Assembly: GCF_918741295.1 (NCBI RefSeq) | Contig: NZ_CAKKNB010000002.1 | Coordinates: 620,001 to 684,000 of the forward strand | DNA: 64,000 bases | Origin: Aquabacterium sp. CECT 9606 | GTDB lineage: Bacteria; Pseudomonadota; Gammaproteobacteria; Burkholderiales; Burkholderiaceae_C | Direction of reading: 5' to 3' | Part shown: one piece after another, positions 1 to 64,000 of the stretch | Layout: the number at the start of each line of letters is the position of its first letter | Numbering within the stretch: the first letter of the stretch is position 1 | Position numbers and translations under genes: made by a program | Notes under the pieces: model-generated | Database searches by the model: none | The model's input: the letters and a program-made list of their open reading frames with translations, nothing else | Told to the model about the DNA's origin: nothing

Positions 1-498
1 GTGCCTTTGGTGTCGCTGTGCGACACGCCCGGCTTCATGGTGGGACCCGATGCCGAGCAGACCGCCACGGTGCGCCACTTCTCGCGCATGTTCCTGATGG
101 CGGCCAGCATGACGGTGCCTTTCTTCACCGTGGTTCTTCGCAAGGGCTATGGGCTGGGCGCACAGGCCATGACGGCGGGCAGTTTGCTGGCGCCGGACTT
201 CACCGTCTCGTGGCCCACTGGCGAGTTTGGCCCCATGGGCATTGAAGGTGCGGTGCACCTGGGCTTTGGCAAGCAACTCGCCAGCATTGAAGACCCTGCG
301 CAACGCCAGCAAGCTTTCGACCAGTTGGTGGCCGCCGCCTACCAGCGTGGCAAAGGCCTGAACATGGCCAGTCACCTGGAGTTGGACGACGTCATCGATC
401 CGGCCGACACACGCCGCTGGTTGGTGCGTGGGCTGGCCGCCATGCCCGCCACCCCGCACCGTGCCGGACGAAAACGCCCATTTGTGGACGCTTGGTGA
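1..498 (+). CDS. Acyl-CoA carboxylase carboxyltransferase (beta) subunit, C-terminal part
   Basis: This is the C-terminal 165 residues of a biotin-dependent acyl-CoA carboxylase carboxyltransferase subunit, the enzyme half that moves the carboxyl group from carboxybiotin to an acyl-CoA. The segment carries the typical CDTPGF block near residue 7, the RKGYGLGAQAM acyl-CoA/biotin oxyanion region and a WPTGEFGPMG block. The frame is open through base 1, so the true start lies left of the window and the GTG at base 1 is just an internal codon. The exact substrate (propionyl-, methylcrotonyl- or other acyl-CoA) cannot be told from this part. The stop is followed by about 100 bp of non-coding DNA before the next gene. 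Confidence 0.85.
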   Translation: MPLVSLCDTPGFMVGPDAEQTATVRHFSRMFLMAASMTVPFFTVVLRKGYGLGAQAMTAGSLLAPDFTVSWPTGEFGPMGIEGAVHLGFGKQLASIEDPAQRQQAFDQLVAAAYQRGKGLNMASHLELDDVIDPADTRRWLVRGLAAMPATPHRAGRKRPFVDAW

Positions 499-606
499 GA
501 TCTTTATCGAAGCAAGCGGTGTCAAAGATTGCGAGAGGTAACGCACGTTGAGTTATGGGCCCGCATCCCGATACATTGTCTTTCCGCATTCGATACAAGA
601 CATTTG

Positions 607-2298
607 ATGGCCGCCCTAGAAGTTGAACCCTGCGATTCCACCGTTCTTCCTTCAGCACCTGATTGGCGCGGCGCCGGTTTGGCGCTGTCAGTGGCCGCCT
701 CGGCATCGCTGGTGGCCTGCGGGGGCGGTGCGCAACCTTTCGAACCCATGACCGAGGCCCGCGCGGCCCGCTTGCTCAACCAGGGCGGGTTGGGGTCCAC
801 CCCCGAACAAGTGGCGGTGTTGGTGCGCGATGGCGCCGATGCCTGGGTGACGGCCCAGTTGGCCATGCCCCTGTCGCCTTCCGTGTGGGACTGGGCGCGC
901 GCGCAAGGCTTTGACAACCGCGCCTATGCGCGAGGCGACTTCGGCCTGGACCAGGCTTTGTGGTGGCGCCTGTGCACGGCCAAGGATGTGCTGCGCCAGC
1001 GGGTGGTCCTCGCGCTCAGCGAGATCTTCGTGGTCTCGCCTTTGAACATGGTGGCCTATTACAAGCAGTTTGCCTGCCTGGCCTGGTGGGAGCTGCTGGA
1101 GCAGCATTGCTTTGGCAACTTCCGCGATCTGCTCACGCACATCACCTTGTCGCCCGCCATGGGCGTGTACCTCAGCATGCGCGGCAGCAGCAAGGACGAC
1201 GGCCGTGGCCGCCACCCTGACGAGAACTATGCGCGCGAGTTGCTGCAGCTGTTCACCATCGGCCTGAACACCTTGCAGCCCGATGGCTCACCCACGGTGC
1301 CACCCAAAGACACCTACGACGGGCACACGGTCTCGCAACTGGCCAAGGTGTTCACCGGCTGGGACGTCGATGGCTTCAACCCCTTCGATCCCGAAGGCCC
1401 TTTCGACTACTTGCGTGTGCCCATGGGCTTCCACGCCGATCGCCACGCCGACACCGACAAGAGTGTGCTGGGCGTCAACATCCCCGGCCAGACGCCCGGG
1501 CCGGAGTCCATGCGCCTGGCGCTGGACGCGGTGTTCAACCACCCCAATGTGGGCTTCTTCATCGCGCGCCAGCTCATCCAGCGCCTGGTGACCAGCAACC
1601 CCAGCAAGGACTACGTCTGGCGGGTGGCCATGGCCTTCAACAGCAATGGGGCGCCCATGCCCGTGCGCGGTGACATGGCCGCCGTGGTGCGCGCCGTGCT
1701 GGCCGACCCTGAAGCCCGGCCCGAGATCATCCTGCCCGCGGCCAGCCAGCCCGCCCCCACCCAGCCGACCCAGACCGATGGCAAGTTGCGCGAGCCCGTG
1801 CTGCGCCTGTTGCAATGGCTGCGCCTGGTGAACGTCACGTCCACCGATGGGCAATGGCGCTTCCCGGACCTGTCGGGCAGCGACCAGCTGGGCCAGGCCC
1901 CGCTGCGTTCGCCTTCGGTCTTCAACTTCTTCCGCCCTGGCTACGTGCCGCCCAACACCGCCATGGCCGCCAAGGGCCTGGTCGCGCCTGAGTTCCAGGT
2001 CACCAACGAATCCAGCGTGATGGGCTATGCCAATTTCCTGTTGCGCATCATGCCCTTCGGCGGCAACGGCATCTTGCCCAACTACGACACCTGGCTGGCC
2101 ATGGCCGACCAACCCGCCCGCCTGGTGGACCAGCTCAACCTGCACCTGACCGGGCGTGTGCTGTCGCCCACCACGGTGGACACGGTGGTGGTGGGCGTCA
2201 ACTCGATCCTCGGCACCTCGCCCAATGAACGGCTCAACCGCGTGGTGGCCGCGTTTTTCCTCATCATGTGCTGCCCCGAATACCTCGTGCAGCGCTGA
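607..2298 (+). CDS. DUF1800 family protein, probable exported lipoprotein
   Basis: A 563-residue DUF1800 protein of unknown biochemical role. The family often sits in tandem with DUF1501 proteins, as here: the next gene starts 11 bp after this stop. The ATG at 607 is preferred over upstream non-ATG codons. About 15-30 residues in there is a hydrophobic stretch ending in LVAC followed by GGG, which looks like a lipobox with an unusually long N-region. I infer a lipoprotein, but a shorter true start is possible. The body has the family's RHPDENYARELLQLFTIG block and a C-terminal APLRSPSVFNFF block. No Shine-Dalgarno sequence is obvious. Confidence 0.8.
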   Translation: MAALEVEPCDSTVLPSAPDWRGAGLALSVAASASLVACGGGAQPFEPMTEARAARLLNQGGLGSTPEQVAVLVRDGADAWVTAQLAMPLSPSVWDWARAQGFDNRAYARGDFGLDQALWWRLCTAKDVLRQRVVLALSEIFVVSPLNMVAYYKQFACLAWWELLEQHCFGNFRDLLTHITLSPAMGVYLSMRGSSKDDGRGRHPDENYARELLQLFTIGLNTLQPDGSPTVPPKDTYDGHTVSQLAKVFTGWDVDGFNPFDPEGPFDYLRVPMGFHADRHADTDKSVLGVNIPGQTPGPESMRLALDAVFNHPNVGFFIARQLIQRLVTSNPSKDYVWRVAMAFNSNGAPMPVRGDMAAVVRAVLADPEARPEIILPAASQPAPTQPTQTDGKLREPVLRLLQWLRLVNVTSTDGQWRFPDLSGSDQLGQAPLRSPSVFNFFRPGYVPPNTAMAAKGLVAPEFQVTNESSVMGYANFLLRIMPFGGNGILPNYDTWLAMADQPARLVDQLNLHLTGRVLSPTTVDTVVVGVNSILGTSPNERLNRVVAAFFLIMCCPEYLVQR

Positions 2299-2309
2299 AC
2301 GGTGTGACC

Positions 2310-3692
2310 ATGACTTCCGATTCCATCAGCCGCCGCGCTTTCCTGCAACGTGGTGCCGCCTTGTCGCTGGCCGGCACCGCCGCGCCTTTCGCCCTCAACC
2401 TGGCCACCCTGGCCGAAGCCGCCGCGCAAACCTCTGGCGGCGCCGATTACAAGGCCCTGGTCTGCGTCTTCCTGCAAGGCGGCAATGACCATGGGAACAC
2501 GCTGATCCCTTTCGACGACGGCAGCTACGCGGGCTATGCCGCGGCACGGGGCGGTGTCGCCCTGGCGCGTGAAGGGCTGGCCGCCACGGCCTTGTCCACC
2601 ACGCTGGGCGGACGGCAATTGGCCATGGCGCCCAGCCTGGCGCCCCTCAAGCCCTTGTACGAATCGGGCCGCCTGGCCTGGTTGCTCAACATCGGCCCTT
2701 TGGTGCAGCCGACCACGCTGGCGCAGTACCAGGCCCGGTCCGTGCCCTTGCCCGCCAAGCTGTTCTCGCACAACGACCAGCAATCGGCCTGGCAATCCTA
2801 CGGGCCTGAGGGCACGTTGGCAGGCTGGGGTGGGCTGTCCAGCGATGCGGTGATGTCGGGCAATGGCCGGGCATCGCTGACCTGCATCAACACGGCGGGC
2901 AACGCGGTCTATTTGTCGGGCCGCTCGGCCGTGCCTTACATGGTCAACCCGGCAGGGGTGCCTTCGCTCTACGCGCTCAATGGCGGCCTGTTCGGATCGG
3001 CCGCGTGCGAGGCCGCTTTCCGGCAGCTGGTCACCCAGACCTCGCAAGCGCATGTGATGGCCAGCGAGCACGCCCGCGTCATGGCCCGCGCCATCGAGGT
3101 CAATGCCCAGCTTCAGACGGCCCTGGCCGCCACGCCTGCCTTGGCCACGGCTTTTGATGTGGCCAACCCCTTGGCCCAACAGCTGCGCATGGTGGCCCAG
3201 TTGATCGCCGCGCGCAGCCGCCTGGGCATGCGCCGCCAGGTCTTCTTCGTGTCGCTGTCCGGCTTTGACCTGCACGACAACCTGCTCAGCCGTCACGCCC
3301 TTTTGCTGGGCCAGCTCGCCTCGGCGCTGGTGAGCTTCCAGGGGGCGCTGGACGAGTTGAACGTGGCGCCCAACGTGACCACCTTCACCGCGAGTGACTT
3401 TGGCCGCACGCTCAGCAGCAATGGCGATGGCTCGGACCACGGCTGGGGCGGGCACCACCTGGTCATGGGCGGCGCCGTGCGTGGCGCCAGCCTGTACGGG
3501 CAGTTGCCCAGCGCGGGCCTGGGCGGCGAGAACGACACCGGCCAGGGTCGCTTGCTGCCCACGATGGGCGTGCAGCAGTTGGCGGGTGCGCTGGGCCGCT
3601 GGATGGGGGTGTCGTCCACTGACCTCAATACGATCAATCCTGGCCTGGGTGCTTTCAACGCCGGCACGCTGTCAAGCCTGCTCACCGCTTGA
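2310..3692 (+). CDS. DUF1501 family protein with Tat signal
   Basis: A 460-residue DUF1501 protein. The N-terminus has SRRAFLQ followed by a hydrophobic stretch and Ala-rich end, a twin-arginine signal, so the protein should be exported folded. Body motifs include VFLQGGNDHGNTLIP near the mature N-terminus and SDFGRTLSSNGDGSDHGWGGHH near the C-terminus; the His/Asp content recalls the alkaline phosphatase/sulfatase-like fold to which DUF1501 has been related. It is 11 bp downstream of the DUF1800 gene and almost certainly co-transcribed. The substrate is unknown. The start was chosen because it puts the Tat motif at residues 8-14. Confidence 0.85.
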   Translation: MTSDSISRRAFLQRGAALSLAGTAAPFALNLATLAEAAAQTSGGADYKALVCVFLQGGNDHGNTLIPFDDGSYAGYAAARGGVALAREGLAATALSTTLGGRQLAMAPSLAPLKPLYESGRLAWLLNIGPLVQPTTLAQYQARSVPLPAKLFSHNDQQSAWQSYGPEGTLAGWGGLSSDAVMSGNGRASLTCINTAGNAVYLSGRSAVPYMVNPAGVPSLYALNGGLFGSAACEAAFRQLVTQTSQAHVMASEHARVMARAIEVNAQLQTALAATPALATAFDVANPLAQQLRMVAQLIAARSRLGMRRQVFFVSLSGFDLHDNLLSRHALLLGQLASALVSFQGALDELNVAPNVTTFTASDFGRTLSSNGDGSDHGWGGHHLVMGGAVRGASLYGQLPSAGLGGENDTGQGRLLPTMGVQQLAGALGRWMGVSSTDLNTINPGLGAFNAGTLSSLLTA

Positions 3693-3747
3693 TGCCGCAG
3701 CACCTTGATGCGGCTACCATGCGGCCTCGTGTTCACCTGGAGTCCGC

Positions 3748-4248
3748 ATGAGCAGCAGCACCAAGCCTAATCAACTCAGCCGCAACATCGCCCGCTTCCA
3801 GCGCTTGCCCGCCGGTTTGCGCCCCTGGCTGACCAGCTTCATGCTTGGCAATGTGGTCCCCATGGTTGGCTCGGCCGGCCTGCGTTTCGAGGAGATATCG
3901 AACGAGCGCGTGGTGGTCACCATCCGCAATCGGCGCAAGGTGCAGAACCACATCAAGGGCTTGCACGCGGCGGCCATGGCCTTGCTGGCCGAGACCGCCA
4001 CCGGCTTTTGCGTGGGCATGAATGTGCCCGACGACAAGCTGCCCCTGATCAAGACCATGAAGGTGGACTACCTCAAGCGCGCGCAGGGTGACATGAAGGC
4101 CGTGGCCCAGTTGCGGCCTGATCAGATCCAGCAGATCCGCACGCAGGACAAGGGTGAAGTCACGGTGCCGGTCAGCATCACGGACGAGTCGGGCGGTGAG
4201 CCGATTCAGTGCGAGATGGTTTGGGCTTGGGTGCCGAAGAAGCGTTGA
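3748..4248 (+). CDS. DUF4442 hotdog-fold protein
   Basis: A 166-residue protein resembling DUF4442, a hotdog-fold family related to acyl-CoA thioesterases. Visible features are the central helix region (NHIKGLHAAAMALLAETATG) and a following beta strand (IKTMKVDYLKRAQGDM), as in single-domain thioesterases. No experimentally defined substrate can be assigned. It starts 55 bp after the DUF1501 stop and may be on the same transcript. It ends just before an inverted-repeat element, with a hybrid kinase gene convergent beyond it. Confidence 0.75.
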   Translation: MSSSTKPNQLSRNIARFQRLPAGLRPWLTSFMLGNVVPMVGSAGLRFEEISNERVVVTIRNRRKVQNHIKGLHAAAMALLAETATGFCVGMNVPDDKLPLIKTMKVDYLKRAQGDMKAVAQLRPDQIQQIRTQDKGEVTVPVSITDESGGEPIQCEMVWAWVPKKR

Positions 4249-4297
4249 TCCACCCCGCTGGCGGCGCAGCACGAAATGGGGCCGTGGCAGGCCACCA

Positions 4298-4550
4298 GCG
4301 GGGCGAAACAAGGGCTGGGTGGGTCTCCGGCAGGGCGCTTGTTGGTGCTGAGGAGCGGAGCGGCGAGGTGGGCGCGCGAAGCGCGCATCGTCAACTGACT
4401 TGTCGCCGATGTTTGAACGCAGCGCCTGGAAGGCGCGAAGTGAGTTTCGGCGACATCACCTCGGCGCGAGCACCGCAAGGCAGTCCCGCTTGAAAAGCGG
4501 GACTGCCAACACGAAGCCCTGCCGGAGACCCGCCCAGCCCTCGCCCCGCG
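4298..4550. repeat. Intergenic inverted-repeat element with nested hairpins
   Basis: The non-coding gap between two convergent genes is built from nested inverted repeats. The outer arms (about 4298-4345 and 4506-4550) share GGGTCTCCGGCAGGGC and flanking bases. Inside lie GCGGCGAGGTG against its near-complement at about 4457-4468, TGTCGCCGA (4401-4409) against TCGGCGACA (4447-4455), and a GCGCC-TGGAA-GGCGC hairpin. The whole could fold as one long imperfect hairpin. It carries no gene that I can support. It resembles a dispersed non-autonomous element, but copy number cannot be seen from one window. Confidence 0.6.
4479..4507. terminator. Perfect 13-bp hairpin, probable bidirectional terminator
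   Basis: Arms 4479-4491 (GGCAGTCCCGCTT) and 4495-4507 are exact complements around a GAA loop. It lies between the DUF4442 gene and the convergent histidine kinase. There is no clear U-run on either side, so factor-independent termination is plausible but not certain. Confidence 0.45.
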
Positions 4551-4566
4551 CTCCCCCAAAAGCACA

Positions 4567-7491
<2,925 letters not shown>

Positions 7492-7603
7492 TGCGCTCCT
7501 GCACCACCCTGTGGGGCTCAGGTGATTATGGTGCCGCGGTCCATGCCGTGCGTGAAAGTTCGCGCGTGGTGTGGCGCTGCGGTCACCCCCGCCGCCGATG
7601 CCC

Positions 7604-8695
7604 TCAAGCCGCTTCGATGCGCGCCGTGACGGCCTTGCCGCTGCGCAGGCCCAGCTTGGTCAGCAGGGCGCGGTCACGCTCGACCTCGGGGTTGCCGGTG
7701 GTCAGCAGCTTGTCGCCATAGAAGATGGAGTTGGCGCCGGCCAGGAAGCACATGGCCTGCACGGCCTCGCTCATCTGTTGGCGGCCGGCCGACAGGCGCA
7801 CGCGCGCCGTGGGCATGGTGATGCGGGCCACGGCGATGGTGCGCACGAACTCCAGCGGGTCGAGCGGCGGTGTGTCGGCCAGGGGCGTGCCGGGCACGCG
7901 CACCAGGTCGTTGATGGGCACCGACTCGGGGTGCGTGGGCAGGTTGGCCAGTTGGGCGATCAGGCCGGCGCGGCCTTCGCGCGTTTCGCCCATGCCGACG
8001 ATGCCGCCACTGCACACCTTGATGCTGGCCGAGCGCACATGCGAGAGCGTGTCCAGGCGGTCCTGCATGTCGCGGGTGGTGATGATGTCGCCGTACAGCT
8101 CGGGGGCGGTGTCCAGGTTGTGGTTGTAGTAGTCCAGGCCTGCGTTCTTGAGCGACTCGGCCTGCGGGGCGGTCAGCATGCCCAAGGTGCAACAGGCCTC
8201 CAGGCCTTCTTCCTTGATCACGCCGATCAGTTCGGCCACTTTCTCGATGTCGCGGTCTTTGGGGGCGCGCCAGGCGGCGCCCATGCAGAAGCGGCTGGCA
8301 CCGGCTTCCTTGGCAGCCACGACGGCATCGCGCACCTGCTCGGGCGACATCAGCTTGCTGGCCTTGACGCCGGTGTCGTAGCGGGCGGCTTGCGGGCAGT
8401 AGCCGCAGTCTTCTTCGCAGCCACCGGTCTTGACCGACAGCAGCGTGGCGTGCTCGACCTCGTTGGCGTCCCAATGCTGGCGGTGCACCTGCTGGGCCTG
8501 CCACATCAGGTCGTTGAAGGGCAGGTTGAACAGGGCCAGCACCTCGGCGCGGGGCCAGCGGGCGTTGGCGTCGTCTTCCGGCGTGGTGCAGTCGCCGCCG
8601 CAGCCATGGGCGTTGAGCACGGCCTTGGGCAGCCATTGAACCGGCTGGCTGGTGGTCTGGGTGGGCGAGGGGTTGGCAAGGGTGCTGGAAGGCAT
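7604..8695 (-). CDS. bioB: Biotin synthase
   Basis: A 363-residue radical SAM enzyme that inserts sulfur into dethiobiotin. The [4Fe-4S] triad CEEDCGYC is at C93/C97/C100. Downstream are the family blocks [33 protein letters not shown] and RVRLSAGR, which include the Cys/Arg ligands of the sacrificial [2Fe-2S] cluster. The ATG at 8695 is preferred to a Met 26 residues upstream because the extra stretch has no family match. The N-terminus includes an unusual Cys-containing segment ([14 protein letters not shown]) before the usual start of homology at [11 protein letters not shown]. Other biotin genes are not in the window. Confidence 0.93.
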
Positions 8696-8820
8696 GGGCT
8701 GGACTGCGGACAAAGCAGTTCGAAAACGGTCAAAACAGGCCCCAGTGTAGGCCAGACCCGGCGAGAGCGCCAAGCGGCCCGCCAGAGGCGGTTGCCCTGA
8801 AAATCGACCACTGGCAGGGG

Positions 8821-8845
8821 CTGACGCCAGCGATTTTTGCGTCAG
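8821..8845. promoter_or_regulatory. Inverted repeat in the bioB/DUF1857 divergent gap
   Basis: CTGACGC (8821-8827) and GCGTCAG (8839-8845) form a 7-bp inverted repeat with an 11-bp spacer, 44 bp before the DUF1857 gene and in the 193-bp divergent gap. It could be an operator or a small hairpin. No known regulator consensus is recognised. Confidence 0.25.
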
Positions 8846-8888
8846 ATCAGCGGCGCGTCGGGAATGGCCATTGCGCTAAGCTCAGGCC

Positions 8889-9359
8889 ATGCGTTTTGAA
8901 CACCTGATCGAGATCAATGCCGCCAGCGTGGCCACCCAGACCGTGGTGCCACCATTCACGCGCGAACAGCTTTGGCGCGGCCTGATGGCCCGTGTGCACA
9001 CGCCGCAGCGCTTTCCCTTGGGGCCGGACAGCTGCGCCTGGCGCGAGGTCGAGCCAGGCGTGATCCAACGCACCGTGAACTTTGGCGCCAATGCCATGAA
9101 GGACGAGGTGCAGACCGAGGCTTTTCAGAAGCTGGAATTCACGCCCCAACCCCATGGCGACACCACCCCCATCCGCCTGACGATCACGATCGAAGAGCCC
9201 CAGGCCGGCCAGATGGTGCTGCGCTTTGTGTATGAAAGCCTGAGCGAGCTGTCGGCCGAAGAGGCCTACTTCAATGAGTACCGCCACAACGCCTGGCTGC
9301 ACAACGACCGCGACATGGTGCGCACGCTGCGCCAGTGGTTGGTAGACGAAGGACTGTAG
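8889..9359 (+). CDS. DUF1857 / SRPBCC-superfamily protein
   Basis: A 156-residue protein matching the DUF1857 (AtaL-like) branch of the SRPBCC/START hydrophobic-ligand fold. The opening FEHLIEIN and the TREQLWRGLMAR helix are characteristic. Such proteins bind small hydrophobic ligands or assist polyketide-type chemistry in other systems; no ligand can be assigned here. It lies 21 bp upstream of the thiolase gene, so the two probably share a transcript. The start is the first ATG of the family homology. Confidence 0.8.
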   Translation: MRFEHLIEINAASVATQTVVPPFTREQLWRGLMARVHTPQRFPLGPDSCAWREVEPGVIQRTVNFGANAMKDEVQTEAFQKLEFTPQPHGDTTPIRLTITIEEPQAGQMVLRFVYESLSELSAEEAYFNEYRHNAWLHNDRDMVRTLRQWLVDEGL

Positions 9360-9380
9360 GAACTGTAGGAGAGACGAACG

Positions 9381-10586
9381 ATGCGGAACGACGCTTTCAT
9401 CTGCGACGGCCTGCGCACGCCTTTTGGCCGCTACGGCGGGGCCTTGTCGTCGGTGCGTGCCGACGATCTGGCGGCGGTGCCTCTGCGGGCCTTGCTGGCG
9501 CGCCACGCCAACCTGGACCCGGCCCTGATCGACGACGTGCTTTATGGCTGCGCCAACCAGGCTGGCGAAGACAACCGCAACGTGGCCCGCATGGCGGCTT
9601 TGCTGGCCGGCCTGCCGATGGATGTGCCGGGGGCCACCATCAACCGCCTGTGCGGTTCGGGCCTGGACGCGCTGGGCACGGCTGCGCGCGCCATCCGCTC
9701 GGGCGAGGCGCACCTGGTGATCGCCGGGGGGGTGGAAAACATGAGCCGCGCGCCTTTCGTGACGGCCAAGGCCGACAGCGCTTTCAGCCGCAACGTGGCC
9801 ACGTTTGACACCACCATCGGCTGGCGTTTCGTGAACCCGCTGATGCAGGCCAGACACGGCATCGACTCCATGCCCGAGACGGCCGAGAACGTGGCGCGCG
9901 AGTTTGCCGTGAGCCGTGAAGACCAGGATTTGTTCGCGTTGGCTTCGCAACGCAAGGCGGTGGCGGCGCAGCTGGCGGGCTTCTTCGACACCGAGATCAC
10001 ACCGGTCAGCATCGCGCAAAAAAAGGGCGATGCCCTCGTGGTGTCGAAAGACGAGCACCCGCGCGAGACCACCCTTGAATCGCTGGCCAGGCTCAAGCCC
10101 GTGGTCACGCCCGATGGCACTGTGACGGCGGGCAATGCCTCGGGCATCAACGACGGTGCCTGCGCCTTGCTGGTGGCCTCGGAGGTGGCCGCGCGCGAGC
10201 ACCACCTGACGCCGCTGGCGCGCATCGTGGGCATGGGTGTGGCCGGTGTGCCGCCGCGCATCATGGGCATCGGCCCGGCACCTGCCTCGCTCAAGCTGCT
10301 GTCCCGGCTGGGCATGAGCATCGACCAGATGGACGTGATCGAATTGAACGAAGCCTTTGCCGCGCAGGGCCTGGCGGTGATGCGCCAGTGGGGCCTGCAC
10401 GATGGCGATCCGCGCGTCAATCCAAATGGCGGGGCCATCGCGCTGGGGCACCCCTTGGGCGCTTCGGGGGCGCGGCTGGCCCTGACGGCGGTGAACCAGT
10501 TGCACCGCATTGGCGGGCGCCATGCCCTGGTCACCATGTGCATTGGCGTGGGCCAAGGCATCGCGGTGGTGCTGGAGCGGGTTTGA
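9381..10586 (+). CDS. pcaF: 3-oxoadipyl-CoA thiolase-type acetyl-CoA acyltransferase
   Basis: A 401-residue thiolase, the exact usual length of PcaF/PaaJ, which cleave 3-oxoadipyl-CoA to succinyl-CoA and acetyl-CoA at the end of beta-ketoadipate or phenylacetate breakdown. The nucleophile is C91 in NRLCGSG; the NEAFAAQ, GGAIALGHPLGASG and CIGVGQG blocks supply the catalytic His and Cys. The segment DDVLYGCANQAGEDNRNVAR is typical of the 3-oxoadipyl subgroup. No other ring-cleavage genes are near, so a general beta-ketothiolase role remains possible. The GTAGGAGAG just upstream is a good ribosome-binding site. Confidence 0.82.
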   Translation: MRNDAFICDGLRTPFGRYGGALSSVRADDLAAVPLRALLARHANLDPALIDDVLYGCANQAGEDNRNVARMAALLAGLPMDVPGATINRLCGSGLDALGTAARAIRSGEAHLVIAGGVENMSRAPFVTAKADSAFSRNVATFDTTIGWRFVNPLMQARHGIDSMPETAENVAREFAVSREDQDLFALASQRKAVAAQLAGFFDTEITPVSIAQKKGDALVVSKDEHPRETTLESLARLKPVVTPDGTVTAGNASGINDGACALLVASEVAAREHHLTPLARIVGMGVAGVPPRIMGIGPAPASLKLLSRLGMSIDQMDVIELNEAFAAQGLAVMRQWGLHDGDPRVNPNGGAIALGHPLGASGARLALTAVNQLHRIGGRHALVTMCIGVGQGIAVVLERV

Positions 10587-10587
10587 G

Positions 10588-12240
10588 TTAAAGCACCGGG
10601 TGGGGCAGGGGCAGGGCGTGGTTTTGCTGTGTCTGCCGCCCTGCGGCCACCGCCTTTTGCAAGGCTGGCAAAGCGGCTTGCGTTTGTGCCAGAGTGCTGC
10701 CCAGGCCACGCACCACGCACACGGCGGCGGGGCCACAACGGGCCGCCTGCTCAACATTTTCCGCGGTCAGCAGGCCGCCAATCGCCACCACGGGCGCGGG
10801 GCTGTAAGCCACCCACCAACACAGGTTGTCAGGGCCTTGCGGTCGCCAGGGCATGTCCTTGGTGGTGGTGGGCAAGACCGGCCCACAGGCGATCAGGCTG
10901 GCGCCGCAACCGGCCGCGCGCGCCAGTTCCCACAGGCTGTGCGAGCTGAGACCCAGTTGCAAGCGCCCGCTGTGCTGGCGCAGCAAGGCCTGGTCTGGCG
11001 GGCTCAGTGCCAGCAGGTCTTCCTGGCCCAGGTGCAGGCCCAGCGACACGTCGGGCCGCACGTTCAAGGCCAGGGTCTCGCGCCAGTGGTCGTTGACGTA
11101 AAGCGTGGCTTGTGCCGATGCACAGGCATCCAGGCTGCTGGCCAGTTGCTGGCCTAGATCAGCCCCCTTCAGCTTGCGGCGCAACTGCAGCAGGCGCAGG
11201 CCGGCGCTCACACCGTCCTTGATGCGGTCGGCGCTGTCGACGATGCCGTACAGGCCATCGGCCGGCGCGGTGAAAGGCGCAAAGCGCGTGCCTTGCAGTG
11301 CCCAGGGCAGTTGCTCGTCCAGGCCCAGCCAGGGCAAGGGCGCACCGCCGTGGCGAGGGCCAGCGGCGAAGCCCGGGCCCGCCACCACCGGCCCCGCGCC
11401 TTGCCCGGCGGCACGCCCACGGCCCAGCGCATGGTGCGTGAGCATCTTGGCCAGCACCACGGCATCGGCCTCGACATGGCCCAGGGCCAAGGCGGCCGCC
11501 ACCCCGCTGGCGAAGGTGCAACCGGTGCCGTGGCCGTGCATGGTGTCGACCCGGGTGGCCGACAACCAGCCCGTGGCTTGTGGCGCCAGCAGCCAATCAA
11601 TCACCTGGCCCATGGTGGATGCGGTCGCCCCGAGGGCCGAGGCATCGCCACCGGTGATGACGATGCCGCGTGCGCCAAGTTGTTGCAACTGCCGGGCCAT
11701 GTCGGGCACGTGGCCGGTGTCCACACCGTGGCTGGCCTGAGGCCAGGCCAGCAGGCGCGCAGCTTCCAGGCGATTGGGCGTGATCACCGTGGCACGGGGG
11801 ATCAGGAACTTGCGGTAGGCGGTCAGTAGGGCCGGATCGGCGAAGGCGGCCCCGCCCGCCGAGGCGCCCAGCACGGGATCAACGACCAAGGCCAGTTGCC
11901 GGTGGGGGTCTTGGCCTGATGGCGTGGCGGCGCGCAAGTGATCGACCCAGCGTGCCACCGCTTTGATTGCAGCCACGCTGCCCAGCAGGCCGGTCTTGAT
12001 GACGCGGGGTGGCAGGTCCAAGGCCAGCGCCGCGAGCTGGGCCTCGAGGGTGCTGGCATCCACCGGCACCACGGCCTGCACGCCTTGCGAGTTTTGCGCT
12101 GTCACGGCGGCGACCACCGGGCACAGGTGCACCCCGAAGGCATCGGCCGCGCGTTGGTCGGCGCTCAGGCCGGCGCCGCCGCTGCTGTCATGGCCGGCGA
12201 TGCTCCAGATGATGGGCGGGTGGTCGGTCATGGGCATCAC
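10588..12240 (-). CDS. thiDE: Bifunctional HMP-P kinase / thiamine-phosphate synthase (ThiD-ThiE fusion)
   Basis: A 550-residue fusion. Residues about 8-285 are ThiD, which phosphorylates hydroxymethylpyrimidine (phosphate): [13 protein letters not shown] near the N-terminus, VTAQNSQGV, and the [14 protein letters not shown] anion-hole block. Residues about 325-540 are ThiE, which joins HMP-PP and thiazole phosphate: [37 protein letters not shown] and VVAIGGL. The gene starts within the thiG stop (GTGATG, where TGA is the thiG stop), so translation is coupled; ATG at 12237 is an equally good start. It is the last gene of the thi operon, and its stop abuts the convergent thiolase stop. Confidence 0.92.
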
Positions 12241-13067
12241 AAGAGCACGAAGGGTTGTCCGCCCACGGGCGTGGTGGCCACGGCCACATCGCTGGTGGGC
12301 ATCAGGCCAGCTTCAAAGCCGGTGCGTCCGGCCTGGACCGCGTGGCGAAACGCCGTGGCCATGCGCACCGGGTCCACCGCGTGCGCCACCGCCGAGTTCA
12401 GCAGGACGGCGTCCATGCCCAGCTCCATCGCGGCCGTGGCGTGCGAGGGGGCACCCAGGCCAGCATCGACGATCAGGGTGGTGTGGGGCAGGCGTGCGCG
12501 CAAAGTCCGCAAGGCCCAGGGGTTGAGCAGGCCCAGGCCCGATCCGATCGGGGCACCCCAGGGCATCAGCACGCGGCAGCCCGCATCGACCAGGCGTTGG
12601 CAGGTGACCAGGTCATCCGTGCAGTAAGGCAGCACCTCAAAGCCATCGCTGACCAGTTGGCGCGCGGCAGCGACCAGCTCGAACGGGTCGGGCTGCAGGG
12701 TCTGCTCGTCGCCCACCACTTCCAGCTTGACCCAGTGGGTGCCCAGCAGCTCGCGCGCCATGTGCGCCAGGGTGATGGCCTCACGGGCGCTGCGGCAGCC
12801 GGCGGTGTTGGGCAAGAGGTGGGCACCTTGCTCGCGGGCCGTGGTTTTGATGATGTCGACGAAGCCGTTGTCATCGCCACCCTGCACGGCCAGGGTGCGC
12901 TTGAGGCCCAGCGTGAGCACCTGGCTGCCGCTGGCGACGATGGCTTCGCGCAAGGTTTGGGGCGACGGGTAGCCGGCGGTGCCCAGCAGGAAGCGGCTGG
13001 TGAGTGGTGTGTCGCCAATGCGCCAGGTGGCGGCAGGCAGCGAATGCAATGAGCGTGGGGGTTCCAT
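12237..13067 (-). CDS. thiG: Thiazole synthase
   Basis: A 276-residue ThiG, which builds the thiazole phosphate ring from deoxyxylulose 5-phosphate, dehydroglycine and ThiS thiocarboxylate. Visible blocks are [45 protein letters not shown] and [11 protein letters not shown]; the Schiff-base Lys lies in the VKLEV strand. The start at 13067 is fixed by AGGAGG six bases upstream, which lies across the thiS stop. An upstream in-frame start at 13097 would overlap thiS and is not preferred. It sits between thiS and thiDE in a tight operon. Confidence 0.94.
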
Positions 13068-13069
13068 CT

Positions 13070-13291
13070 CTAGCCTCCTGTGATGGCGGTGAAGCACAGC
13101 ACCGCATCGCCGTCGTGCAAGGCGTGTTGCGCGCGTTCGCTGCGCGGCACGAACTCGCCGTTGACGGCGGTGGCCACAGCGTTGTCGTCCAGGCGGTGTG
13201 ACTGGTGGAGGTGGGCCAGCAGGTCGGCCACGGTGCTGCCGGTGGGCAACTGCTGGGCGCCTTGGTCGGTGTGCACGGTGATGAAGCTCAT
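13070..13291 (-). CDS. thiS: Sulfur carrier protein ThiS
   Basis: A 73-residue beta-grasp sulfur carrier ending in TAITGG. The C-terminal Gly-Gly is the site that is adenylated and thiocarboxylated before sulfur transfer to ThiG. Central [16 protein letters not shown] is the family core. The ATG at 13291, 7 bp after the thiO stop and with AAGGA upstream, is preferred over a TTG 18 bases earlier that would overlap thiO. A ThiF-type activating enzyme is not in the window. Confidence 0.92.
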
Positions 13292-13298
13292 GCTTGGT

Positions 13299-14384
13299 TC
13301 ATCCTTCAATGGGTGTGGGCGTCAGCAGGCCAGTCTGGCCCAAGGCCTCGTCCACCAGGGACGGGCCCAGCAACCAGCCATGCCGGTACAGGCCGTTGAT
13401 GCGGACCAGGCCAGGCTCGACATGGCACTCGGGCCGGTGGTCGGGCAGGGCGGGGCGCAGGTTGACATCCAGGCGCACGATGCGGCTTTCGGCCAGGGCG
13501 GGCAGCACGCTGTGGGCGGCGGCCATCAGTTCGACCGCGCTGCGCAAGGACATGGGCGAGCGGTCTTCGGTCTCGATCTCGCTGGCGCCCACAAGCACCA
13601 CGTCGCCCGGGCGCGGCACGACATAGACGCGGTGGCGCGGGTGCAGCAGGCGCACGGGTCGCTTCAAGCCCAGGCCGGGGGCGTGCAGCCAGACCATCTC
13701 GCCGCGCACGCCACGCACTGCGCAAGTGGTCTTGGCGCCCACGCCGCGAAGGTCGAACACCCAGTCGAACGGCCGGCCGTCCAGGTGACCAGGGGTGATG
13801 TTTGACACGGCTTGCGCCCAATGCCAGGTCACGGCCGGGGCATCATCGTGCAGGCACTGCAAGGTGCGCACCGTGTCGATGTGGGCTTCGCCGGCCAGCA
13901 GCCAGGCGTGCAGGCGGCCCATGGTGCTGTGCAGCGAGGGCTCAAGTTGCACCAGGGCGGCGATGTCCAGGGCCTGGGGTTGCGCCTCGGGGCTTGAAGG
14001 CGATGTCGTCCCATCGACCAGTCGGGCCAGCACCCGGCGGGCCGCGCCCTGGTCACTGCCGTGGGCCACCAGCAAGCTGCCTTGCCGCTCAAACAACTTG
14101 GGCTGACCTGGCTGGGCTTGGCCGAGCCGATCAGTGATGGCTTGCCAGCGGTCGATGGATTGCCAACCGCGTTGGGCCAGGTCGGCATCGGCAGTCTCGC
14201 GCTCGGCCAGCGGGCTGAGCATGCCAGCCGCGGTGAAGCCGGCCGCGCCTTGGCCATCAAAGCTGGGAGCAGGGCCCGCCGCCGGGTCGAACACGCTGAC
14301 CCGGTGGCCGGCATGCGCCAGCGTCCAGGCCACCAGCCGGCCCAGCAGGCCCGCGCCTGCGATGCCGATGCTCAAGCTTTGCAT
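13299..14384 (-). CDS. thiO: FAD-dependent glycine oxidase ThiO
   Basis: A 361-residue flavoprotein of the D-amino-acid oxidase/ThiO family. It would oxidise glycine to the iminoglycine needed for the thiazole ring, the oxygen-dependent alternative to ThiH. The dinucleotide-binding motif GIAGAGLLGRLVAW is at residues 7-20, FDP follows at the end of strand 2, and the AAGMLSPLAE block is typical of ThiO. It lies 14 bp after thiC and directly before thiS. Homology to ThiO is clear from context, although the family is divergent. Confidence 0.88.
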   Translation of the reverse strand: MQSLSIGIAGAGLLGRLVAWTLAHAGHRVSVFDPAAGPAPSFDGQGAAGFTAAGMLSPLAERETADADLAQRGWQSIDRWQAITDRLGQAQPGQPKLFERQGSLLVAHGSDQGAARRVLARLVDGTTSPSSPEAQPQALDIAALVQLEPSLHSTMGRLHAWLLAGEAHIDTVRTLQCLHDDAPAVTWHWAQAVSNITPGHLDGRPFDWVFDLRGVGAKTTCAVRGVRGEMVWLHAPGLGLKRPVRLLHPRHRVYVVPRPGDVVLVGASEIETEDRSPMSLRSAVELMAAAHSVLPALAESRIVRLDVNLRPALPDHRPECHVEPGLVRINGLYRHGWLLGPSLVDEALGQTGLLTPTPIEG

Positions 14385-14398
14385 GGTGCGGGTGCCCT

Positions 14399-16360
<1,962 letters not shown>

Positions 16361-16459
16361 TCACATGCTCCGAGGGGTGCCTGGGCGAGACGGAATGCTT
16401 CCATCGTCGGGGACCCTGGGCCTTGGCAGGCGAGGTCCTCATCAGGTACAGCTCTTCTT

Positions 16460-16556
16460 TCGCCGGTATGAGCCGGATCAAGTTCAGCGGGTTCGGTCTT
16501 GGACCATCTCAGCGCAGCGCGACGAACAGAGTTTCATCGCGAGGCACACCCCGGAG
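16460..16556 (-). promoter_or_regulatory. TPP riboswitch (THI element) upstream of thiC
   Basis: Read on the minus strand, this stretch has the conserved THI-box parts in order: GGGGTG at the 5' side of P1 (about 16556), GCTGAGATGG (16504-16513), then ACCCGCTGAACTTGATCCGG and TCATACCGGCG ending near 16460. These are the pyrimidine- and pyrophosphate-binding loops of the TPP aptamer. The expression platform would be the roughly 125 nt to the thiC start, where a CCAAGGCCCAGGG stretch could pair alternatively. I see no strong U-run terminator, so translational control is likely. Confidence 0.93.
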
Positions 16557-16583
16557 CAGGGCCTAGTGTAGTGCCAAGTTGGC

Positions 16584-16781
16584 TTACTGGGCCAGGGCCG
16601 AGGTCGTCGTGGCCAGGTTGCCCGCTGGTTTGACCTGGGCGGGAGTGACATCCCGGTCAAAAATCAGTTGCCACACCTTCGCGGCCAGCGAGGGGCTGGC
16701 GGCGGACGAGGCGTCTGTTGTGGTCGGCCCGAGGAGGACGAACGCCAGAGCCAGTGGTGCGATGGCAAACAGGGGGCGCAT
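16584..16781 (-). CDS. Small exported hypothetical protein
   Basis: A 65-residue reading frame starting MRPLFAIAPLALAFVLLG, a plausible signal peptide, followed by a short mature part with LAAKVWQLIFDRD and a Thr/Ser/Ala-rich tail. I do not recognise a family. It lies between the thiC riboswitch and the feo genes and is oriented like both. The ribosome-binding site is poor and there is no further support, so it may be spurious. Confidence 0.35.
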   Translation of the reverse strand: MRPLFAIAPLALAFVLLGPTTTDASSAASPSLAAKVWQLIFDRDVTPAQVKPAGNLATTTSALAQ

Positions 16782-16908
16782 AGGATTGGTAGAAAACCTG
16801 ATATGAAGTTGTTGGAGCCAAGTGTATAGCCCGCTTTGTCGGGCTGTCACCCCCCATTGCAAGGTATGCACACCCCTAAGGCAGGGGGTTGCCATGCCCC
16901 GGCGGGGG

Positions 16909-17145
16909 TTATTGGCGGCGTCGGACGATGGTGATGCGGTGGTCTCGTTGGGGCGTGGCGCCCGCTGACCCGCATTGCTTGCACGCCCCGCCCCCCTGGC
17001 CGCAGGCGGCCTTTGTGGTGCCAGCCTTGGTTTTGAGGCCCAGCAGCGAGGCCAGGGCGGGCCACCAACGGCGCCCCAGGTAGATGGCGGCCGCCAGCAC
17101 GGCGCCCAAGGCCACCAGTTCCTGCCAGAGCGGGCTGCCGTTCAT
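16909..17145 (-). CDS. FeoB-associated Cys-rich membrane protein
   Basis: A 78-residue protein starting 3 bp after the feoB stop. It has one N-terminal membrane helix (about residues 8-24, LVALGAVLAAAIYLG), a basic stretch, then a Cys cluster (ACGQGGGACKQCG) and a basic tail. This architecture matches small Cys-rich membrane proteins repeatedly found behind feoB. I infer a role in iron delivery or FeoB assembly, by position only. It has none of the winged-helix features of enterobacterial FeoC. Confidence 0.72.
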   Translation of the reverse strand: MNGSPLWQELVALGAVLAAAIYLGRRWWPALASLLGLKTKAGTTKAACGQGGGACKQCGSAGATPQRDHRITIVRRRQ

Positions 17146-17148
17146 GTC

Positions 17149-19053
17149 TCAGGCTCCCCAGGCCAGCGCCAGGCGGTAGACCACCCAGCACGCGGCGTAG
17201 GCCAGCACGAACAGGTAGGCGGTCATGGCCAGTGGCACGGCCCAGCCGTTGGTTTCACGCTTGACCACGATCATGGTGGACAAGCATTGCGGCGCGAACA
17301 CATACCAGGTCATCAGCGACAGGGCTGTGGGCAGCGACCAAGCCTGACCGATCACGGTGGTCAGGGCGCCCGACAGGGCATCGCCGGTTTGCGACATGGC
17401 GTAGACCGTGCCCAGGGCGCTGACCGCCACTTCGCGCGCGGCCAGGCCTGGCACCAGCGCGATGCAGATCTGCCAGTTGAAACCGATGGGCTCAAAAATC
17501 ACCTGCAGCGCGCGCCCAGCCATACCCGCCAGGCTGTATTCGATGGCGGGGCCGGTGGCGTCCAGCGGCGGGGCCGGGTAGGTGGACAGGAACCACAGGA
17601 TCACCATCAGCGCCAGGATGATGGTGCCCACGCGCGATATGAAAATCTGCGCCCGCTCCCACAAACCCAAGGCCAGGTTGCGCAGGTGCGGCCAGTGGTA
17701 GTCCGGCAATTCCATCAGCAAGGGTTGCGCATGCGACTGGCGCATGAACAGCTTGAGCACCAGCGCCACGATCAAGCCGGCCAGGATGCCCGCGGCGTAA
17801 AGTGCAAACAGCACCAGGCCCTGCAGGTTGAAGATGCCGCCCACGGTCCGGCTGGGGATGAAAGCGGCGATCAGCAGCGCATACACCGGCAGTCGGGCCG
17901 AGCAGGTCATCAAGGGGGCGATCAGGATGGTGACCAGGCGGTCGCGCGGGTTGGCAATGGTGCGCGTGGCCATGATGCCGGGGATGGCGCAGGCAAAGCT
18001 GGACAGCAAGGGGATGAAGGCGCGGCCTGACAAGCCGACGCTGCCCATGACCCGGTCCAGCAGAAAGGCGGCGCGGGGCAGGTAGCCAGAGTCTTCCAGG
18101 GCCAGGATGAAGAAAAACAGGATCAGGATCTGGGGCAGGAACACCAGCACGCTGCCTGCGCCGCTGATGATGCCGTCGACCAGCAGGCCGCGCAGCATGC
18201 CTTCGCCCATGTGGGCGCCCACCCATTCACCCAGCGCACCCACGCTGGTGTCGATCAGTTCCATGGGGGTGGCGGCCCAGCTGAACACGGCCTGGAAGAC
18301 CAGGAACATCAACACGGCCAGGATCACGGGGCCCAGCACCGGGTGCAAGGCATAGTGGTCCAGCCGGGCCGTGAGGCTGGGGCCGGCGGCGGGCATCACC
18401 ACGCAACGCGACAGCAACTCGCTCACGCGCTGGTGGGTGGCTTCAACCGGGATGGCGGCGATGCGCTCCACCGGGCGGATGGCGGGCTGGCTGGGCAGGC
18501 GGGTCCAGTCCAGCCGGTCCAGCTGCGTCAGCAAGGCTTGCTCGCCGCCAGCCTTCACGGCCACGGCTTCGATCACGGGCACGCCCAATTCATCCTGCAG
18601 CCTGGCCACATCAATGTGGATGCCGCGTTTGCGGGCCAGGTCCATCATGTTGATGACCAGGACCATGGGCGCGTCAAGCGATTGCAGCTCCAGCACCATG
18701 CGCAGGTTCAAGCGCAGGTTGGTGGCATCGACCACGCAGACCAGGCCGACCGGGCTGGCCTCGCCCGCCCGCGTGCCGGCGATCACGTCGCGGGTGATGG
18801 CTTCGTCAGGGGTGGCAGGCAGCAGGCTGTAGGCGCCGGGCAGGTCGAGCACGCGCCAGGTCTGGCCGGCGGGCGACACGAACTGGCCTTCCTTGCGCTC
18901 CACCGTCACGCCTGCGTAGTTGCCGACCTTCTGGCGCGCACCGGTCAGCCGATTGAACAGGGCGGTCTTGCCGCAATTGGGATTGCCCACCAGGGCAATC
19001 AGCGGGGCGGTCAAGGGAGAGGTGGGGACAGGCGCAAAGGCCGCATCGGACAT
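17149..19053 (-). CDS. feoB: Ferrous iron transporter FeoB
   Basis: A 634-residue inner-membrane Fe(II) transporter. The N-terminal G domain has G1 GNPNCGKT (residues 23-30), a G2 region around NYAGVTVE, DLPGAYSL (G3) and NMMD (G4). The membrane part follows, with GSVLVFLPQILILFFFL, SSFACAIPGIMATRTI and a second gate repeat near the C-terminus (RVGTIILALMVILWFLS). The length is somewhat short for the family (E. coli about 770), mainly in the linker after the G domain. It sits 22 bp after feoA and is followed by a Cys-rich partner. Confidence 0.96.
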   Translation of the reverse strand: MSDAAFAPVPTSPLTAPLIALVGNPNCGKTALFNRLTGARQKVGNYAGVTVERKEGQFVSPAGQTWRVLDLPGAYSLLPATPDEAITRDVIAGTRAGEASPVGLVCVVDATNLRLNLRMVLELQSLDAPMVLVINMMDLARKRGIHIDVARLQDELGVPVIEAVAVKAGGEQALLTQLDRLDWTRLPSQPAIRPVERIAAIPVEATHQRVSELLSRCVVMPAAGPSLTARLDHYALHPVLGPVILAVLMFLVFQAVFSWAATPMELIDTSVGALGEWVGAHMGEGMLRGLLVDGIISGAGSVLVFLPQILILFFFILALEDSGYLPRAAFLLDRVMGSVGLSGRAFIPLLSSFACAIPGIMATRTIANPRDRLVTILIAPLMTCSARLPVYALLIAAFIPSRTVGGIFNLQGLVLFALYAAGILAGLIVALVLKLFMRQSHAQPLLMELPDYHWPHLRNLALGLWERAQIFISRVGTIILALMVILWFLSTYPAPPLDATGPAIEYSLAGMAGRALQVIFEPIGFNWQICIALVPGLAAREVAVSALGTVYAMSQTGDALSGALTTVIGQAWSLPTALSLMTWYVFAPQCLSTMIVVKRETNGWAVPLAMTAYLFVLAYAACWVVYRLALAWGA

Positions 19054-19075
19054 GACGGAACTGCCGGTTCGAAGA

Positions 19076-19351
19076 TCAGGCCTGGACCACTTCGATCAGA
19101 GAGGATTCGAGGGTGCGCATGGCAAAGGTGCTGGTGCCCACGCGAACCGCCAGTGGGCCGCTGCCAGCGAAGACGCGTCGCAAAACCTCAACCCGCTCGC
19201 CGGGCACGAAGCCCAGTTCCATCAGGCGACGCTTGAGGGCGGCGCCATCTTTGGTGGCGGTGCGGATGTCACGGATGATGGCCACCGCACGCACAGGCAG
19301 CGTGTCCAGGGTGAGGGACGAAGAGGCAGGTGTGGCGTGAGCAGCGTTCAT
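19076..19351 (-). CDS. feoA: Ferrous iron transport protein FeoA
   Basis: A 91-residue SH3-like FeoA that supports FeoB. The core LKRRLMELGFVPGERVEVLRR and the GPLAVRVGTSTFAMR strand are typical. There is no Shine-Dalgarno sequence before the ATG. The best sigma70 promoter (TTGCGA, 18-bp spacer, TAGAAT at 19387-19358) puts the predicted +1 on the A of the ATG, suggesting a leaderless mRNA. A Fur-like palindrome lies between the two promoter boxes. Confidence 0.94.
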   Translation of the reverse strand: MNAAHATPASSSLTLDTLPVRAVAIIRDIRTATKDGAALKRRLMELGFVPGERVEVLRRVFAGSGPLAVRVGTSTFAMRTLESSLIEVVQA

Positions 19352-19357
19352 CTGCCC

Positions 19358-19387
19358 ATTCTAGATTCAAATGCGAACGATTCGCAA
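19358..19387 (-). promoter_or_regulatory. feoA promoter with Fur-like operator
   Basis: On the minus strand TTGCGA (19387-19382) and TAGAAT (19363-19358) are separated by 18 bp. The palindrome TGCGAA-CGA-TTCGCA (plus strand, 19372-19386) overlaps the -35 box and spacer. It resembles Fur sites of beta/gamma-proteobacteria and fits iron repression of feoAB. The identification is by similarity and context. Confidence 0.6.
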
Positions 19388-19415
19388 CTTCTTTTCTTGC
19401 ACGGTTTGACGCAGC

Positions 19416-19673
19416 TCAAACATGAACTGCCATCAGGCAATCCTGTTCTTGGATGGACGGCGGTTGAATCACCTTGGCGGCGCGGGCGAATCGCGAAGCG
19501 CGCTGGCCGCAATGACATCGGTGCGCAAATGAAGCGATCCTGGTGTCATCTTCATCAATCGGCGTGTTGCAGCGTTGGCCGAGGGTGCAGGCCTCGTCCA
19601 GGTCATCGGGCCCCGGTGTGCCACCGAAAAACCACAAGTCGACACCGTCCAGGTCGTGGGGGTTCGATTGCAT
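19416..19673 (-). CDS. Hypothetical small protein, uncertain
   Basis: An 85-residue frame (start MQSNPHDLDGVDLWFF) preceded by GGGAGG six bases before the ATG. No family is recognised and there is no signal or membrane segment; three Cys occur near the middle. It lies in a 360-bp gap between feoA and the first BON gene that otherwise contains only the Fur/promoter site and a hairpin at 19695-19726. The good ribosome-binding site is the main support. Confidence 0.3.
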   Translation of the reverse strand: MQSNPHDLDGVDLWFFGGTPGPDDLDEACTLGQRCNTPIDEDDTRIASFAHRCHCGQRASRFARAAKVIQPPSIQEQDCLMAVHV

Positions 19674-19694
19674 GGGCATCCTCCCTGTCATGGC

Positions 19695-19726
19695 GGCGTC
19701 ACCCTGAAGCTGGTCAGGATGACGCC
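19695..19726 (-). terminator. Hairpin downstream of the first BON gene
   Basis: Arms 19695-19707 and 19714-19726 pair over 13 positions on the minus-strand RNA with a single G-U. It lies 22-53 bp after the BON gene stop. No U-run follows, so it may be a terminator-like or mRNA-stabilising structure. Confidence 0.35.
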
Positions 19727-19747
19727 ACGTTTCTTCAGGTTTTCAAA

Positions 19748-20068
19748 TCAAGGACGAACAGCGATTTCGTTCTTGACCGACTTCACGCCCTTGACATCGC
19801 GGGCGATGGCGGCGGCGGAATCCTTCTCGTTCTGGCTCTTGGCGAAGCCGGACAACATCACGGTGCCGTTCAAGGTTTCGACCTTGATCGAGGCAGCGTC
19901 CACCGACTTGGCGTCCACGAACTTGGCCTTGATCTTGGTGGTGATGGCGGCGTCATCGATGTACTCGCCCATCGTGGACTGGTCGCGCGTCACGGCGCAA
20001 CCGGGGATGATGATCAGGGAAGAGGCGGCCAGAGCCAGGACAGCGGCGGTGCGTTTGTTGAAAAACAT
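19748..20068 (-). CDS. BON-domain lipoprotein
   Basis: A 106-residue protein with a lipoprotein signal (MFFNKRTAAVLALAASSLII ending IPGC; lipid Cys at about residue 24) and one BON domain: DDAAITTKIKAKFV, IKVETLNGTVMLSGFAKS and GVKSVKNEI. BON domains of OsmY/DolP type bind anionic lipid and support outer-membrane integrity, so an envelope-stress role is inferred. AAGGAGA precedes the ATG. It lies 46 bp downstream of a DUF1328 peptide gene, likely in the same transcript. Confidence 0.87.
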   Translation of the reverse strand: MFFNKRTAAVLALAASSLIIIPGCAVTRDQSTMGEYIDDAAITTKIKAKFVDAKSVDAASIKVETLNGTVMLSGFAKSQNEKDSAAAIARDVKGVKSVKNEIAVRP

Positions 20069-20114
20069 GGAAATTCTCCTTTTTGGGACTGGAAACAAAA
20101 TTGAATCGTCTTGG

Positions 20115-20291
20115 CTATTTCTTGACCGCGCCGATGCCCAGCAAGGCCAGGCCGACGACGACAATGAACAAGACGAGGAACAGCACGAACAAGAACTTGG
20201 CGATCCCGGCGGCGCTGGCGGCGATGCCGGTGAACCCGAACAGGCCGGCCACCAAGGCAATCAGTGCAAAGATCAGTGCCCACTTCAGCAT
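20115..20291 (-). CDS. DUF1328 (YtjA-like) small membrane protein, copy 1
   Basis: A 58-residue, almost wholly hydrophobic protein beginning [20 protein letters not shown]. It has the family-typical [19 protein letters not shown] block and two predicted membrane helices, ending AVKK. DUF1328 proteins are of unknown function and are often induced by stress. It is a paralogue of the gene at 25184-25348. A TCGTCCTACA motif lies 88 bp upstream of the start. Confidence 0.85.
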
Positions 20292-20378
20292 GGCAATCTC
20301 CAGGAAATTGAGGTCTGTCGATGTAGAAACTTTAGGTTTCCACGATCAAGGCAGACATCAGCGTTCCGCGCATTCCCA

Positions 20379-20388
20379 TGTAGGACGA
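20379..20388 (-). promoter_or_regulatory. TCGTCCTACA motif upstream of DUF1328 copy 1
   Basis: The minus strand reads TCGTCCTACA, 88 bp before the DUF1328 start. The identical decamer occurs on the plus strand at 26836-26845, 92 bp before the OmpA-family gene. Related GTAGGA sites occur near 23000. It is a candidate operator; the regulator is unknown. Confidence 0.35.
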
Positions 20389-20429
20389 CGCCCCGTCGAA
20401 CTGTCGTCGAAGGGGGTGTTCAGCTGATT

Positions 20430-21785
20430 TCAGCTGGTTTGGGCCAGGGGCACCGTGGCGCCGATGCGCGTGCCTTGTCCGGGCGATGACTCGAGCACCA
20501 GCTCACCGCCTTCGGCCTCGACGCGGTAGCGCATGCCCAGCAGGCCATGAGCCGAGCTGGGTTGCTGCGAAGGGTCGAACCCCACGCCGTCATCCCTGAC
20601 GGTGACGCAGGCCCGGCCGTCCTGGGTGTCCAGGTCCACGGTCACTGTTTTGGCCTTGGCGTATTTGGCGATGTTGGTGAAGGCCTCTTGCACCAGGCGG
20701 TACACCGTCAGCGCGGCCGAGGGGCTCAGGCTCACGGCGTTGAGATGGCAATCGACCTGCAGGCCCGAGCGCGTGGCGAACTCGCGCGACTGGATCTCCA
20801 GGGCGGCCACCAGGCCCAGGGTGCTCAAGGATGAGGGGCACAGGTCTTCCACAATGCGGCGCTTGAGCGCGATCACTTCGTTGAGGTTGTCGTTGAGGTG
20901 TGCAATGCGCTCGGCCAACTCGGGCGTGAGCTCCGGCCCCAGACGTGACTTGATGCGGGCGGCGTCCAGCTTGGCGGCGGTCAGCAGGGCGCCCAGCTCG
21001 TCGTGCAGTTCGCGGGCCAGGCGGCCTCGCTCGTCCTCGCGGATGGTCTGCAAATAGCGGGTCAGGTCAGTCAGGTGCATGGTGCGCCGCTTGACCTCGA
21101 ACTCCAGCTGGTCGCGCTCGGCCTGGATGGCCTGGCTCTGGGCCAGGCGCTGGGCATTGAGCGCGTTGGTCTGTGCCAGGAACATGGTCAGGGCCAGGAA
21201 GCTGATGGCAGTCATGGCGGCCACGCCGATGCGGTTGAGCATCAAGGTGTTGTGCACGTCTTCGCGCCCGGCGGTGACCTTGGTGGTTTCGCCTTGCAGC
21301 AAGCGCGTGGCCACGGAACGCACTGACTCCATGTCCTGCTGGCCGATGTTGGACAGCACCATGGCCCGCCAGGCCTCTTCCTTGCCTTCGTCGTGCAGGC
21401 GCAGGGTGATGGCCACCTCGCCCAGCTTGCGTTGCGTCAGGACTTGCAGCTCCTGGGCACTTTTCTGGTTGGCTGCGTCTTTGGCGTAGTACTGCACCAG
21501 CCATTTGAGGGCGGCGTTGCTGTCATCGATGGCGCCGTTCAGCGGGGTCAGGTATTCCTTGCGGCTGGTCAGCAGGTAGCCGCGCTGGCTGGTTTCTGCA
21601 TCCACCAGCCGGCGCAGCAAGGTGTTGATCTGTGTGCGAGCCTGGGCCATCATGCCCATGTCGTCCATCGAGTCCGTGGCCTGCCAATATGAGGTCTCGC
21701 TGATGAACAGCATCGCCAGCGCGGCCAATGCCGCCAAGGGAAAAGCGTAGGCGCTGCGTTTGATCTGTGTCAGGCTTATCATCAT
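20430..21785 (-). CDS. CHASE3-type sensor histidine kinase (NarX/DegS type)
   Basis: A kinase of about 451 residues. A membrane helix near the N-terminus is followed by a CHASE3-like periplasmic domain (LLRRLVDAETSQRGYLLTSR), a second membrane helix (VAAMTAISFLALTMFLA), a coiled coil, a HisKA_3 dimerisation domain with RELHDELGALLTAAK, and a HATPase with VRDDGVGFD and HGLLGMRYR. HisKA_3 kinases pair with NarL/LuxR-type regulators, and one is encoded divergently only 34 bp away. Several Met codons cluster at the start; the one at 21785 has an AGGA upstream and was chosen. The signal is unknown. Confidence 0.85.
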   Translation of the reverse strand: MMISLTQIKRSAYAFPLAALAALAMLFISETSYWQATDSMDDMGMMAQARTQINTLLRRLVDAETSQRGYLLTSRKEYLTPLNGAIDDSNAALKWLVQYYAKDAANQKSAQELQVLTQRKLGEVAITLRLHDEGKEEAWRAMVLSNIGQQDMESVRSVATRLLQGETTKVTAGREDVHNTLMLNRIGVAAMTAISFLALTMFLAQTNALNAQRLAQSQAIQAERDQLEFEVKRRTMHLTDLTRYLQTIREDERGRLARELHDELGALLTAAKLDAARIKSRLGPELTPELAERIAHLNDNLNEVIALKRRIVEDLCPSSLSTLGLVAALEIQSREFATRSGLQVDCHLNAVSLSPSAALTVYRLVQEAFTNIAKYAKAKTVTVDLDTQDGRACVTVRDDGVGFDPSQQPSSAHGLLGMRYRVEAEGGELVLESSPGQGTRIGATVPLAQTS

Positions 21786-21819
21786 GGACATCCTACTTCC
21801 AACTGATCGACCGTCGACC

Positions 21820-22452
21820 ATGATTCGAATTGCCATCATTGACGACCACGCCATCGTTCGCGCCGGACTGCGCCAGTTCTTCTCCGATCAGGTCGACCTG
21901 AAGGTGACGGGCGAAGCCTCCACAGGCCGGGAGGCCCTGGAGCTGGTGCGCGCGGGCGACGTCGACGTGCTGGTGATGGACCTGTCCATGCCCGACCAGA
22001 GCGGCGTCGATGCGCTGGCCGCCATCCGTGCTCGCGCGCCCGACCTGCCAGTGCTGATCCTCAGTGGCTTCCCCGAAGAGCATTACGCTTTGACCCTGCT
22101 GCGGCAGGGCGCCAGTGGTTACCTCAACAAAGAGTGCGACCCCGAAGAGATCGTCAAGGCCATCCGCACCGTGTTCCGTGGCCGCAAGTACATCACCGCG
22201 GGCGTGGCCGAGATGCTGGCCGATGGCCTGGGCGGTGACCCTGAGAAATCACTGCATGAACAGCTGTCTGAACGCGAGTTCCAGGTGTTCTTGCGGCTGG
22301 CCAAGGGCGAAACCATTGGCCACATGGCCGACAGCATGTCCCTGAGCGTGAAGACCGTGAGCACTTACCGCTCGCGTGTCATGGAAAAAATGAACCTGGC
22401 CTCGAACAGCGACCTGACCTATTACGCGCTCAAGAACGGCTTGATCCAGTGA
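21820..22452 (+). CDS. NarL/LuxR-family response regulator
   Basis: A 210-residue regulator. The receiver has IIDDH, phospho-Asp D54 in VMDLSMPDQ and a KE pair in SGYLNKE. The C-terminal GerE helix-turn-helix is SEREFQVFLRLAKGETIGHM with SLSVKTVSTYRSRVMEKM. It is the evident partner of the divergent HisKA_3 kinase. The start at 21820 gives the standard receiver N-terminus (MIRIAII); upstream in-frame codons would overlap the kinase gene. There is no clear ribosome-binding site. It ends 6 bp from a convergent single-domain receiver gene. Confidence 0.92.
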   Translation: MIRIAIIDDHAIVRAGLRQFFSDQVDLKVTGEASTGREALELVRAGDVDVLVMDLSMPDQSGVDALAAIRARAPDLPVLILSGFPEEHYALTLLRQGASGYLNKECDPEEIVKAIRTVFRGRKYITAGVAEMLADGLGGDPEKSLHEQLSEREFQVFLRLAKGETIGHMADSMSLSVKTVSTYRSRVMEKMNLASNSDLTYYALKNGLIQ

Positions 22453-22458
22453 TCGGTG

Positions 22459-22845
22459 TCAGTGAGCGTCGCGGTTGACCAAGGCCACGCAGTAGTCGAT
22501 CAGGTGGTCGATCTCGTTCGATTTGTCAAAGACCTGGTCGGCGCCCAGTTCCAGGCAGCGTTGGCGCATGTCGGGCGTGGCGTAGTTGCTGAGCACCACG
22601 TGCTTGCGCGCCGAGCGCCCTGAACCGGCTTTTTGCAACACGCCCAGCCCTGATCCCCGTTTGATGAAGATGTCGACAATGACCAGGTCGCAAGCATTGT
22701 TGCCGTCGTTGAGCCAGGCCACAGCATGGGCCTCGTCTTCGGCCGTGCCCACCACTTGCAGCGACACCATCTCTTCCAGTGTCGCGATGAGGTTTTCGCG
22801 AATCACCGGGCTGTCTTCAACAATGAAGGCTTTCAGGGGCGTCAT
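22459..22845 (-). CDS. Single-domain response regulator (receiver only)
   Basis: A 128-residue receiver: AFIVEDSPVIRENL at the N-terminus, VIVDIFIKRGSG at the phosphorylation strand and LSNYATPDMRQR further on. No output domain follows, so it may act by protein contact or as a phosphate sink for the neighbouring kinase. The switch Lys position reads FDKSNEID. It converges on the NarL-type regulator gene with only 6 bp between stops. The ATG at 22845 is preferred; the frame is open far upstream but without homology. Confidence 0.82.
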   Translation of the reverse strand: MTPLKAFIVEDSPVIRENLIATLEEMVSLQVVGTAEDEAHAVAWLNDGNNACDLVIVDIFIKRGSGLGVLQKAGSGRSARKHVVLSNYATPDMRQRCLELGADQVFDKSNEIDHLIDYCVALVNRDAH

Positions 22846-22994
22846 GGACTGCTCGGTCTGTGGGTGCGGTGTGTGAAGTGTCGTCTCAGCACGGGTGATG
22901 AAACTCGTGTGCACGCCACCTCGAGAGACCTTCCGTTGTTTTGAATTATCGCCCTTGCCCATGGGGCGCGCCATTGGAAGATCTCCTAGCTGTT

Positions 22995-23064
22995 TGTAGG
23001 AGCCCACCTACAGCTTCAAGACGAGGTCACCCAGGTCTCCGTTTGCGTAGGACAAAAACTACGC
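22995..23064. promoter_or_regulatory. Two GTAGGA-N6-CTAC dyads in a divergent gap
   Basis: The 326-bp gap between the lone receiver (minus) and the C-x10-C protein (plus) contains TGTAGG-AGCCCA-CCTACA (22995-23012) and GCGTAG-GACAAAAA-CTACGC (23045-23064). Both share GTAGGA-N6-CTAC, and their centres are 51 bp apart, about five helical turns. This looks like a paired operator, possibly for the NarL-type regulator encoded nearby. The rest of the gap shows no gene. Confidence 0.4.
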
Positions 23065-23171
23065 GAGCTTGCGGCACCGTCCGGTTGGGGAAATGCGGCC
23101 ACTTTTGGACACTGGCGTTCAGCCTGTCGGAAACGGCGGGTCATAACTTAACTACTCGCAAGGAATTCACC

Positions 23172-23723
23172 ATGTCTAAAACCACCACCATCCAAGCCGC
23201 TGTTCTGGCCGCCTGTCTGAGCGCTGTGTCGTATGCGAACGCAGCCGGCACGATCACCAAGGCCGACTACCGTGCTGGCAAGGACGCCGCCACCGCCACC
23301 TACAAGGCCGACAAGGAAGCCTGTGACAAGATGACCGACAACGCCAAGGACATCTGCGTGGCCGAAGCGAAGGCCAAGGAAAAGGTCACCAAGGCTGAGC
23401 TGGAATACAACTACACCGGCAAGGCCAGCGATCGCAAGCACCTGGCCGACGTGAAGGCTGAAACAGCTTACGACGTGGCCAAGGAAAAGTGCGATGACAA
23501 GACTGGCAATGACAAGGACGTCTGCGTGAAGGAAGCCAAGGCCGTTGAAACGAAGGCCAAGGCCGAAGCCAAGCTGAACAAGGAAGTGGGCGATGCTTCC
23601 AAGGATGCCGTTGAAGACAAGATGGGCGCCGATTACAAGGTGGCCAAGGAAAAGTGCGATGCCCTGTCGGGTGATGCCAAGTCCGCCTGCATGGACAACG
23701 CCAAGGCTCACTACAAGAAGTAA
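23172..23723 (+). CDS. Exported Lys/Ala-rich protein with three C-x10-C repeats
   Basis: A 183-residue protein with a signal peptide (about residues 1-24, ending YANAA). The mature part is Lys/Ala/Asp-rich and predicted helical. Six Cys form three pairs with identical spacing: C51/C62, C107/C118 and C162/C173. The repeat unit is about 55 residues long, with cores KEACDKM, KEKCDDK and KEKCDAL. I do not recognise a named family. Disulfide-clamped helices in the periplasm are a reasonable inference. AAGGAATTCACC precedes the ATG. Genes around it are envelope/stress related, and two dyads lie upstream. Confidence 0.8.
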   Translation: MSKTTTIQAAVLAACLSAVSYANAAGTITKADYRAGKDAATATYKADKEACDKMTDNAKDICVAEAKAKEKVTKAELEYNYTGKASDRKHLADVKAETAYDVAKEKCDDKTGNDKDVCVKEAKAVETKAKAEAKLNKEVGDASKDAVEDKMGADYKVAKEKCDALSGDAKSACMDNAKAHYKK

Positions 23724-23756
23724 GTGAGGCGGCCCCTTCGGGGCCTCCCCGGCCAG

Positions 23757-23806
23757 GCAAAGCAAAGCGCCTGCACCGTTTGAATGGTGCAGGCGCTTTG
23801 CTTTGC
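23757..23806. terminator. Perfect 21-bp hairpin between convergent genes
   Basis: Arms 23757-23777 and 23786-23806 are exact complements with an 8-nt loop (GTTTGAAT). The structure separates the C-x10-C gene from the convergent yqjD operon and would terminate both. T-rich stretches lie within the arm ends (CTTTGCTTTGC) rather than as a separate tail. A smaller GGCCCC-TTCG-GGGCC hairpin precedes it. Confidence 0.7.
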
Positions 23807-23810
23807 TTGT

Positions 23811-24320
23811 TCAGGAAGAAGAGCGTTGACGGGGGGTGGACAGCTGGTGCATCCAGCTGATCACGCTGTTGGCCAGTGTGCCCACAAAGGGTTGCTTGGC
23901 CAGGCCCAACACGGATTGCGAAACCACGCCCTTGAGCAGCAGTGATTTGACCAAGCCGCGTCCTGGTCGGAACCAGACCAGCGAGCCACCGATCGCGGCA
24001 GCCACCAGCACCAAGCCCAGAGGATGTTTGGAGGCCAGGGGCTGGAGCGCTTCCTTGAACAAGCCGCCTGCCAGATGGGTGGCGGGCCGCCAGGGGTGGC
24101 TTTCCCACCAGCCATGCAAGGCGTTGAAGGTGGACGAGAAAATGGGGTGTTCGCGCAACTCGCGCATCCAGGCCTGAAGTTGTTCGGGCAGAGCACTGCC
24201 AGACGATGCCTCATCGTCGGTGTCGTCATCCTCAGGCGGCGTCAGCCACAGGCGGATGCGTTCGCGAGACTGTGCCAGGCGGATTTCGGCCGGCAAGGGT
24301 GGACGGGCTTGTTTGCTCAT
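23811..24320 (-). CDS. Hypothetical membrane-associated protein downstream of yqjE
   Basis: A 169-residue protein of no recognised family. The N-terminal third is hydrophilic and acidic (PPEDDDTDDEASSG), then HPIFSSTFNALHGWWESHPW, a hydrophobic segment (LGLVLVAAAIGGSLVWF) and a basic C-terminus. The start overlaps the yqjE stop in ATGA, so translation is coupled. It occupies the position of yqjK in the enterobacterial yqjDEK order but is longer and not clearly homologous. A role with YqjD/YqjE at the inner membrane is inferred from position. Confidence 0.65.
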   Translation of the reverse strand: MSKQARPPLPAEIRLAQSRERIRLWLTPPEDDDTDDEASSGSALPEQLQAWMRELREHPIFSSTFNALHGWWESHPWRPATHLAGGLFKEALQPLASKHPLGLVLVAAAIGGSLVWFRPGRGLVKSLLLKGVVSQSVLGLAKQPFVGTLANSVISWMHQLSTPRQRSSS

Positions 24321-24709
24321 GAGGAGGTCGCTTGCTTGAGCATGGCCAAGTCGGCCGCGATTTGCTGGCGCAGCACCTGGAAGCCGGGTGTGCGCTCTTC
24401 TTGTTTCATGATCACGGCAATGATGGCGCAAAACGCCCCCATGCCCAATGGCACCAGCCACAGTGCCCAGGGCACTTGAAGCTGCTGCAATTGGGCATGG
24501 GGTGTGACCAGCCACAGCATGAGTGCAACGCCCCCAAGGATCAAGGTCACGGTGGCCAGCAAGGCCAGCACCGCGAACATGATCCAGTGGCGTTTGAACT
24601 GGCCCTGGAAGCTGCCCACCTCTTCGCCCAACAACTCCGCGTACGACTGCAAATGGTCGGTCAGCAGCTCTGGCTCGGTGGCCATCAGTTGAAGAATTGG
24701 ACGCATCAT
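24317..24709 (-). CDS. yqjE: YqjE-like phage-holin-family membrane protein
   Basis: A 130-residue protein with two membrane helices (about 44-68, FAVLALLATVTLILGG, and about 82-102, WLVPLGMGAFCAIIAVIM) flanked by charged ends. It matches the YqjE branch of the phage-holin superfamily 3 (PF07332-like). It lies directly after the YqjD-type gene, as in E. coli. Despite the family name there is no sign of phage genes. Either of two adjacent ATG codons could start it. Confidence 0.75.
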   Translation of the reverse strand: MMRPILQLMATEPELLTDHLQSYAELLGEEVGSFQGQFKRHWIMFAVLALLATVTLILGGVALMLWLVTPHAQLQQLQVPWALWLVPLGMGAFCAIIAVIMKQEERTPGFQVLRQQIAADLAMLKQATSS

Positions 24710-24747
24710 GTGGACAACTCCTCAGGGCCTGGTTTCATGCTTTTTGC

Positions 24748-25131
24748 TTACACGCGGTCGCGGTTGCGGCTCACCAGTCTGGCGATGGCGAACAGCGCGG
24801 CGCCAGCGGCGGCGGCGATCAGGACCGACTTGACGGGCTCTTCCTTGATGTAGCTGACCGTGGAGTTGGCCGCGTTGGTGGCCTGCAGGCGAGCGCGCTT
24901 GGAGCCCTCGCGCACAGCGTCCACCGTTTTGCGACTCAGTGCTTCAGCTTGGGCGCTCAGACGGCCAATCAGCGGCGCAGCTTGTTCGCTGGCTTGATGC
25001 ACTTTGTCAGACAGGTTGTCGAGTGCATTGTTGGCGGCGCGCTGCGTGGACTTGATGGCGTCGTCAGCAGTTTGGGTGGCGTTGTCAGCCGCTTGCGAGG
25101 CGCTTTGTTGGACGGACTTGATGGTAGTCAT
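24748..25131 (-). CDS. yqjD: DUF883 (ElaB/YqjD-type) membrane-anchored protein
   Basis: A 127-residue protein with a long Ala/Gln/Asp-rich amphipathic helix (repeated heptad-like SASQAADNATQTADDAIKS), a C-terminal anchor (SVLIAAAAGAALFAIARLV) and a basic end. This is the DUF883 layout of ElaB/YqjD. E. coli YqjD ties ribosomes to the inner membrane in stationary phase; here that role is inferred. AAAGGAA precedes the ATG. It is third in a five-gene operon after BON and DUF1328 genes. Confidence 0.82.
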   Translation of the reverse strand: MTTIKSVQQSASQAADNATQTADDAIKSTQRAANNALDNLSDKVHQASEQAAPLIGRLSAQAEALSRKTVDAVREGSKRARLQATNAANSTVSYIKEEPVKSVLIAAAAGAALFAIARLVSRNRDRV

Positions 25132-25183
25132 GGGAAGTTCCTTTCAGGGTTATCAACAGCAATGCAAGGTCAACTGACGGGGG

Positions 25184-25348
25184 TCAGGTTTTCTTGATCA
25201 GGCTGACGAGGAAGCTGGCCACGGCCAGCACGGCAAAAACCACGAACAGCAATTTGGCGATCCCTGCAGCGCTGGCGGCAATGCCACCAAAACCAAACAG
25301 GGCCGCGATGATTGCGATCACGAAAAAGACAACGGCGTAGTGCAGCAT
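25184..25348 (-). CDS. DUF1328 (YtjA-like) small membrane protein, copy 2
   Basis: A 54-residue hydrophobic protein starting [20 protein letters not shown], with the same [19 protein letters not shown] core as the copy at 20115-20291, and ending SLIKKT. CCAGGAGCACCTC precedes the ATG. It is 47 bp downstream of a BON lipoprotein gene and 52 bp upstream of the YqjD-type gene, on the same strand. Two membrane helices are predicted; the function is unknown. Confidence 0.85.
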
Positions 25349-25395
25349 GAGGTGCTCCTGGTTGTGCAGCGGTGTGGGCTGCGGTCAATGAGGGA

Positions 25396-25815
25396 TCAGG
25401 ACTTCTTCTCGACCTTCAATTGGTTGTCCACGCTGACCACACCACTGACGGCGGAGGCCATGGTGGTGGCGCGGTCGCGCGCTTGGTCATCGGGTGCGGT
25501 GCCGCTCAAGCGGACGCGGCCATTGCTGGTGTCCACGTCGATCTTGATGGCGCTGAGCGCGGGGTCGGCCGCCAGCTGCGCATTCACGCGGGTGGTGATG
25601 GCAGCGTCGCTCAGGGCCTCAGAGGTGTCCTTTTTGGCTTCGGCCGCGTTCACCTTGGCGTCGGCCCTGAGCTGGTCGGTCTTCTGTTCAGTGGTGGCAA
25701 TGGCGCCGTCCAGCTTCTGCCCCGCCGTTTCGGTGGTGGGCGTTTTGTTGTCGCAAGCCGCCAGGGCCAGCAGGCCGGCGGTCAGTGGGGCGATCAGGAT
25801 GAGTTGGTGGTTCAT
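25396..25815 (-). CDS. BON-domain lipoprotein, second copy
   Basis: A 139-residue protein. The signal is MNHQLILIAPLTAGLLALAAC with the lipid Cys at 21, then an acidic Thr/Glu/Lys coiled region (QKLDGAIATTEQKTDQLR) and one BON domain (DAAITTRVNAQLA, IKIDVDTSNGRVRLSGTAP, VSGVVSVDNQL). GGAAGGAAC precedes the ATG; an upstream in-frame Met is less likely. It opens the five-gene operon BON-DUF1328-yqjD-yqjE-hypothetical. The role in envelope maintenance is by family. Confidence 0.87.
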   Translation of the reverse strand: MNHQLILIAPLTAGLLALAACDNKTPTTETAGQKLDGAIATTEQKTDQLRADAKVNAAEAKKDTSEALSDAAITTRVNAQLAADPALSAIKIDVDTSNGRVRLSGTAPDDQARDRATTMASAVSGVVSVDNQLKVEKKS

Positions 25816-26017
25816 GGGCGTTCCTTCCGTGTTCAATGGGTCTGAGGGTTTGACGACTGGAGGTGTCAACCGGTGATCTCAGAATAGGTGGGGGTATGGC
25901 GGGCCGGCATCAGTCAACGCCACAGCCTGTTGTCAGACAACGCCGACAGGTTGGGTATTCAAAGGGGATTAATCTGTTGTGCACCTGCTTCAACCTCACT
26001 CTTCACGGGACACTCAC

Positions 26018-26800
26018 ATGTTGCTCAAAGACAAGACAGCCTTCATCACCGGATCGGCCAGTGGCATTGGCAAAGAGATCGCCACCTTGTTTGCCAAAGA
26101 AGGCGCCAAGGTCGTGATCGCGGACCTGAACAAGGCGGCGGCCGATGCGACGGCCGCCGAGTTGGTGGCCAGTGGGGCGCAGGCCATCGGCGTGGCCGTG
26201 GACGTGACCCAGGAAGACCAGGTCAACCAGGCCGTGCAAGCCACGGTGGACCGATTCGGCGCGGTGGACATCCTCATCAGCAACGCGGGTGTGCAGATCG
26301 TGCACCCGGTCGAGGAGTTCGAGTTCGCCGATTGGAAGAAGATGCTGGCCATCCACCTGGACGGCGCCTTCCTGACCACCAAGGCGTGCCTGAAGCACAT
26401 GTACGCGGCCGGCCGTGGCGGCTCGGTCATCTACATGGGTTCGGTGCATTCCAAGGAGGCTTCGATGTTGAAGGCGCCTTATGTCACGGCCAAGCATGGC
26501 CTGGTCGGCCTGGCCAAGGTCGTGGCGAAAGAGGGGGCCAAGCACCAGGTGCGTGCCAACGTGATCTGCCCCGGCTTTGTGCGCACGCCTTTGGTGGACA
26601 AGCAGATCCCCGAACAAGCCAAGACCCTGGGCATCACCGAAGAAGAGGTCATCAAGAACGTGATGCTCAAGGAGACGGTGGATGGCGAGTTCACCACCAC
26701 GCAGGACGTGGCCCAGGTGGCCTTGATGTTCGCCGCTTTCCCCACCAATGCGCTGACCGGCCAGTCGCTGGTGGTCAGCCATGGCTGGTTCATGCAGTGA
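26018..26800 (+). CDS. bdhA: 3-hydroxybutyrate dehydrogenase (SDR)
   Basis: A 260-residue classical short-chain dehydrogenase. The NAD-binding motif is TGSASGIGK (11-19), NAG is at 89-91, and the catalytic triad is S142, Y155 and K159. The substrate-side segments ([24 protein letters not shown] and the C-terminal SHGWFMQ) match D-3-hydroxybutyrate dehydrogenases, which oxidise 3-hydroxybutyrate from polyhydroxybutyrate to acetoacetate. The Met at 26018 gives the standard N-terminus. No PHB genes are adjacent. Confidence 0.87.
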
Positions 26801-26835
26801 GCAAAAGTCGGCGTCCGCTGACACGCATATCGGCA

Positions 26836-26845
26836 TCGTCCTACA
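26836..26845 (+). promoter_or_regulatory. TCGTCCTACA motif upstream of the OmpA-family gene
   Basis: TCGTCCTACA, identical to the motif upstream of DUF1328 copy 1, lies 92 bp before the OmpA-family ATG. It is followed by a TAGG half-site (CCTA-N8-TAGG). It is a candidate common operator. Confidence 0.35.
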
Positions 26846-26936
26846 GGGTTCTAGGGCATGCCCGACAGAGCGTGCCCGCCCTCATCGACACAATCGCTGC
26901 AAATGTCTCGGTTTTTAGTGTTGAAAGGAATTGATC

Positions 26937-27677
26937 ATGAATCGCAAATTGATGGTGGCTGCACTGGTGGTGTGTGCCGCGTTTGGTGCAACGAACGGTG
27001 CCCGCGCACAGAGCTTGCCGTCGATCACGGTACCGCCCGCGTCCACCAATACACCTTACCTGCTCGATTCGCAGCGGATGATCGTGCGCAATTCGACGGG
27101 TGAGTGCTGGCGCACCGGTTACTGGTCGGTGGAGCTGGCCCAGAGCACGCCCGTGGAAGGCAGCGAGTTCCCCGCCGGTTGCATTTGCGACAAGCCCCTG
27201 ATGCCCAAAGCAGTTTGCGAGCCCAAGCCTGTGGCGGTGGTGACGCCGCCGCCTGAGCCCGTGGCCCCGCCGCCGGCCCCTGTGCCCACCTCGCAAAAGG
27301 TGACGATCCCGGCCGATGCCTTGTTCCAGTTCGACAAGTCCGCTTTGTCGGCCTCAGGCAAGGAAAAGCTCACCGACTTTGCCGAGAAGGTGAAGACGCT
27401 GAATCTGGAAGCCGTGGTGGCCGTGGGTCACACCGACCGCATCGGTTCCGAGGCATACAACCAGAAGCTGTCGGAACGCCGTGCGCAGTCCGTCAAGGAC
27501 TTCCTGGTGGGCCAGGGTGTGCCGGCTGACCGCGTCTACATCGAAGGCCGTGGTGAAAGCCAGCCCGTGACCGGCACCGATTGCCAAGGCAAGGACAACA
27601 GCAAGAACAAGAAGCTGATCGAGTGCCTGGCACCTGATCGCCGCGTGATCATCGAAGCCGTGGGTTCGCCCCGCTGA
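26937..27677 (+). CDS. OmpA-family outer-membrane protein with peptidoglycan-binding domain
   Basis: A 246-residue protein with a signal peptide (about 1-23, ending ARAQ), a short Cys-containing region (GECWRTGYWSVE, CICDKPLMPKAVCEPK), a Pro-rich linker (PPPEPVAPPPAPVP) and a C-terminal OmpA domain: ALFQFDKSALSASGKEKL, VGHTDRIGSEAYNQKLSERR and VEGRGE-type YIEGRGESQPV. There is no transmembrane barrel, so it is a tethering type that binds diaminopimelate peptidoglycan. AAGGAATTGATC precedes the ATG. A strong terminator follows. Confidence 0.92.
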   Translation: MNRKLMVAALVVCAAFGATNGARAQSLPSITVPPASTNTPYLLDSQRMIVRNSTGECWRTGYWSVELAQSTPVEGSEFPAGCICDKPLMPKAVCEPKPVAVVTPPPEPVAPPPAPVPTSQKVTIPADALFQFDKSALSASGKEKLTDFAEKVKTLNLEAVVAVGHTDRIGSEAYNQKLSERRAQSVKDFLVGQGVPADRVYIEGRGESQPVTGTDCQGKDNSKNKKLIECLAPDRRVIIEAVGSPR

Positions 27678-27710
27678 TCGGCGACAAGCTTTCTGATTGA
27701 GCTTTGACTC

Positions 27711-27748
27711 TGACCCGGCCAGGGCAACCTGGCCGGGTCATTTTTTTT
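27711..27748 (+). terminator. Rho-independent terminator after the OmpA-family gene
   Basis: A 13-bp perfect stem (27711-27723 with 27728-27740, loop GCAA) is followed by eight T (27741-27748). This is the clearest intrinsic terminator in the window and ends the OmpA-family transcript before pirin. Confidence 0.93.
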
Positions 27749-27793
27749 GCCGAGTCAGGTCACAATGAGAACTGGATTGAGGGAACAAGTGCC

Positions 27794-28675
27794 ATGGGAA
27801 TCACACTGACATTGACAGGCCACCAGACCGATCTGGGTGGCGGCTTCGTGGTACGCCGCATGTTGCCGGCGGCAGCGCGGCAGTCGGTCGGGCCGTTCAT
27901 CTTCTTTGACCACTTTGGACCGGTGGTGCAGACACCCAGCATGAACAGCGATGTGCGGCCGCACCCACACATCGGGTTGGCCACGGTCACCTACCTGTAC
28001 GAGGGCGCCATGATGCACCGCGACAGCCTGGGCACGGTGCAGCGCATCGAGCCGGGCGCCATCAACTGGATGAGCGCGGGGCGCGGCATCGTCCACTCCG
28101 AGCGCACCCCCGATGACTTGAAACACGCGGACCGCCGCACACATGGTTTGCAGTTGTGGGTGGCCCTGCCGCAAGCGCGCGAGGAATCCGCGCCCACCTT
28201 TGCCCACACCCCCGCCGCCGACATCCCCGAGGTGACGGAGCAAGGCGCGGCCATCCGCGTGCTGGTGGGGTCGGCCTGGGGCGTGACTTCGCCGGTGCAG
28301 CCTTTGTCGCCCACCCTGTACCTGGACATCAGGTTGGCGGCCGGGCAAAGCCTGACCTTGCCCAAGCTGGCCGAAGAGGCGGCGCTCTACGCCGTGGACC
28401 AGGCTTTGACCCTCGATGGCGAGGTGGTGGCGGCCCACACCATGGTGGTGCTGGATGACGGCGGTGTGCTGGCCAATGGCGCCGACACCGAAGTGCGCCT
28501 GGTGATCATTGGCGGAGCGCCTTTGGATGGCCACCGCTTCATGTGGTGGAACTTCGCGTCCAGCCAGAAAGAGCGCATCACGCAGGCCGCCCAGGATTGG
28601 GAGAACGGCCTGTTCAAGAGCGTGCCGGGCGATGACCAGGAACGCATCGAGCTGCCGGCCAAGCGCCCGTACTGA
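27794..28675 (+). CDS. Pirin family protein
   Basis: A 293-residue bicupin. The N-terminal metal site is formed by HPHIG and the later H and E of WMSAGRGIVHSE; FFDHFGP precedes it. E. coli YhhW of this family has quercetinase activity, but most bacterial pirins lack a known substrate. The ATG at 27794 begins the homology (MGITLTLTG). It is transcribed alone between a terminator and a convergent unit. Confidence 0.9.
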   Translation: MGITLTLTGHQTDLGGGFVVRRMLPAAARQSVGPFIFFDHFGPVVQTPSMNSDVRPHPHIGLATVTYLYEGAMMHRDSLGTVQRIEPGAINWMSAGRGIVHSERTPDDLKHADRRTHGLQLWVALPQAREESAPTFAHTPAADIPEVTEQGAAIRVLVGSAWGVTSPVQPLSPTLYLDIRLAAGQSLTLPKLAEEAALYAVDQALTLDGEVVAAHTMVVLDDGGVLANGADTEVRLVIIGGAPLDGHRFMWWNFASSQKERITQAAQDWENGLFKSVPGDDQERIELPAKRPY

Positions 28676-28684
28676 ATGTCCGCC

Positions 28685-29071
28685 TTAACAGGCGTACGAG
28701 GTCTGGAAGTGGGGATCGGCGGGGGCCTCGCAATGCACGGCTTGGGCCGACACCGTCAGCGTCGTGCCAGATCGGAAGTTGAGCTCGGCCTGGATGTCAC
28801 CATGGGCTGACCAGCCCACGGGCAGCTCGCGGCGCACCACACCGTCCACGATCACCAAGCTGTCTGACAGCGCCCCGGTGCACAGCGCAAGCTCGCCGAC
28901 CCACATGGCTTGCATGAGCCGCAACTCCACGCCTTTGACATGGCCTACTTCGGCATGAAGAGCGTTGCTGCCTTGGCGCACCAGCGCGGCTGAAAAACGC
29001 AGGCACAGGTGCTCGCCCAGCACCTCGGTGAACTGCACTTCGCTGCCTTGGAGTTCGAGGGCCCAATCCAT
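28685..29071 (-). CDS. Hypothetical protein coupled to the M90 peptidase gene
   Basis: A 128-residue protein with no recognised family, no signal peptide and an apparently all-beta composition (VIVDGVVRRELPVGW, GDIQAELNFRSGTTLTVSAQ). The ATG overlaps the stop of the upstream peptidase gene (TGATG), so it is translationally coupled. It may be cytosolic. Conserved pairing with the MtfA-like peptidase would be informative. Confidence 0.65.
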   Translation of the reverse strand: MDWALELQGSEVQFTEVLGEHLCLRFSAALVRQGSNALHAEVGHVKGVELRLMQAMWVGELALCTGALSDSLVIVDGVVRRELPVGWSAHGDIQAELNFRSGTTLTVSAQAVHCEAPADPHFQTSYAC

Positions 29072-29889
29072 CACCAGCTCAAGGGGTTGACGCGGTAGAA
29101 GTCGCACAGCTCATGGTACAGGGTGGGGTGCTGCTCGGCCAAAGGGTGGGGGCGTTCAAAAAAGGTCTCGGAGGCCACCGCGAAAAACTCGGCGGGATTG
29201 GTGGCGCCATAGTGGTCGAACAGCGAGGCCTCGCCGCGGTCGGCCTGGTTTTGCAACTCTTCAAAGGCTTCGTGCATGACGCGCGACCAGCGCCGGTAGC
29301 GTGCGGGGCCAGGCAGGTTGGGCGCACCGTTGGCCAGGCCTGTTTCCTGATCGAGTTGATGCGCGAATTCGTGGATGACCACGTTGTTTGCATCGTCCGG
29401 GATCGCGGCGCCCTCCACCGTGTCCTGCCACGACAGGATCACCTGGCCCTGCGACCACGACTCGCCCGACAACACCTGCCGCTGGTGGTCTTGCAGCACG
29501 CCGGTCTCATCGGTGTGCACCTTGTCGACGATGAAGGCGCCGGGGTAGACCAGGATCTGGCGCAGCTCGGGGTAGTAGTCGGTGTGGGGCCGGTTGAGGA
29601 TGAGCAGGCAGGCCTGCGCGGCGATGGTGATGCGGATCTCGTCGGTGATGACCAGCCCCGCGCACCCGATGAAGGCCTTTTCAGCCACGAAGACCTGGAT
29701 GTGTTGCTTGAGCTGAAGCTGCAGGTCGGCTGGCAAGGCGCGCAGGTAGGGCACGCGCTTTTTCAGGATGGCGCGCCAGGCGGGCGGAAAGGGCTGGGCG
29801 CGCCATCGGCGCCGACGTTGCTCGGTCAGCCAAGGTTGTCCGATGAACCACGCAACCAGCATGAGGCCCAGGACGGTGACGATGAGCAT
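29071..29889 (-). CDS. MtfA-like zinc-dependent peptidase (family M90)
   Basis: A 272-residue protein with an N-terminal hydrophobic segment (IVTVLGLMLVAWFIG) and the gluzincin motif HEFAHQLDQETG (first His at about 173), with NPAEFFAVASETFFE carrying the third ligand Glu. E. coli MtfA is an M90 aminopeptidase linked to glucose-PTS control through Mlc; no Mlc is seen here. GGAGG lies 11 bases before the ATG and 5 before a TTG at 29895, so the TTG start is possible. Unlike MtfA it has a membrane anchor. Confidence 0.85.
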   Translation of the reverse strand: MLIVTVLGLMLVAWFIGQPWLTEQRRRRWRAQPFPPAWRAILKKRVPYLRALPADLQLQLKQHIQVFVAEKAFIGCAGLVITDEIRITIAAQACLLILNRPHTDYYPELRQILVYPGAFIVDKVHTDETGVLQDHQRQVLSGESWSQGQVILSWQDTVEGAAIPDDANNVVIHEFAHQLDQETGLANGAPNLPGPARYRRWSRVMHEAFEELQNQADRGEASLFDHYGATNPAEFFAVASETFFERPHPLAEQHPTLYHELCDFYRVNPLSW

Positions 29890-29925
29890 GGGCAAGGGGG
29901 CCTCCTTCGGCCTGGCGGGTCTGGC

Positions 29926-30894
29926 TCAGCAGTTGGGGCCGCCGGGCGCGGTTTCAAGCGCGGGGTGGTCCAGGTCAGGGCGGCGCCAGGGGTCCACATG
30001 GGTCATCAGGTTGAGCACGCGGTGGCGTTGCAGCACCCGCTGGCGGGCTTCAACGGCGATGTCGTGGCCGGCTTCCACGGTGATCAGGGCATCGACCTCG
30101 ATGTGCGCGTCCACGATGATCATGTCGCCCATCTTGCGGGTGCGCACATCGTGGACATTGCTCACGCCGGGCGTGTCCATCAGGGTCTGGCGGATGGCCT
30201 GCACTTCGGCCTCGTCCACCGAGCGGTCGACCAGGTCATGCAAGGCGTCCCAGCCGAAACCCCACCCCATGCGCGCCACCATGAAGCCGACGATGAGCGC
30301 GGCGATCGGGTCCAGGATGGGGTAGCCGGCCAGGTTGCCCACGATGCCCAGCCCCACGACCAGCGAAGAGGCCGCGTCCGAGCGGGCGTGCCAGGCATTG
30401 GCCACCAGCATGCTGGATTTGACGCGTTTGGCCACCGCCAGCATGTAGCGGAACAGCAGCTCCTTGGCGATGAGGGCTGCGCCCGCTGCCCACAGCGCCA
30501 CCACGTGCACGGTCTGCACCGTCTCGGGTGACTGCAGCTTGAGGGCGGCGGACCACAGCATGCCCACGCCCACGGCCAGCAGCAAGGCTCCGAGGATCAA
30601 TGAGGCGGCGGTTTCGAAACGCTGGTGGCCATAGGGGTGGTCTTCGTCGGCGTCTTTCTGGCTGTGGTGGTTGGCGAACAGCACGACGAAATCGGCCACC
30701 AGGTCGGACAGCGAATGCACGCCATCGGCGATCAGGCCCTGGGACTTGGCCAGGATGCCGACCGCGATCTGGGCCGTGGTGAGCACCAGGTTGACGCCCA
30801 CGCTGACCCAGGTGCTGCGCGAGGCCGCGGCGGCGCGCTCCGCCGGGCTGTGCTGGTCGTCTTCGGAGTCGTCGGCAAGGTCATTGAAGTTCAT
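29926..30894 (-). CDS. Cation diffusion facilitator transporter
   Basis: A 322-residue CDF exporter. Membrane helix 2 has the metal site GLIADGVHSLSDLVADFVVL (D and HxxxD), a second site lies in helix 5 (HARSDAASSLVVG), and the cytosolic C-terminal domain has VRTRKMGDMIIVDAHIEVD. The N-terminus is acidic (ADDSEDDQH). Zn(II), Fe(II) or Cd(II)/H+ antiport are possible. It is divergent from the SHP operon; a three-copy CTTAAG-like repeat lies in the 71-bp gap and could control both directions. Confidence 0.9.
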   Translation of the reverse strand: MNFNDLADDSEDDQHSPAERAAAASRSTWVSVGVNLVLTTAQIAVGILAKSQGLIADGVHSLSDLVADFVVLFANHHSQKDADEDHPYGHQRFETAASLILGALLLAVGVGMLWSAALKLQSPETVQTVHVVALWAAGAALIAKELLFRYMLAVAKRVKSSMLVANAWHARSDAASSLVVGLGIVGNLAGYPILDPIAALIVGFMVARMGWGFGWDALHDLVDRSVDEAEVQAIRQTLMDTPGVSNVHDVRTRKMGDMIIVDAHIEVDALITVEAGHDIAVEARQRVLQRHRVLNLMTHVDPWRRPDLDHPALETAPGGPNC

Positions 30895-30902
30895 GGGCGC
30901 AT

Positions 30903-30930
30903 CTTAGCCATGGCTTAAGAAAGCCCTAAG
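30903..30930. promoter_or_regulatory. Three CTTAAG-like direct repeats at 11-bp spacing
   Basis: CTTAGC (30903), CTTAAG (30914) and CCTAAG (30925) repeat every 11 bp, the layout of tandem sites for OmpR/PmrA/QseB-type regulators (half-site near CTTAAG, 5-bp spacer). It lies 36 bp before the SHP start codon and 8 bp from the CDF start. The operon encodes a QseB-type regulator, so autoregulation is inferred. Confidence 0.5.
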
Positions 30931-30965
30931 ACGCCGCCGGCATCATGAGTTCCAAGGAGTCACCC

Positions 30966-31394
30966 ATGAACTTGTCCGCTGCGTTCCAGATGCCCTTCCG
31001 TGTACTGATGACCGCCTGCGCGGCCGGGGTGGCGGCGTGCCTGGTCATGAATCCGGCGCTGGCGGCCACGCCCGCCGATCAACTGGCCGGCTACACCGCC
31101 CAGGCGGGGGCACCGGCCGTGCCCAGTCGCGGGCAGGCGTTTTTCACGGCCCGCCACGGGCGTGAATGGAGTTGCGCCTCGTGCCATGGCGCCGTGCCCA
31201 CCCAGGCCGCACGGCATGCCTCGACCGGCAAGGTCATCCAGCCACTGGCCCCTGCCTTCAATCCGGAACGCTTCACGGACCCGGCCAAGACCGAGAAGTG
31301 GTTTCGCCGCAATTGCAACGATGTGCTGGGCCGCGAATGCAGCGCCGCTGAAAAAGCGGATGTGCTGGGCTGGTTGATCACGCTCAAACCCTGA
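30966..31394 (+). CDS. shp: SHP-like monohaem cytochrome c (DUF1924)
   Basis: A 142-residue periplasmic cytochrome: signal peptide to about residue 34, haem motif CASCH (C70, C73, H74), and a C-terminal loop RRNCNDVLGREC. This pattern matches sphaeroides haem protein (SHP), in which an Asn next to a disulfide-bonded Cys (here N116/C117, C125) is a displaceable haem ligand and the reduced form binds O2. In known systems SHP is encoded with a diheme cytochrome and a cytochrome b561, as here. AAGGAG precedes the ATG. Confidence 0.87.
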   Translation: MNLSAAFQMPFRVLMTACAAGVAACLVMNPALAATPADQLAGYTAQAGAPAVPSRGQAFFTARHGREWSCASCHGAVPTQAARHASTGKVIQPLAPAFNPERFTDPAKTEKWFRRNCNDVLGRECSAAEKADVLGWLITLKP

Positions 31395-31406
31395 CCAGGA
31401 GAAATC

Positions 31407-31880
31407 ATGACGTCAATCCGAGTTCTGTGGGGGCTGCTCATCGCCCTGTGTTGCCTGCAAGCGGCCATCGCCGACGACGACGGCGAACGCATGAAGCGCG
31501 TTCCCTTGTTGCCCAAGTACCAGCAGGAATGCGCCGCTTGCCACCTGGCCTACCCGCCGGGGATGCTGCCAGCGGCGTCGTGGCGGCGCTTGATGAACGG
31601 CCTGCCCAAGCACTTCGGCACCGATGCCTCGCTGGACCCGGCCACGGTCAAGCAATTGGCCGACTGGCTCACGGCGAATGCGGGCAGCCACCGCCGCGTG
31701 CGCGAGGAGCCAGCGCAAGACCGCATCACGCGCTCGGCCTGGTTCCTGAGGGAGCACGACGAGGTGCCCGCGGCCACCTGGCGCCGCCCTGCCATCAAGA
31801 GCCCGGCCAACTGCATGGCCTGCCATGCGGGCGCCAACCGGGGCGAATTCGACGAAGACCGAATCCGCATCCCCAAGTGA
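31407..31880 (+). CDS. Diheme cytochrome c (DHC)
   Basis: A 157-residue exported protein with signal peptide (ends about residue 22, AIADDD) and two haem motifs, CAACH (42-46) and CMACH (136-140). Family DHC proteins pass electrons to SHP. The mid-part SWRRLMNGLPKHFG is typical. The gene starts 12 bp after shp and 7 bp before the cytochrome b561 gene. The second haem lies near the C-terminus. Confidence 0.88.
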   Translation: MTSIRVLWGLLIALCCLQAAIADDDGERMKRVPLLPKYQQECAACHLAYPPGMLPAASWRRLMNGLPKHFGTDASLDPATVKQLADWLTANAGSHRRVREEPAQDRITRSAWFLREHDEVPAATWRRPAIKSPANCMACHAGANRGEFDEDRIRIPK

Positions 31881-31887
31881 GACCATC

Positions 31888-32601
31888 ATGACCACCACGC
31901 CATTGAGTTCTTCCCGGCCCACCACCGCGCCCGCCCGTCGGCGCATGGTGGATGCCACCACCCGCGCCTTGCACTGGTTGATGGCGCTGAGCTTCACCGG
32001 CGCTTACCTCACCGCCGATGGCGAGCGTTGGCGCCTGGTGCACGTCGCGCTGGGCTACACCCTGGGCGGTCTGTTGGTGGCCCGCTTGCTGTGGGGGCTG
32101 TTCGGGCCACGCCAGGTGCGCTTGTCGGTGCTGTGGCGCAAGCTGCGCAGCCTGCCCACCTGGCTGGCCGCGCCCACCAACGCCCGTTTGGGGCAAAACG
32201 TGCTGATGGCCTTGGCGGTGGCGCTCATCCTGAGCCTGATCCTGCCTTTGACCTTGAGCGGCTATGCCGTGTGGGACGAATGGGGCGGCGAATGGCTGGA
32301 GGAGGTGCATGAGTTCTTCGGCAATGCCCTGCTGGCCGTCGTGCTGCTGCATATCGGGCTGATTGTGCTGCTGAGCCTGTGGCGTCGCCAGAACCAGGCC
32401 TTGCCCATGCTCACCGGCCGCGGGCCAGGCCCCGGCGCCGATGTGGCTCCGCGCAACCATGGTTGGCTGGCACTCGCCCTGGTCGGCGCGGTTGTGGCAT
32501 TCTGGCTCTGGCAATGGAACGGGGCACCCGGTGCTTCTCCCTCCGACGCCAACCCAACCCTGTCCCACCATGAGCGCCAGGCCGACCATGACGACGATTG
32601 A
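31888..32601 (+). CDS. Cytochrome b561-type membrane electron donor
   Basis: A 237-residue four-helix cytochrome b: helix 1 around TRALHWLMALSFTGAYL, helix 2 around HVALGYTLGGLLVARLLWG, helix 3 around NVLMALAVALILSLILPLTL, and helix 4 around VHEFFGNALLAVVLLHIGLI, with His ligands in helices 1, 2 and 4. A further C-terminal hydrophobic stretch and a His/Asp-rich tail follow. It should move electrons from quinol to the periplasmic DHC and SHP. The ATG at 31888 gives the family N-terminus. Confidence 0.87.
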   Translation: MTTTPLSSSRPTTAPARRRMVDATTRALHWLMALSFTGAYLTADGERWRLVHVALGYTLGGLLVARLLWGLFGPRQVRLSVLWRKLRSLPTWLAAPTNARLGQNVLMALAVALILSLILPLTLSGYAVWDEWGGEWLEEVHEFFGNALLAVVLLHIGLIVLLSLWRRQNQALPMLTGRGPGPGADVAPRNHGWLALALVGAVVAFWLWQWNGAPGASPSDANPTLSHHERQADHDDD

Positions 32602-32615
32602 AAGCCCCCTGTGCC

Positions 32616-33290
32616 ATGCGCCTTCTGCTTGCCGAGGATGACCCCCTGCTGGGCGATGGCTTGCAGGCTGGCCTGCGGCAACTGGGCTTCCAGGTCGATT
32701 GGGTGCGAGATGGCCTGGCTGCCGAGCGCGAGCTGCGCACCCAGGCCTACGCGGTGGCCGTGCTGGACCTGGGCTTGCCCTTGAAGGACGGCTTGGCGGT
32801 GCTGGCCGCGGTTCGCCGTGATGGCATCTCGGCGCCGGTGCTGGTGCTGACCGCGCGTGACGCGGTGCCCGACCGCATCCAGGGGCTGGACGTGGGGGCC
32901 GACGACTACGTGGTCAAGCCGGTGGACCTGCAAGAGCTGGCGGCCCGCCTGCGCGCCCTGGTGCGCCGTGCCCATGGCCAGCCTCAGGAATGTCTGCAGG
33001 CCCAGGACGTGGTGCTGGACCCGGCCGCCCGCACGGTGAGGCAGGCGGGCACCTTGGTCACCTTGTCGACGCGCGAGTTCGACTTGCTGCAGGCTTTGAT
33101 GCTCAACGCGGGCCGGGTGCTGTCTCGCGAGCAGATCGAGCAGCACCTCTACAGCTGGGGGCATGAGGTCGACAGCAATGCGGTCGAAGTCCACATCCAC
33201 CACCTGCGCCGCAAGCTGGGCAGCAGTCTGATCCAGACCGTGCGGGGCGTGGGCTACTTGTTGCTGCGCGAAGCGCCCACCTCGCCATGA
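32616..33290 (+). CDS. OmpR/QseB-type response regulator
   Basis: A 224-residue regulator. The receiver has LLAEDD, phospho-Asp D51 in VLDLGLPLKDG, T in LTARD and K in VVKPVD. The winged-helix output domain has STREFDLLQALMLNAGRVLSREQI and VEVHIHHLRRKLG. It is most like QseB/PmrA-type proteins, which bind CTTAAG-like direct repeats such as those upstream of shp. The stop overlaps the kinase start (ATGA). Confidence 0.92.
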   Translation: MRLLLAEDDPLLGDGLQAGLRQLGFQVDWVRDGLAAERELRTQAYAVAVLDLGLPLKDGLAVLAAVRRDGISAPVLVLTARDAVPDRIQGLDVGADDYVVKPVDLQELAARLRALVRRAHGQPQECLQAQDVVLDPAARTVRQAGTLVTLSTREFDLLQALMLNAGRVLSREQIEQHLYSWGHEVDSNAVEVHIHHLRRKLGSSLIQTVRGVGYLLLREAPTSP

Positions 33291-34645
33291 TCAGCGCACC
33301 GCGTTCCATCCAGGGGCGTTTGTTGGCGTGGGTGCTGGGGATGGTCGTGGCCGTGTGGCTGAGCACCGCGGTCATCACCTGGTTTGACGCGCGTCATGAG
33401 CTGGAGGAGTTGCTCGATGGCCACCTGGCGCAGGCCGCGGCCTTGCTGGTGGTGCAGCAGCAAGGCGAGATCGAAGACGATCGCCATGACCTTGACGCAC
33501 CCACCTTGCACCGCTATGCGCCCAAAGTGGCCTTCCAGGTGTTCCATGAGGGGCGCCTGGCGCTGCGTTCGGCCAACGCGCCCGCCGTGCCCCTGGCGGC
33601 GCCAGGGCAGTCCTTCCGCACGGGTTTTGACACCGTGCAGATCGATGGCCTGAGCTGGCGGGTCTTCGCCGCCGAGGGCGGTGAGCAGGATGTGCGGGTC
33701 TACGTGGGTGAGCAGATGAGCTCGCGTTTGGAGATCCTGTGGGCCGTTTTGCGCAGCACCTTGTGGCCCATGGCCGTGGCGCTGCCGCTGTTGGCGTTGG
33801 CGGTGTGGTGGGCTGTGCGTCTGGGCGTGTCGCCCATGCGCCGTTTGGGCCTGGTGCTGGCGCAGCGCGAGCCGCAGGCCCTGCATCCCGTGGCGGTGGC
33901 GGGGGCGACGCTGGAGATGTTGCCGATGATCGAAGCCTTGAACGCCTTGTTCGCGCGCATCGACCAACTGCTGGCCTCGGAACGACGCTTCACCGCGGAC
34001 GCTGCCCACGAGCTGCGCACCCCGATCGCCGCGATCCGAGCCCAGGCGCAGGTGGCCTTGGCCGAGGCCGACGAGCTGGCTCGGCGTCATGCGCTGCTCA
34101 ACACCGTTCAGGGTTGTGACCGGGCCACCCGCCTGGTGGATCAGTTGCTGACCTTGTCCCGCTTGGAGGCGGCCGATGCCACGGCGCTTGAGGTGGTGGA
34201 GCTGCGCGCATTGACCCAAAGCGTGTTGGCCGAACTGGCCCCCAAGGCGCTGGGCAAGCACCAGATCTTGGAGTTTGAGTCGCCCGAACCCTGCTTTCTG
34301 CCCGGCAATGAGACGCTGCTGGCGGTGTTGCTGCGCAACCTGGTCGACAACGCGGTGCGGTACAGCCCGCCGTCGGCACGCGTCGCCGTGGCCTTGCGTC
34401 AAGCGGCCGGGCGCGTGGTGCTGAGCGTGGAGGACAGTGGTCCTGGCTTGGCCGAGGCCGATCGCCAACGCCTGGGTGAACGGTTTTTCAGGGTGCCGGG
34501 CAACCAGGAAAGTGGCAGTGGACTGGGCTGGTCCATTGTTCAGCGCATTGCCCAGGCGCACCGCCTGGAGGTGCAGGTTGAGGCATCGAAGCAGTTGGGC
34601 GGCTTGGCTGTGCACGTGACAGGTGTCGCTTCGTCGCCTCCTTGA
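33287..34645 (+). CDS. QseC-type sensor histidine kinase
   Basis: A 452-residue kinase with two membrane helices (about 10-28 and about 155-180) around a periplasmic sensor of about 130 residues, a short HAMP-like linker, HisKA with DAAHELRTPIAAI (phospho-His 241) and HATPase with NLVDNAVRYSP, VEDSGPGL and GSGLGWSIV. It is translationally coupled to the regulator. Its position at the end of the SHP operon suggests that it senses a signal linked to this respiratory branch. The final codons overlap the -35 box of the next gene. Confidence 0.92.
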   Translation: MISAPRSIQGRLLAWVLGMVVAVWLSTAVITWFDARHELEELLDGHLAQAAALLVVQQQGEIEDDRHDLDAPTLHRYAPKVAFQVFHEGRLALRSANAPAVPLAAPGQSFRTGFDTVQIDGLSWRVFAAEGGEQDVRVYVGEQMSSRLEILWAVLRSTLWPMAVALPLLALAVWWAVRLGVSPMRRLGLVLAQREPQALHPVAVAGATLEMLPMIEALNALFARIDQLLASERRFTADAAHELRTPIAAIRAQAQVALAEADELARRHALLNTVQGCDRATRLVDQLLTLSRLEAADATALEVVELRALTQSVLAELAPKALGKHQILEFESPEPCFLPGNETLLAVLLRNLVDNAVRYSPPSARVAVALRQAAGRVVLSVEDSGPGLAEADRQRLGERFFRVPGNQESGSGLGWSIVQRIAQAHRLEVQVEASKQLGGLAVHVTGVASSPP

Positions 34646-34677
34646 CAAAGCTTTTAAACTACCTTATGGTAGGTAGT
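34642..34677 (+). promoter_or_regulatory. tetR-family gene promoter with operator 1
   Basis: TTGACA (34642-34647), a 17-bp spacer and TATGGT (34665-34670) form a near-consensus promoter with predicted +1 near 34677, 2 nt from the ATG. The operator ACTACC-N8-GGTAGT (34658-34677) covers the -10 box and start point; a matching site lies before the thiolase gene. It fits autorepression. Confidence 0.72.
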
Positions 34678-34678
34678 C

Positions 34679-35248
34679 ATGAGCGCCCCCACCCTCACCG
34701 CCGAAGTCAGCACCCGCAGCCACATCCTTCAAGTGGCGCGTGAATTGATGCAGACGCGCTCCTACCTGGGCTTCAGCTTCCAGGATATCGCCGAGCGCGT
34801 GGGCATCCGCAAAGCCAGCCTGTACCACCACTTCCCCTCGAAAGAGTCGCTGGGTGTGGCGGTGCTGGTGGAGGCCACGCAAGGTTTCCGCGATTGGGCC
34901 GCGACCCGCGAAGGCCCCCCTGAGCGCCAACTGAAGTCCTACTTCAAGATGCTGCGCAATGGCCTGGGCGCGGGTTCGCGCGTCTGCCCCGCCGGTTCTG
35001 TGGTGCCCGGATGGGATTGCATGAACGAAGAGATGCGCGAGGCCGTGCGCCAGTTGCGCGCCGGGCAGGTGCAGTGGTTGACGGGCATACTGCGGCTGAT
35101 GCCCCAGGTGGCCTCGCCCGATGGCATCGCAGCCCATGTCTTCGCCTTGGGACAGGGGGCCTTGATCGCCGCCCGGGCCACTGGGCAGGCCACGGATTTT
35201 GACCAAGCGGTGGCGCCCGCCTTTGCGCTGTTGGGCTTGCCGGAATAG
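34679..35248 (+). CDS. TetR/AcrR-family transcriptional regulator
   Basis: A 189-residue regulator. The N-terminal helix-turn-helix is YLGFSFQDIAERVGIRKASLYHHFPSKESL. The ligand domain carries RVCPAGSVVPGWDCMNEEMREAV, similar to TetR_C regulators of fatty-acid or acyl-CoA genes. It lies upstream of a thiolase/MaoC pair, and matching operators precede both units, so it probably represses both and is released by an acyl-CoA or aldehyde-type ligand (inference). The mRNA is predicted to be nearly leaderless. Confidence 0.9.
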   Translation: MSAPTLTAEVSTRSHILQVARELMQTRSYLGFSFQDIAERVGIRKASLYHHFPSKESLGVAVLVEATQGFRDWAATREGPPERQLKSYFKMLRNGLGAGSRVCPAGSVVPGWDCMNEEMREAVRQLRAGQVQWLTGILRLMPQVASPDGIAAHVFALGQGALIAARATGQATDFDQAVAPAFALLGLPE

Positions 35249-35273
35249 GCCAGCCCTTTTTTTGCCCCTGAAA

Positions 35274-35293
35274 ACTACCTACTGGATGGTAGA
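35274..35293 (+). promoter_or_regulatory. TetR operator 2 upstream of the thiolase gene
   Basis: ACTACC-N8-GGTAGA matches operator 1 in both half-sites and spacing. It lies 11 bp before the thiolase ATG and just before its AAGGAG, so binding would block transcription into, or early elongation of, the thiolase-maoC unit. Confidence 0.68.
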
Positions 35294-35304
35294 AGGAGAT
35301 TGTC

Positions 35305-36438
35305 ATGAAAGCCGTCATCGCTGGCTACGCCCGCTCACCCTTCCACTTCGCCAACAAGGGCGCGCTGGCCAAGGTGCGCCCCGACGACCTGGCCGCCCAG
35401 GTGGTCCAGGGGCTGCTGCAACGCACCGACCTGGACCCGGCCTTGCTGGAGGACGTGATCCTGGGTTGCGCTTATCCCGAGTCTTCGCAAGGCAACAACC
35501 TGGCGCGCATCGTGGGGCTGCTGGCCGGCTTGCCGCACGAGGTGCCGGGCATGACGGTGAACCGCTTCTGCGGCTCGTCCATGCAGGCCATCCACATCGC
35601 GGCCGCGCAGATCGAGGCAGGCATGGGCGAGGCCTTCTTGTGCGTGGGCGTGGAGTCGATGACGATGGTGCCGCAGGGGGGCTTCAACTTCTCACCCAGC
35701 CCCGAGTTGTTCGAGCATTCGGACGCCTACATCACCATGGGCGAGACGGCCGAGAACGTGGCCGAGCGCTGGAACGTGGCGCGTGCCGATCAGGAGTTGC
35801 TGGCCATGCAGTCGCACCAGAAGGCCGCCGCCGCGCGTGAAGGCGGGCGTTTGAAGGACGAGATCATCGCCATCCGCACGGCCTCGGGCGAGCTGATCGA
35901 GGCCGATGGTTGCATCCGGCCTTCAACGTCATTGGAGGCCTTGGCCGCGCTGCGTCCGGTGTTCCGCCCCACGGGCGTGGTCACGGCGGGCACCTCGTCG
36001 CCGCTGACCGATGGCGCCTCGGTGGTGCTGGTGACCAGCGATGAGTTCGCGGCTCGGCATGGCCTGAAGGCCACGGCCCGCATCAAGTCTTTTGCCTCGG
36101 TGGGCGTGGACCCGGCCGTGATGGGCATCGGTCCGGTCCCGGCCACACGCAAGGCCCTGGCCCGTGCGGGGTTGCAAGTGGCCGACCTGGACGTGGTCGA
36201 GATCAACGAGGCCTTCGGGTCGCAAGCCCTGGCCTGCATCCGCGACCTGGGCCTGAACCCCGCCACGGTGAACCTGGACGGTGGTGGCCTGGCGATTGGC
36301 CACCCGCTGGGCGCCACGGGCGCGCGCATCACCGGCAAGGCAGCGGCCTTGCTGGTGCGCGAGAACGGGCGCTATGCTTTGTCCACCCAATGCATTGGTG
36401 GCGGTCAAGGCATCGCCACCATCCTGGAACGCGTGTGA
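35305..36438 (+). CDS. Acetyl-CoA acyltransferase (FadA-like thiolase)
   Basis: A 377-residue thiolase. The nucleophile is C89 in NRFCGSS; NEAFGSQ, GGGLAIGHPLGATGAR and CIGGGQG provide the remaining catalytic residues. It belongs to the degradative thiolases and differs from the 9.4-kb thiolase in length and in the GCAYPESSQGNNLAR segment. With MaoC hydratase downstream and a TetR regulator upstream it probably serves a beta-oxidation-like route. AAGGAG precedes the ATG. Confidence 0.9.
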   Translation: MKAVIAGYARSPFHFANKGALAKVRPDDLAAQVVQGLLQRTDLDPALLEDVILGCAYPESSQGNNLARIVGLLAGLPHEVPGMTVNRFCGSSMQAIHIAAAQIEAGMGEAFLCVGVESMTMVPQGGFNFSPSPELFEHSDAYITMGETAENVAERWNVARADQELLAMQSHQKAAAAREGGRLKDEIIAIRTASGELIEADGCIRPSTSLEALAALRPVFRPTGVVTAGTSSPLTDGASVVLVTSDEFAARHGLKATARIKSFASVGVDPAVMGIGPVPATRKALARAGLQVADLDVVEINEAFGSQALACIRDLGLNPATVNLDGGGLAIGHPLGATGARITGKAAALLVRENGRYALSTQCIGGGQGIATILERV

Positions 36439-36454
36439 TCGAAGAGAGACGACG

Positions 36455-36901
36455 ATGAGCGAGAACCTTTTCCTGGACGACTTCACCGTGGGCCAGCGCT
36501 TCGTGAGCGGCGAGCACCTGATCGACGAGGCGCAGATCAAGGCCTTCGCGTCGCAGTTCGATCCGCAGCCGTTTCACCTGGACGATGACGCGGCCCAATC
36601 CACCTTGTTCCGCGGCCTGGCGGCCAGTGGCTGGCACACCGCGGCCATCACCATGCGGCTGATGGTGCAAGGCGGGATGCCGGTGGAAGGCGGGCTCATC
36701 GGCGCCGGCGGCGACATCAGCTGGCCCAAGCCGACCCGCCCGGGCGATGTGCTGCGCGTGGAAAGCGAGGTGGTGTCGATCACCCCCTCGCGTTCCAAAC
36801 CTCAGCAGGGGATGATGACGGTGCGCGGTGAAACGCTCAACCAGCACGGCGATGCGGTGCAGGTGCTGGTGGTCAAGATGGTGGTCCCGCGTCGGGTGTG
36901 A
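36455..36901 (+). CDS. MaoC-like enoyl-CoA hydratase
   Basis: A 148-residue single-hotdog MaoC protein. The hydratase motif has Asp and His in FDPQPFHLDDDAA, followed by GWHTAAITMRL and the strand GDISWPKPTRPGD. These hydrate trans-2-enoyl-CoA to (R)-3-hydroxyacyl-CoA. It starts 16 bp after the thiolase stop. Its 3' end overlaps the convergent esterase gene by 29 bp. The start gives the family N-terminus (NLFLDDFTVGQRF). Confidence 0.9.
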   Translation: MSENLFLDDFTVGQRFVSGEHLIDEAQIKAFASQFDPQPFHLDDDAAQSTLFRGLAASGWHTAAITMRLMVQGGMPVEGGLIGAGGDISWPKPTRPGDVLRVESEVVSITPSRSKPQQGMMTVRGETLNQHGDAVQVLVVKMVVPRRV

Positions 36902-37793
36902 CGTTCACATGATTTTTGGCGGGCACTGGCGGCAAGCCTTTGACAAAGGCGCTCACGTCTTTGAGGGCGGGTGACAACCACCGCAAGGGTTGCGCGAAAG
37001 AGCCCACCAGGGACACGTGGCCCACGTGGTCATAGCGCTTGAACTCCACCGGCACGCCCGCGGCTTGCAGCCGCTCGGCCAGGCGCGCGCTGTTGCGTTT
37101 GGGATCGACTTCCTTGTCTTCCTTGGCCACGCCTAAAAAGGTGCGGGGCGCTTTGGCGCTGACATGCTCGATGGGTTGCGACTCCAGCGGCACGTTGGGG
37201 TGGCCGAAGGTTTCGCGCGTTTGTGGGTTGATGATGGGGATGAAGTCATAAGGCCCCGCCAGGCCCACCCAGCCGGCGAGCTCCGACACGCGGTGGCCTT
37301 GCTGGTCCAGCCAGCGTGGGTCCAGCGCGATCATCGCGGCGTTGTAGGCGCCGGCGCTGTGGCCCATGACGACCACGCGGCGTGGGTTGCCACTGAAGCG
37401 CGCGGATTCGCTCAGGGCGTAGGCCACGGCTTTGGCGCAGTCGGGCAGGAAATCGGGGTAGCTGACTTGCGGATAAAGGCGGTAGTCGGCCACCATGGCG
37501 ACCATACCGTGGGCGGCCAGGGCTTCGCCCATGAAGCGGTACTGGTGGCGTTCGCCCATGTGCCAGTTGCCGCCATACAAAAACACCACCACCGGGAAGC
37601 CGCCTTCGGGCGGTTCACCCTTGGGCTGGTACACATCCAGCAACTGGCGCGCTTGCGGGCCATAGGCCACATCAGGCGTGAGCCGGTAGGTGTCACTGGG
37701 CACCAGGGCATTGATGGCACGGGTGGCCGAGCAGCCAGCCAGGGCGGCCAACAGGCCCAGCAGGGCCACAAGCTTGAACCATTGCTTCAGCAT
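36873..37793 (-). CDS. Alpha/beta hydrolase (esterase), predicted lipoprotein
   Basis: A 306-residue hydrolase of the BD-FAE/carboxylesterase group. A lipoprotein signal ends LAGC (lipid Cys 21). The oxyanion strand is FLYGGNWHMG and the nucleophile is S146 in GHSAG; the His is probably in YDHVGHVSLV. The substrate is unknown; related enzymes cleave small esters or formamides. The C-terminus (VKGLPPVPAKNHVNV) overlaps the convergent maoC gene. It stands alone on its strand. Confidence 0.87.
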   Translation of the reverse strand: MLKQWFKLVALLGLLAALAGCSATRAINALVPSDTYRLTPDVAYGPQARQLLDVYQPKGEPPEGGFPVVVFLYGGNWHMGERHQYRFMGEALAAHGMVAMVADYRLYPQVSYPDFLPDCAKAVAYALSESARFSGNPRRVVVMGHSAGAYNAAMIALDPRWLDQQGHRVSELAGWVGLAGPYDFIPIINPQTRETFGHPNVPLESQPIEHVSAKAPRTFLGVAKEDKEVDPKRNSARLAERLQAAGVPVEFKRYDHVGHVSLVGSFAQPLRWLSPALKDVSAFVKGLPPVPAKNHVNVTPDAGPPS

Positions 37794-37880
37794 GGCTGAA
37801 TCCGATCATGACTGCAGGGACAGGCCTTCAGTGTCGGAGGGCAGGGTGACGCCGTCCATCGGTGAAGCGGAAGCGCGGGC

Positions 37881-37896
37881 GTAGGCTGCGGCCTAC
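37881..37896. repeat. Short palindrome GTAGGC-N4-GCCTAC
   Basis: A 16-bp palindrome (GTAGGCTGCGGCCTAC) in the gap between the esterase and udgX genes, close after the udgX stop. It could be a small hairpin or REP-like unit. It lacks a U-run. Confidence 0.35.
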
Positions 37897-37905
37897 AGCG
37901 CCAGC

Positions 37906-39378
37906 TCAAGCGGGGATGTGCTCGGTGGCGTGGCTCAGATCGGCCAGCCATTGTTTGTAGGCAGCAGCACGGGCGTCGTCCTGCGCGCGTAGCAAGGCGG
38001 AGGGGTGCAGGGTGATGAGCACCGGCAGACCATCTTCGTCGCGGCGCAGCCACTGGCCATGCATTTTGGTGACGGACACGGGCCGGCCCATCAGCTGGCG
38101 TGCGGCGGTGGCGCCCAGCGCAATGATGGCCTTGGGCTTGACCTGGGCGATCTCGGCTTGCAGCCAGGGCAGGCAGGCATCGGCCTCGGCCTGCGAGGCG
38201 GTCTTGTGCATGCGGCGTTTGCCGCGCACCTCGTACTTGAAGTGCTTGACCGCGTTGGTGACGTAGAACTGCTGCCGGTCCCAGCCGAGCTCGGCCACCG
38301 CGCGGTTGAACAACTGGCCGGCCGGGCCGACGAAAGGGTGGCCTCGCAGGTCTTCCTGGTCGCCAGGTTGTTCGCCCACCACCATCAGCGCCGCGTGCGC
38401 CGGGCCTTCGCCGAAGACGGCCTGGGTGGCGTGTTCGCCGATGGGGCAGTCGCGGCAATGCTGGCAGGCGGCGCGCAGTTGCGGCAAGCTCATCGTGGCG
38501 CGCGACTCGGCCATGTGGTGTTCAGGGCCGGGCGCGGACACCTTCAGAGGCAGGGACTTGGGCAAGCGTTTGGCCATGTCTTGGGGGCCTTGTTCGATCA
38601 TGGCGCCGCTGCGTTGGTGGGCCGCCGCCACGAGCGGCGCGATCAGGGCGGCCTCGGGCAAATTGTGCCAATAGCGCCGGGGCATCTCGCGCTCCATCAT
38701 CTTCACCTTGAGCCGCGCCGGGTTGAAGATGTGCTCGTAATAGGTGAGCCACAGCGGTTCGCCGGCATCGGCCGGCGGCGCGTCGTCGCGATGCGCCCCA
38801 GGCTGGAAAGTGAGCCGGGTGCCATCCCACTGCACGCAGCGGTCGGGCGTGAGGATGGCCCAGCGCATGTTGGTGAAGCGGCGCTGAAAGAACGGCGCGG
38901 TGGCTTCGACGATGTGGTGGTCAGGCTCGAACCAGGCGATGTGCAATGGCGTGGGCCCCTGCCCATCGGCCACCGGGCGAAAGCGCACGAAGGCGGTCAT
39001 CTTGTGCATGTCGCGGCGCACGACGCGGGCCAGGTCTTCCAGCGCGCTACGGTCGGGGTCGAGGGTGTCGTGGCGCAACTGCGGCTGGTGCTGGAGGCGC
39101 CACAGCAGCCGGTACATCAAGGCGAAACGGCGGGGCTCGCGGTGCAGGATGGCGGTCTGGCACAAGGGCGGGAAGAAGGCAGGCACCTGGGGCGGCGGGC
39201 AGGGCGTGGTCTGAGCCGGCGCCGTGATGTCTTGCGCGAACAGGTCGCCGTCGCGGGCATAGGCCAGTGTCCAGGTCACGGCTTCGGGCGGGACTTGCGC
39301 TGCCAGCAGGTGGCGCGCGGCCTGCCTGAAACCAGCCAGGTCGGTGGGGCTGGCCAGCTCGGTGGTGCGGCTCAGCAT
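37906..39378 (-). CDS. udgX: DUF4130-UdgX fusion: uracil-DNA glycosylase family protein
   Basis: A 490-residue two-domain protein. Residues about 1-270 are a DUF4130 domain, a family found with radical SAM partners. Residues about 275-490 are a family-4-like uracil-DNA glycosylase of the UdgX type: Fe-S Cys in ACQHCRDCPIGEHA, GEQPGDQEDLRGHPFVGPAG, the loop KRRMH (387-391, His 391) and HPSALLR. In characterised UdgX the loop His forms a covalent bond with the uracil-site sugar, so the enzyme stays attached to DNA. The start overlaps the radical SAM stop by 7 bp (ATGCTGA). An upstream in-frame extension lacks homology. Confidence 0.9.
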   Translation of the reverse strand: MLSRTTELASPTDLAGFRQAARHLLAAQVPPEAVTWTLAYARDGDLFAQDITAPAQTTPCPPPQVPAFFPPLCQTAILHREPRRFALMYRLLWRLQHQPQLRHDTLDPDRSALEDLARVVRRDMHKMTAFVRFRPVADGQGPTPLHIAWFEPDHHIVEATAPFFQRRFTNMRWAILTPDRCVQWDGTRLTFQPGAHRDDAPPADAGEPLWLTYYEHIFNPARLKVKMMEREMPRRYWHNLPEAALIAPLVAAAHQRSGAMIEQGPQDMAKRLPKSLPLKVSAPGPEHHMAESRATMSLPQLRAACQHCRDCPIGEHATQAVFGEGPAHAALMVVGEQPGDQEDLRGHPFVGPAGQLFNRAVAELGWDRQQFYVTNAVKHFKYEVRGKRRMHKTASQAEADACLPWLQAEIAQVKPKAIIALGATAARQLMGRPVSVTKMHGQWLRRDEDGLPVLITLHPSALLRAQDDARAAAYKQWLADLSHATEHIPA

Positions 39379-40649
39379 GTCGCGGGGTTGAACAGGTCGG
39401 TTTGCAACGGGGGTTGGGTCCGCAGTTGCTGGGCCAGGTCGAGTGCATCGAGGCGGCGGCCGGGGTGGTGGTCGGCCACGATGACGAAGGGCAGCACTTT
39501 CTTGAGCGAAACGCGCAGCACCGCCAGATCGCTGCAACGCACTCGGCGTGCTCGGCGGGTCTGCAGCAGGCGCTCGATGGTCTTGACGCCCAGGCCGGGC
39601 ACGCGCAGCAGCATCTCGCGCGGCGCACGGTTCAGGTCGACAGGGAAGCGTTCGCGGTGTGCCAGCGCCCAGGCCAGTTTGGGATCGAGATCGAGCGACA
39701 GCATGCCGTCGCCTGGCGGCACGATCTCGTCGTGCGCGAAGCCGTAAAAGCGCATCAGCCAGTCGGCCTGGTAAAGGCGGTGTTCGCGCATCAGGGGCGG
39801 CGCTTGCGAAGGCAGGGCACGTGGCGCGTCGGGGATGGGGCTGAAGGCCGAGTAGTACACGCGGCGCAACTGGTATGAACCGTAGAGCGTGGCGCTGGTG
39901 CCCAGGATGGCCCGGTCGCTGGTGGCGTCAGCACCCACGATCATCTGGGTGCTTTGGCCGCCGGGCGCGAAGCGCGGTGGCAAGGCCACCAGCGGTGCCG
40001 AGCGTGGCCGCGAAATGATGGGCGAGGGCGCTGAAGCCTCCTTGGCCTCGTCGATGTGCACGCGCAGGCGCGCCATGGACCGGCGGATGGCGGCGCCATC
40101 TTTCTCAGGGGCCAGGGTTTGCAGGCCTTCGACCGTGGGCAGCTCGATGTTGATGCTCAGGCGGTCGGCGAACCGGCCCGCCTGGGCCAGCAATTCGGGG
40201 CTGGCATCGGGGATGGTCTTGAGGTGGATGTAGCCGCGGAAATCGTGCTCTTCGCGCAGCACGCGGGCCACCTGCACCACCTGCTCCATCGTGTAGTCAG
40301 GGTTGCGGATGATGCCTGAGCTGAGGAACAGGCCCTCGATGCAATTGCGGCGGTAAAAATCCAGTGTGAGCCGCACCACTTCGTCGACAGTGAAGCGGGC
40401 GCGCGGCACATTGCTGGTCACGCGGTTGACGCAGTACAGGCAGTCGTACTGGCAATAGTTGGTCAGCAGGATCTTGAGCAGCGAGATGCAGCGGCCATCG
40501 GGCGCGTAGCTGTGGCAAATGCCGGCGCCTTCGGTCGAGCCGATGCCGCGCCCGCTGACCGAATCACGCTGGCTGGTGCCGCTGGACGAACACGAGGCGT
40601 CGTACTTGGCGGCGTCGGCCAGGATGGTGAGTTTTTGCTGGATAATCAC
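39372..40649 (-). CDS. Radical SAM protein linked to UdgX (putative DNA modification/repair)
   Basis: A 425-residue radical SAM protein with CQYDCLYC (C66, C70, C73), an N-terminal KLTILADAAKYDASCSSSG block with extra Cys, GICHSYAPDGRCISLLKIL, and a C-terminal helix-hairpin-helix (RVPGLGVKTIERLLQTRR) that suggests DNA binding. The family is known by association with UdgX/DUF4130 proteins; its chemistry is unknown to me. The GTG start follows family homology and is overlapped by a LexA-type box. The best promoter puts +1 on this GTG, implying a leaderless mRNA. Confidence 0.88.
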   Translation of the reverse strand: MIIQQKLTILADAAKYDASCSSSGTSQRDSVSGRGIGSTEGAGICHSYAPDGRCISLLKILLTNYCQYDCLYCVNRVTSNVPRARFTVDEVVRLTLDFYRRNCIEGLFLSSGIIRNPDYTMEQVVQVARVLREEHDFRGYIHLKTIPDASPELLAQAGRFADRLSINIELPTVEGLQTLAPEKDGAAIRRSMARLRVHIDEAKEASAPSPIISRPRSAPLVALPPRFAPGGQSTQMIVGADATSDRAILGTSATLYGSYQLRRVYYSAFSPIPDAPRALPSQAPPLMREHRLYQADWLMRFYGFAHDEIVPPGDGMLSLDLDPKLAWALAHRERFPVDLNRAPREMLLRVPGLGVKTIERLLQTRRARRVRCSDLAVLRVSLKKVLPFVIVADHHPGRRLDALDLAQQLRTQPPLQTDLFNPATC

Positions 40650-40684
40650 TGTATAAATATACAGTCACCAAGCCGCCTCTGCAA
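40649..40684 (-). promoter_or_regulatory. SOS promoter: LexA box over -10 and start codon
   Basis: On the minus strand TTGCAG (40684-40679), a 17-bp spacer and TATATT (40661-40656) form a promoter with predicted +1 at 40649, the first base of the GTG start. CTGTATATTTATACAG (40664-40649) is a perfect CTGT-N8-ACAG LexA-type box over the -10. Induction by DNA damage is strongly suggested. Confidence 0.85.
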
Positions 40685-40708
40685 GTTTGGGCATCAGGCC
40701 CATCGCTG

Positions 40709-43096
40709 TCAGGGCCTGGCAGGCTCCTGGGGCCGCTCTGGAAAGGGTGGCGGACTGATGGCCGGCCGGTTGTCCGACGAGCGTCCGAGCCTGTTCACCA
40801 GTTGGTCCAATTCGTCCGAGGTCTTGGGGGCGTCCGTGTCGGCCTCGCCCTCGTCCATGGCGGGGTTGCGCGGCTGCTCGCCGGCCGGATCGGCCGTGAT
40901 CGGGTTGCCTTCCGAATCCAGCAGTGGCGCGCTTTCATCGACCTCGTCGTTGGTGGGGCTCCATTCACCGTTCCCGGTCACCGGAGGGCGCCTTGGGCTG
41001 GGGAACGAGGCCTGGACATCCATCAGTTTTTGCTTGAAAGCGGTGCGCAAGAAGTCGCCCACCAGCAGCAAGGCACTGTGCCCACCCTGGCCCCAATAAC
41101 TGCCGCGCATGGTGACGTGCTGGTCGTTGAAACCCACCCAGGCGCCGGTCACCAGCTGCGGGTGCATCACCATGAACCAGCCATCGGTGTTGTTCTGCGT
41201 GGTGCCGGTCTTGCCGGCCAGATCCCCTTCGGGCACAAAGCGCGTGCGCAGCATGGTGCCGGTGCCGTAGGTGACCACGCCGCGCATCATGTCGATCAGG
41301 TTGTTGACGGTGTCCACGCTCAGGGCACGGTCCACTTTGTTGGGGCCGAAGACCGCCACCTCCTTGCCCTGCTTGTCGGTGATGCGTTCGACGAAGTAGG
41401 GCTGCTTGTGCTCGCCACCGCTGGCGATGGTGGCATACACCGTGGCCATCTCCAGCAGGGTGACGGGGCTGGTGCCCAGGGCCATCGAGGGCACGGGGTC
41501 CAACTTGCTGTCGGTGATGCCCATGGTCTTGGCCAGGGCGGTGATGCGCGGCAGGCCGGCGTCCTGCATCACCTGCGTGGTGATGGTGTTCTTGGACAAG
41601 ACCAGGCCTTGCCACATGGTCATGGACTCGCCCGTGCTGCCCGACATGTCGGTGGGTCGCCAGACCTTGCCATTGCCCAGGCGAACTTCAATGGGCGTGT
41701 CCACGTAGGTGCGGGTGGGCAGGATGCCGGCCTCCAGGGCGGCCGCATACACGATGGGCTTGAAGGTGGAGCCCGGCTGGCGCGCGGCCTGGCCCACGTG
41801 GTCGAACTGCTCATCGCCAAAGTCGCGGCTGCCCACCCAGGCCTTGATCGCGCCGCTGCGCGGGTCCATGGCCACGAAGCCGGCTTCAAGGCGGGTCTTG
41901 TCGGCACGCACCTTGGCCATCAACTCGGCATCGCCCATCACGGTCTTCAAGGCCTGGGCCGGGGGCTGGCCCGATTTGACCAGCTTGCGGTAGTCGGGCG
42001 TTCGGCGCGCGGCCTCGGCCAGCAGCTTGGGGTGTTGGCGCCAGAAGTGCTCAAAGGCCTTGGCCTTGCTGGCTTGCGCGTAACTGTCCAGCGAGCGGGA
42101 GACGACCGGCATCGCTGCCGCGCTCCACTCCACGTCGGCCACATGCTGCAGGGATTCAGTTTGGCGCTCCACGGCTTTCACGGCGGCTTCCTGCAGGCGC
42201 GAATCGAGCGTGGTGTGGATGATCAGCCCTTCGCGCGACAGGTCGCGGTCGTTCTGGTCGGCCCAATCGTCCAGCCACCGGCGCACCTGGGCGGCGAAGT
42301 GCGGCGCCAGGTCCAGGTCCACCGCCTGGTGGGTGAGGCTGACTTGAAGGTCTTCCTGCCTGGCCGCGTCGTGATCTGCTTGTGACAGCACGCCCCGCTT
42401 GAGCATCTGCGCCAGCACCAGGTTGCGCCGGGCCTTGGCGCGCTGAGGGTGCAGAACCGGGTTGTAGTAGTTGGTGCCTTTCAGCATGCCGACCAGCGTG
42501 GCACTTTCGGCCGCGTCCAGCTCGATGGCGGGCTTGTCGAAATAGGTGTGGGCGGCGGCCTCGATGCCCACGGCGTTGTACAAAAAAGGCACCGTGTTGA
42601 GGTAGGCCTCCAGGATCTGGTCCTTGGTGTAGATGCGCTCGATGCGCAGCGCGGTGACGATTTCCTTGACCTTGCGGCCCAAGTTGCGCGATCGGCCAAT
42701 GTCTTCCGGGAAAAGATTGCGCACCAGTTGCTGCGTGAGGGTGGAGCCGCCTTCCATGCGGCCGGTGGCCGTGCGAAAAATGGCCTTGATGCTGCGCAGC
42801 CAGTCCACGCCGTGGTGTTCGCGGAAGCGGTGGTCCTCGGTGGCGATCAGGGCTTGCGTCACATAGGGCGAGACCTGGGCCAGCGTCACGGGCTGCAGCC
42901 TTTGCTCCTGGAAGCGCCCGATGGTCTTGCCATCGGCCGACAGGATCACGCTGGGTTGCGGCACCTGGGTGGTTTTGAGTTCGGTGACGGCGGGCGCCTG
43001 CGTGACCTGGTAGCCCACGAACACGGCCGCCGCGACGGCCAGGGCCGTGGTGGCCAACATCAGCCAGATCAGGGTCTGGCGCAGTGGTGAATTCAT
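40709..43096 (-). CDS. Class A penicillin-binding protein (transglycosylase/transpeptidase)
   Basis: A 795-residue bifunctional PBP. One N-terminal membrane helix (about 5-27) is followed by a GT51 transglycosylase (EDHRFREHHGVDW, GGSTLTQQLVRNLF) and a transpeptidase with S443-x-x-K in QPGSTFKP, SKN (LSKNTITTQ) and KTGTT. The C-terminal tail is acidic and Pro-rich, about 90 residues. It polymerises and cross-links peptidoglycan. The ATG at 43096 places the helix at the N-terminus; an upstream TTG is less likely. It is transcribed toward the radical SAM gene, with 59 bp between. Confidence 0.92.
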   Translation of the reverse strand: MNSPLRQTLIWLMLATTALAVAAAVFVGYQVTQAPAVTELKTTQVPQPSVILSADGKTIGRFQEQRLQPVTLAQVSPYVTQALIATEDHRFREHHGVDWLRSIKAIFRTATGRMEGGSTLTQQLVRNLFPEDIGRSRNLGRKVKEIVTALRIERIYTKDQILEAYLNTVPFLYNAVGIEAAAHTYFDKPAIELDAAESATLVGMLKGTNYYNPVLHPQRAKARRNLVLAQMLKRGVLSQADHDAARQEDLQVSLTHQAVDLDLAPHFAAQVRRWLDDWADQNDRDLSREGLIIHTTLDSRLQEAAVKAVERQTESLQHVADVEWSAAAMPVVSRSLDSYAQASKAKAFEHFWRQHPKLLAEAARRTPDYRKLVKSGQPPAQALKTVMGDAELMAKVRADKTRLEAGFVAMDPRSGAIKAWVGSRDFGDEQFDHVGQAARQPGSTFKPIVYAAALEAGILPTRTYVDTPIEVRLGNGKVWRPTDMSGSTGESMTMWQGLVLSKNTITTQVMQDAGLPRITALAKTMGITDSKLDPVPSMALGTSPVTLLEMATVYATIASGGEHKQPYFVERITDKQGKEVAVFGPNKVDRALSVDTVNNLIDMMRGVVTYGTGTMLRTRFVPEGDLAGKTGTTQNNTDGWFMVMHPQLVTGAWVGFNDQHVTMRGSYWGQGGHSALLLVGDFLRTAFKQKLMDVQASFPSPRRPPVTGNGEWSPTNDEVDESAPLLDSEGNPITADPAGEQPRNPAMDEGEADTDAPKTSDELDQLVNRLGRSSDNRPAISPPPFPERPQEPARP

Positions 43097-43193
43097 GTCA
43101 GCGTTGGTTTCCCATGGGATGAGTGCTTCGGTGGGCAATTAGAGTGCCCGTGGTGCATTGTGGTTCAGCCGGGCCGATGCAAAGTTGACTATC

Positions 43194-45503
43194 ATGCGTG
43201 CACACAGTTGTCACGACCCTTCCAAGCCACTTTCCATGCCCCCGGTCGACCCGGCACGCCGCGTTCCGCTTCAGCGACGCCTCTTTTTGCTGGCCCTGGG
43301 GGCCATCTTGCCCCTGGCCGTGGCTTCGGGCATCGGCTTGCAGGCGCTGGTCACCCAGCAACGTTTGCAAGCCGAGCGTGCCAGCATTGATCTGGCACGC
43401 GCCCTGAGCATTGCCGTGGGCGGTGAGTTGCGCCTCAGCATTTCAGCCCTTGAAACTTTGGCCACGACAACGGGCTTGGGCCCGCAGCTTGATGCCCCCA
43501 GCTTCGAGGCCGTGGCCCGCGAGGTTCTGAAAACTCGGCCCGAATGGCTGCAAATCATGCTGGCCCGGCCGGATGGCGCGGTGGTGGCCTTGGGCAAACC
43601 GCAGCCGTCTGCGCAGGCACTGTCCGAGCTCAAAACCGCCGAGCCGCGCAGTTTTCAATGGTTGGTGGACAACCGCCAGCCCGTCGTGGGTTACCTCACC
43701 AAGGGCTATGGGGACCGTTGGGGCGTGCCGGTGCGCGTGCCGGTCATGCGCGATGGCCAATTGCTCTTCGTGTTGACCGCCGTGTTGCAACCAGAGGCCT
43801 TGAGGGCCTTGATCGAACGCCAGCAGGTGCCTCCCAACTGGTTGGTGTCGGTGTGGGATGCCCAGAGCAAGCGCGTGGCCCGTTCACGTGCCCACGAAAA
43901 ATTCCTCGGCTCGCCGCCATCGCCCACCTTGCAGGTGTTGCTCGCCAAAGGCGGCTCCGAAGGCATCGGGCCCACCCACACCCTGGAAAGCGAAGACGTC
44001 TACACCGCGTTCACGCACCAGCGCGAGTTCGGCTGGACGGTGTCGGTCGCTGTGCCCGCCAGCGAGATGGCCGTGGGCGCCACCCAATCGCTGCTGGCCT
44101 ATGGCGGCGGGGTGGTTCTGTCGGTGGTGATTGGCCTGGTGGCCGCCTTGGCCATGGCCCGGCGCATCAACGAGCCGATGGGGCAATTGCGTGACGCGGC
44201 GCAGGCGCTGGGCATGGGTCAGGCGGTGCAGGTGCCTCAAGGCGACATCAGCGAGATCCAGGAGGTGGGCGATGCCTTGTTTGACGCCGCCCATCAGCGC
44301 GCCCACAGCGAGGCCGAGCGCGAACGCCTGCTCGCCGCCGAACGGGTGGCCCACGCCGAGGCCCAGTCGGCGATGCTGCAGGCGCAAACGGCCAACCAGG
44401 CCAAGGACGAGTTCCTGGCCATGCTGGGCCACGAGTTGCGCAATCCGCTGTCGCCCATCGTCACCGCGCTGCACCTGATGTCGCGCCGCGATGCGCACGC
44501 CCACGAGTTCGAAAGGCGCATCATCGAGCGCCAGGTCAAGCACATGGTCCGGCTGGTGGACGACCTGCTGGATGTCTCGCGCATCACCCAGGGCAAGATC
44601 GAGCTGCGGCGCGAGGCGGTGGATCTGAAAGCCGTGGTGGACCAGGCCGTGGAGCTCACAAAGCCATTGCTGGATTCGCGCGCGCGGCCAGTTCAATTCA
44701 ACATGCCTGAGCGGCCCGTGATGGTCTGGGGGGACTGGATCCGCCTGGTGCAGGTGGTGGGTAACCTGCTCAGCAACGCCGCCAAGTTCACCCCGCCCGA
44801 TGGCCTGATCGAGGTGAGCTTGTCCCAAGGCCCGGATGCCGTGGAGCTGTCGGTTCGCGACGAGGGCAATGGCATCGCACCAGAGTTGCTGCCACAGGTG
44901 TTTGACCTTTTCACGCAAGGCAAGCAGGCCATCCACCGCGGATCGGGCGGATTGGGGCTGGGCCTGGCCATCGTCAAGACCATGGTGCAGTTGCACGGTG
45001 GTCGCGTGAGCGTGGTCAGCCCGGGGCCTGGTCTGGGCAGCACCTTCACGATCAGCTTGTTGCCTCTGGATGCCATCATCGCCTGGTCGCAGGCGGACGA
45101 TGTGCGTGATGCGGCCCTGCAAGGCCAGGAGCGCATCCTGGTGGTCGACGACAACCAGGATGCCGCTGAAACCGTCGCGCTCGTTTTACGCGACGTGGGC
45201 TACGAAGTTCGCACTGCGCACGATGGCCTGGCCGCCTTGGCCGTGCTGGACGAGTTTGTGCCCGAGTTGGCCATGCTCGACATCGGCTTGCCCTCGATGG
45301 ATGGCTACGAGCTGGCCAGCCGCTTGCAAGCGGACGAGCGCACGCGCCACATTCCCCTGATCGCGGTGACGGGCTACGGCGCCGAGTCGGACCTGGCCCG
45401 TGCCCTGCAAGCCGGTTTCCGGGAGCGCCTGGTCAAGCCGGTGGAAACGCCGCAGTTGCTGCAAACCATTCGCCGCTTGCTGTCGGCCGTCAAATCGGCA
45501 TGA
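43194..45503 (+). CDS. Hybrid sensor histidine kinase with periplasmic sensor
   Basis: A 769-residue hybrid kinase. Membrane helix about 27-50, a periplasmic Cache-like sensor about 55-285, a second helix (LLAYGGGVVLSVVIGLVAAL), HAMP, coiled coil, HisKA with MLGHELRNPLSPIV (His 413), HATPase with NLLSNAAKF, DEGNGI and GGLGLGLAIV, and a receiver with MLDIGLPSMDG (Asp 696). No output domain or partner regulator is adjacent. A Met at 43236 is an alternative start. Divergent from the PBP gene. Confidence 0.87.
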   Translation: MRAHSCHDPSKPLSMPPVDPARRVPLQRRLFLLALGAILPLAVASGIGLQALVTQQRLQAERASIDLARALSIAVGGELRLSISALETLATTTGLGPQLDAPSFEAVAREVLKTRPEWLQIMLARPDGAVVALGKPQPSAQALSELKTAEPRSFQWLVDNRQPVVGYLTKGYGDRWGVPVRVPVMRDGQLLFVLTAVLQPEALRALIERQQVPPNWLVSVWDAQSKRVARSRAHEKFLGSPPSPTLQVLLAKGGSEGIGPTHTLESEDVYTAFTHQREFGWTVSVAVPASEMAVGATQSLLAYGGGVVLSVVIGLVAALAMARRINEPMGQLRDAAQALGMGQAVQVPQGDISEIQEVGDALFDAAHQRAHSEAERERLLAAERVAHAEAQSAMLQAQTANQAKDEFLAMLGHELRNPLSPIVTALHLMSRRDAHAHEFERRIIERQVKHMVRLVDDLLDVSRITQGKIELRREAVDLKAVVDQAVELTKPLLDSRARPVQFNMPERPVMVWGDWIRLVQVVGNLLSNAAKFTPPDGLIEVSLSQGPDAVELSVRDEGNGIAPELLPQVFDLFTQGKQAIHRGSGGLGLGLAIVKTMVQLHGGRVSVVSPGPGLGSTFTISLLPLDAIIAWSQADDVRDAALQGQERILVVDDNQDAAETVALVLRDVGYEVRTAHDGLAALAVLDEFVPELAMLDIGLPSMDGYELASRLQADERTRHIPLIAVTGYGAESDLARALQAGFRERLVKPVETPQLLQTIRRLLSAVKSA

Positions 45504-45508
45504 GCCCC

Positions 45509-45537
45509 AAAAAAAAGCCCCTCCATCACGGAGGGGC
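45509..45537 (-). terminator. Rho-independent terminator of the lipase gene
   Basis: On the minus strand an 8-bp GC-rich stem (45537-45530 with 45524-45517, loop GTGAT) is followed by eight U (45516-45509). It lies about 40 bp after the lipase stop. The hairpin alone may also stop the convergent kinase transcript. Confidence 0.9.
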
Positions 45538-45576
45538 CAGGGCCGACGGCTAAGTCAGCAAGAGGTCGTCAAGAGA

Positions 45577-47373
45577 TCAATACTTCACGGGAGCAGGAGG
45601 CTTCACGGCGAACGAGTAGGTCTGGCCAGGGCCGGACATGAAGGCCGACAGGATGGCCGAGATGCCACAACCCTTGATCTGCGGGAAAGTCGTCGTGCCA
45701 GTGAAGCTCAGTCCACCATTGCCCAGCGACGAGACGGGGCCTGTGAACTTGATGGGGAAGGCCACTGGCGTGACGGTCTTGCACTCGCCGAACGAGATGC
45801 CCGACAGTGATGTCACGGTGATGTCGGCGTAGACGACGCCGTCAATGTTCAGCTGACCGTTGTTGTCCAGAGCGACAGTACCTGTGGCTTGACCCACGGG
45901 CGTGATCCGCAGACCGACGGCCGAGCCAATGCCCAGGATCTTCAGCGATTGCTTGAAGTCGGGCACGACCAGGTCACCCGTCAGGCGCTTGGCCGTGATG
46001 TCGGCGTTGGCCGAGAAGGTCGACGTCGCCGGCAAGGTCACGGTTTGTGCCAGGGTCTTCAGGCCCACGGTGGCGGTCAGTGGCCATTTGTCCAGCGTGA
46101 CCACGAAGTTGCCGCCACCTGGGTTGGCGGTGGATTGTGGCTCGGCCGACAAGGTGTTGCAGGTGCTGGTGGCAGCCTTGCCCGCGAAGCGCTCGCCCAG
46201 CCAAGTCAGCACGGTCGGTGCGGCCTGGAATTGGGTCACGATGTGCTCGCTGGGGTACACGTCAAAACTGACGTTCGAGAACTTGCTGCAGTAAGCCTTC
46301 TTGAGCACGACGGCTTGGTCGATCGGGATGAACTCGTCAGCCTTGCCGTGGTACTGGTACAGCGGCACAGAGACCTTGTCGCCGCCCAGATCTTGCGCTT
46401 TCAGGGTGGCGTTGATGGCGGGGATGGCCGTCAACTGGTCCAGCGTCTGGTTGCCCGTCGTGTACTCGGACAAGTTGTCGTTCATCAGCTCGAACAGGGA
46501 CTCGAACACGCACTGCGTCTTGCCCTTGGCGATCGCAGCTTGGCCCGCAGCGTTGGCCAGGGTGTCCAGCGGGATGGCGGTGGGGTACTGTTGGGCCAGG
46601 CCAATCACGCCGCCGAACAGGAAGGAAGCACCTGCGCTGCCGTCGAGGTACTTGGCCGTGCGCAGGAAGTCGGCGGGAACACCGCCGGCGGCCACGCCCA
46701 CCAGGTTCACGGTGGGTGCGTAGCTGGCGTGGCGTTGGGCAGCCCAGGCGGCGCTTTGGCCACCCTGCGAGTAACCCCAAACGGCGGTTTGCGTGGTGGC
46801 GCTGATGCCGCCAAACGGGATCTGGGTGGCGGCGCGCACGATGTCCAGCACAGCATTGCCTTGCGAAGCGCCGGCCAGGTAGGTCGGCGTGCTGCCTGTC
46901 GTGTAGCCCTGGTAGTCGGACACCAGCACGGCGTAGCCGGCTTTCAAGGCGGCGGCGATGTTGGCGGCCTCGTAGTCACTGCCACCCACCATTTGCAGCG
47001 AAGGTGCGCAATTTTGGGCCAGACCGTGTGTGCCGACGGCGTAGGAGACGGTGGGGCGTGTGCCCGTGCCGCTCCAGGCGGTGGTGGGCACCAGCACAGT
47101 GCCCGTGACCACATTGGCAGCGCCCAGGGAGTCGGTCGATTTGTACATCACGGCCCAGGCCTTGGTGGCCGGGGCGTTGGCGCCCAGGTTGACCGTGGTG
47201 GTGCGGTAGGAAATCAGGTCACCATGGACGCCGCTCGTGGCGGACGACGGGGCGGTGTAGAAGGCGATGCCAGCGGGGCCCACGGTGGGCGCGGCGTGGG
47301 CGGCCGTCATGGCGATGGTCAAAGCGGCCAGCGGCAGGGTCATGGCCGATTGGCGCAAAAAGGTGTAATTCAT
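45577..47373 (-). CDS. Secreted lipase-family alpha/beta hydrolase
   Basis: A 598-residue exported protein: signal peptide (about 1-27, ending AHAA), then an alpha/beta hydrolase resembling secretory lipases (LIP/PF03583-like) with nucleophile S202 in GYSQGG, a probable Asp in YHGKADEFIP and a His in PSEHIVT. From about residue 430 there is a separate beta-rich C-terminal part (VVTLDKWPLTATVGLKTL through PPAPVKY) of unknown role, perhaps surface or substrate binding. TGGAGAGACC precedes the ATG; a strong terminator follows. Confidence 0.85.
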   Translation of the reverse strand: MNYTFLRQSAMTLPLAALTIAMTAAHAAPTVGPAGIAFYTAPSSATSGVHGDLISYRTTTVNLGANAPATKAWAVMYKSTDSLGAANVVTGTVLVPTTAWSGTGTRPTVSYAVGTHGLAQNCAPSLQMVGGSDYEAANIAAALKAGYAVLVSDYQGYTTGSTPTYLAGASQGNAVLDIVRAATQIPFGGISATTQTAVWGYSQGGQSAAWAAQRHASYAPTVNLVGVAAGGVPADFLRTAKYLDGSAGASFLFGGVIGLAQQYPTAIPLDTLANAAGQAAIAKGKTQCVFESLFELMNDNLSEYTTGNQTLDQLTAIPAINATLKAQDLGGDKVSVPLYQYHGKADEFIPIDQAVVLKKAYCSKFSNVSFDVYPSEHIVTQFQAAPTVLTWLGERFAGKAATSTCNTLSAEPQSTANPGGGNFVVTLDKWPLTATVGLKTLAQTVTLPATSTFSANADITAKRLTGDLVVPDFKQSLKILGIGSAVGLRITPVGQATGTVALDNNGQLNIDGVVYADITVTSLSGISFGECKTVTPVAFPIKFTGPVSSLGNGGLSFTGTTTFPQIKGCGISAILSAFMSGPGQTYSFAVKPPAPVKY

Positions 47374-47612
47374 GGTCTCTCCAGGGTCTGTCAGGGAATC
47401 GGTAGCAAAAAACGCGATCCGGTTATCAAGAATCGGTTAATGCATTCATGTAGTCTGACAAAGAGACCAAGCAGTTTTCCAAAGGGTTTTCCGCCAAAAA
47501 CCGCACCTGGGGTGGGTGGCCCCCTTGATTCTGGGGGTTGGAAAACCCACGGTGTGGGTGAAACCCCGCCAGTTTTTCTGACGGGATAACTGCCCTTCGC
47601 CGGCCAAGGCGC

Positions 47613-48314
47613 TCAGCGCGCCTTGGCCGGCGTGAACGGCAAATAGAACTCGGTGGCCACCAGTTGCTGGCCTTTGCCAGCAGGCCCGGTGATGGTCTTG
47701 TGGTCGCCCGCCGCCAGCAGGCCCGTGCCGCCCAAGGCCTGCAAGCCGGCATCCACCCGGTCCGGTTTGGCTCCGGAGGTGCTCAGGTCCAGTCCGTGGA
47801 TGTTGCGGCTGATGGGGTAATTGAGCACCGTCTCCTGGATGGAGGGGCAGGGGGTGGTGATGCACACGGTGCCGTTGTTCTTCAAGGCGTAAAACACGCC
47901 AGTTGGTTTGCTTTGGGCTTGGCCCACCCAGGCTTGGCTGAGCACCAGGGTGTCGACTTTGGTGGCGCCGCTGCTCACGGCCATCAATTTGCCGCCGGCC
48001 AGCGCCTGGCCAGGAAGGAACGATTGCTCAAAGGCGGCTCGGTCTTCGCTCGACCAGCCCAGGGCGCGGTCATCCAGGGTCGCCACATGGCAATCCTTTT
48101 GCAGGCTGCCATTGGCACAGCGCGTCAAGGCGCGGTTCACGGCCTTGACGAAATAGCCTCCGCACACCGGATAGGCGCATTTGCGCAGATCAGGGCGCGT
48201 CACGATGTAGTGACTGGAAAAGAGATTCGGGCTGATGATGGGGCCCGATTGGGCCAGGGCGGTGCCGCTCAGCACCAGGCAGGCCAAGGTGGATGAAGCG
48301 AGTTTGTTCAGCAT
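47613..48314 (-). CDS. Exported DUF6748-like protein
   Basis: A 233-residue protein with a signal peptide (about 1-21, ending ALAQ). The mature N-terminus HYIVTRPDLRKCAYPVCGGYFVKAVN with nearby Cys matches what I know of DUF6748 proteins; the function is unknown. A second Cys pair lies in TVCITTPCPS. GAGGAATTTGCC precedes the ATG. Upstream is a promoter (TTGTTC, 18 bp, TAAGAT). The 239-bp gap downstream, before the lipase gene, holds a GC hairpin and a GAATCGGT repeat (47397 and 47430) but no gene. Confidence 0.7.
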   Translation of the reverse strand: MLNKLASSTLACLVLSGTALAQSGPIISPNLFSSHYIVTRPDLRKCAYPVCGGYFVKAVNRALTRCANGSLQKDCHVATLDDRALGWSSEDRAAFEQSFLPGQALAGGKLMAVSSGATKVDTLVLSQAWVGQAQSKPTGVFYALKNNGTVCITTPCPSIQETVLNYPISRNIHGLDLSTSGAKPDRVDAGLQALGGTGLLAAGDHKTITGPAGKGQQLVATEFYLPFTPAKAR

Positions 48315-48364
48315 GGCAAATTCCTCAGTGGTTGTGGAGCGGGTCCCGTTGAACGGGCCGTCGC

Positions 48365-48394
48365 ATCTTAGAAAACATCGATTCGGCCGAACAA
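48365..48394 (-). promoter_or_regulatory. Promoter of the DUF6748-like gene
   Basis: On the minus strand TTGTTC (48394-48389), an 18-bp spacer and TAAGAT (48370-48365) lie 51 bp before the start codon, giving a leader of about 44 nt with a ribosome-binding site. Confidence 0.5.
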
Positions 48395-48472
48395 GCCCCA
48401 ATGTGTGTCAGAACGTGGAAACCCCACCCATTCTGGGGAAATTCTTCATTCTTCACTTCCACACCCCTCTGC

Positions 48473-48500
48473 AAGTCCTTATTTCATAAGGACTTTTTTT
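48473..48500 (+). terminator. Orphan rho-independent terminator upstream of mraZ
   Basis: A 10-bp perfect stem (48473-48482 with 48486-48495, loop TTC) is followed by further T to 48500. It points along the plus strand, but no plus-strand gene precedes it. It may end a small RNA or antisense transcript and insulate the division cluster. Confidence 0.8.
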
Positions 48501-48530
48501 CTGAGCCTTGTCTCTCAAAAGCTTCCTAAG

Positions 48531-48555
48531 TCTTTGATTTCATTGAAGATTTTTT
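48531..48555 (+). terminator. Second, weaker terminator in tandem upstream of mraZ
   Basis: An 8-bp stem with two G-U pairs (48531-48538 with 48542-48549), again with a TTC loop, is followed by six T (48550-48555). It is same-oriented and 58 bp after the first terminator. Confidence 0.5.
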
Positions 48556-48566
48556 CACTTCTCCCC

Positions 48567-48628
48567 TTGTTTCGGGGGAGGTGATCGGTTAAAGTGGGAT
48601 TTAGTGCACTTTTGTGGAGTTTTGTGTG
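48567..48628 (+). promoter_or_regulatory. mraZ promoter and four-copy MraZ box
   Basis: TTGTTT (48567-48572), a 17-bp spacer and TAAAGT (48590-48595) form a plausible promoter. Downstream are GTGGG (48594), GTGCA (48604), GTGGA (48614) and GTGTG (48624) with exactly 10-bp period and T-rich spacers. This is the known MraZ operator pattern (short G-rich repeats with 5-bp spacers). The last repeat overlaps the GTG start codon. Confidence 0.78.
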
Positions 48629-49063
48629 AGTCTGGTCTTTCAGGGTGCCTCAGCGTTGGCGTTGGATGCGAAGGGACGGTTGGCCGTGCCTGCGCGGCAT
48701 CGTGACGTCTTGCAGGCGCTGTGTGAAGGGCAGCTCACCCTGACCAAGCACCCTGAGGGCTGCCTGATGGTGTTCCCGCGTCCTGCGTGGGAAACCTTCC
48801 GCGACAAGGTCGCCGCCTTGCCCATGTCCGCCTCCGGCTGGAAGCGCATCTTCTTGGGCAACGCCATGGACGTCGAGATCGACGGCGCTTCGCGCTTCCT
48901 GGTCTCGCCAGAACTGCGCGCCGCCGCCGGTTTGAGCAAGGAAGTGATGTTGCTGGGCATGGGCAGCCATTTTGAACTGTGGGATGCCCAGCGCTACGCC
49001 GCGCACGAGGCTGAAGTCATGGCCCAGGCCATGCCCGACGCCCTGCAAGACTTCACCTTCTGA
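48626..49063 (+). CDS. mraZ: MraZ transcriptional regulator of the division cluster
   Basis: A 145-residue MraZ with two AbrB-like half-domains: [18 protein letters not shown] and [20 protein letters not shown]. It forms rings that bind repeats in its own promoter and repress the dcw cluster. The GTG at 48626 gives the family start ([10 protein letters not shown]); an earlier GTG at 48614 would place the operator inside the gene. It ends 5 bp before rsmH. Confidence 0.94.
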
Positions 49064-49068
49064 CCGCG

Positions 49069-50103
49069 ATGCACCAGGAGCAAACACCTTGGCAGCACAC
49101 CACCGTCCTGCTGACCGAGGCGGTCGATGCCTTGTGGGATCCCGAGGTGGGCCCGCATCCGCAAGGTTTGTATGTGGATGCCACCTTTGGGCGTGGTGGC
49201 CACTCTCGCCTGATTCTGTCCAGGCTGGGGCCGCAGGCCCGTTTGCTGGCGCTGGACCGCGACCCGGATGCGATCGCCCATGCCACCACCGGCCCCCAGG
49301 CCATCAGCGACCCGCGCTTTCGCATCGAGCATGCGGCCTTCTCCCGTTGGGGCGAAGTGGTCAGCGAGTTGGGGCTGGGTCCGGTGCATGGTTTGCTGAT
49401 GGACATCGGCGTGTCCTCTCCGCAGATCGACAACCCGGAGCGCGGGTTCAGCTTCCGCTTCGATGCGCCGCTGGACATGCGCATGGACACCACCCAGGGC
49501 GAGAGCGTGGCCGACTACCTGGCCCACGCTTCCATTGATGAACTGGCAGAGGTGATTCAGACCTATGGAGAAGAACGGTTTGCTCGCCCGATTGCAAAGG
49601 CGCTTGTGGCTCGCCGCGAGGCAGGACAGCCCGTGCGAACCACGGCCGAGCTGTCCAACGTCGTGGCTGGTGCGGTCAAAACGCGTGAAGCCGGCCAAAA
49701 CCCCGCCACGCGCACCTTTCAAGCTCTACGGATTCACGTCAACCGCGAGCTTGGGGAATTGCAGGACGCGCTGGAGGCAGCCTTGAAGATGCTGGCCCCT
49801 GGCGGTCGCCTGGCGGTGATCAGCTTCCATTCGCTGGAAGACCGCATCGTCAAGACCTTCATCGCCAAGCACAGCCGCGATGAGGTCGATCGCCGCGCGC
49901 CCTTCGCGCCGCCCAAGGCCAAGTTGCTGCATTCGCTGGGCCGCATCAAACCCTCGTACGACGAGGTCGATGGCAACCCGCGCTCGCGGTCCGCCGTGCT
50001 GCGCGTGGCTGAGCGCTCTGAGGTGCCCTGGTCGCACGAGCTGGCGCAGCCTGAAGGCGCGGCCAAGGCGCGTGGCAAGCGCGACAAGGGTGGGCGCAAG
50101 TGA
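49069..50103 (+). CDS. rsmH: 16S rRNA m4C1402 methyltransferase RsmH
   Basis: A 344-residue RsmH (MraW), which N4-methylates C1402 of 16S rRNA in the decoding centre. Blocks: [29 protein letters not shown] (SAM site), [22 protein letters not shown] and the C-terminal [15 protein letters not shown]. The stop overlaps the ftsL start (TGATG). The C-terminal tail is Lys/Arg/Gly-rich. Confidence 0.97.
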
Positions 50104-50393
50104 TGGCCCGGCTCAACCTGCTCCTCGTGGCGATGCTGCTGTTCAGCTGCGTCTGGCTGATCCGCTCCAGCTACGAGTCGCGGCATTTGTTCGTTGAGCT
50201 TGAAAAGGCCCAGAACCGTGAGCATGAATTGCAAAGCGACCGCGAGCGGCTGCTGTTGGACAAGCGTGCGCAGGCCACGCCTTTGCGCGTTGAAAAACTC
50301 GCGCGCGAAAAGCTGCGCATGTTCAGCGCCACCCCCGCCGTCACGCACTATGTGAACGAAGCGGCCTCGGCGCCGACGGGGGTCGCGCCATGA
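50103..50393 (+). CDS. ftsL: Cell division protein FtsL
   Basis: A 96-residue bitopic protein: membrane helix about 4-22 (LNLLLVAMLLFSCVWLI), then a periplasmic coiled coil (LFVELEKAQNREHELQSDRERLLLD in segments) and LRVEKLAREKLRM. FtsL acts with FtsB and FtsQ to activate FtsWI. The ATG at 50103 lies in the rsmH stop; the stop overlaps the ftsI start (ATGA). Identification rests on layout and position. Confidence 0.93.
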   Translation: MARLNLLLVAMLLFSCVWLIRSSYESRHLFVELEKAQNREHELQSDRERLLLDKRAQATPLRVEKLAREKLRMFSATPAVTHYVNEAASAPTGVAP

Positions 50394-52270
50394 GCCGCGT
50401 GGGTGACCTGATCCGCAAGCTGCGCCGCCTGCCGCGCCGCCAAAACGCTTCGGCCATGCCCACGGTGCGCTACGCCACCAGCCCCCTGCTGGCCTCACGC
50501 ACGCCACCGTGGCGCGTGAAGTTCCTGATCGGCGCCATCGGCCTGGGCTTTGCCGTGCTGGTCGGTCGCGCTGCGTGGATTCAAATCATCCACAACGATT
50601 TCTATTTGCAGCAAGGCGCCAGCCGCTACGAGCGCCGCATCGAGCTGCCAGCCAACCGCGGCCGCATCCTGGACCGCAATGGCGAATTGCTGGCGTCCAG
50701 CGTTCCCTCGCCCTCGCTGTGGGTCATCCCCAAGGACTTCGAAGCCACGCCCGCGCAGTTCAAGGCTCTGGCCAAGCTGCTGAACATGAAATCGGCCGAG
50801 CTTAAAAAACGCCTGGATGGCAACCAGAACTTTGCCTGGCTGCGCCGGCAGGTGGACGACAGCGTGGCCCAGCAAGTGGCCGCGCTCGACATCAAGGGTG
50901 TGCACGAGATCAAGGAAACCAAGCGCCAGTACCCTGAAGGTGAAGCGGCCGCGCACATCGTCGGCTTCACCAACATCGAAGATGAAGGCCAGGAAGGCAT
51001 CGAGCTGGCTTACCAGAAGCAGTTGATTGGCCGCGATGGCGTGCGCCACGTCATCAAGGACCGCCTGGGCCGCGTGGTCGAATCCGTGGGTGATTTGGTC
51101 CCCGCCGATGACGGCCGCGAAATCCGCCTGTCGATCGACGCCAAGATCCAGTTCTACGCCTACCAGCGCATCCGCGATGCGGTGGCCGCGCAGAAGGCCA
51201 AGGCCGGCAGCGTGGTGGTGCTGGACGCACAGACGGGTGAGATTTTGGCCCTGGCCAACGTGCCCAGCTACACGCCCTCGGATCGGCGCAACCTGACGGG
51301 CGCGCAACTGCGCAATCGCGCCCTGACCGACACCTTCGAGCCCGGCTCGACGATGAAGCCTTTCATCATTTCGTGGGCACTGGAGACCAACCGCGTCAAG
51401 CCCGACACGGTCATCTCCACCGGCAATGGGCGCATGACCATCGACGGCGCCACCATCACCGATTCGCACCCGCATGGCGACCTGACGGTCGAGCAGGTCG
51501 TTCAAAAATCGAGCAACATCGGCACGGCCAAACTGGCGCTGCAGTTCCAGCCCAAGGAGATGTGGGAGCTGTACACGGCGGTGGGCATGGGCCAGAAGCC
51601 GCAGATCGGTTTTCCCGGCGTGGTCACGGGCCGCTTGCGTCCTTACAAAAGCTGGCGCCGCATCGAGCAGGTCACCATGAGCTATGGCTATGGCTTGTCG
51701 GCCAGCCTGCTGCAGTTGGCGCAGGCCTACACCGTGTTCGCGCGCGATGGCGAGCTGATCCCGATCACGCTGCTCAAGCGCGATGACGGCGATGAAACCG
51801 CCACGCCCAAAAAGCTTGCTCTGCGCACCGACTACAAGCCGGGCCTGGGCGCGTCGACCGACGACATGGTGCCTGTGCGTGGCACGCGCGTGTTCTCGCC
51901 CGAGACCGCGCGCGAAGTCCGCAAGATGCTGGCCATGGTCACGGCCAACGGAGGCACCGCACCCAAGGCCCAGGCCATGGGCTACAGCGTGGGCGGCAAG
52001 ACCGGTACCGCGCACAAGCAAGAAGGCAAGGGCTATTCCGGCAACAAATACCGCTCGTGGTTCGTGGGCATCGCGCCCATCAGCCATCCCCGCATCGTGG
52101 TCGCGGTGATGGTGGACGAGCCGGGCAACGGGGTTTACTTTGGCGGTGATGTGGCCGCGCCCGTGTTCAGCCAGGTGGTCGAGCAAACCTTGAACCGCCT
52201 GGGCGTGATGCCCGACCTGGACGTGCGTCCCGACATCACGGCCATGCAAAGCGTGGAGGAGAGCTTCTGA
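50390..52270 (+). CDS. ftsI: Septal transpeptidase FtsI (PBP3)
   Basis: A 626-residue class B PBP that cross-links septal peptidoglycan. Membrane helix about 44-64, N-terminal PBP dimer domain (RRIELPANRGRILDRNGELL), transpeptidase with S320-x-x-K in GSTMKP, S374-S-N and K537-T-G-T. The N-terminal cytoplasmic part is about 43 residues and rich in Arg. The stop is coupled to murEF by TGATG. Confidence 0.97.
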   Translation: MSRVGDLIRKLRRLPRRQNASAMPTVRYATSPLLASRTPPWRVKFLIGAIGLGFAVLVGRAAWIQIIHNDFYLQQGASRYERRIELPANRGRILDRNGELLASSVPSPSLWVIPKDFEATPAQFKALAKLLNMKSAELKKRLDGNQNFAWLRRQVDDSVAQQVAALDIKGVHEIKETKRQYPEGEAAAHIVGFTNIEDEGQEGIELAYQKQLIGRDGVRHVIKDRLGRVVESVGDLVPADDGREIRLSIDAKIQFYAYQRIRDAVAAQKAKAGSVVVLDAQTGEILALANVPSYTPSDRRNLTGAQLRNRALTDTFEPGSTMKPFIISWALETNRVKPDTVISTGNGRMTIDGATITDSHPHGDLTVEQVVQKSSNIGTAKLALQFQPKEMWELYTAVGMGQKPQIGFPGVVTGRLRPYKSWRRIEQVTMSYGYGLSASLLQLAQAYTVFARDGELIPITLLKRDDGDETATPKKLALRTDYKPGLGASTDDMVPVRGTRVFSPETAREVRKMLAMVTANGGTAPKAQAMGYSVGGKTGTAHKQEGKGYSGNKYRSWFVGIAPISHPRIVVAVMVDEPGNGVYFGGDVAAPVFSQVVEQTLNRLGVMPDLDVRPDITAMQSVEESF

Positions 52271-55230
52271 TGGGCGCCTCATTGCTGATCCTCAATTCCG
52301 TGGATGAGGCCTTGGCGTGGCTGCGCCAGCAGGGCGTCAAGTCGCTCACCGTGAATAGCCGCGCGGTGGCCGAACAAGCCCGGCAAGGCGTGGGCTTCAT
52401 TGCCTGGCCTGGTGCGGCGCGTGATGGCCGGGCTTTCGTGACACAAGCCTTGCAGGACGGCGCCCGTGCCTGCTTGGTCGAGGCCGATGGTGTTCAGGCC
52501 TTTGGCTTCGGCGATGCCCGCGTGGCCGCGTTCAAGGGTTTGAAAGCCGCCAGCGCCGAGATCGCCCATGGCTTCTTTGACGAGCCCAGCGCGCAACTGG
52601 ATGTGGTGGCCGTCACGGGCACCAATGGCAAGACCTCGACCTCGTGGTGGACTGCGCAGGCCTTGAGCGCCGTGGGCCGGACCTGCGGTGTCATTGGCAC
52701 CCTCGGGGTCGGTCAGCCAGGCGCGGGCGACTTCGTCCCCACCGGCTTGACCACGCCCGATCCCATCACTTTGCACGCCACCTTCCGTCGCTTTGTGGAT
52801 GAAGGCTGCCAGGCCGCCGCGATCGAAGCCTCGTCCATCGGTATCGAAGAGCAACGCCTGGGAGCCACGCGCATCAACGTGGCGCAGTTCACCAACTTCA
52901 CGCAGGACCACCTGGATTACCACGGCAGCATGGCCGCCTACTGGGAAGCCAAGCGGGCCCTGTTCGATTGGCCCGGTTTGCGTGCTGCGGTGGTCAACCT
53001 GGACGACCCCGTGGGCGGTTCGCTGGCCGACGGCGTGAGCGCACGCGGCCTGGACCTGTGGACCTACGGCTTGGTCCACACCGCGCGCCTGCAGGCCACG
53101 GGCCTGACGCACCACGCCGATGGCATGGGCTTCACCCTGGTCGAGCGCGATGCCGACCTGGACGCCACGCTCGACCACGTTGAAGTCAACACCCATCTGG
53201 TGGGTGACTTCAACGCATCCAACCTGCTGGCGGTGATCGGTGCCTTGCGCGCTCTGGGTGTGCCCTTGAGCCAGGCTGTGGCCGCTTGCGAGGGTCTCAC
53301 GCCCGTGCCCGGCCGGATGCAGCGGGTGGCCTTGCCTCACCTGGCGCCCGAAGGCCAGCCGGTGGTGGTGGTGGACTACGCGCACACACCCGATGCCTTG
53401 AAAAAAGCGCTGTGCGCCTTGTCACCCTTGGCCAAGGCCCGTGGTGGCCAGCTATGGTGCGTGTTCGGTTGCGGCGGTAACCGCGATCCCATCAAGCGCC
53501 CACTGATGGGCGCAATCGCCGAGCAGTTCGCCGACCACCTTGTGCTGACCAGCGACAACCCGCGCGATGAAAAGCCTTGCTTCATCCTGTCGCAGATCAT
53601 GGCGGGCATCGCGCGCCACGACGACGTCGACGTGCTGGACGACCGCGCCGCAGCCATCGCCGATGCGATCTCGCGCTGCGACCCCCGTGATGTGGTGCTG
53701 ATCGCTGGCAAAGGCCACGAAACCACCCAGGAAGTGGCCGGCGTCAAGACGCCGTTTTCCGACACCGAGCAGGCCATTCAGGCCCTGGAGCGCCGTTTTG
53801 GCGCAGCTGTTCAAGGCAACACACCCATGATGACCCTGGGGCTGGCTCACCAGCTTTTGCCCGGCTCGACTTTGTCGGGCGATCCGGCCACGCCATTGCT
53901 GCGCGCCCACACCGACACCCGCACCTTGCAACGGGGCGACCTGTTCGTGGCCCTGCGCGGTGAGCGTTTCGATGCGCATGATTTCCTGCCGCAGGCCAAG
54001 GAATCGGGTGCCGTGGCGGCCCTGGTTCAGCGAGGCCTCGACAGCTCGGGCCTGCCTGGCCTGACCGTCAGCGACACGCGCGCGGCGCTGGGCTGGTTGG
54101 CTTCTGGCTGGCGTTCGCGGTTCAACATCCCGCTGATCGCGGTCACGGGCAGCAATGGCAAGACCACGGTCACGCAGATGATTGCCTCGATCCTGCGGGC
54201 CTGGGTGACCGAACAAGGTCTGCCCGAAGCAGCCTTGTCCACACAGGGCAATTACAACAACGAGATCGGCGTGCCGCTGACGCTGCTGCGCCTGCGCGAA
54301 GGCCAGCACCGCTGCGCCGTGGTCGAGTTGGGCATGAACCACTCCGGCGAGATCGCGCAGCTGTCCGCCATCGCGGCGCCCACCGTGGCCCTGGTCAACA
54401 ACGCTCAGCGCGAACACCAGGAGTTCATGCACACGGTCGAGGCCGTGGCGCGCGAGAACGGTGCGGTGCTGCAGGCCTTGTCGCGCGGCGGCGTAGCGGT
54501 TTTCCCGGCCGACGACGAACATGCGCCCATCTGGCGCAAGCTGGCCAATGGCTGCCGCGTGATTGATTTTGCCACTGAAGGCCCCGCGGCTGTGACCGGT
54601 CAAGCCACCTGGCAGGGGCAGCCCTCGCCGCATTGGGTGATCGCGCTGAACACGCCAGCGGGCCAGGCCAGCGTCAAGCTGCCCATGGCCGGTGCCCACA
54701 ACGTGCGCAACGCGCTGGCCGCCACCGCTTCCGCATTGGCGGCCGGTGTGCCGCTGACGGCGGTGGTGGCTGGCCTGCAGGCCTTCGAGCCGGTCAAAGG
54801 CCGCTCACAACTGCATGGCATCCAGCGCCAAGGCCGCGCTGTCACCTTGATCGACGACAGCTACAACGCCAACCCGGATTCGGTGCGCGCCGCCATCGAC
54901 ATGCTGGCCGGCCTGCCGGGCCCGCACTGGCTGGTGCTGGGCGACATGGGCGAGGTGGGCAATCAAGGCCCGGCCTTCCACGATGAGGTCGGCCATTACG
55001 CCCGTGAGCGTGGCATTGAACAGTTCTGGGCGGCAGGCACCTTGTGCGCGCACGCGGCCCAGGCCTTTGGGGCCAACGCCCGCCATTTCAACAGCGCCGC
55101 CGACATCGTGGCCGCGCTCAACACAAAGACCGGGGTGCCTGAAGCCGCCTCGGTCCTGGTCAAGGGGTCTCGCTTCATGAAGATGGAACAAGTGGTTGCC
55201 GTGCTGTTGGGAGGTGCCCATGCTGCTTAG
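52270..55230 (+). CDS. murE-murF: MurE-MurF fusion: meso-DAP ligase and D-Ala-D-Ala ligase
   Basis: A 986-residue natural fusion of two consecutive peptidoglycan-precursor ligases. The MurE part (about 1-515) has TGTNGKTST (116-124) and DNPR (429-432), the signature for meso-diaminopimelate. The MurF part (about 520-986) has TGSNGKTT (626-633), [13 protein letters not shown] and [11 protein letters not shown]. The linker is short (AVQGNTPMM); ATG codons at 53827 and 53830 could allow separate MurF translation. A similar fusion is known in Bordetella. The stop overlaps mraY by 11 bp. Confidence 0.96.
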
Positions 55231-56398
55231 CCTGACCGAGTGGCTGCAAGTGCTGCACCCCGAATGGGGCTTCTTGCGCGTCTTCCAGTACCTGACCTTC
55301 CGTGCCGTGATGGCGGCCATGACCGCCTTGCTGATCGGCCTGGCCCTGGGCCCGACGCTGATCCGCAAGCTCACCGAGCTCAAGATCGGCCAGCCCATCC
55401 GTGACTACGCGATGCAGAGCCACCTGACCAAGCGCGGCACCCCCACCATGGGCGGCGCCTTGATCCTGCTGGCCATCGGCGTGTCAACCCTGTTGTGGTT
55501 TGACTGGTCCAACCGCTTCGTGTGGATCGTGATGATCGTGACCACGGGCTTTGGCGCCATTGGTTGGGTGGATGACTGGCGCAAGGTGGTCCACAAAGAC
55601 CCCGAAGGCATGCCCTCGCGCGAGAAGTATTTCTGGCAATCGATCATTGGCCTGATTGCGGCCTTGTACCTGGCCTTCAGCGTGTCCGAGACCAACAACC
55701 TGCGCGTGCTCGAGTTGTTTTTCCGCTGGATCGGGTCGGGCTTCTCGAACGACCTGCCGCCCAAGGCCGACCTGATCGTGCCCTTCTTCAAGACGGTGAG
55801 CTACCCGTTGGGCGTGTGGGGCTTCATCGTGCTGAGCTACATCGTGATCGTGGGCACCAGCAATGCGGTCAACCTGACCGATGGTCTGGACGGCCTGGCC
55901 ATCATGCCGGTCGTGATGGTGGGCTCGGTGATGGGCATCTTCTGCTACGTCACGGGCAACGCGGTGTTCTCCAAATACCTGCTGCTGCCACACATTCCCG
56001 GGGCGGGCGAGTTGATGATCTTCTGCGCCGCGATGGCGGGGGCGGGGTTGGCCTTCCTGTGGTTCAACGCCTACCCGGCCGAGGTCTTCATGGGCGACGT
56101 CGGGGCATTGGCTTTGGGTGGCGCGTTGGGCACCATCGCCGTGATCGTGCGGCAAGAGATCGTGCTGGCCGTGATGGGTGGCGTCTTCGTGCTCGAAGCG
56201 CTGTCGGTCATGGTGCAGGTCGGCTACTTCAAATACACCAAGAAGAAATTTGGCGAGGGCCGCCGCATCCTGCTCATGGCGCCCTTGCACCACCACTTTG
56301 AAAAATCCGGCTGGAAAGAAACGCAGGTCGTGGTCCGCTTCTGGATCATCACCATGCTCTTGTGCCTGCTGGGCCTGTCCTCCTTGAAGCTGCGCTGA
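55220..56398 (+). CDS. mraY: Phospho-MurNAc-pentapeptide transferase MraY
   Basis: A 392-residue, ten-helix enzyme that makes lipid I from UDP-MurNAc-pentapeptide and undecaprenyl phosphate. Blocks: [22 protein letters not shown] (first Asp pair), [25 protein letters not shown] and [13 protein letters not shown]. The ATG at 55220 lies inside the murEF end, with GGGAGG upstream, so it is translationally coupled. An upstream Met at 55196 is less likely. Confidence 0.97.
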
Positions 56399-56417
56399 GC
56401 CGCGCCAATACGACCAC

Positions 56418-58196
56418 ATGCACTACCTCCGCGACATCACCGTGCTGATCCTGGGTCTGGGCGACTCCGGCCTGGCCATGGCGCGCTGGAGTGCACGCTG
56501 CGGGGCCACCGTGCGTGTGGCCGACACGCGCGAGGCGCCGCCTCAAGCCGCCACGCTGGCGAAGGATGTGCCAGGCGCAACCTTGCACGTGGGCTTGCGT
56601 CTGGACTTGCTGGACGGCGTGAACCTGGTGCTGAAGAGCCCGGGCCTGGCGCCGACCTCGTCTGACGTGGCCGCGCTGATCGACAAAGCCGATGAACTGG
56701 GCATTCCCGTGCGCGGCGAGCTGTCGTTGTTTGCCTCGGCCCTGGCCGATCTGAAGGCCGACCGGGGTTACGTGCCCAAGGTGATCGCCATCACCGGCAC
56801 CAATGGCAAGACCACCACCACCTCCCTGACCGCGCAGTTGATCGAACGGGCCGGCAAACGCGTGGGGTTGGCCGGCAACATCGGCCCGACCTTGCTGGAC
56901 ACCTTGAGCACCGCGCTGGACCTGGAGCCCGAGCGTGTGGTCGAAGCCGAAGAGGATGTACCAGAAGCTGTGCCTGCGGACGATGTGGTCGCCGCGGACG
57001 AGGCCCTGTCGGGCGAGCTTCCTGTGGATGACGCCACCGAAGACCTTGCCCTTGAGGTCGCCCCCGAAGAGCCCGCGCCCACCGCCATCCCCGACGATGC
57101 CGACGCGCCCCTCATCGCCCTGATCCCGCCCCCACCACCCGCTCCCGTGTTCGAGGTGTTGCCCGAAGTCTGGGTGCTGGAGTTGTCCAGCTTCCAGCTG
57201 GATGGCGTGAGCAACTTCGAGCCCAGCGCGGCCGTGGTGCTGAACATCACCCAGGACCACCTTGACTGGCACGGCACGATGAAAGCTTATGCCGATGCCA
57301 AGGCCCGCATCTACGGCAAGAAGACCACCACCATGGTCATCAACCGCGATGACCCGGCCGTGCTGGCCATGGTGCCCGAGCCCGAGGTGATCAAGTCCGG
57401 TGTCCGCGGCCGCCCGGCCAAGGTCGTGCACCGCGATTTGGTGTATTTCGGCCTGGATGCACCACGGCGCCCGGGTGATTTCGGCCTGGTCACGGAAAGC
57501 GGCATGGCCTGGCTGGTGCGCGCCTTGGAGGCCGACCCCACCATCAAGCGCAAGAAGGGTGACGAGGAAGAGATCATCCTCCAGCGCTTGATGCCGGCCG
57601 ATGCTTTGCGCATCCGCGGCCGCCACAACGCCTCCAACGCCCTGGCAGCCCTGGCCCTGGCCACGGCGGTCGGGTGTCCCTTGGCGCCCATGCTGCATGG
57701 CCTGCGCGAATACCGGGGCGAACCTCACCGTGTTGAGCATGTGGCCAGCGTCGGTGGCATCGACGCCATCGACGACAGCAAGGGCACCAACGTGGGTGCC
57801 ACCGTGGCCGCGCTGCACGGCCTGGGCTCCGACCTGTCGCCGGGCAAGCTCGTGCTCATCCTGGGCGGCGATGGCAAGGGGCAGGACTTCGCGCCCTTGG
57901 TCGACCCTGTGGGCCACTACGCGCGCGCCGTGGCATTGATTGGCCGCGATGGTCCCGCCTTGCAAGAGGTCCTGTCCAGCGTGGGCGGTGCCAACGGCGA
58001 GCCCCTGCCTTTGCAAGGCCACGACAGCCTGGAAGCGGCCACACGTTGGGCTTTCGAGCAGGCCCGGCCTGGCGATGCCGTGCTGCTCAGCCCCGCCTGC
58101 GCCAGCCTGGACATGTTCCGCAACTACGGCCACCGCGCCCAGGTGTTCATCGACACCGTGCGCGAACTGGCCATCGAGCGGGGAGAGGTCGCATGA
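56418..58196 (+). CDS. murD: UDP-MurNAc-L-Ala:D-Glu ligase MurD with a large insertion
   Basis: A 592-residue MurD, about 100-140 residues longer than usual. Blocks: [13 protein letters not shown] (Rossmann part), [11 protein letters not shown] (125-135), GNIGPTLLD, then an insertion at about 167-248, and [35 protein letters not shown] and [12 protein letters not shown]. The insertion is acidic and Ala/Pro-rich ([17 protein letters not shown], ending [12 protein letters not shown]) and sits between the P-loop domain strand and the LELSSFQL strand, a surface loop in known MurD. The reading frame is intact. It overlaps ftsW by ATGA. Confidence 0.95.
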
Positions 58197-59467
58197 ACGC
58201 CAGCGCCTTCAATCCGATGTCCTGGCTGGGCGGCCTGCGCGATCGCGTGTCGAACTGGCGTGGCCAAGGCGGCGATGGCCATGGCGCCTTGCCGGTGCGC
58301 GACCGCATCAACATCCTGGCTCAGCCCTCCAAGGTGATGGGCTTTGACCAGTCGCTGGTGTGGGTGGTGCTGGCGCTGCTGGCCCTGGGCCTGATCATGG
58401 TCTATTCTGCTTCGATCGCCTTGCCCGACAGCCCCAAGTTCGCCAAGTACACGCCCACCTATTTCTTCAACCGGCACCTGTTCTTCCTGATCCTGTCGAT
58501 CATGGTCGGGGCCGTGGTCACGCAGATCCCGCTGTCGACCTGGGAGCGCGTGGCGCCCTGGTTGTTCGTGCTGTCGCTGCTGCTGCTGATGCTGGTACTG
58601 ATCCCGCACGTGGGCAAGGGCGTCAACGGCGCGCGCCGCTGGTTGCCATTGGGCATCATGAACTTCCAGCCGTCTGAACTGGCCAAGCTGGCCATCACGC
58701 TGTACGCGGCCGACTACATGGTCCGCAAGATGGAAGTGAAAGAGCGCTTCTTCCGCGCCGTGGCGCCGATGGCGGTGGCCGTGGCTGTGGTGGGCTTGCT
58801 GCTGCTGGCCGAACCTGACATGGGCGCCTTCATGGTGATCGCCGTGATCGCCATGAGCATCCTCTTCCTGGGCGGTGTCAACGGGCGCATGTTCTTCCTG
58901 ATCACGGCCGTGCTGATCGGCGCCTTCACGCTGATGGTGTCGCTCAGCCCTTGGCGCCGCGAGCGCATCTTTGCTTACCTGGACCCGTGGGACGAGAAGA
59001 ATGCCCTGGGCAAGGCCTACCAGTTGACGCACTCCCTGATCGCCTTCGGACGTGGCGAGATCTTCGGCGAAGGCCTGGGTTCCAGCCTTGAAAAGCTGCA
59101 CTACCTGCCCGAAGCCCACACCGATTTCCTGTTGGCCGTGATCGGCGAAGAGCTGGGCTTCGTGGGGGTGGCCATCGTCATCGGCGCCTTCTTCTGGCTG
59201 GTGCGCCGCCTGTTCCACATCGGCCGCCAAGCCATCGCGCTTGACCGGGTGTTCTCGGGCCTGGTGGCGCAGGGCGTGGGCGTGTGGATGGGTGGCCAGG
59301 CCTTCATCAACATGGGCGTGAACCTGGGTGTGTTGCCCACCAAGGGCCTGACCTTGCCGTTGATGAGCTACGGTGGTTCGGGCGTGATGCTCAATTGCAT
59401 CGCGCTCGCGATCGTGCTGCGGGTGGACATCGAAAACAGGCAGTTGATGCGCGGAGGCCGCGCATGA
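58193..59467 (+). CDS. ftsW: Septal peptidoglycan polymerase FtsW
   Basis: A 424-residue SEDS protein, the glycosyltransferase partner of FtsI. About ten membrane helices follow a basic cytoplasmic N-terminus of about 50 residues. Blocks: [67 protein letters not shown] and [12 protein letters not shown]. The catalytic Asp is expected after the AEPDMG region. Starts in murD's stop and ends in murG's start. Confidence 0.97.
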
Positions 59468-60573
59468 GCCACCTCGTGATCATGGCGGCCGGCACGGGTG
59501 GGCACATCATGCCCGGCCTGGCGGTGGCCAAGGAGTTGCAGCAACGTGGCTGGACCGTCAGTTGGCTGGGCACAGAAGGCGGCATGGAAAACCGCCTGGT
59601 GCCGCCCACCGGCATCCCGCTCGACACCATCGCTTTCAACGGCTTGCGCGGCAAAGGCATGCTGCACACCATGACTGGCGGCATGCGCCTGCTCAAGGCC
59701 TTCGCCGAATGTTTCAACATCCTGGGCAAGCGCCAGGCCGATGCCGTGCTGGGCATGGGCGGCTATGTGTGCTTCCCTGGCGGCATGATGGCGTCGGCGC
59801 GCGGCTTGCCTCTGGTGCTGGTCAACGCCGACGCGGCCATGCTGATGAGCAACCGTGCCTTGCTGCCCGTGGCCGACATCGTCGCCTTCGGTTTCGATGG
59901 CCCGGCTGCCAACTCGACCAAGCTGGCGCGCGTCACCGGCAATCCCGTGCGCGCGGAGATCGAAGCCATCCCCGTGCCGGCCGAACGTTTCCGGGGCCGC
60001 GCCGGCCCGTTGCGCGTGCTGATGGTCGGCGGCAGCCTGGGTGCGGTCACGCTCAACAAGGTGCTGCCGCAAGCGCTGGCCAAGATCCCGGCCGATCAAC
60101 GCCCCAAGGTCACGCACCAGACCGGCATGGCCAACTTCGACGACGTCAAGGCCGACTACGCGGCTTTGGGCATCGACACCGTGCGCGACGTCGAGGTCGT
60201 GCCCTTCATCAACAACATGGCGCAGCGGCTGGCCGAATGCGATGTGCTGGTGTGCCGCGCTGGCGCCATCACCGTGAGCGAGTTGTGCGCCGCGGGCGTG
60301 GCCAGCATCCTGGTGCCACTGGTGGTGTCGACCACCTCGCACCAACGCGACAACGCCGCCTACATGGCCGAGCATGGCGCGGCCGTGCACTTGCCGCAAT
60401 CCGAGCTGACGGCCGACTCCCTGGCCCAGCACCTGCAGGCCTTGACACGCCAAGGCCTGCAGGACATGGCCACCCGGGCCCGGGCCCTGGCCCGACCGAA
60501 CGCCGCTGCCGCCGTCGCCAATGAAATCGAGAAACTTGTGACCACCAGTTCGAAGAAAAGGGCGTCCGCATGA
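59464..60573 (+). CDS. murG: UDP-GlcNAc transferase MurG
   Basis: A 369-residue GT28 enzyme that converts lipid I to lipid II on the inner face of the membrane. Blocks: [63 protein letters not shown] and [15 protein letters not shown]. The ATG overlaps the ftsW stop. All key loops are present. Confidence 0.97.
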
Positions 60574-61973
60574 AGCACGCCGTCAAACACATCCACTTCG
60601 TTGGCGTTGGCGGGGCAGGCATGAGCGGCATTGCCGAGATCCTGCACAACCTGGGCTACACGGTGTCGGGCTCCGATCAGAGCGACAGCGCCACTTCGCG
60701 CCGTCTGGCCTCCCTCGGCATCAAGGTGTTCATCGGGCACGATGCCGAGCACGTGGTGGGCGCCGAAGCCGTGGTCACGTCGACCGCCGTGAAGGGCGAC
60801 AACCCCGAAGTCATCGCCGCGCGCGCCAAACGCATCCCCGTGGTGCCGCGCGCGGTGATGCTGGCCGAGCTGATGCGCCTCAAGCGCGGCATTGCGATTG
60901 CCGGCACGCACGGCAAGACCACGACCACCTCGCTGGTCACCTGCATCCTGGCCGAGGCCGGGGTCGACCCGACCTTCGTGATCGGCGGCAAGCTGAACAG
61001 CGCCGGCGCCAACTCGGCTCTGGGCAAGGGCGACTACATCGTGGTCGAGGCCGACGAATCAGACGCCTCTTTCCTGAACCTGCTGCCCATCCTGTCGGTC
61101 GTCACCAACATCGACGCCGACCACATGGACACGTATGGCCATGACTTCGCCAAGCTGAAGCAGGCCTTCGTCGACTTCCTGCACCGCATGCCTTTCTACG
61201 GCGCGGCCATCCTGTGTGCCGATGATCCGGGTGTGCGCTCGATCATCCCGCTGATCTCTCGCCCCGTCATCAGCTATGGCTTCGGCGAAGACGCACAAGT
61301 GCGCGCGGTCGATGTCGAGGCCTTGCCTGGCGGGCAGATGCGCTTCACCGTGCAGCGCCGCAACGGCACTGTCATGCCTGATCTGCCCGTGACCTTGAAC
61401 CTGCCTGGCGTGCACAACGTGCTCAACGCCCTGGCAGCCATCGCCGTGGCCACCGAGATCGAGCTGCCCGACGAGCCCATCGCCAAGGCCTTGTCCGAGT
61501 TCACCGGTGTGGGCCGCCGCTTCCAGCGCTATGGCGACTGGCGCGCTGCCGATGGTGGCCAGTTCACCTTGATCGACGACTACGGCCACCACCCGGTCGA
61601 GATGGCCGCTGTGATCAGCGCCGCGCGCGGGGCCTTCCCCGGCCAGCGCCTGGTGCTGGCTTTCCAGCCACACCGCTACACCCGCACGCGCGATTGCTTC
61701 GAAGACTTCGTCAAAGTGCTGGGCACGGCCGACGCCGTCCTGCTGACCGAGGTCTATGCCGCTGGCGAGCAACCCATCGTGGCCGCCGATGGCCGCGCCT
61801 TGACCCGCGCCGTGCGCGTGGCCGGCAAGGTCGAACCCCAGTTCATCGACGACATGGCCGAGTTGCCCGCCGCCATCGCGCAAAGCACGCGCGGCGGTGA
61901 TGTGGTGATCTGCATGGGCGCGGGCTCCATGGGCGGCGTGCCGGCCAAGGTCGTTGAACTGCTGAAGGATTGA
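60570..61973 (+). CDS. murC: UDP-MurNAc:L-Ala ligase MurC
   Basis: A 467-residue ligase for the first peptide residue. Blocks: [43 protein letters not shown] (P-loop), [35 protein letters not shown] and [10 protein letters not shown]. The start overlaps the murG stop (ATGA). It is followed by ddl after 10 bp. Confidence 0.97.
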
Positions 61974-61983
61974 GGAAGACGAC

Positions 61984-62955
61984 ATGAGCCTGATGAGCCT
62001 GCCCACCCCCACCATCGACGTCAAGTCGCTGGGCAAGGTCGCCGTGTTGTTCGGCGGCACCTCGGCCGAGCGCGACATCTCCATCATGTCCGGCTCGGGC
62101 GTGCTCAAGGCCTTGCAATCGCAAGGTGTGGACGCGCACGCCTTTGACCCTGCCAAGCGGCCTTTGCAAGACCTGAAGGCCGAGGGCTTTGACCGTTGCT
62201 TCATCGCCCTGCACGGGCGCGGTGGTGAAGATGGCACGGTGCAGGGCGCACTTGAGTTGCTCGGCATCCCTTACACCGGCTCCGGCGTGATGGCCTCCAG
62301 CATCGCCATGGACAAGATCATGACCAAGCGCATCTGGCGCTTCGAAGGCTTGCCCACGCCCGACTGGCGCATGGTCTCCAGTGCCGAAGAATGTTCGCAA
62401 GCACTGGCCGTGCTGGGCGCGCCCATGATCGTCAAACCTTCGCGGGAAGGTTCGTCCATCGGCTTGACCAAGGTGACCGACCCTGGGCAGTGCGCTGCCG
62501 CCTACGCTGCCGCCGCTCAACACGACCCCGAAGTGCTGTGCGAGCAGTTCATCGAAGGCGAAGAAACCACCTGCCCGGTGCTGTTCGTGCAAGGCCAGGC
62601 CCAGGCGCTGCCAGTGATCCGCATCGTGGCGCCGGGTGGCAATTACGACTACCAGAACAAGTATTTCACCGACGAAGTGAAATACCTTTGCCCCAGCCAG
62701 CTTGGCGCGGACGAAGAAGTCGAGATCCGCCACCAGGTCTTGCGCGCCTTCAAGACCCTGGGTTGCCGGGGCTGGGCGCGCGCCGACGTGATGATCCGCC
62801 ACACCGACCGCCAGCCCTTCCTGCTCGAGATCAACACCTCGCCCGGCATGACCAGCCACTCCCTCGTGCCGATGTCGGCCCAGGCGGCCGGCCTGAGCTA
62901 CGAACAACTTTGCCTGACCCTGCTGGCCTCGGCCACGCTGGATTCCGCCCGCTGA
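61984..62955 (+). CDS. ddlB: D-alanine--D-alanine ligase
   Basis: A 323-residue ATP-grasp ligase. Blocks: [79 protein letters not shown] and [16 protein letters not shown]. The Ser-Tyr-type D-Ala site is intact. GAGGAAG precedes the ATG. The length and position match DdlB of other dcw clusters. Confidence 0.97.
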
Positions 62956-62971
62956 AGACCAAGACCTGACC

Positions 62972-63862
62972 ATGTTGGCCAACGCCGCCCTCAACCCCCA
63001 CACCAGCGAGATGCCGCAAGACATCCGCTGGATGAATGCCGCGACCGCCGCGCTGGCAGGGTTGGCGCTGGCCGTGGTGCTGGCTTCCGGCCTGGTCAAG
63101 CTGTCGCGCCTGCCCTTCTTCAACATCAACCAACTGCAGATCGATGGCGAGCTGCAGCGCAATAACCTGGCCACGGTGCGCGCCAACGCCTTGCCCCACC
63201 TCAGCGGCGGCTTCTTCAACCAAGACTTGTTCAAGGCCCGCGATGCCTTTGAAGCCGTGCCCTGGGTGCGCCGTGCGGTGGTGCGCCGGGTGTGGCCCAA
63301 CCAGTTGCGCGTGACCCTGGAAGAACACCGCCCTGCCGCTTATTGGCGTCACGAAGACCGCGATGATCAACTGGTCAACACCTTTGGCGAGGTCTTCGAC
63401 GCCAACCTGGGCGACGTGGAGGACGAGCCCTTGCCCACCTTGTCGGCCCCGGCCCACCCCGCGCCCGACCAGGCCCGTGTGATGCTGGACATGCTGCGCC
63501 GCCTGCAACCGCTGGTGGCGCCACTGCAAGGCGAGATCGAGACCCTGCGCCTGACCGACCGCGGCTCGTGGAGCCTGGAGCTGGACAGCGGCGCCGACAT
63601 CGAATTGGGCCGTGGCACCGAGGATGAAGTGGCCGAGCGCCTGGAGCGTTTCGTGCGCACGGTGCCCGAACTGCACCGCCAATACCCCGCCCCATTGCAG
63701 CAGGCCGACCTGCGTTATCCCGAAGGCTACGCCGTCAAGCTGCGCGGCGTGTCCACCCTGCAGGAGGCGGCCAGCAAGGCGGCGCTCAAGGCCAAGCTGG
63801 CGGCACAAAACGCGGCCTGGGCCGCGCGCCAACGCCAACAGCAGCAGCAACCACAACGTTAA
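62972..63862 (+). CDS. ftsQ: Cell division protein FtsQ
   Basis: A 296-residue bitopic divisome scaffold: membrane helix about 22-42 (AALAGLALAVVLASGLVKLS), POTRA domain from about 44 (FFNINQLQIDGELQRNNL, VPWVRRAVVRRVWPNQLRV) and a beta domain to about 265. The C-terminus ends in a Gln-rich tail (ARQRQQQQQPQR). A Met at residue 14 is an alternative start. It links FtsBL to the septum. Confidence 0.95.
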   Translation: MLANAALNPHTSEMPQDIRWMNAATAALAGLALAVVLASGLVKLSRLPFFNINQLQIDGELQRNNLATVRANALPHLSGGFFNQDLFKARDAFEAVPWVRRAVVRRVWPNQLRVTLEEHRPAAYWRHEDRDDQLVNTFGEVFDANLGDVEDEPLPTLSAPAHPAPDQARVMLDMLRRLQPLVAPLQGEIETLRLTDRGSWSLELDSGADIELGRGTEDEVAERLERFVRTVPELHRQYPAPLQQADLRYPEGYAVKLRGVSTLQEAASKAALKAKLAAQNAAWAARQRQQQQQPQR

Positions 63863-63880
63863 CCGAACACAGCACACACC

Positions 63881-64000
63881 ATGCCCAAGGAATACAAGGA
63901 TCTGGTTGTCGGACTCGACATCGGCACCGCCAAAGTGATGGCGGTGGTGGCCGAAGTCATGCCCGGTGGCGAGCTGCGTCTGGCCGGTCTGGGCGTGGCG
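63881..64000 (+). CDS. ftsA: Cell division protein FtsA, N-terminal fragment
   Basis: The first 40 codons of ftsA, cut by the window end. MPKEYKDLVVGLDIGTAKVM includes the phosphate-1 loop GLDIGTAKV of the actin-like fold. FtsA tethers FtsZ to the membrane; ftsZ would be expected next. The gene starts 18 bp after ftsQ. Confidence 0.95.
   Translation, partial: MPKEYKDLVVGLDIGTAKVMAVVAEVMPGGELRLAGLGVA

Follow-up and report, generated by a model that had tools for sequence, protein, structure and literature searches.

Three NCBIfam families, TIGR03916, TIGR03915 and TIGR03914, form a trio with 'putative' names for which no tested function was found in the literature; all three score above cut-off in the operon described here, where the UdgX part proves to be optional among related genomes and the first two families constant. 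No paper assigning a chemistry to the TIGR03916 radical SAM family was found, and we take this family to be the same as COG4277. A two-gene COG1573-COG4277 'base excision repair' operon has been placed in inferred LexA networks, with SOS control reported before in Verrucomicrobia and Alphaproteobacteria (available text of PMC8565304). That operon likewise has two genes, a UDG-family protein and a place in a LexA network, and it is treated as a uracil-DNA glycosylase system in the available text of the same paper, in which the term 'DUF4130' is absent; the paper was in turn absent from the literature found for 'UdgX'. The gene pair and its SOS control are already in print; the UdgX identity, the optional status of UdgX and the cysteine pattern were not found in the literature.

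The chemistry of UdgX is known, as uracil is cut out and a covalent bond to the abasic sugar is then formed, and its physiological role is called 'largely unknown' in the available text of PMC10359453. The UdgX of Mycobacterium smegmatis (PDB 6ail, 6ajo) has GEQPG, KRRxH and HPSxLLR-type motifs in common with the protein encoded here; however, its solved chains (229 and 209 residues) comprise no more than the UdgX domain, whereas the present domain is fused to DUF4130 within an SOS-boxed operon. SRAP/HMCES-type proteins are also SOS-linked and cross-link to abasic sites. These shields may serve as an analogy for the UdgX domain, but they belong to another family with another chemistry, and UdgX generates its own site from uracil. 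DUF4130-associated proteins have been called SplB-like (available text of PMC3765255), and spore photoproduct lyase and SplB-like proteins resemble the present enzyme in having a radical SAM core and in their setting in DNA repair. Unlike SplB, the latter does not match the spore photoproduct lyase model (TIGR04070, E up to 0.01) and carries three extra invariant cysteines. A radical SAM gene also appears in the Streptomyces LexA regulon in the part available of PMC9380542, and its identity with TIGR03916 is not claimed here.

Operon layout and SOS boxes

The following features were located in the window, that is, the whole 64-kb stretch of DNA analysed:

39372..40649, minus strand: radical SAM gene (TIGR03916), 425 aa, start GTG at 40649, stop at 39372
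37906..39378, minus strand: DUF4130-UdgX fusion gene, 490 aa, start ATG at 39378, stop at 37906
38650..39378, minus strand: DUF4130 domain (TIGR03915), match over fusion residues 11-243
37930..38646, minus strand: UdgX domain (TIGR03914), fusion residues 245-483, with GEQPG, KRRMH, HPSALLR and cluster-type cysteines
40649..40664, no strand: LexA box CTGTATATTTATACAG, a perfect CTGTN8ACAG palindrome adjoining the GTG start
40650..40708, minus strand: intergenic promoter region of 59 bp between the operon and the upstream transglycosylase-transpeptidase gene

The 7-bp overlap of the two genes and the perfect CTGT-N8-ACAG box at the front of the operon, both described in an earlier note on this DNA, are confirmed by the open reading frame coordinates (39372-39378) and by the position of the box (40649-40664), which abuts the start codon so closely that the two share one base, the last of the box and the first of the GTG. 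The upstream neighbour encodes a transglycosylase-transpeptidase (penicillin-binding protein) and has its stop codon at 40709. No usual start codon other than the GTG at 40649 is available there, because the reading frame is interrupted by a stop codon that ends 15 bases before it. A TATATT hexamer overlaps the box and has a weak TTGCAG 17 bp upstream of it, and a promoter scan of the region upstream of the operon accepted no site and found no consensus promoter. In 50 of 99 loci no more than 8 bp separate the end of the box from the start, and a Shine-Dalgarno-like stretch occurs in 3 of those 50; this is only a hint of leaderless translation, because the box itself occupies the Shine-Dalgarno space.

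Although CTGTATATTTATACAG is the sole perfect CTGTN8ACAG in the window, the pattern alone proves little as evidence of SOS control, since 37 perfect sites occur genome-wide against 26 for a reversed control pattern. The weight of the box evidence comes instead from the position at the start codon, the AT-rich core and the conservation of the box; at the control rate, about 0.0008 perfect boxes would be expected per 165-bp upstream window. Perfect boxes in the same genome also lie upstream of lexA, imuA and a radical SAM gene of the PA0069 family, as seen among the window site and 14 others inspected of the 37 (13 stretches), with genes identified at five. The 14 one-mismatch boxes of the window were rejected as extra SOS sites, the total of 15 matches comparing with 22.4 expected from shuffles.

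Conservation was assessed over the loci at which the radical SAM protein was matched, 123 in all, of which six fragments (L020, L022, L023, L026, L027 and L045) were dropped to leave 117; five weak matches (L024, L025 and L046-L048) had no tblastn hit. Among loci that fall outside the class of the window and were read as alpha, a perfect alpha LexA box lies upstream in 66 of 67 (control windows of the same loci, 11/5878), and in the window's own class (beta/gamma) a perfect CTGTN8ACAG was found in 33 of 50 (control windows, 19/4279; 17 loci with no perfect box), counts that overstate the number of independent events because the loci are related. A perfect box of the other lineage's type was seen in neither group (67 and 50 loci). 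Named genomes, taken as the best 80 of 585 confirmed relatives and thus leaning to close kin, with classes assigned from record titles, carried the perfect lineage box in 45 of 52 alpha loci and in 11 of 22 beta/gamma loci outside Xanthomonadaceae, so that 18 of the 74 non-Xanthomonad loci had none. These lineage-type boxes near the pair, proposed earlier as a comparative check, support the view that the operon is under SOS control through putative binding of LexA.

Genes for repair or tolerance are the more usual targets of LexA-type control. This general pattern weighs against the operon being a DNA modification system, in which the radical SAM protein would modify bases at times of stress and UdgX or DUF4130 would recognise altered thymine or uracil, and no additional candidate for a modification enzyme is encoded in the two-gene operon. 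Such a system, which we consider unlikely, would agree with the family name of TIGR03916, 'putative DNA modification/repair', and with a figure legend in the available text of PMC3765255 that mentions enzymes that might modify thymines.

The two encoded proteins

The radical SAM protein matches TIGR03916 (rSAM_link_UDG) at 551.2 bits, well above the curated NCBIfam cut-off of 343.5. Its cluster motif CX3CX2C corresponds to C66/C70/C73, and three further cysteines, C20, C45 and C54, are also invariant, with all six conserved in 201 of 201 radical SAM proteins (198 by a strict pattern, 3 by eye) and exactly six cysteines present in 98 of them. Because of this invariance, the N-terminal cysteines suggest a second iron-sulfur cluster; they could instead form a zinc site or have another use. 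Three extra N-terminal cysteines beside CX3CX2C are also the layout of MiaB and RimO. The enzyme might on this basis be methylthiotransferase-like or otherwise sulfur-inserting, acting on a nucleic acid or a repair protein by means of an auxiliary cluster and reversing no lesion, but this seems improbable, as neither a methylthiotransferase nor a TRAM domain was matched in NCBIfam (E up to 0.01) or Pfam (E up to 0.1), and the best weak relatives by NCBIfam model are ThiH and HydE. Close kinship with the PA0069 family protein of the same genome was likewise rejected, the similarity being confined to the surroundings of the cluster motif.

The radical SAM assignment of the earlier note stood. 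The helix-hairpin-helix that the note placed at the C-terminus of this protein is plausible, though weakly matched: residues 322-363 score 15 bits against Pfam HHH_5, below the cut-off of 27, and positions 321-367 of the family-alignment profile match ComEA at E 0.014. When solved structures were searched by sequence with this protein, generic radical SAM and helix-hairpin-helix matches alone were returned. The link of the operon to DNA depends on this weak helix-hairpin-helix and on the UdgX domain, and DNA as the substrate of the radical would follow from this context.

The second protein was confirmed as a DUF4130-UdgX fusion with a KRRMH loop by NCBIfam (TIGR03915, 212.4 bits, cut-off 112.25; TIGR03914, 279.9 bits, cut-off 189.95), by Pfam matches to both DUF4130 and UDG, and by its motifs. 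UdgX proteins are defined by GEQPG with Q53, an R-loop with R107 and H109, and a motif B of HPS(S/A)(L/V)(L/V)R (available text of PMC10359453), and the fusion has all three in GEQPG, KRRMH and HPSALLR. The UdgX family profile matches the solved UdgX at E 2.3e-74, and the cysteines of the predicted 4Fe-4S cluster are present. The cross-linking histidine is retained in 76 of 79 fusions (DUF4130 open reading frames above 430 aa), the exceptions being cut by the end of the stretch (L032), out of frame at that point (L078) or degenerate (L121); as far as sequence goes, this supports the cross-linking site claimed earlier. For DUF4130, sequence searches found no credible relative among solved structures.

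PADLOC gave no defence link for the operon, and the PHROGs matches were a weak one to radical SAM and one to a tail terminator at chance level. Two relatives were found in a viral collection and ten matching records in a phage collection. Two of the latter were inspected, and phage carriage is not claimed because bacterial-type genes surround the pair by eye in an unannotated record (L250) and glyS/glyQ lie near it in an Acinetobacter record.

A constant pair and an optional UdgX domain

Among 397 genomes of the window's phylum, with matches counted over family cut-offs, 103 had both the radical SAM and DUF4130 families, none the radical SAM family only and three DUF4130 only, one of these (G507) with DUF4130 near a contig start. 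The pair is thus conserved in 103/103 radical SAM genomes and 103/106 DUF4130 genomes, and DUF4130 follows next after the radical SAM gene in 115 of 117 loci, lying about 3 kb off in the other two. UdgX was absent or below cut-off in 27 of the 103 radical SAM genomes, and the radical SAM gene was not found over cut-off in 16 of 92 UdgX genomes. A laboratory strain of Caulobacter vibrioides, included as a control genome, gave matches to each of the three families (E up to 0.001). The perfect lineage box is retained in 19 of 31 UdgX-less loci. On the radical SAM tree (109 of 117 loci, a quick method with a long-branch warning), the UdgX domain undergoes 10 state changes, 5 of them forced by well-supported branches. 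By these sequence comparisons, radical SAM and DUF4130 go together and UdgX is an optional accessory.

This distribution bears on a role proposed in the earlier note for the radical SAM protein, resolution of the covalent UdgX-DNA product. The two genes share one operon here, 76 of the 397 genomes have both families over cut-off, and the cross-linking histidine is widely kept; however, UdgX and the radical SAM protein each occur without the other in some genomes, DUF4130 is never missing from the 103 genomes, and UdgX-less loci still carry boxes while the domain comes and goes on the tree. Resolution of the conjugate is therefore unlikely as the core function, and we give it little probability; RecA-dependent pathways or proteases have been suggested for this step instead (available text of PMC10359453). 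The alternative in the same note, repair of another lesion, fits better. It is also quite unlikely that the operon serves chiefly for the shielding of abasic sites by UdgX, with radical SAM and DUF4130 only assisting: the known chemistry and the conserved signature of UdgX speak for it, but UdgX is the part that goes missing and the other two stay paired.

Proposed role of the operon

The best explanation, to which we give an even chance, is that the operon is an SOS-induced DNA-lesion unit with a radical SAM and DUF4130 core, to which UdgX adds an optional, self-cross-linking uracil trap. DNA damage would lead to cleavage of LexA and to production of both proteins from a single transcript that may be leaderless. 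The radical SAM enzyme would probably hold two iron-sulfur clusters, one cleaving SAM and one on the three N-terminal cysteines, and DUF4130 and the helix-hairpin-helix would place it on DNA, where a 5'-deoxyadenosyl radical could bring about a chemical change of the lesion. UdgX, carried here on DUF4130, would excise uracil and bond covalently to the abasic sugar, and would act at the same sites as an optional uracil trap and abasic-site shield. A more far-reaching version, which we put forward tentatively, is that the two-cluster radical SAM protein and DUF4130 form an unrecognised SOS core, kept under each lineage's own box, for reversing or unhooking a lesion in DNA by radical chemistry, with the uracil trap repeatedly fused and lost.

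In the sample of 397 genomes from the window's phylum, the TIGR03916 radical SAM family is found over cut-off in 103. With radical SAM and DUF4130 as the core and UdgX as an accessory, the UdgX-free version would be the place to seek the lesion, and UdgX would gain from the operon a setting linked to DNA damage.

The operon and CTGTN8ACAG sites in its genome

The earlier note had described an overlapping gene pair with a perfect LexA-type box on its promoter, and this observation was confirmed, with a 7-bp overlap of the radical SAM gene with the DUF4130-UdgX fusion gene and all three family models over their cut-offs.

Features of the operon in the window
40649–40664: LexA-type box CTGTATATTTATACAG, the window's sole perfect CTGTN8ACAG
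40649–39372, minus strand: radical SAM gene, 425 aa; TIGR03916, 551.2 bits (cut-off 343.5)
39378–37906, minus strand: DUF4130-UdgX fusion gene, 490 aa; TIGR03915 (DUF4130), 212.4 bits (cut-off 112.25); TIGR03914 (UdgX), 279.9 bits (cut-off 189.95)

The last base of the box is the first base of the radical SAM gene's GTG start codon. The operon start is separated by 59 bp from an upstream same-strand penicillin-binding-protein gene with transglycosylase and transpeptidase domains, and an alpha/beta hydrolase gene follows the operon. The CTGTN8ACAG pattern by itself is no more than chance, since its own genome contains 37 perfect sites versus 26 for the reversed control pattern. Besides the window's site, 14 sites were fetched from this genome, and genes were searched against families for stretches L001–L007. 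Perfect sites precede lexA (L003) and imuA (L004); the ORFs at L001 and at both AT-rich sites of L005 gave no match in the family search. The operon's box belongs to the AT-rich type. Outside the window, a perfect LexA-type box lies 4 bp ahead of the start of a PA0069 family radical SAM gene (NF033668; L002, G000 C1 near 749127), and another is found 35 bp upstream of each of two integron integrase genes (L006, L007), the L006 copy being truncated (217 aa).

Boxes and palindromes upstream of the radical SAM gene

The TIGR03916 profile exceeded its cut-off in 8/42 genus, 18/300 order and 103/397 phylum genomes, the three sets overlapping; named relatives led us to take the phylum as Pseudomonadota. 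Boxes were scanned from −150 to +15 relative to the chosen radical SAM start at 117 loci, whose counts are inflated by kinship. Among loci not of the window's class (taken to be alphaproteobacterial), 66/67 carried a perfect GAACN7GAAC or GTTCN7GTTC, compared with 11/5878 control windows of the same loci. Perfect CTGTN8ACAG was found at 19/27 loci of the window's order (control windows 0/1947) and at 14/23 other loci of its class (19/2332, these control matches stemming from seven further sites, four of which are the same site within the radical SAM ORF of family f54). Neither group had a perfect box of the other lineage's type within the scanned range of these 117 loci. By family, perfect boxes of the two different motifs occurred in 9/10 outside-class and 5/11 own-class families, and among 80 named loci in 45/52 alpha and 11/22 beta/gamma loci outside Xanthomonadaceae. 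No perfect box was found in families f4, f9, f25, f44, f51, f56 and f130, at the own-genus locus L021, at five f54 loci (one mismatch each), or at named loci such as those of Rhodanobacter, Luteibacter and Steroidobacter. The f25 sites (GTACGAACGTAC, GAACGAACGTAC, GAACGATCGTAC) resemble the LexA motif of some Betaproteobacteria. On a plasmid from Bacillota (L248), visual inspection showed two GAACN4GTTC sites upstream.

In 50/99 boxed loci, no more than 8 bp separate the end of the box from the start codon, three of these 50 having a Shine-Dalgarno-like stretch; because the box itself occupies that space, this is just a hint of leaderless translation.

In Xanthomonadaceae, the palindrome GTCTCAN5TGAGAC replaces CTGTN8ACAG immediately before the radical SAM gene (L095, L096, L101, L189, L193, L197, L199, L201, L205; L252–L260, L287–L305), and its core TCTCAN5TGAGA was present in 6/6 named loci. 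Three further genomes carried it at this gene, two perfectly and one with one mismatch; each had three perfect sites (reversed control 0), and two of them had 12 and 16 sites with one mismatch (control 0). Other sites, of which several fall within ORFs, occur at genes for UvrA (Pfam, L252), a DEAD-box helicase weakly matching HRQ1 (L257), an ImuA-like protein (judged by eye, L291) and an S24 peptidase resembling UmuD (L298). The palindrome, presumably unlike known Xanthomonas LexA motifs, may be a DNA-damage box.

Relatives of the radical SAM gene were also found in 158 plasmid records, mostly of alphaproteobacteria (e.g., Phaeobacter, Paracoccus) and also of Bacteroides, Pusillibacter and Gemmatirosa. 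A scaffold deposited as phage (L250, MT835514) has bacterial-type genes, and about 2.6 kb separate its radical SAM-DUF4130 pair from an ORF that by eye resembles a spore photoproduct lyase.

Distribution and conserved residues of the three domains

Among the 397 phylum genomes, DUF4130 was over cut-off in 106 and UdgX in 92. Radical SAM and DUF4130 occurred together in 103, radical SAM alone in none and DUF4130 alone in three; with UdgX, the corresponding counts were 76, 27 and 16. Whole genomes were searched for UdgX in 36 cases, comprising 33 without an intact UdgX domain at the fetched locus plus G363, G522 and G529. It was over cut-off in four: these last three, in which the fusion lies 0.6 to 3 kb away, and G200, whose locus stretch ended early, hence the apparent absence. 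None of the remaining 32 had UdgX over cut-off, weaker matches in 19 ranging from fragments up to family-4-like uracil-DNA glycosylases. Where the DUF4130 ORF is short and a UdgX domain is absent, 19/31 loci kept the perfect lineage box, and the five one-mismatch f54 loci are among the others. A quick tree of the radical SAM family from 109 loci required 10 changes in fusion presence (mean 27.1 for shuffled labels), five of them forced by well-supported branches, and the DUF4130 gene is likewise short at Bacteroides, Pusillibacter and Acinetobacter loci. From this co-occurrence, the boxed UdgX-less loci, the tree changes and the short DUF4130 genes, radical SAM plus DUF4130 is therefore read as the core and UdgX as accessory. 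The earlier proposal of an SOS-controlled pair thus gains support from LexA-type boxes across lineages and the 103/103 pairing; resolution of a UdgX-DNA product as core function does not, given 27 radical SAM genomes without UdgX over cut-off.

One f54 locus (L121, G644) has a DUF4130 fusion whose UdgX domain is degenerate, lacking both motif A and the loop, perhaps a loss in progress; 11 other examined f54 members have no UdgX domain.

Cysteines C20, C45, C54, C66, C70 and C73 were kept in 201/201 radical SAM proteins, a set including near relatives (198 by strict pattern, three by eye, differing only in residues beside cysteines), and 98 have exactly six cysteines. By its sequence, C66-X3-C70-X2-C73 is the SAM-cleaving cluster motif, and the conservation of C20, C45 and C54 suggests a second cluster. 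UdgX R107 and H109 (M. smegmatis numbering, PMC10359453) were kept in 76/79 fusions. Since the exceptions are cut by the stretch end (L032), out of frame there (L078) or degenerate (L121), the cross-linking histidine seems to be under selection wherever the UdgX domain is whole. Cluster cysteines C307, C310 and C401 are all missing in the same seven of 79 fusions (L106, L112, L114, L115, L122, L125, L133), despite which the cross-linking loop is intact. Across 35 DUF4130 sequences, 14 columns are invariant, including H125, R132, R222 and E242, and a sequence search against solved structures gave no credible relative.

Proposed role and previous reports

Given the LexA-type control, a weak helix-hairpin-helix and the uracil-DNA partner, the radical SAM enzyme would most likely act on DNA. 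DUF4130, missing in none of the 103 radical SAM genomes, could be its partner or lesion reader, and UdgX, where present, would contribute a covalent uracil trap.

Neither the pair nor its SOS control is new, since members are reported in three papers: a COG1573-COG4277 operon was placed in inferred Bacteroidetes LexA networks, with SOS control of such a system said to be reported earlier for Verrucomicrobia and Alphaproteobacteria (PMC8565304); LexA control of CAC3343-CAC3344 was inferred in Clostridium acetobutylicum (PMC3828012); and an Acinetobacter member was up-regulated upon desiccation (PMC13130816). In the open-access main texts that were searched, no paper joined 'UdgX' with 'radical SAM', and the link to cross-linking UdgX, its optional status and the six cysteines were not found in print; the two papers naming both 'UdgX' and 'SOS' concern, judging by their titles, dUTPases and a lysine decarboxylase. 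The system is of an already known kind, and the genome comparison makes the question of its function easier to test.
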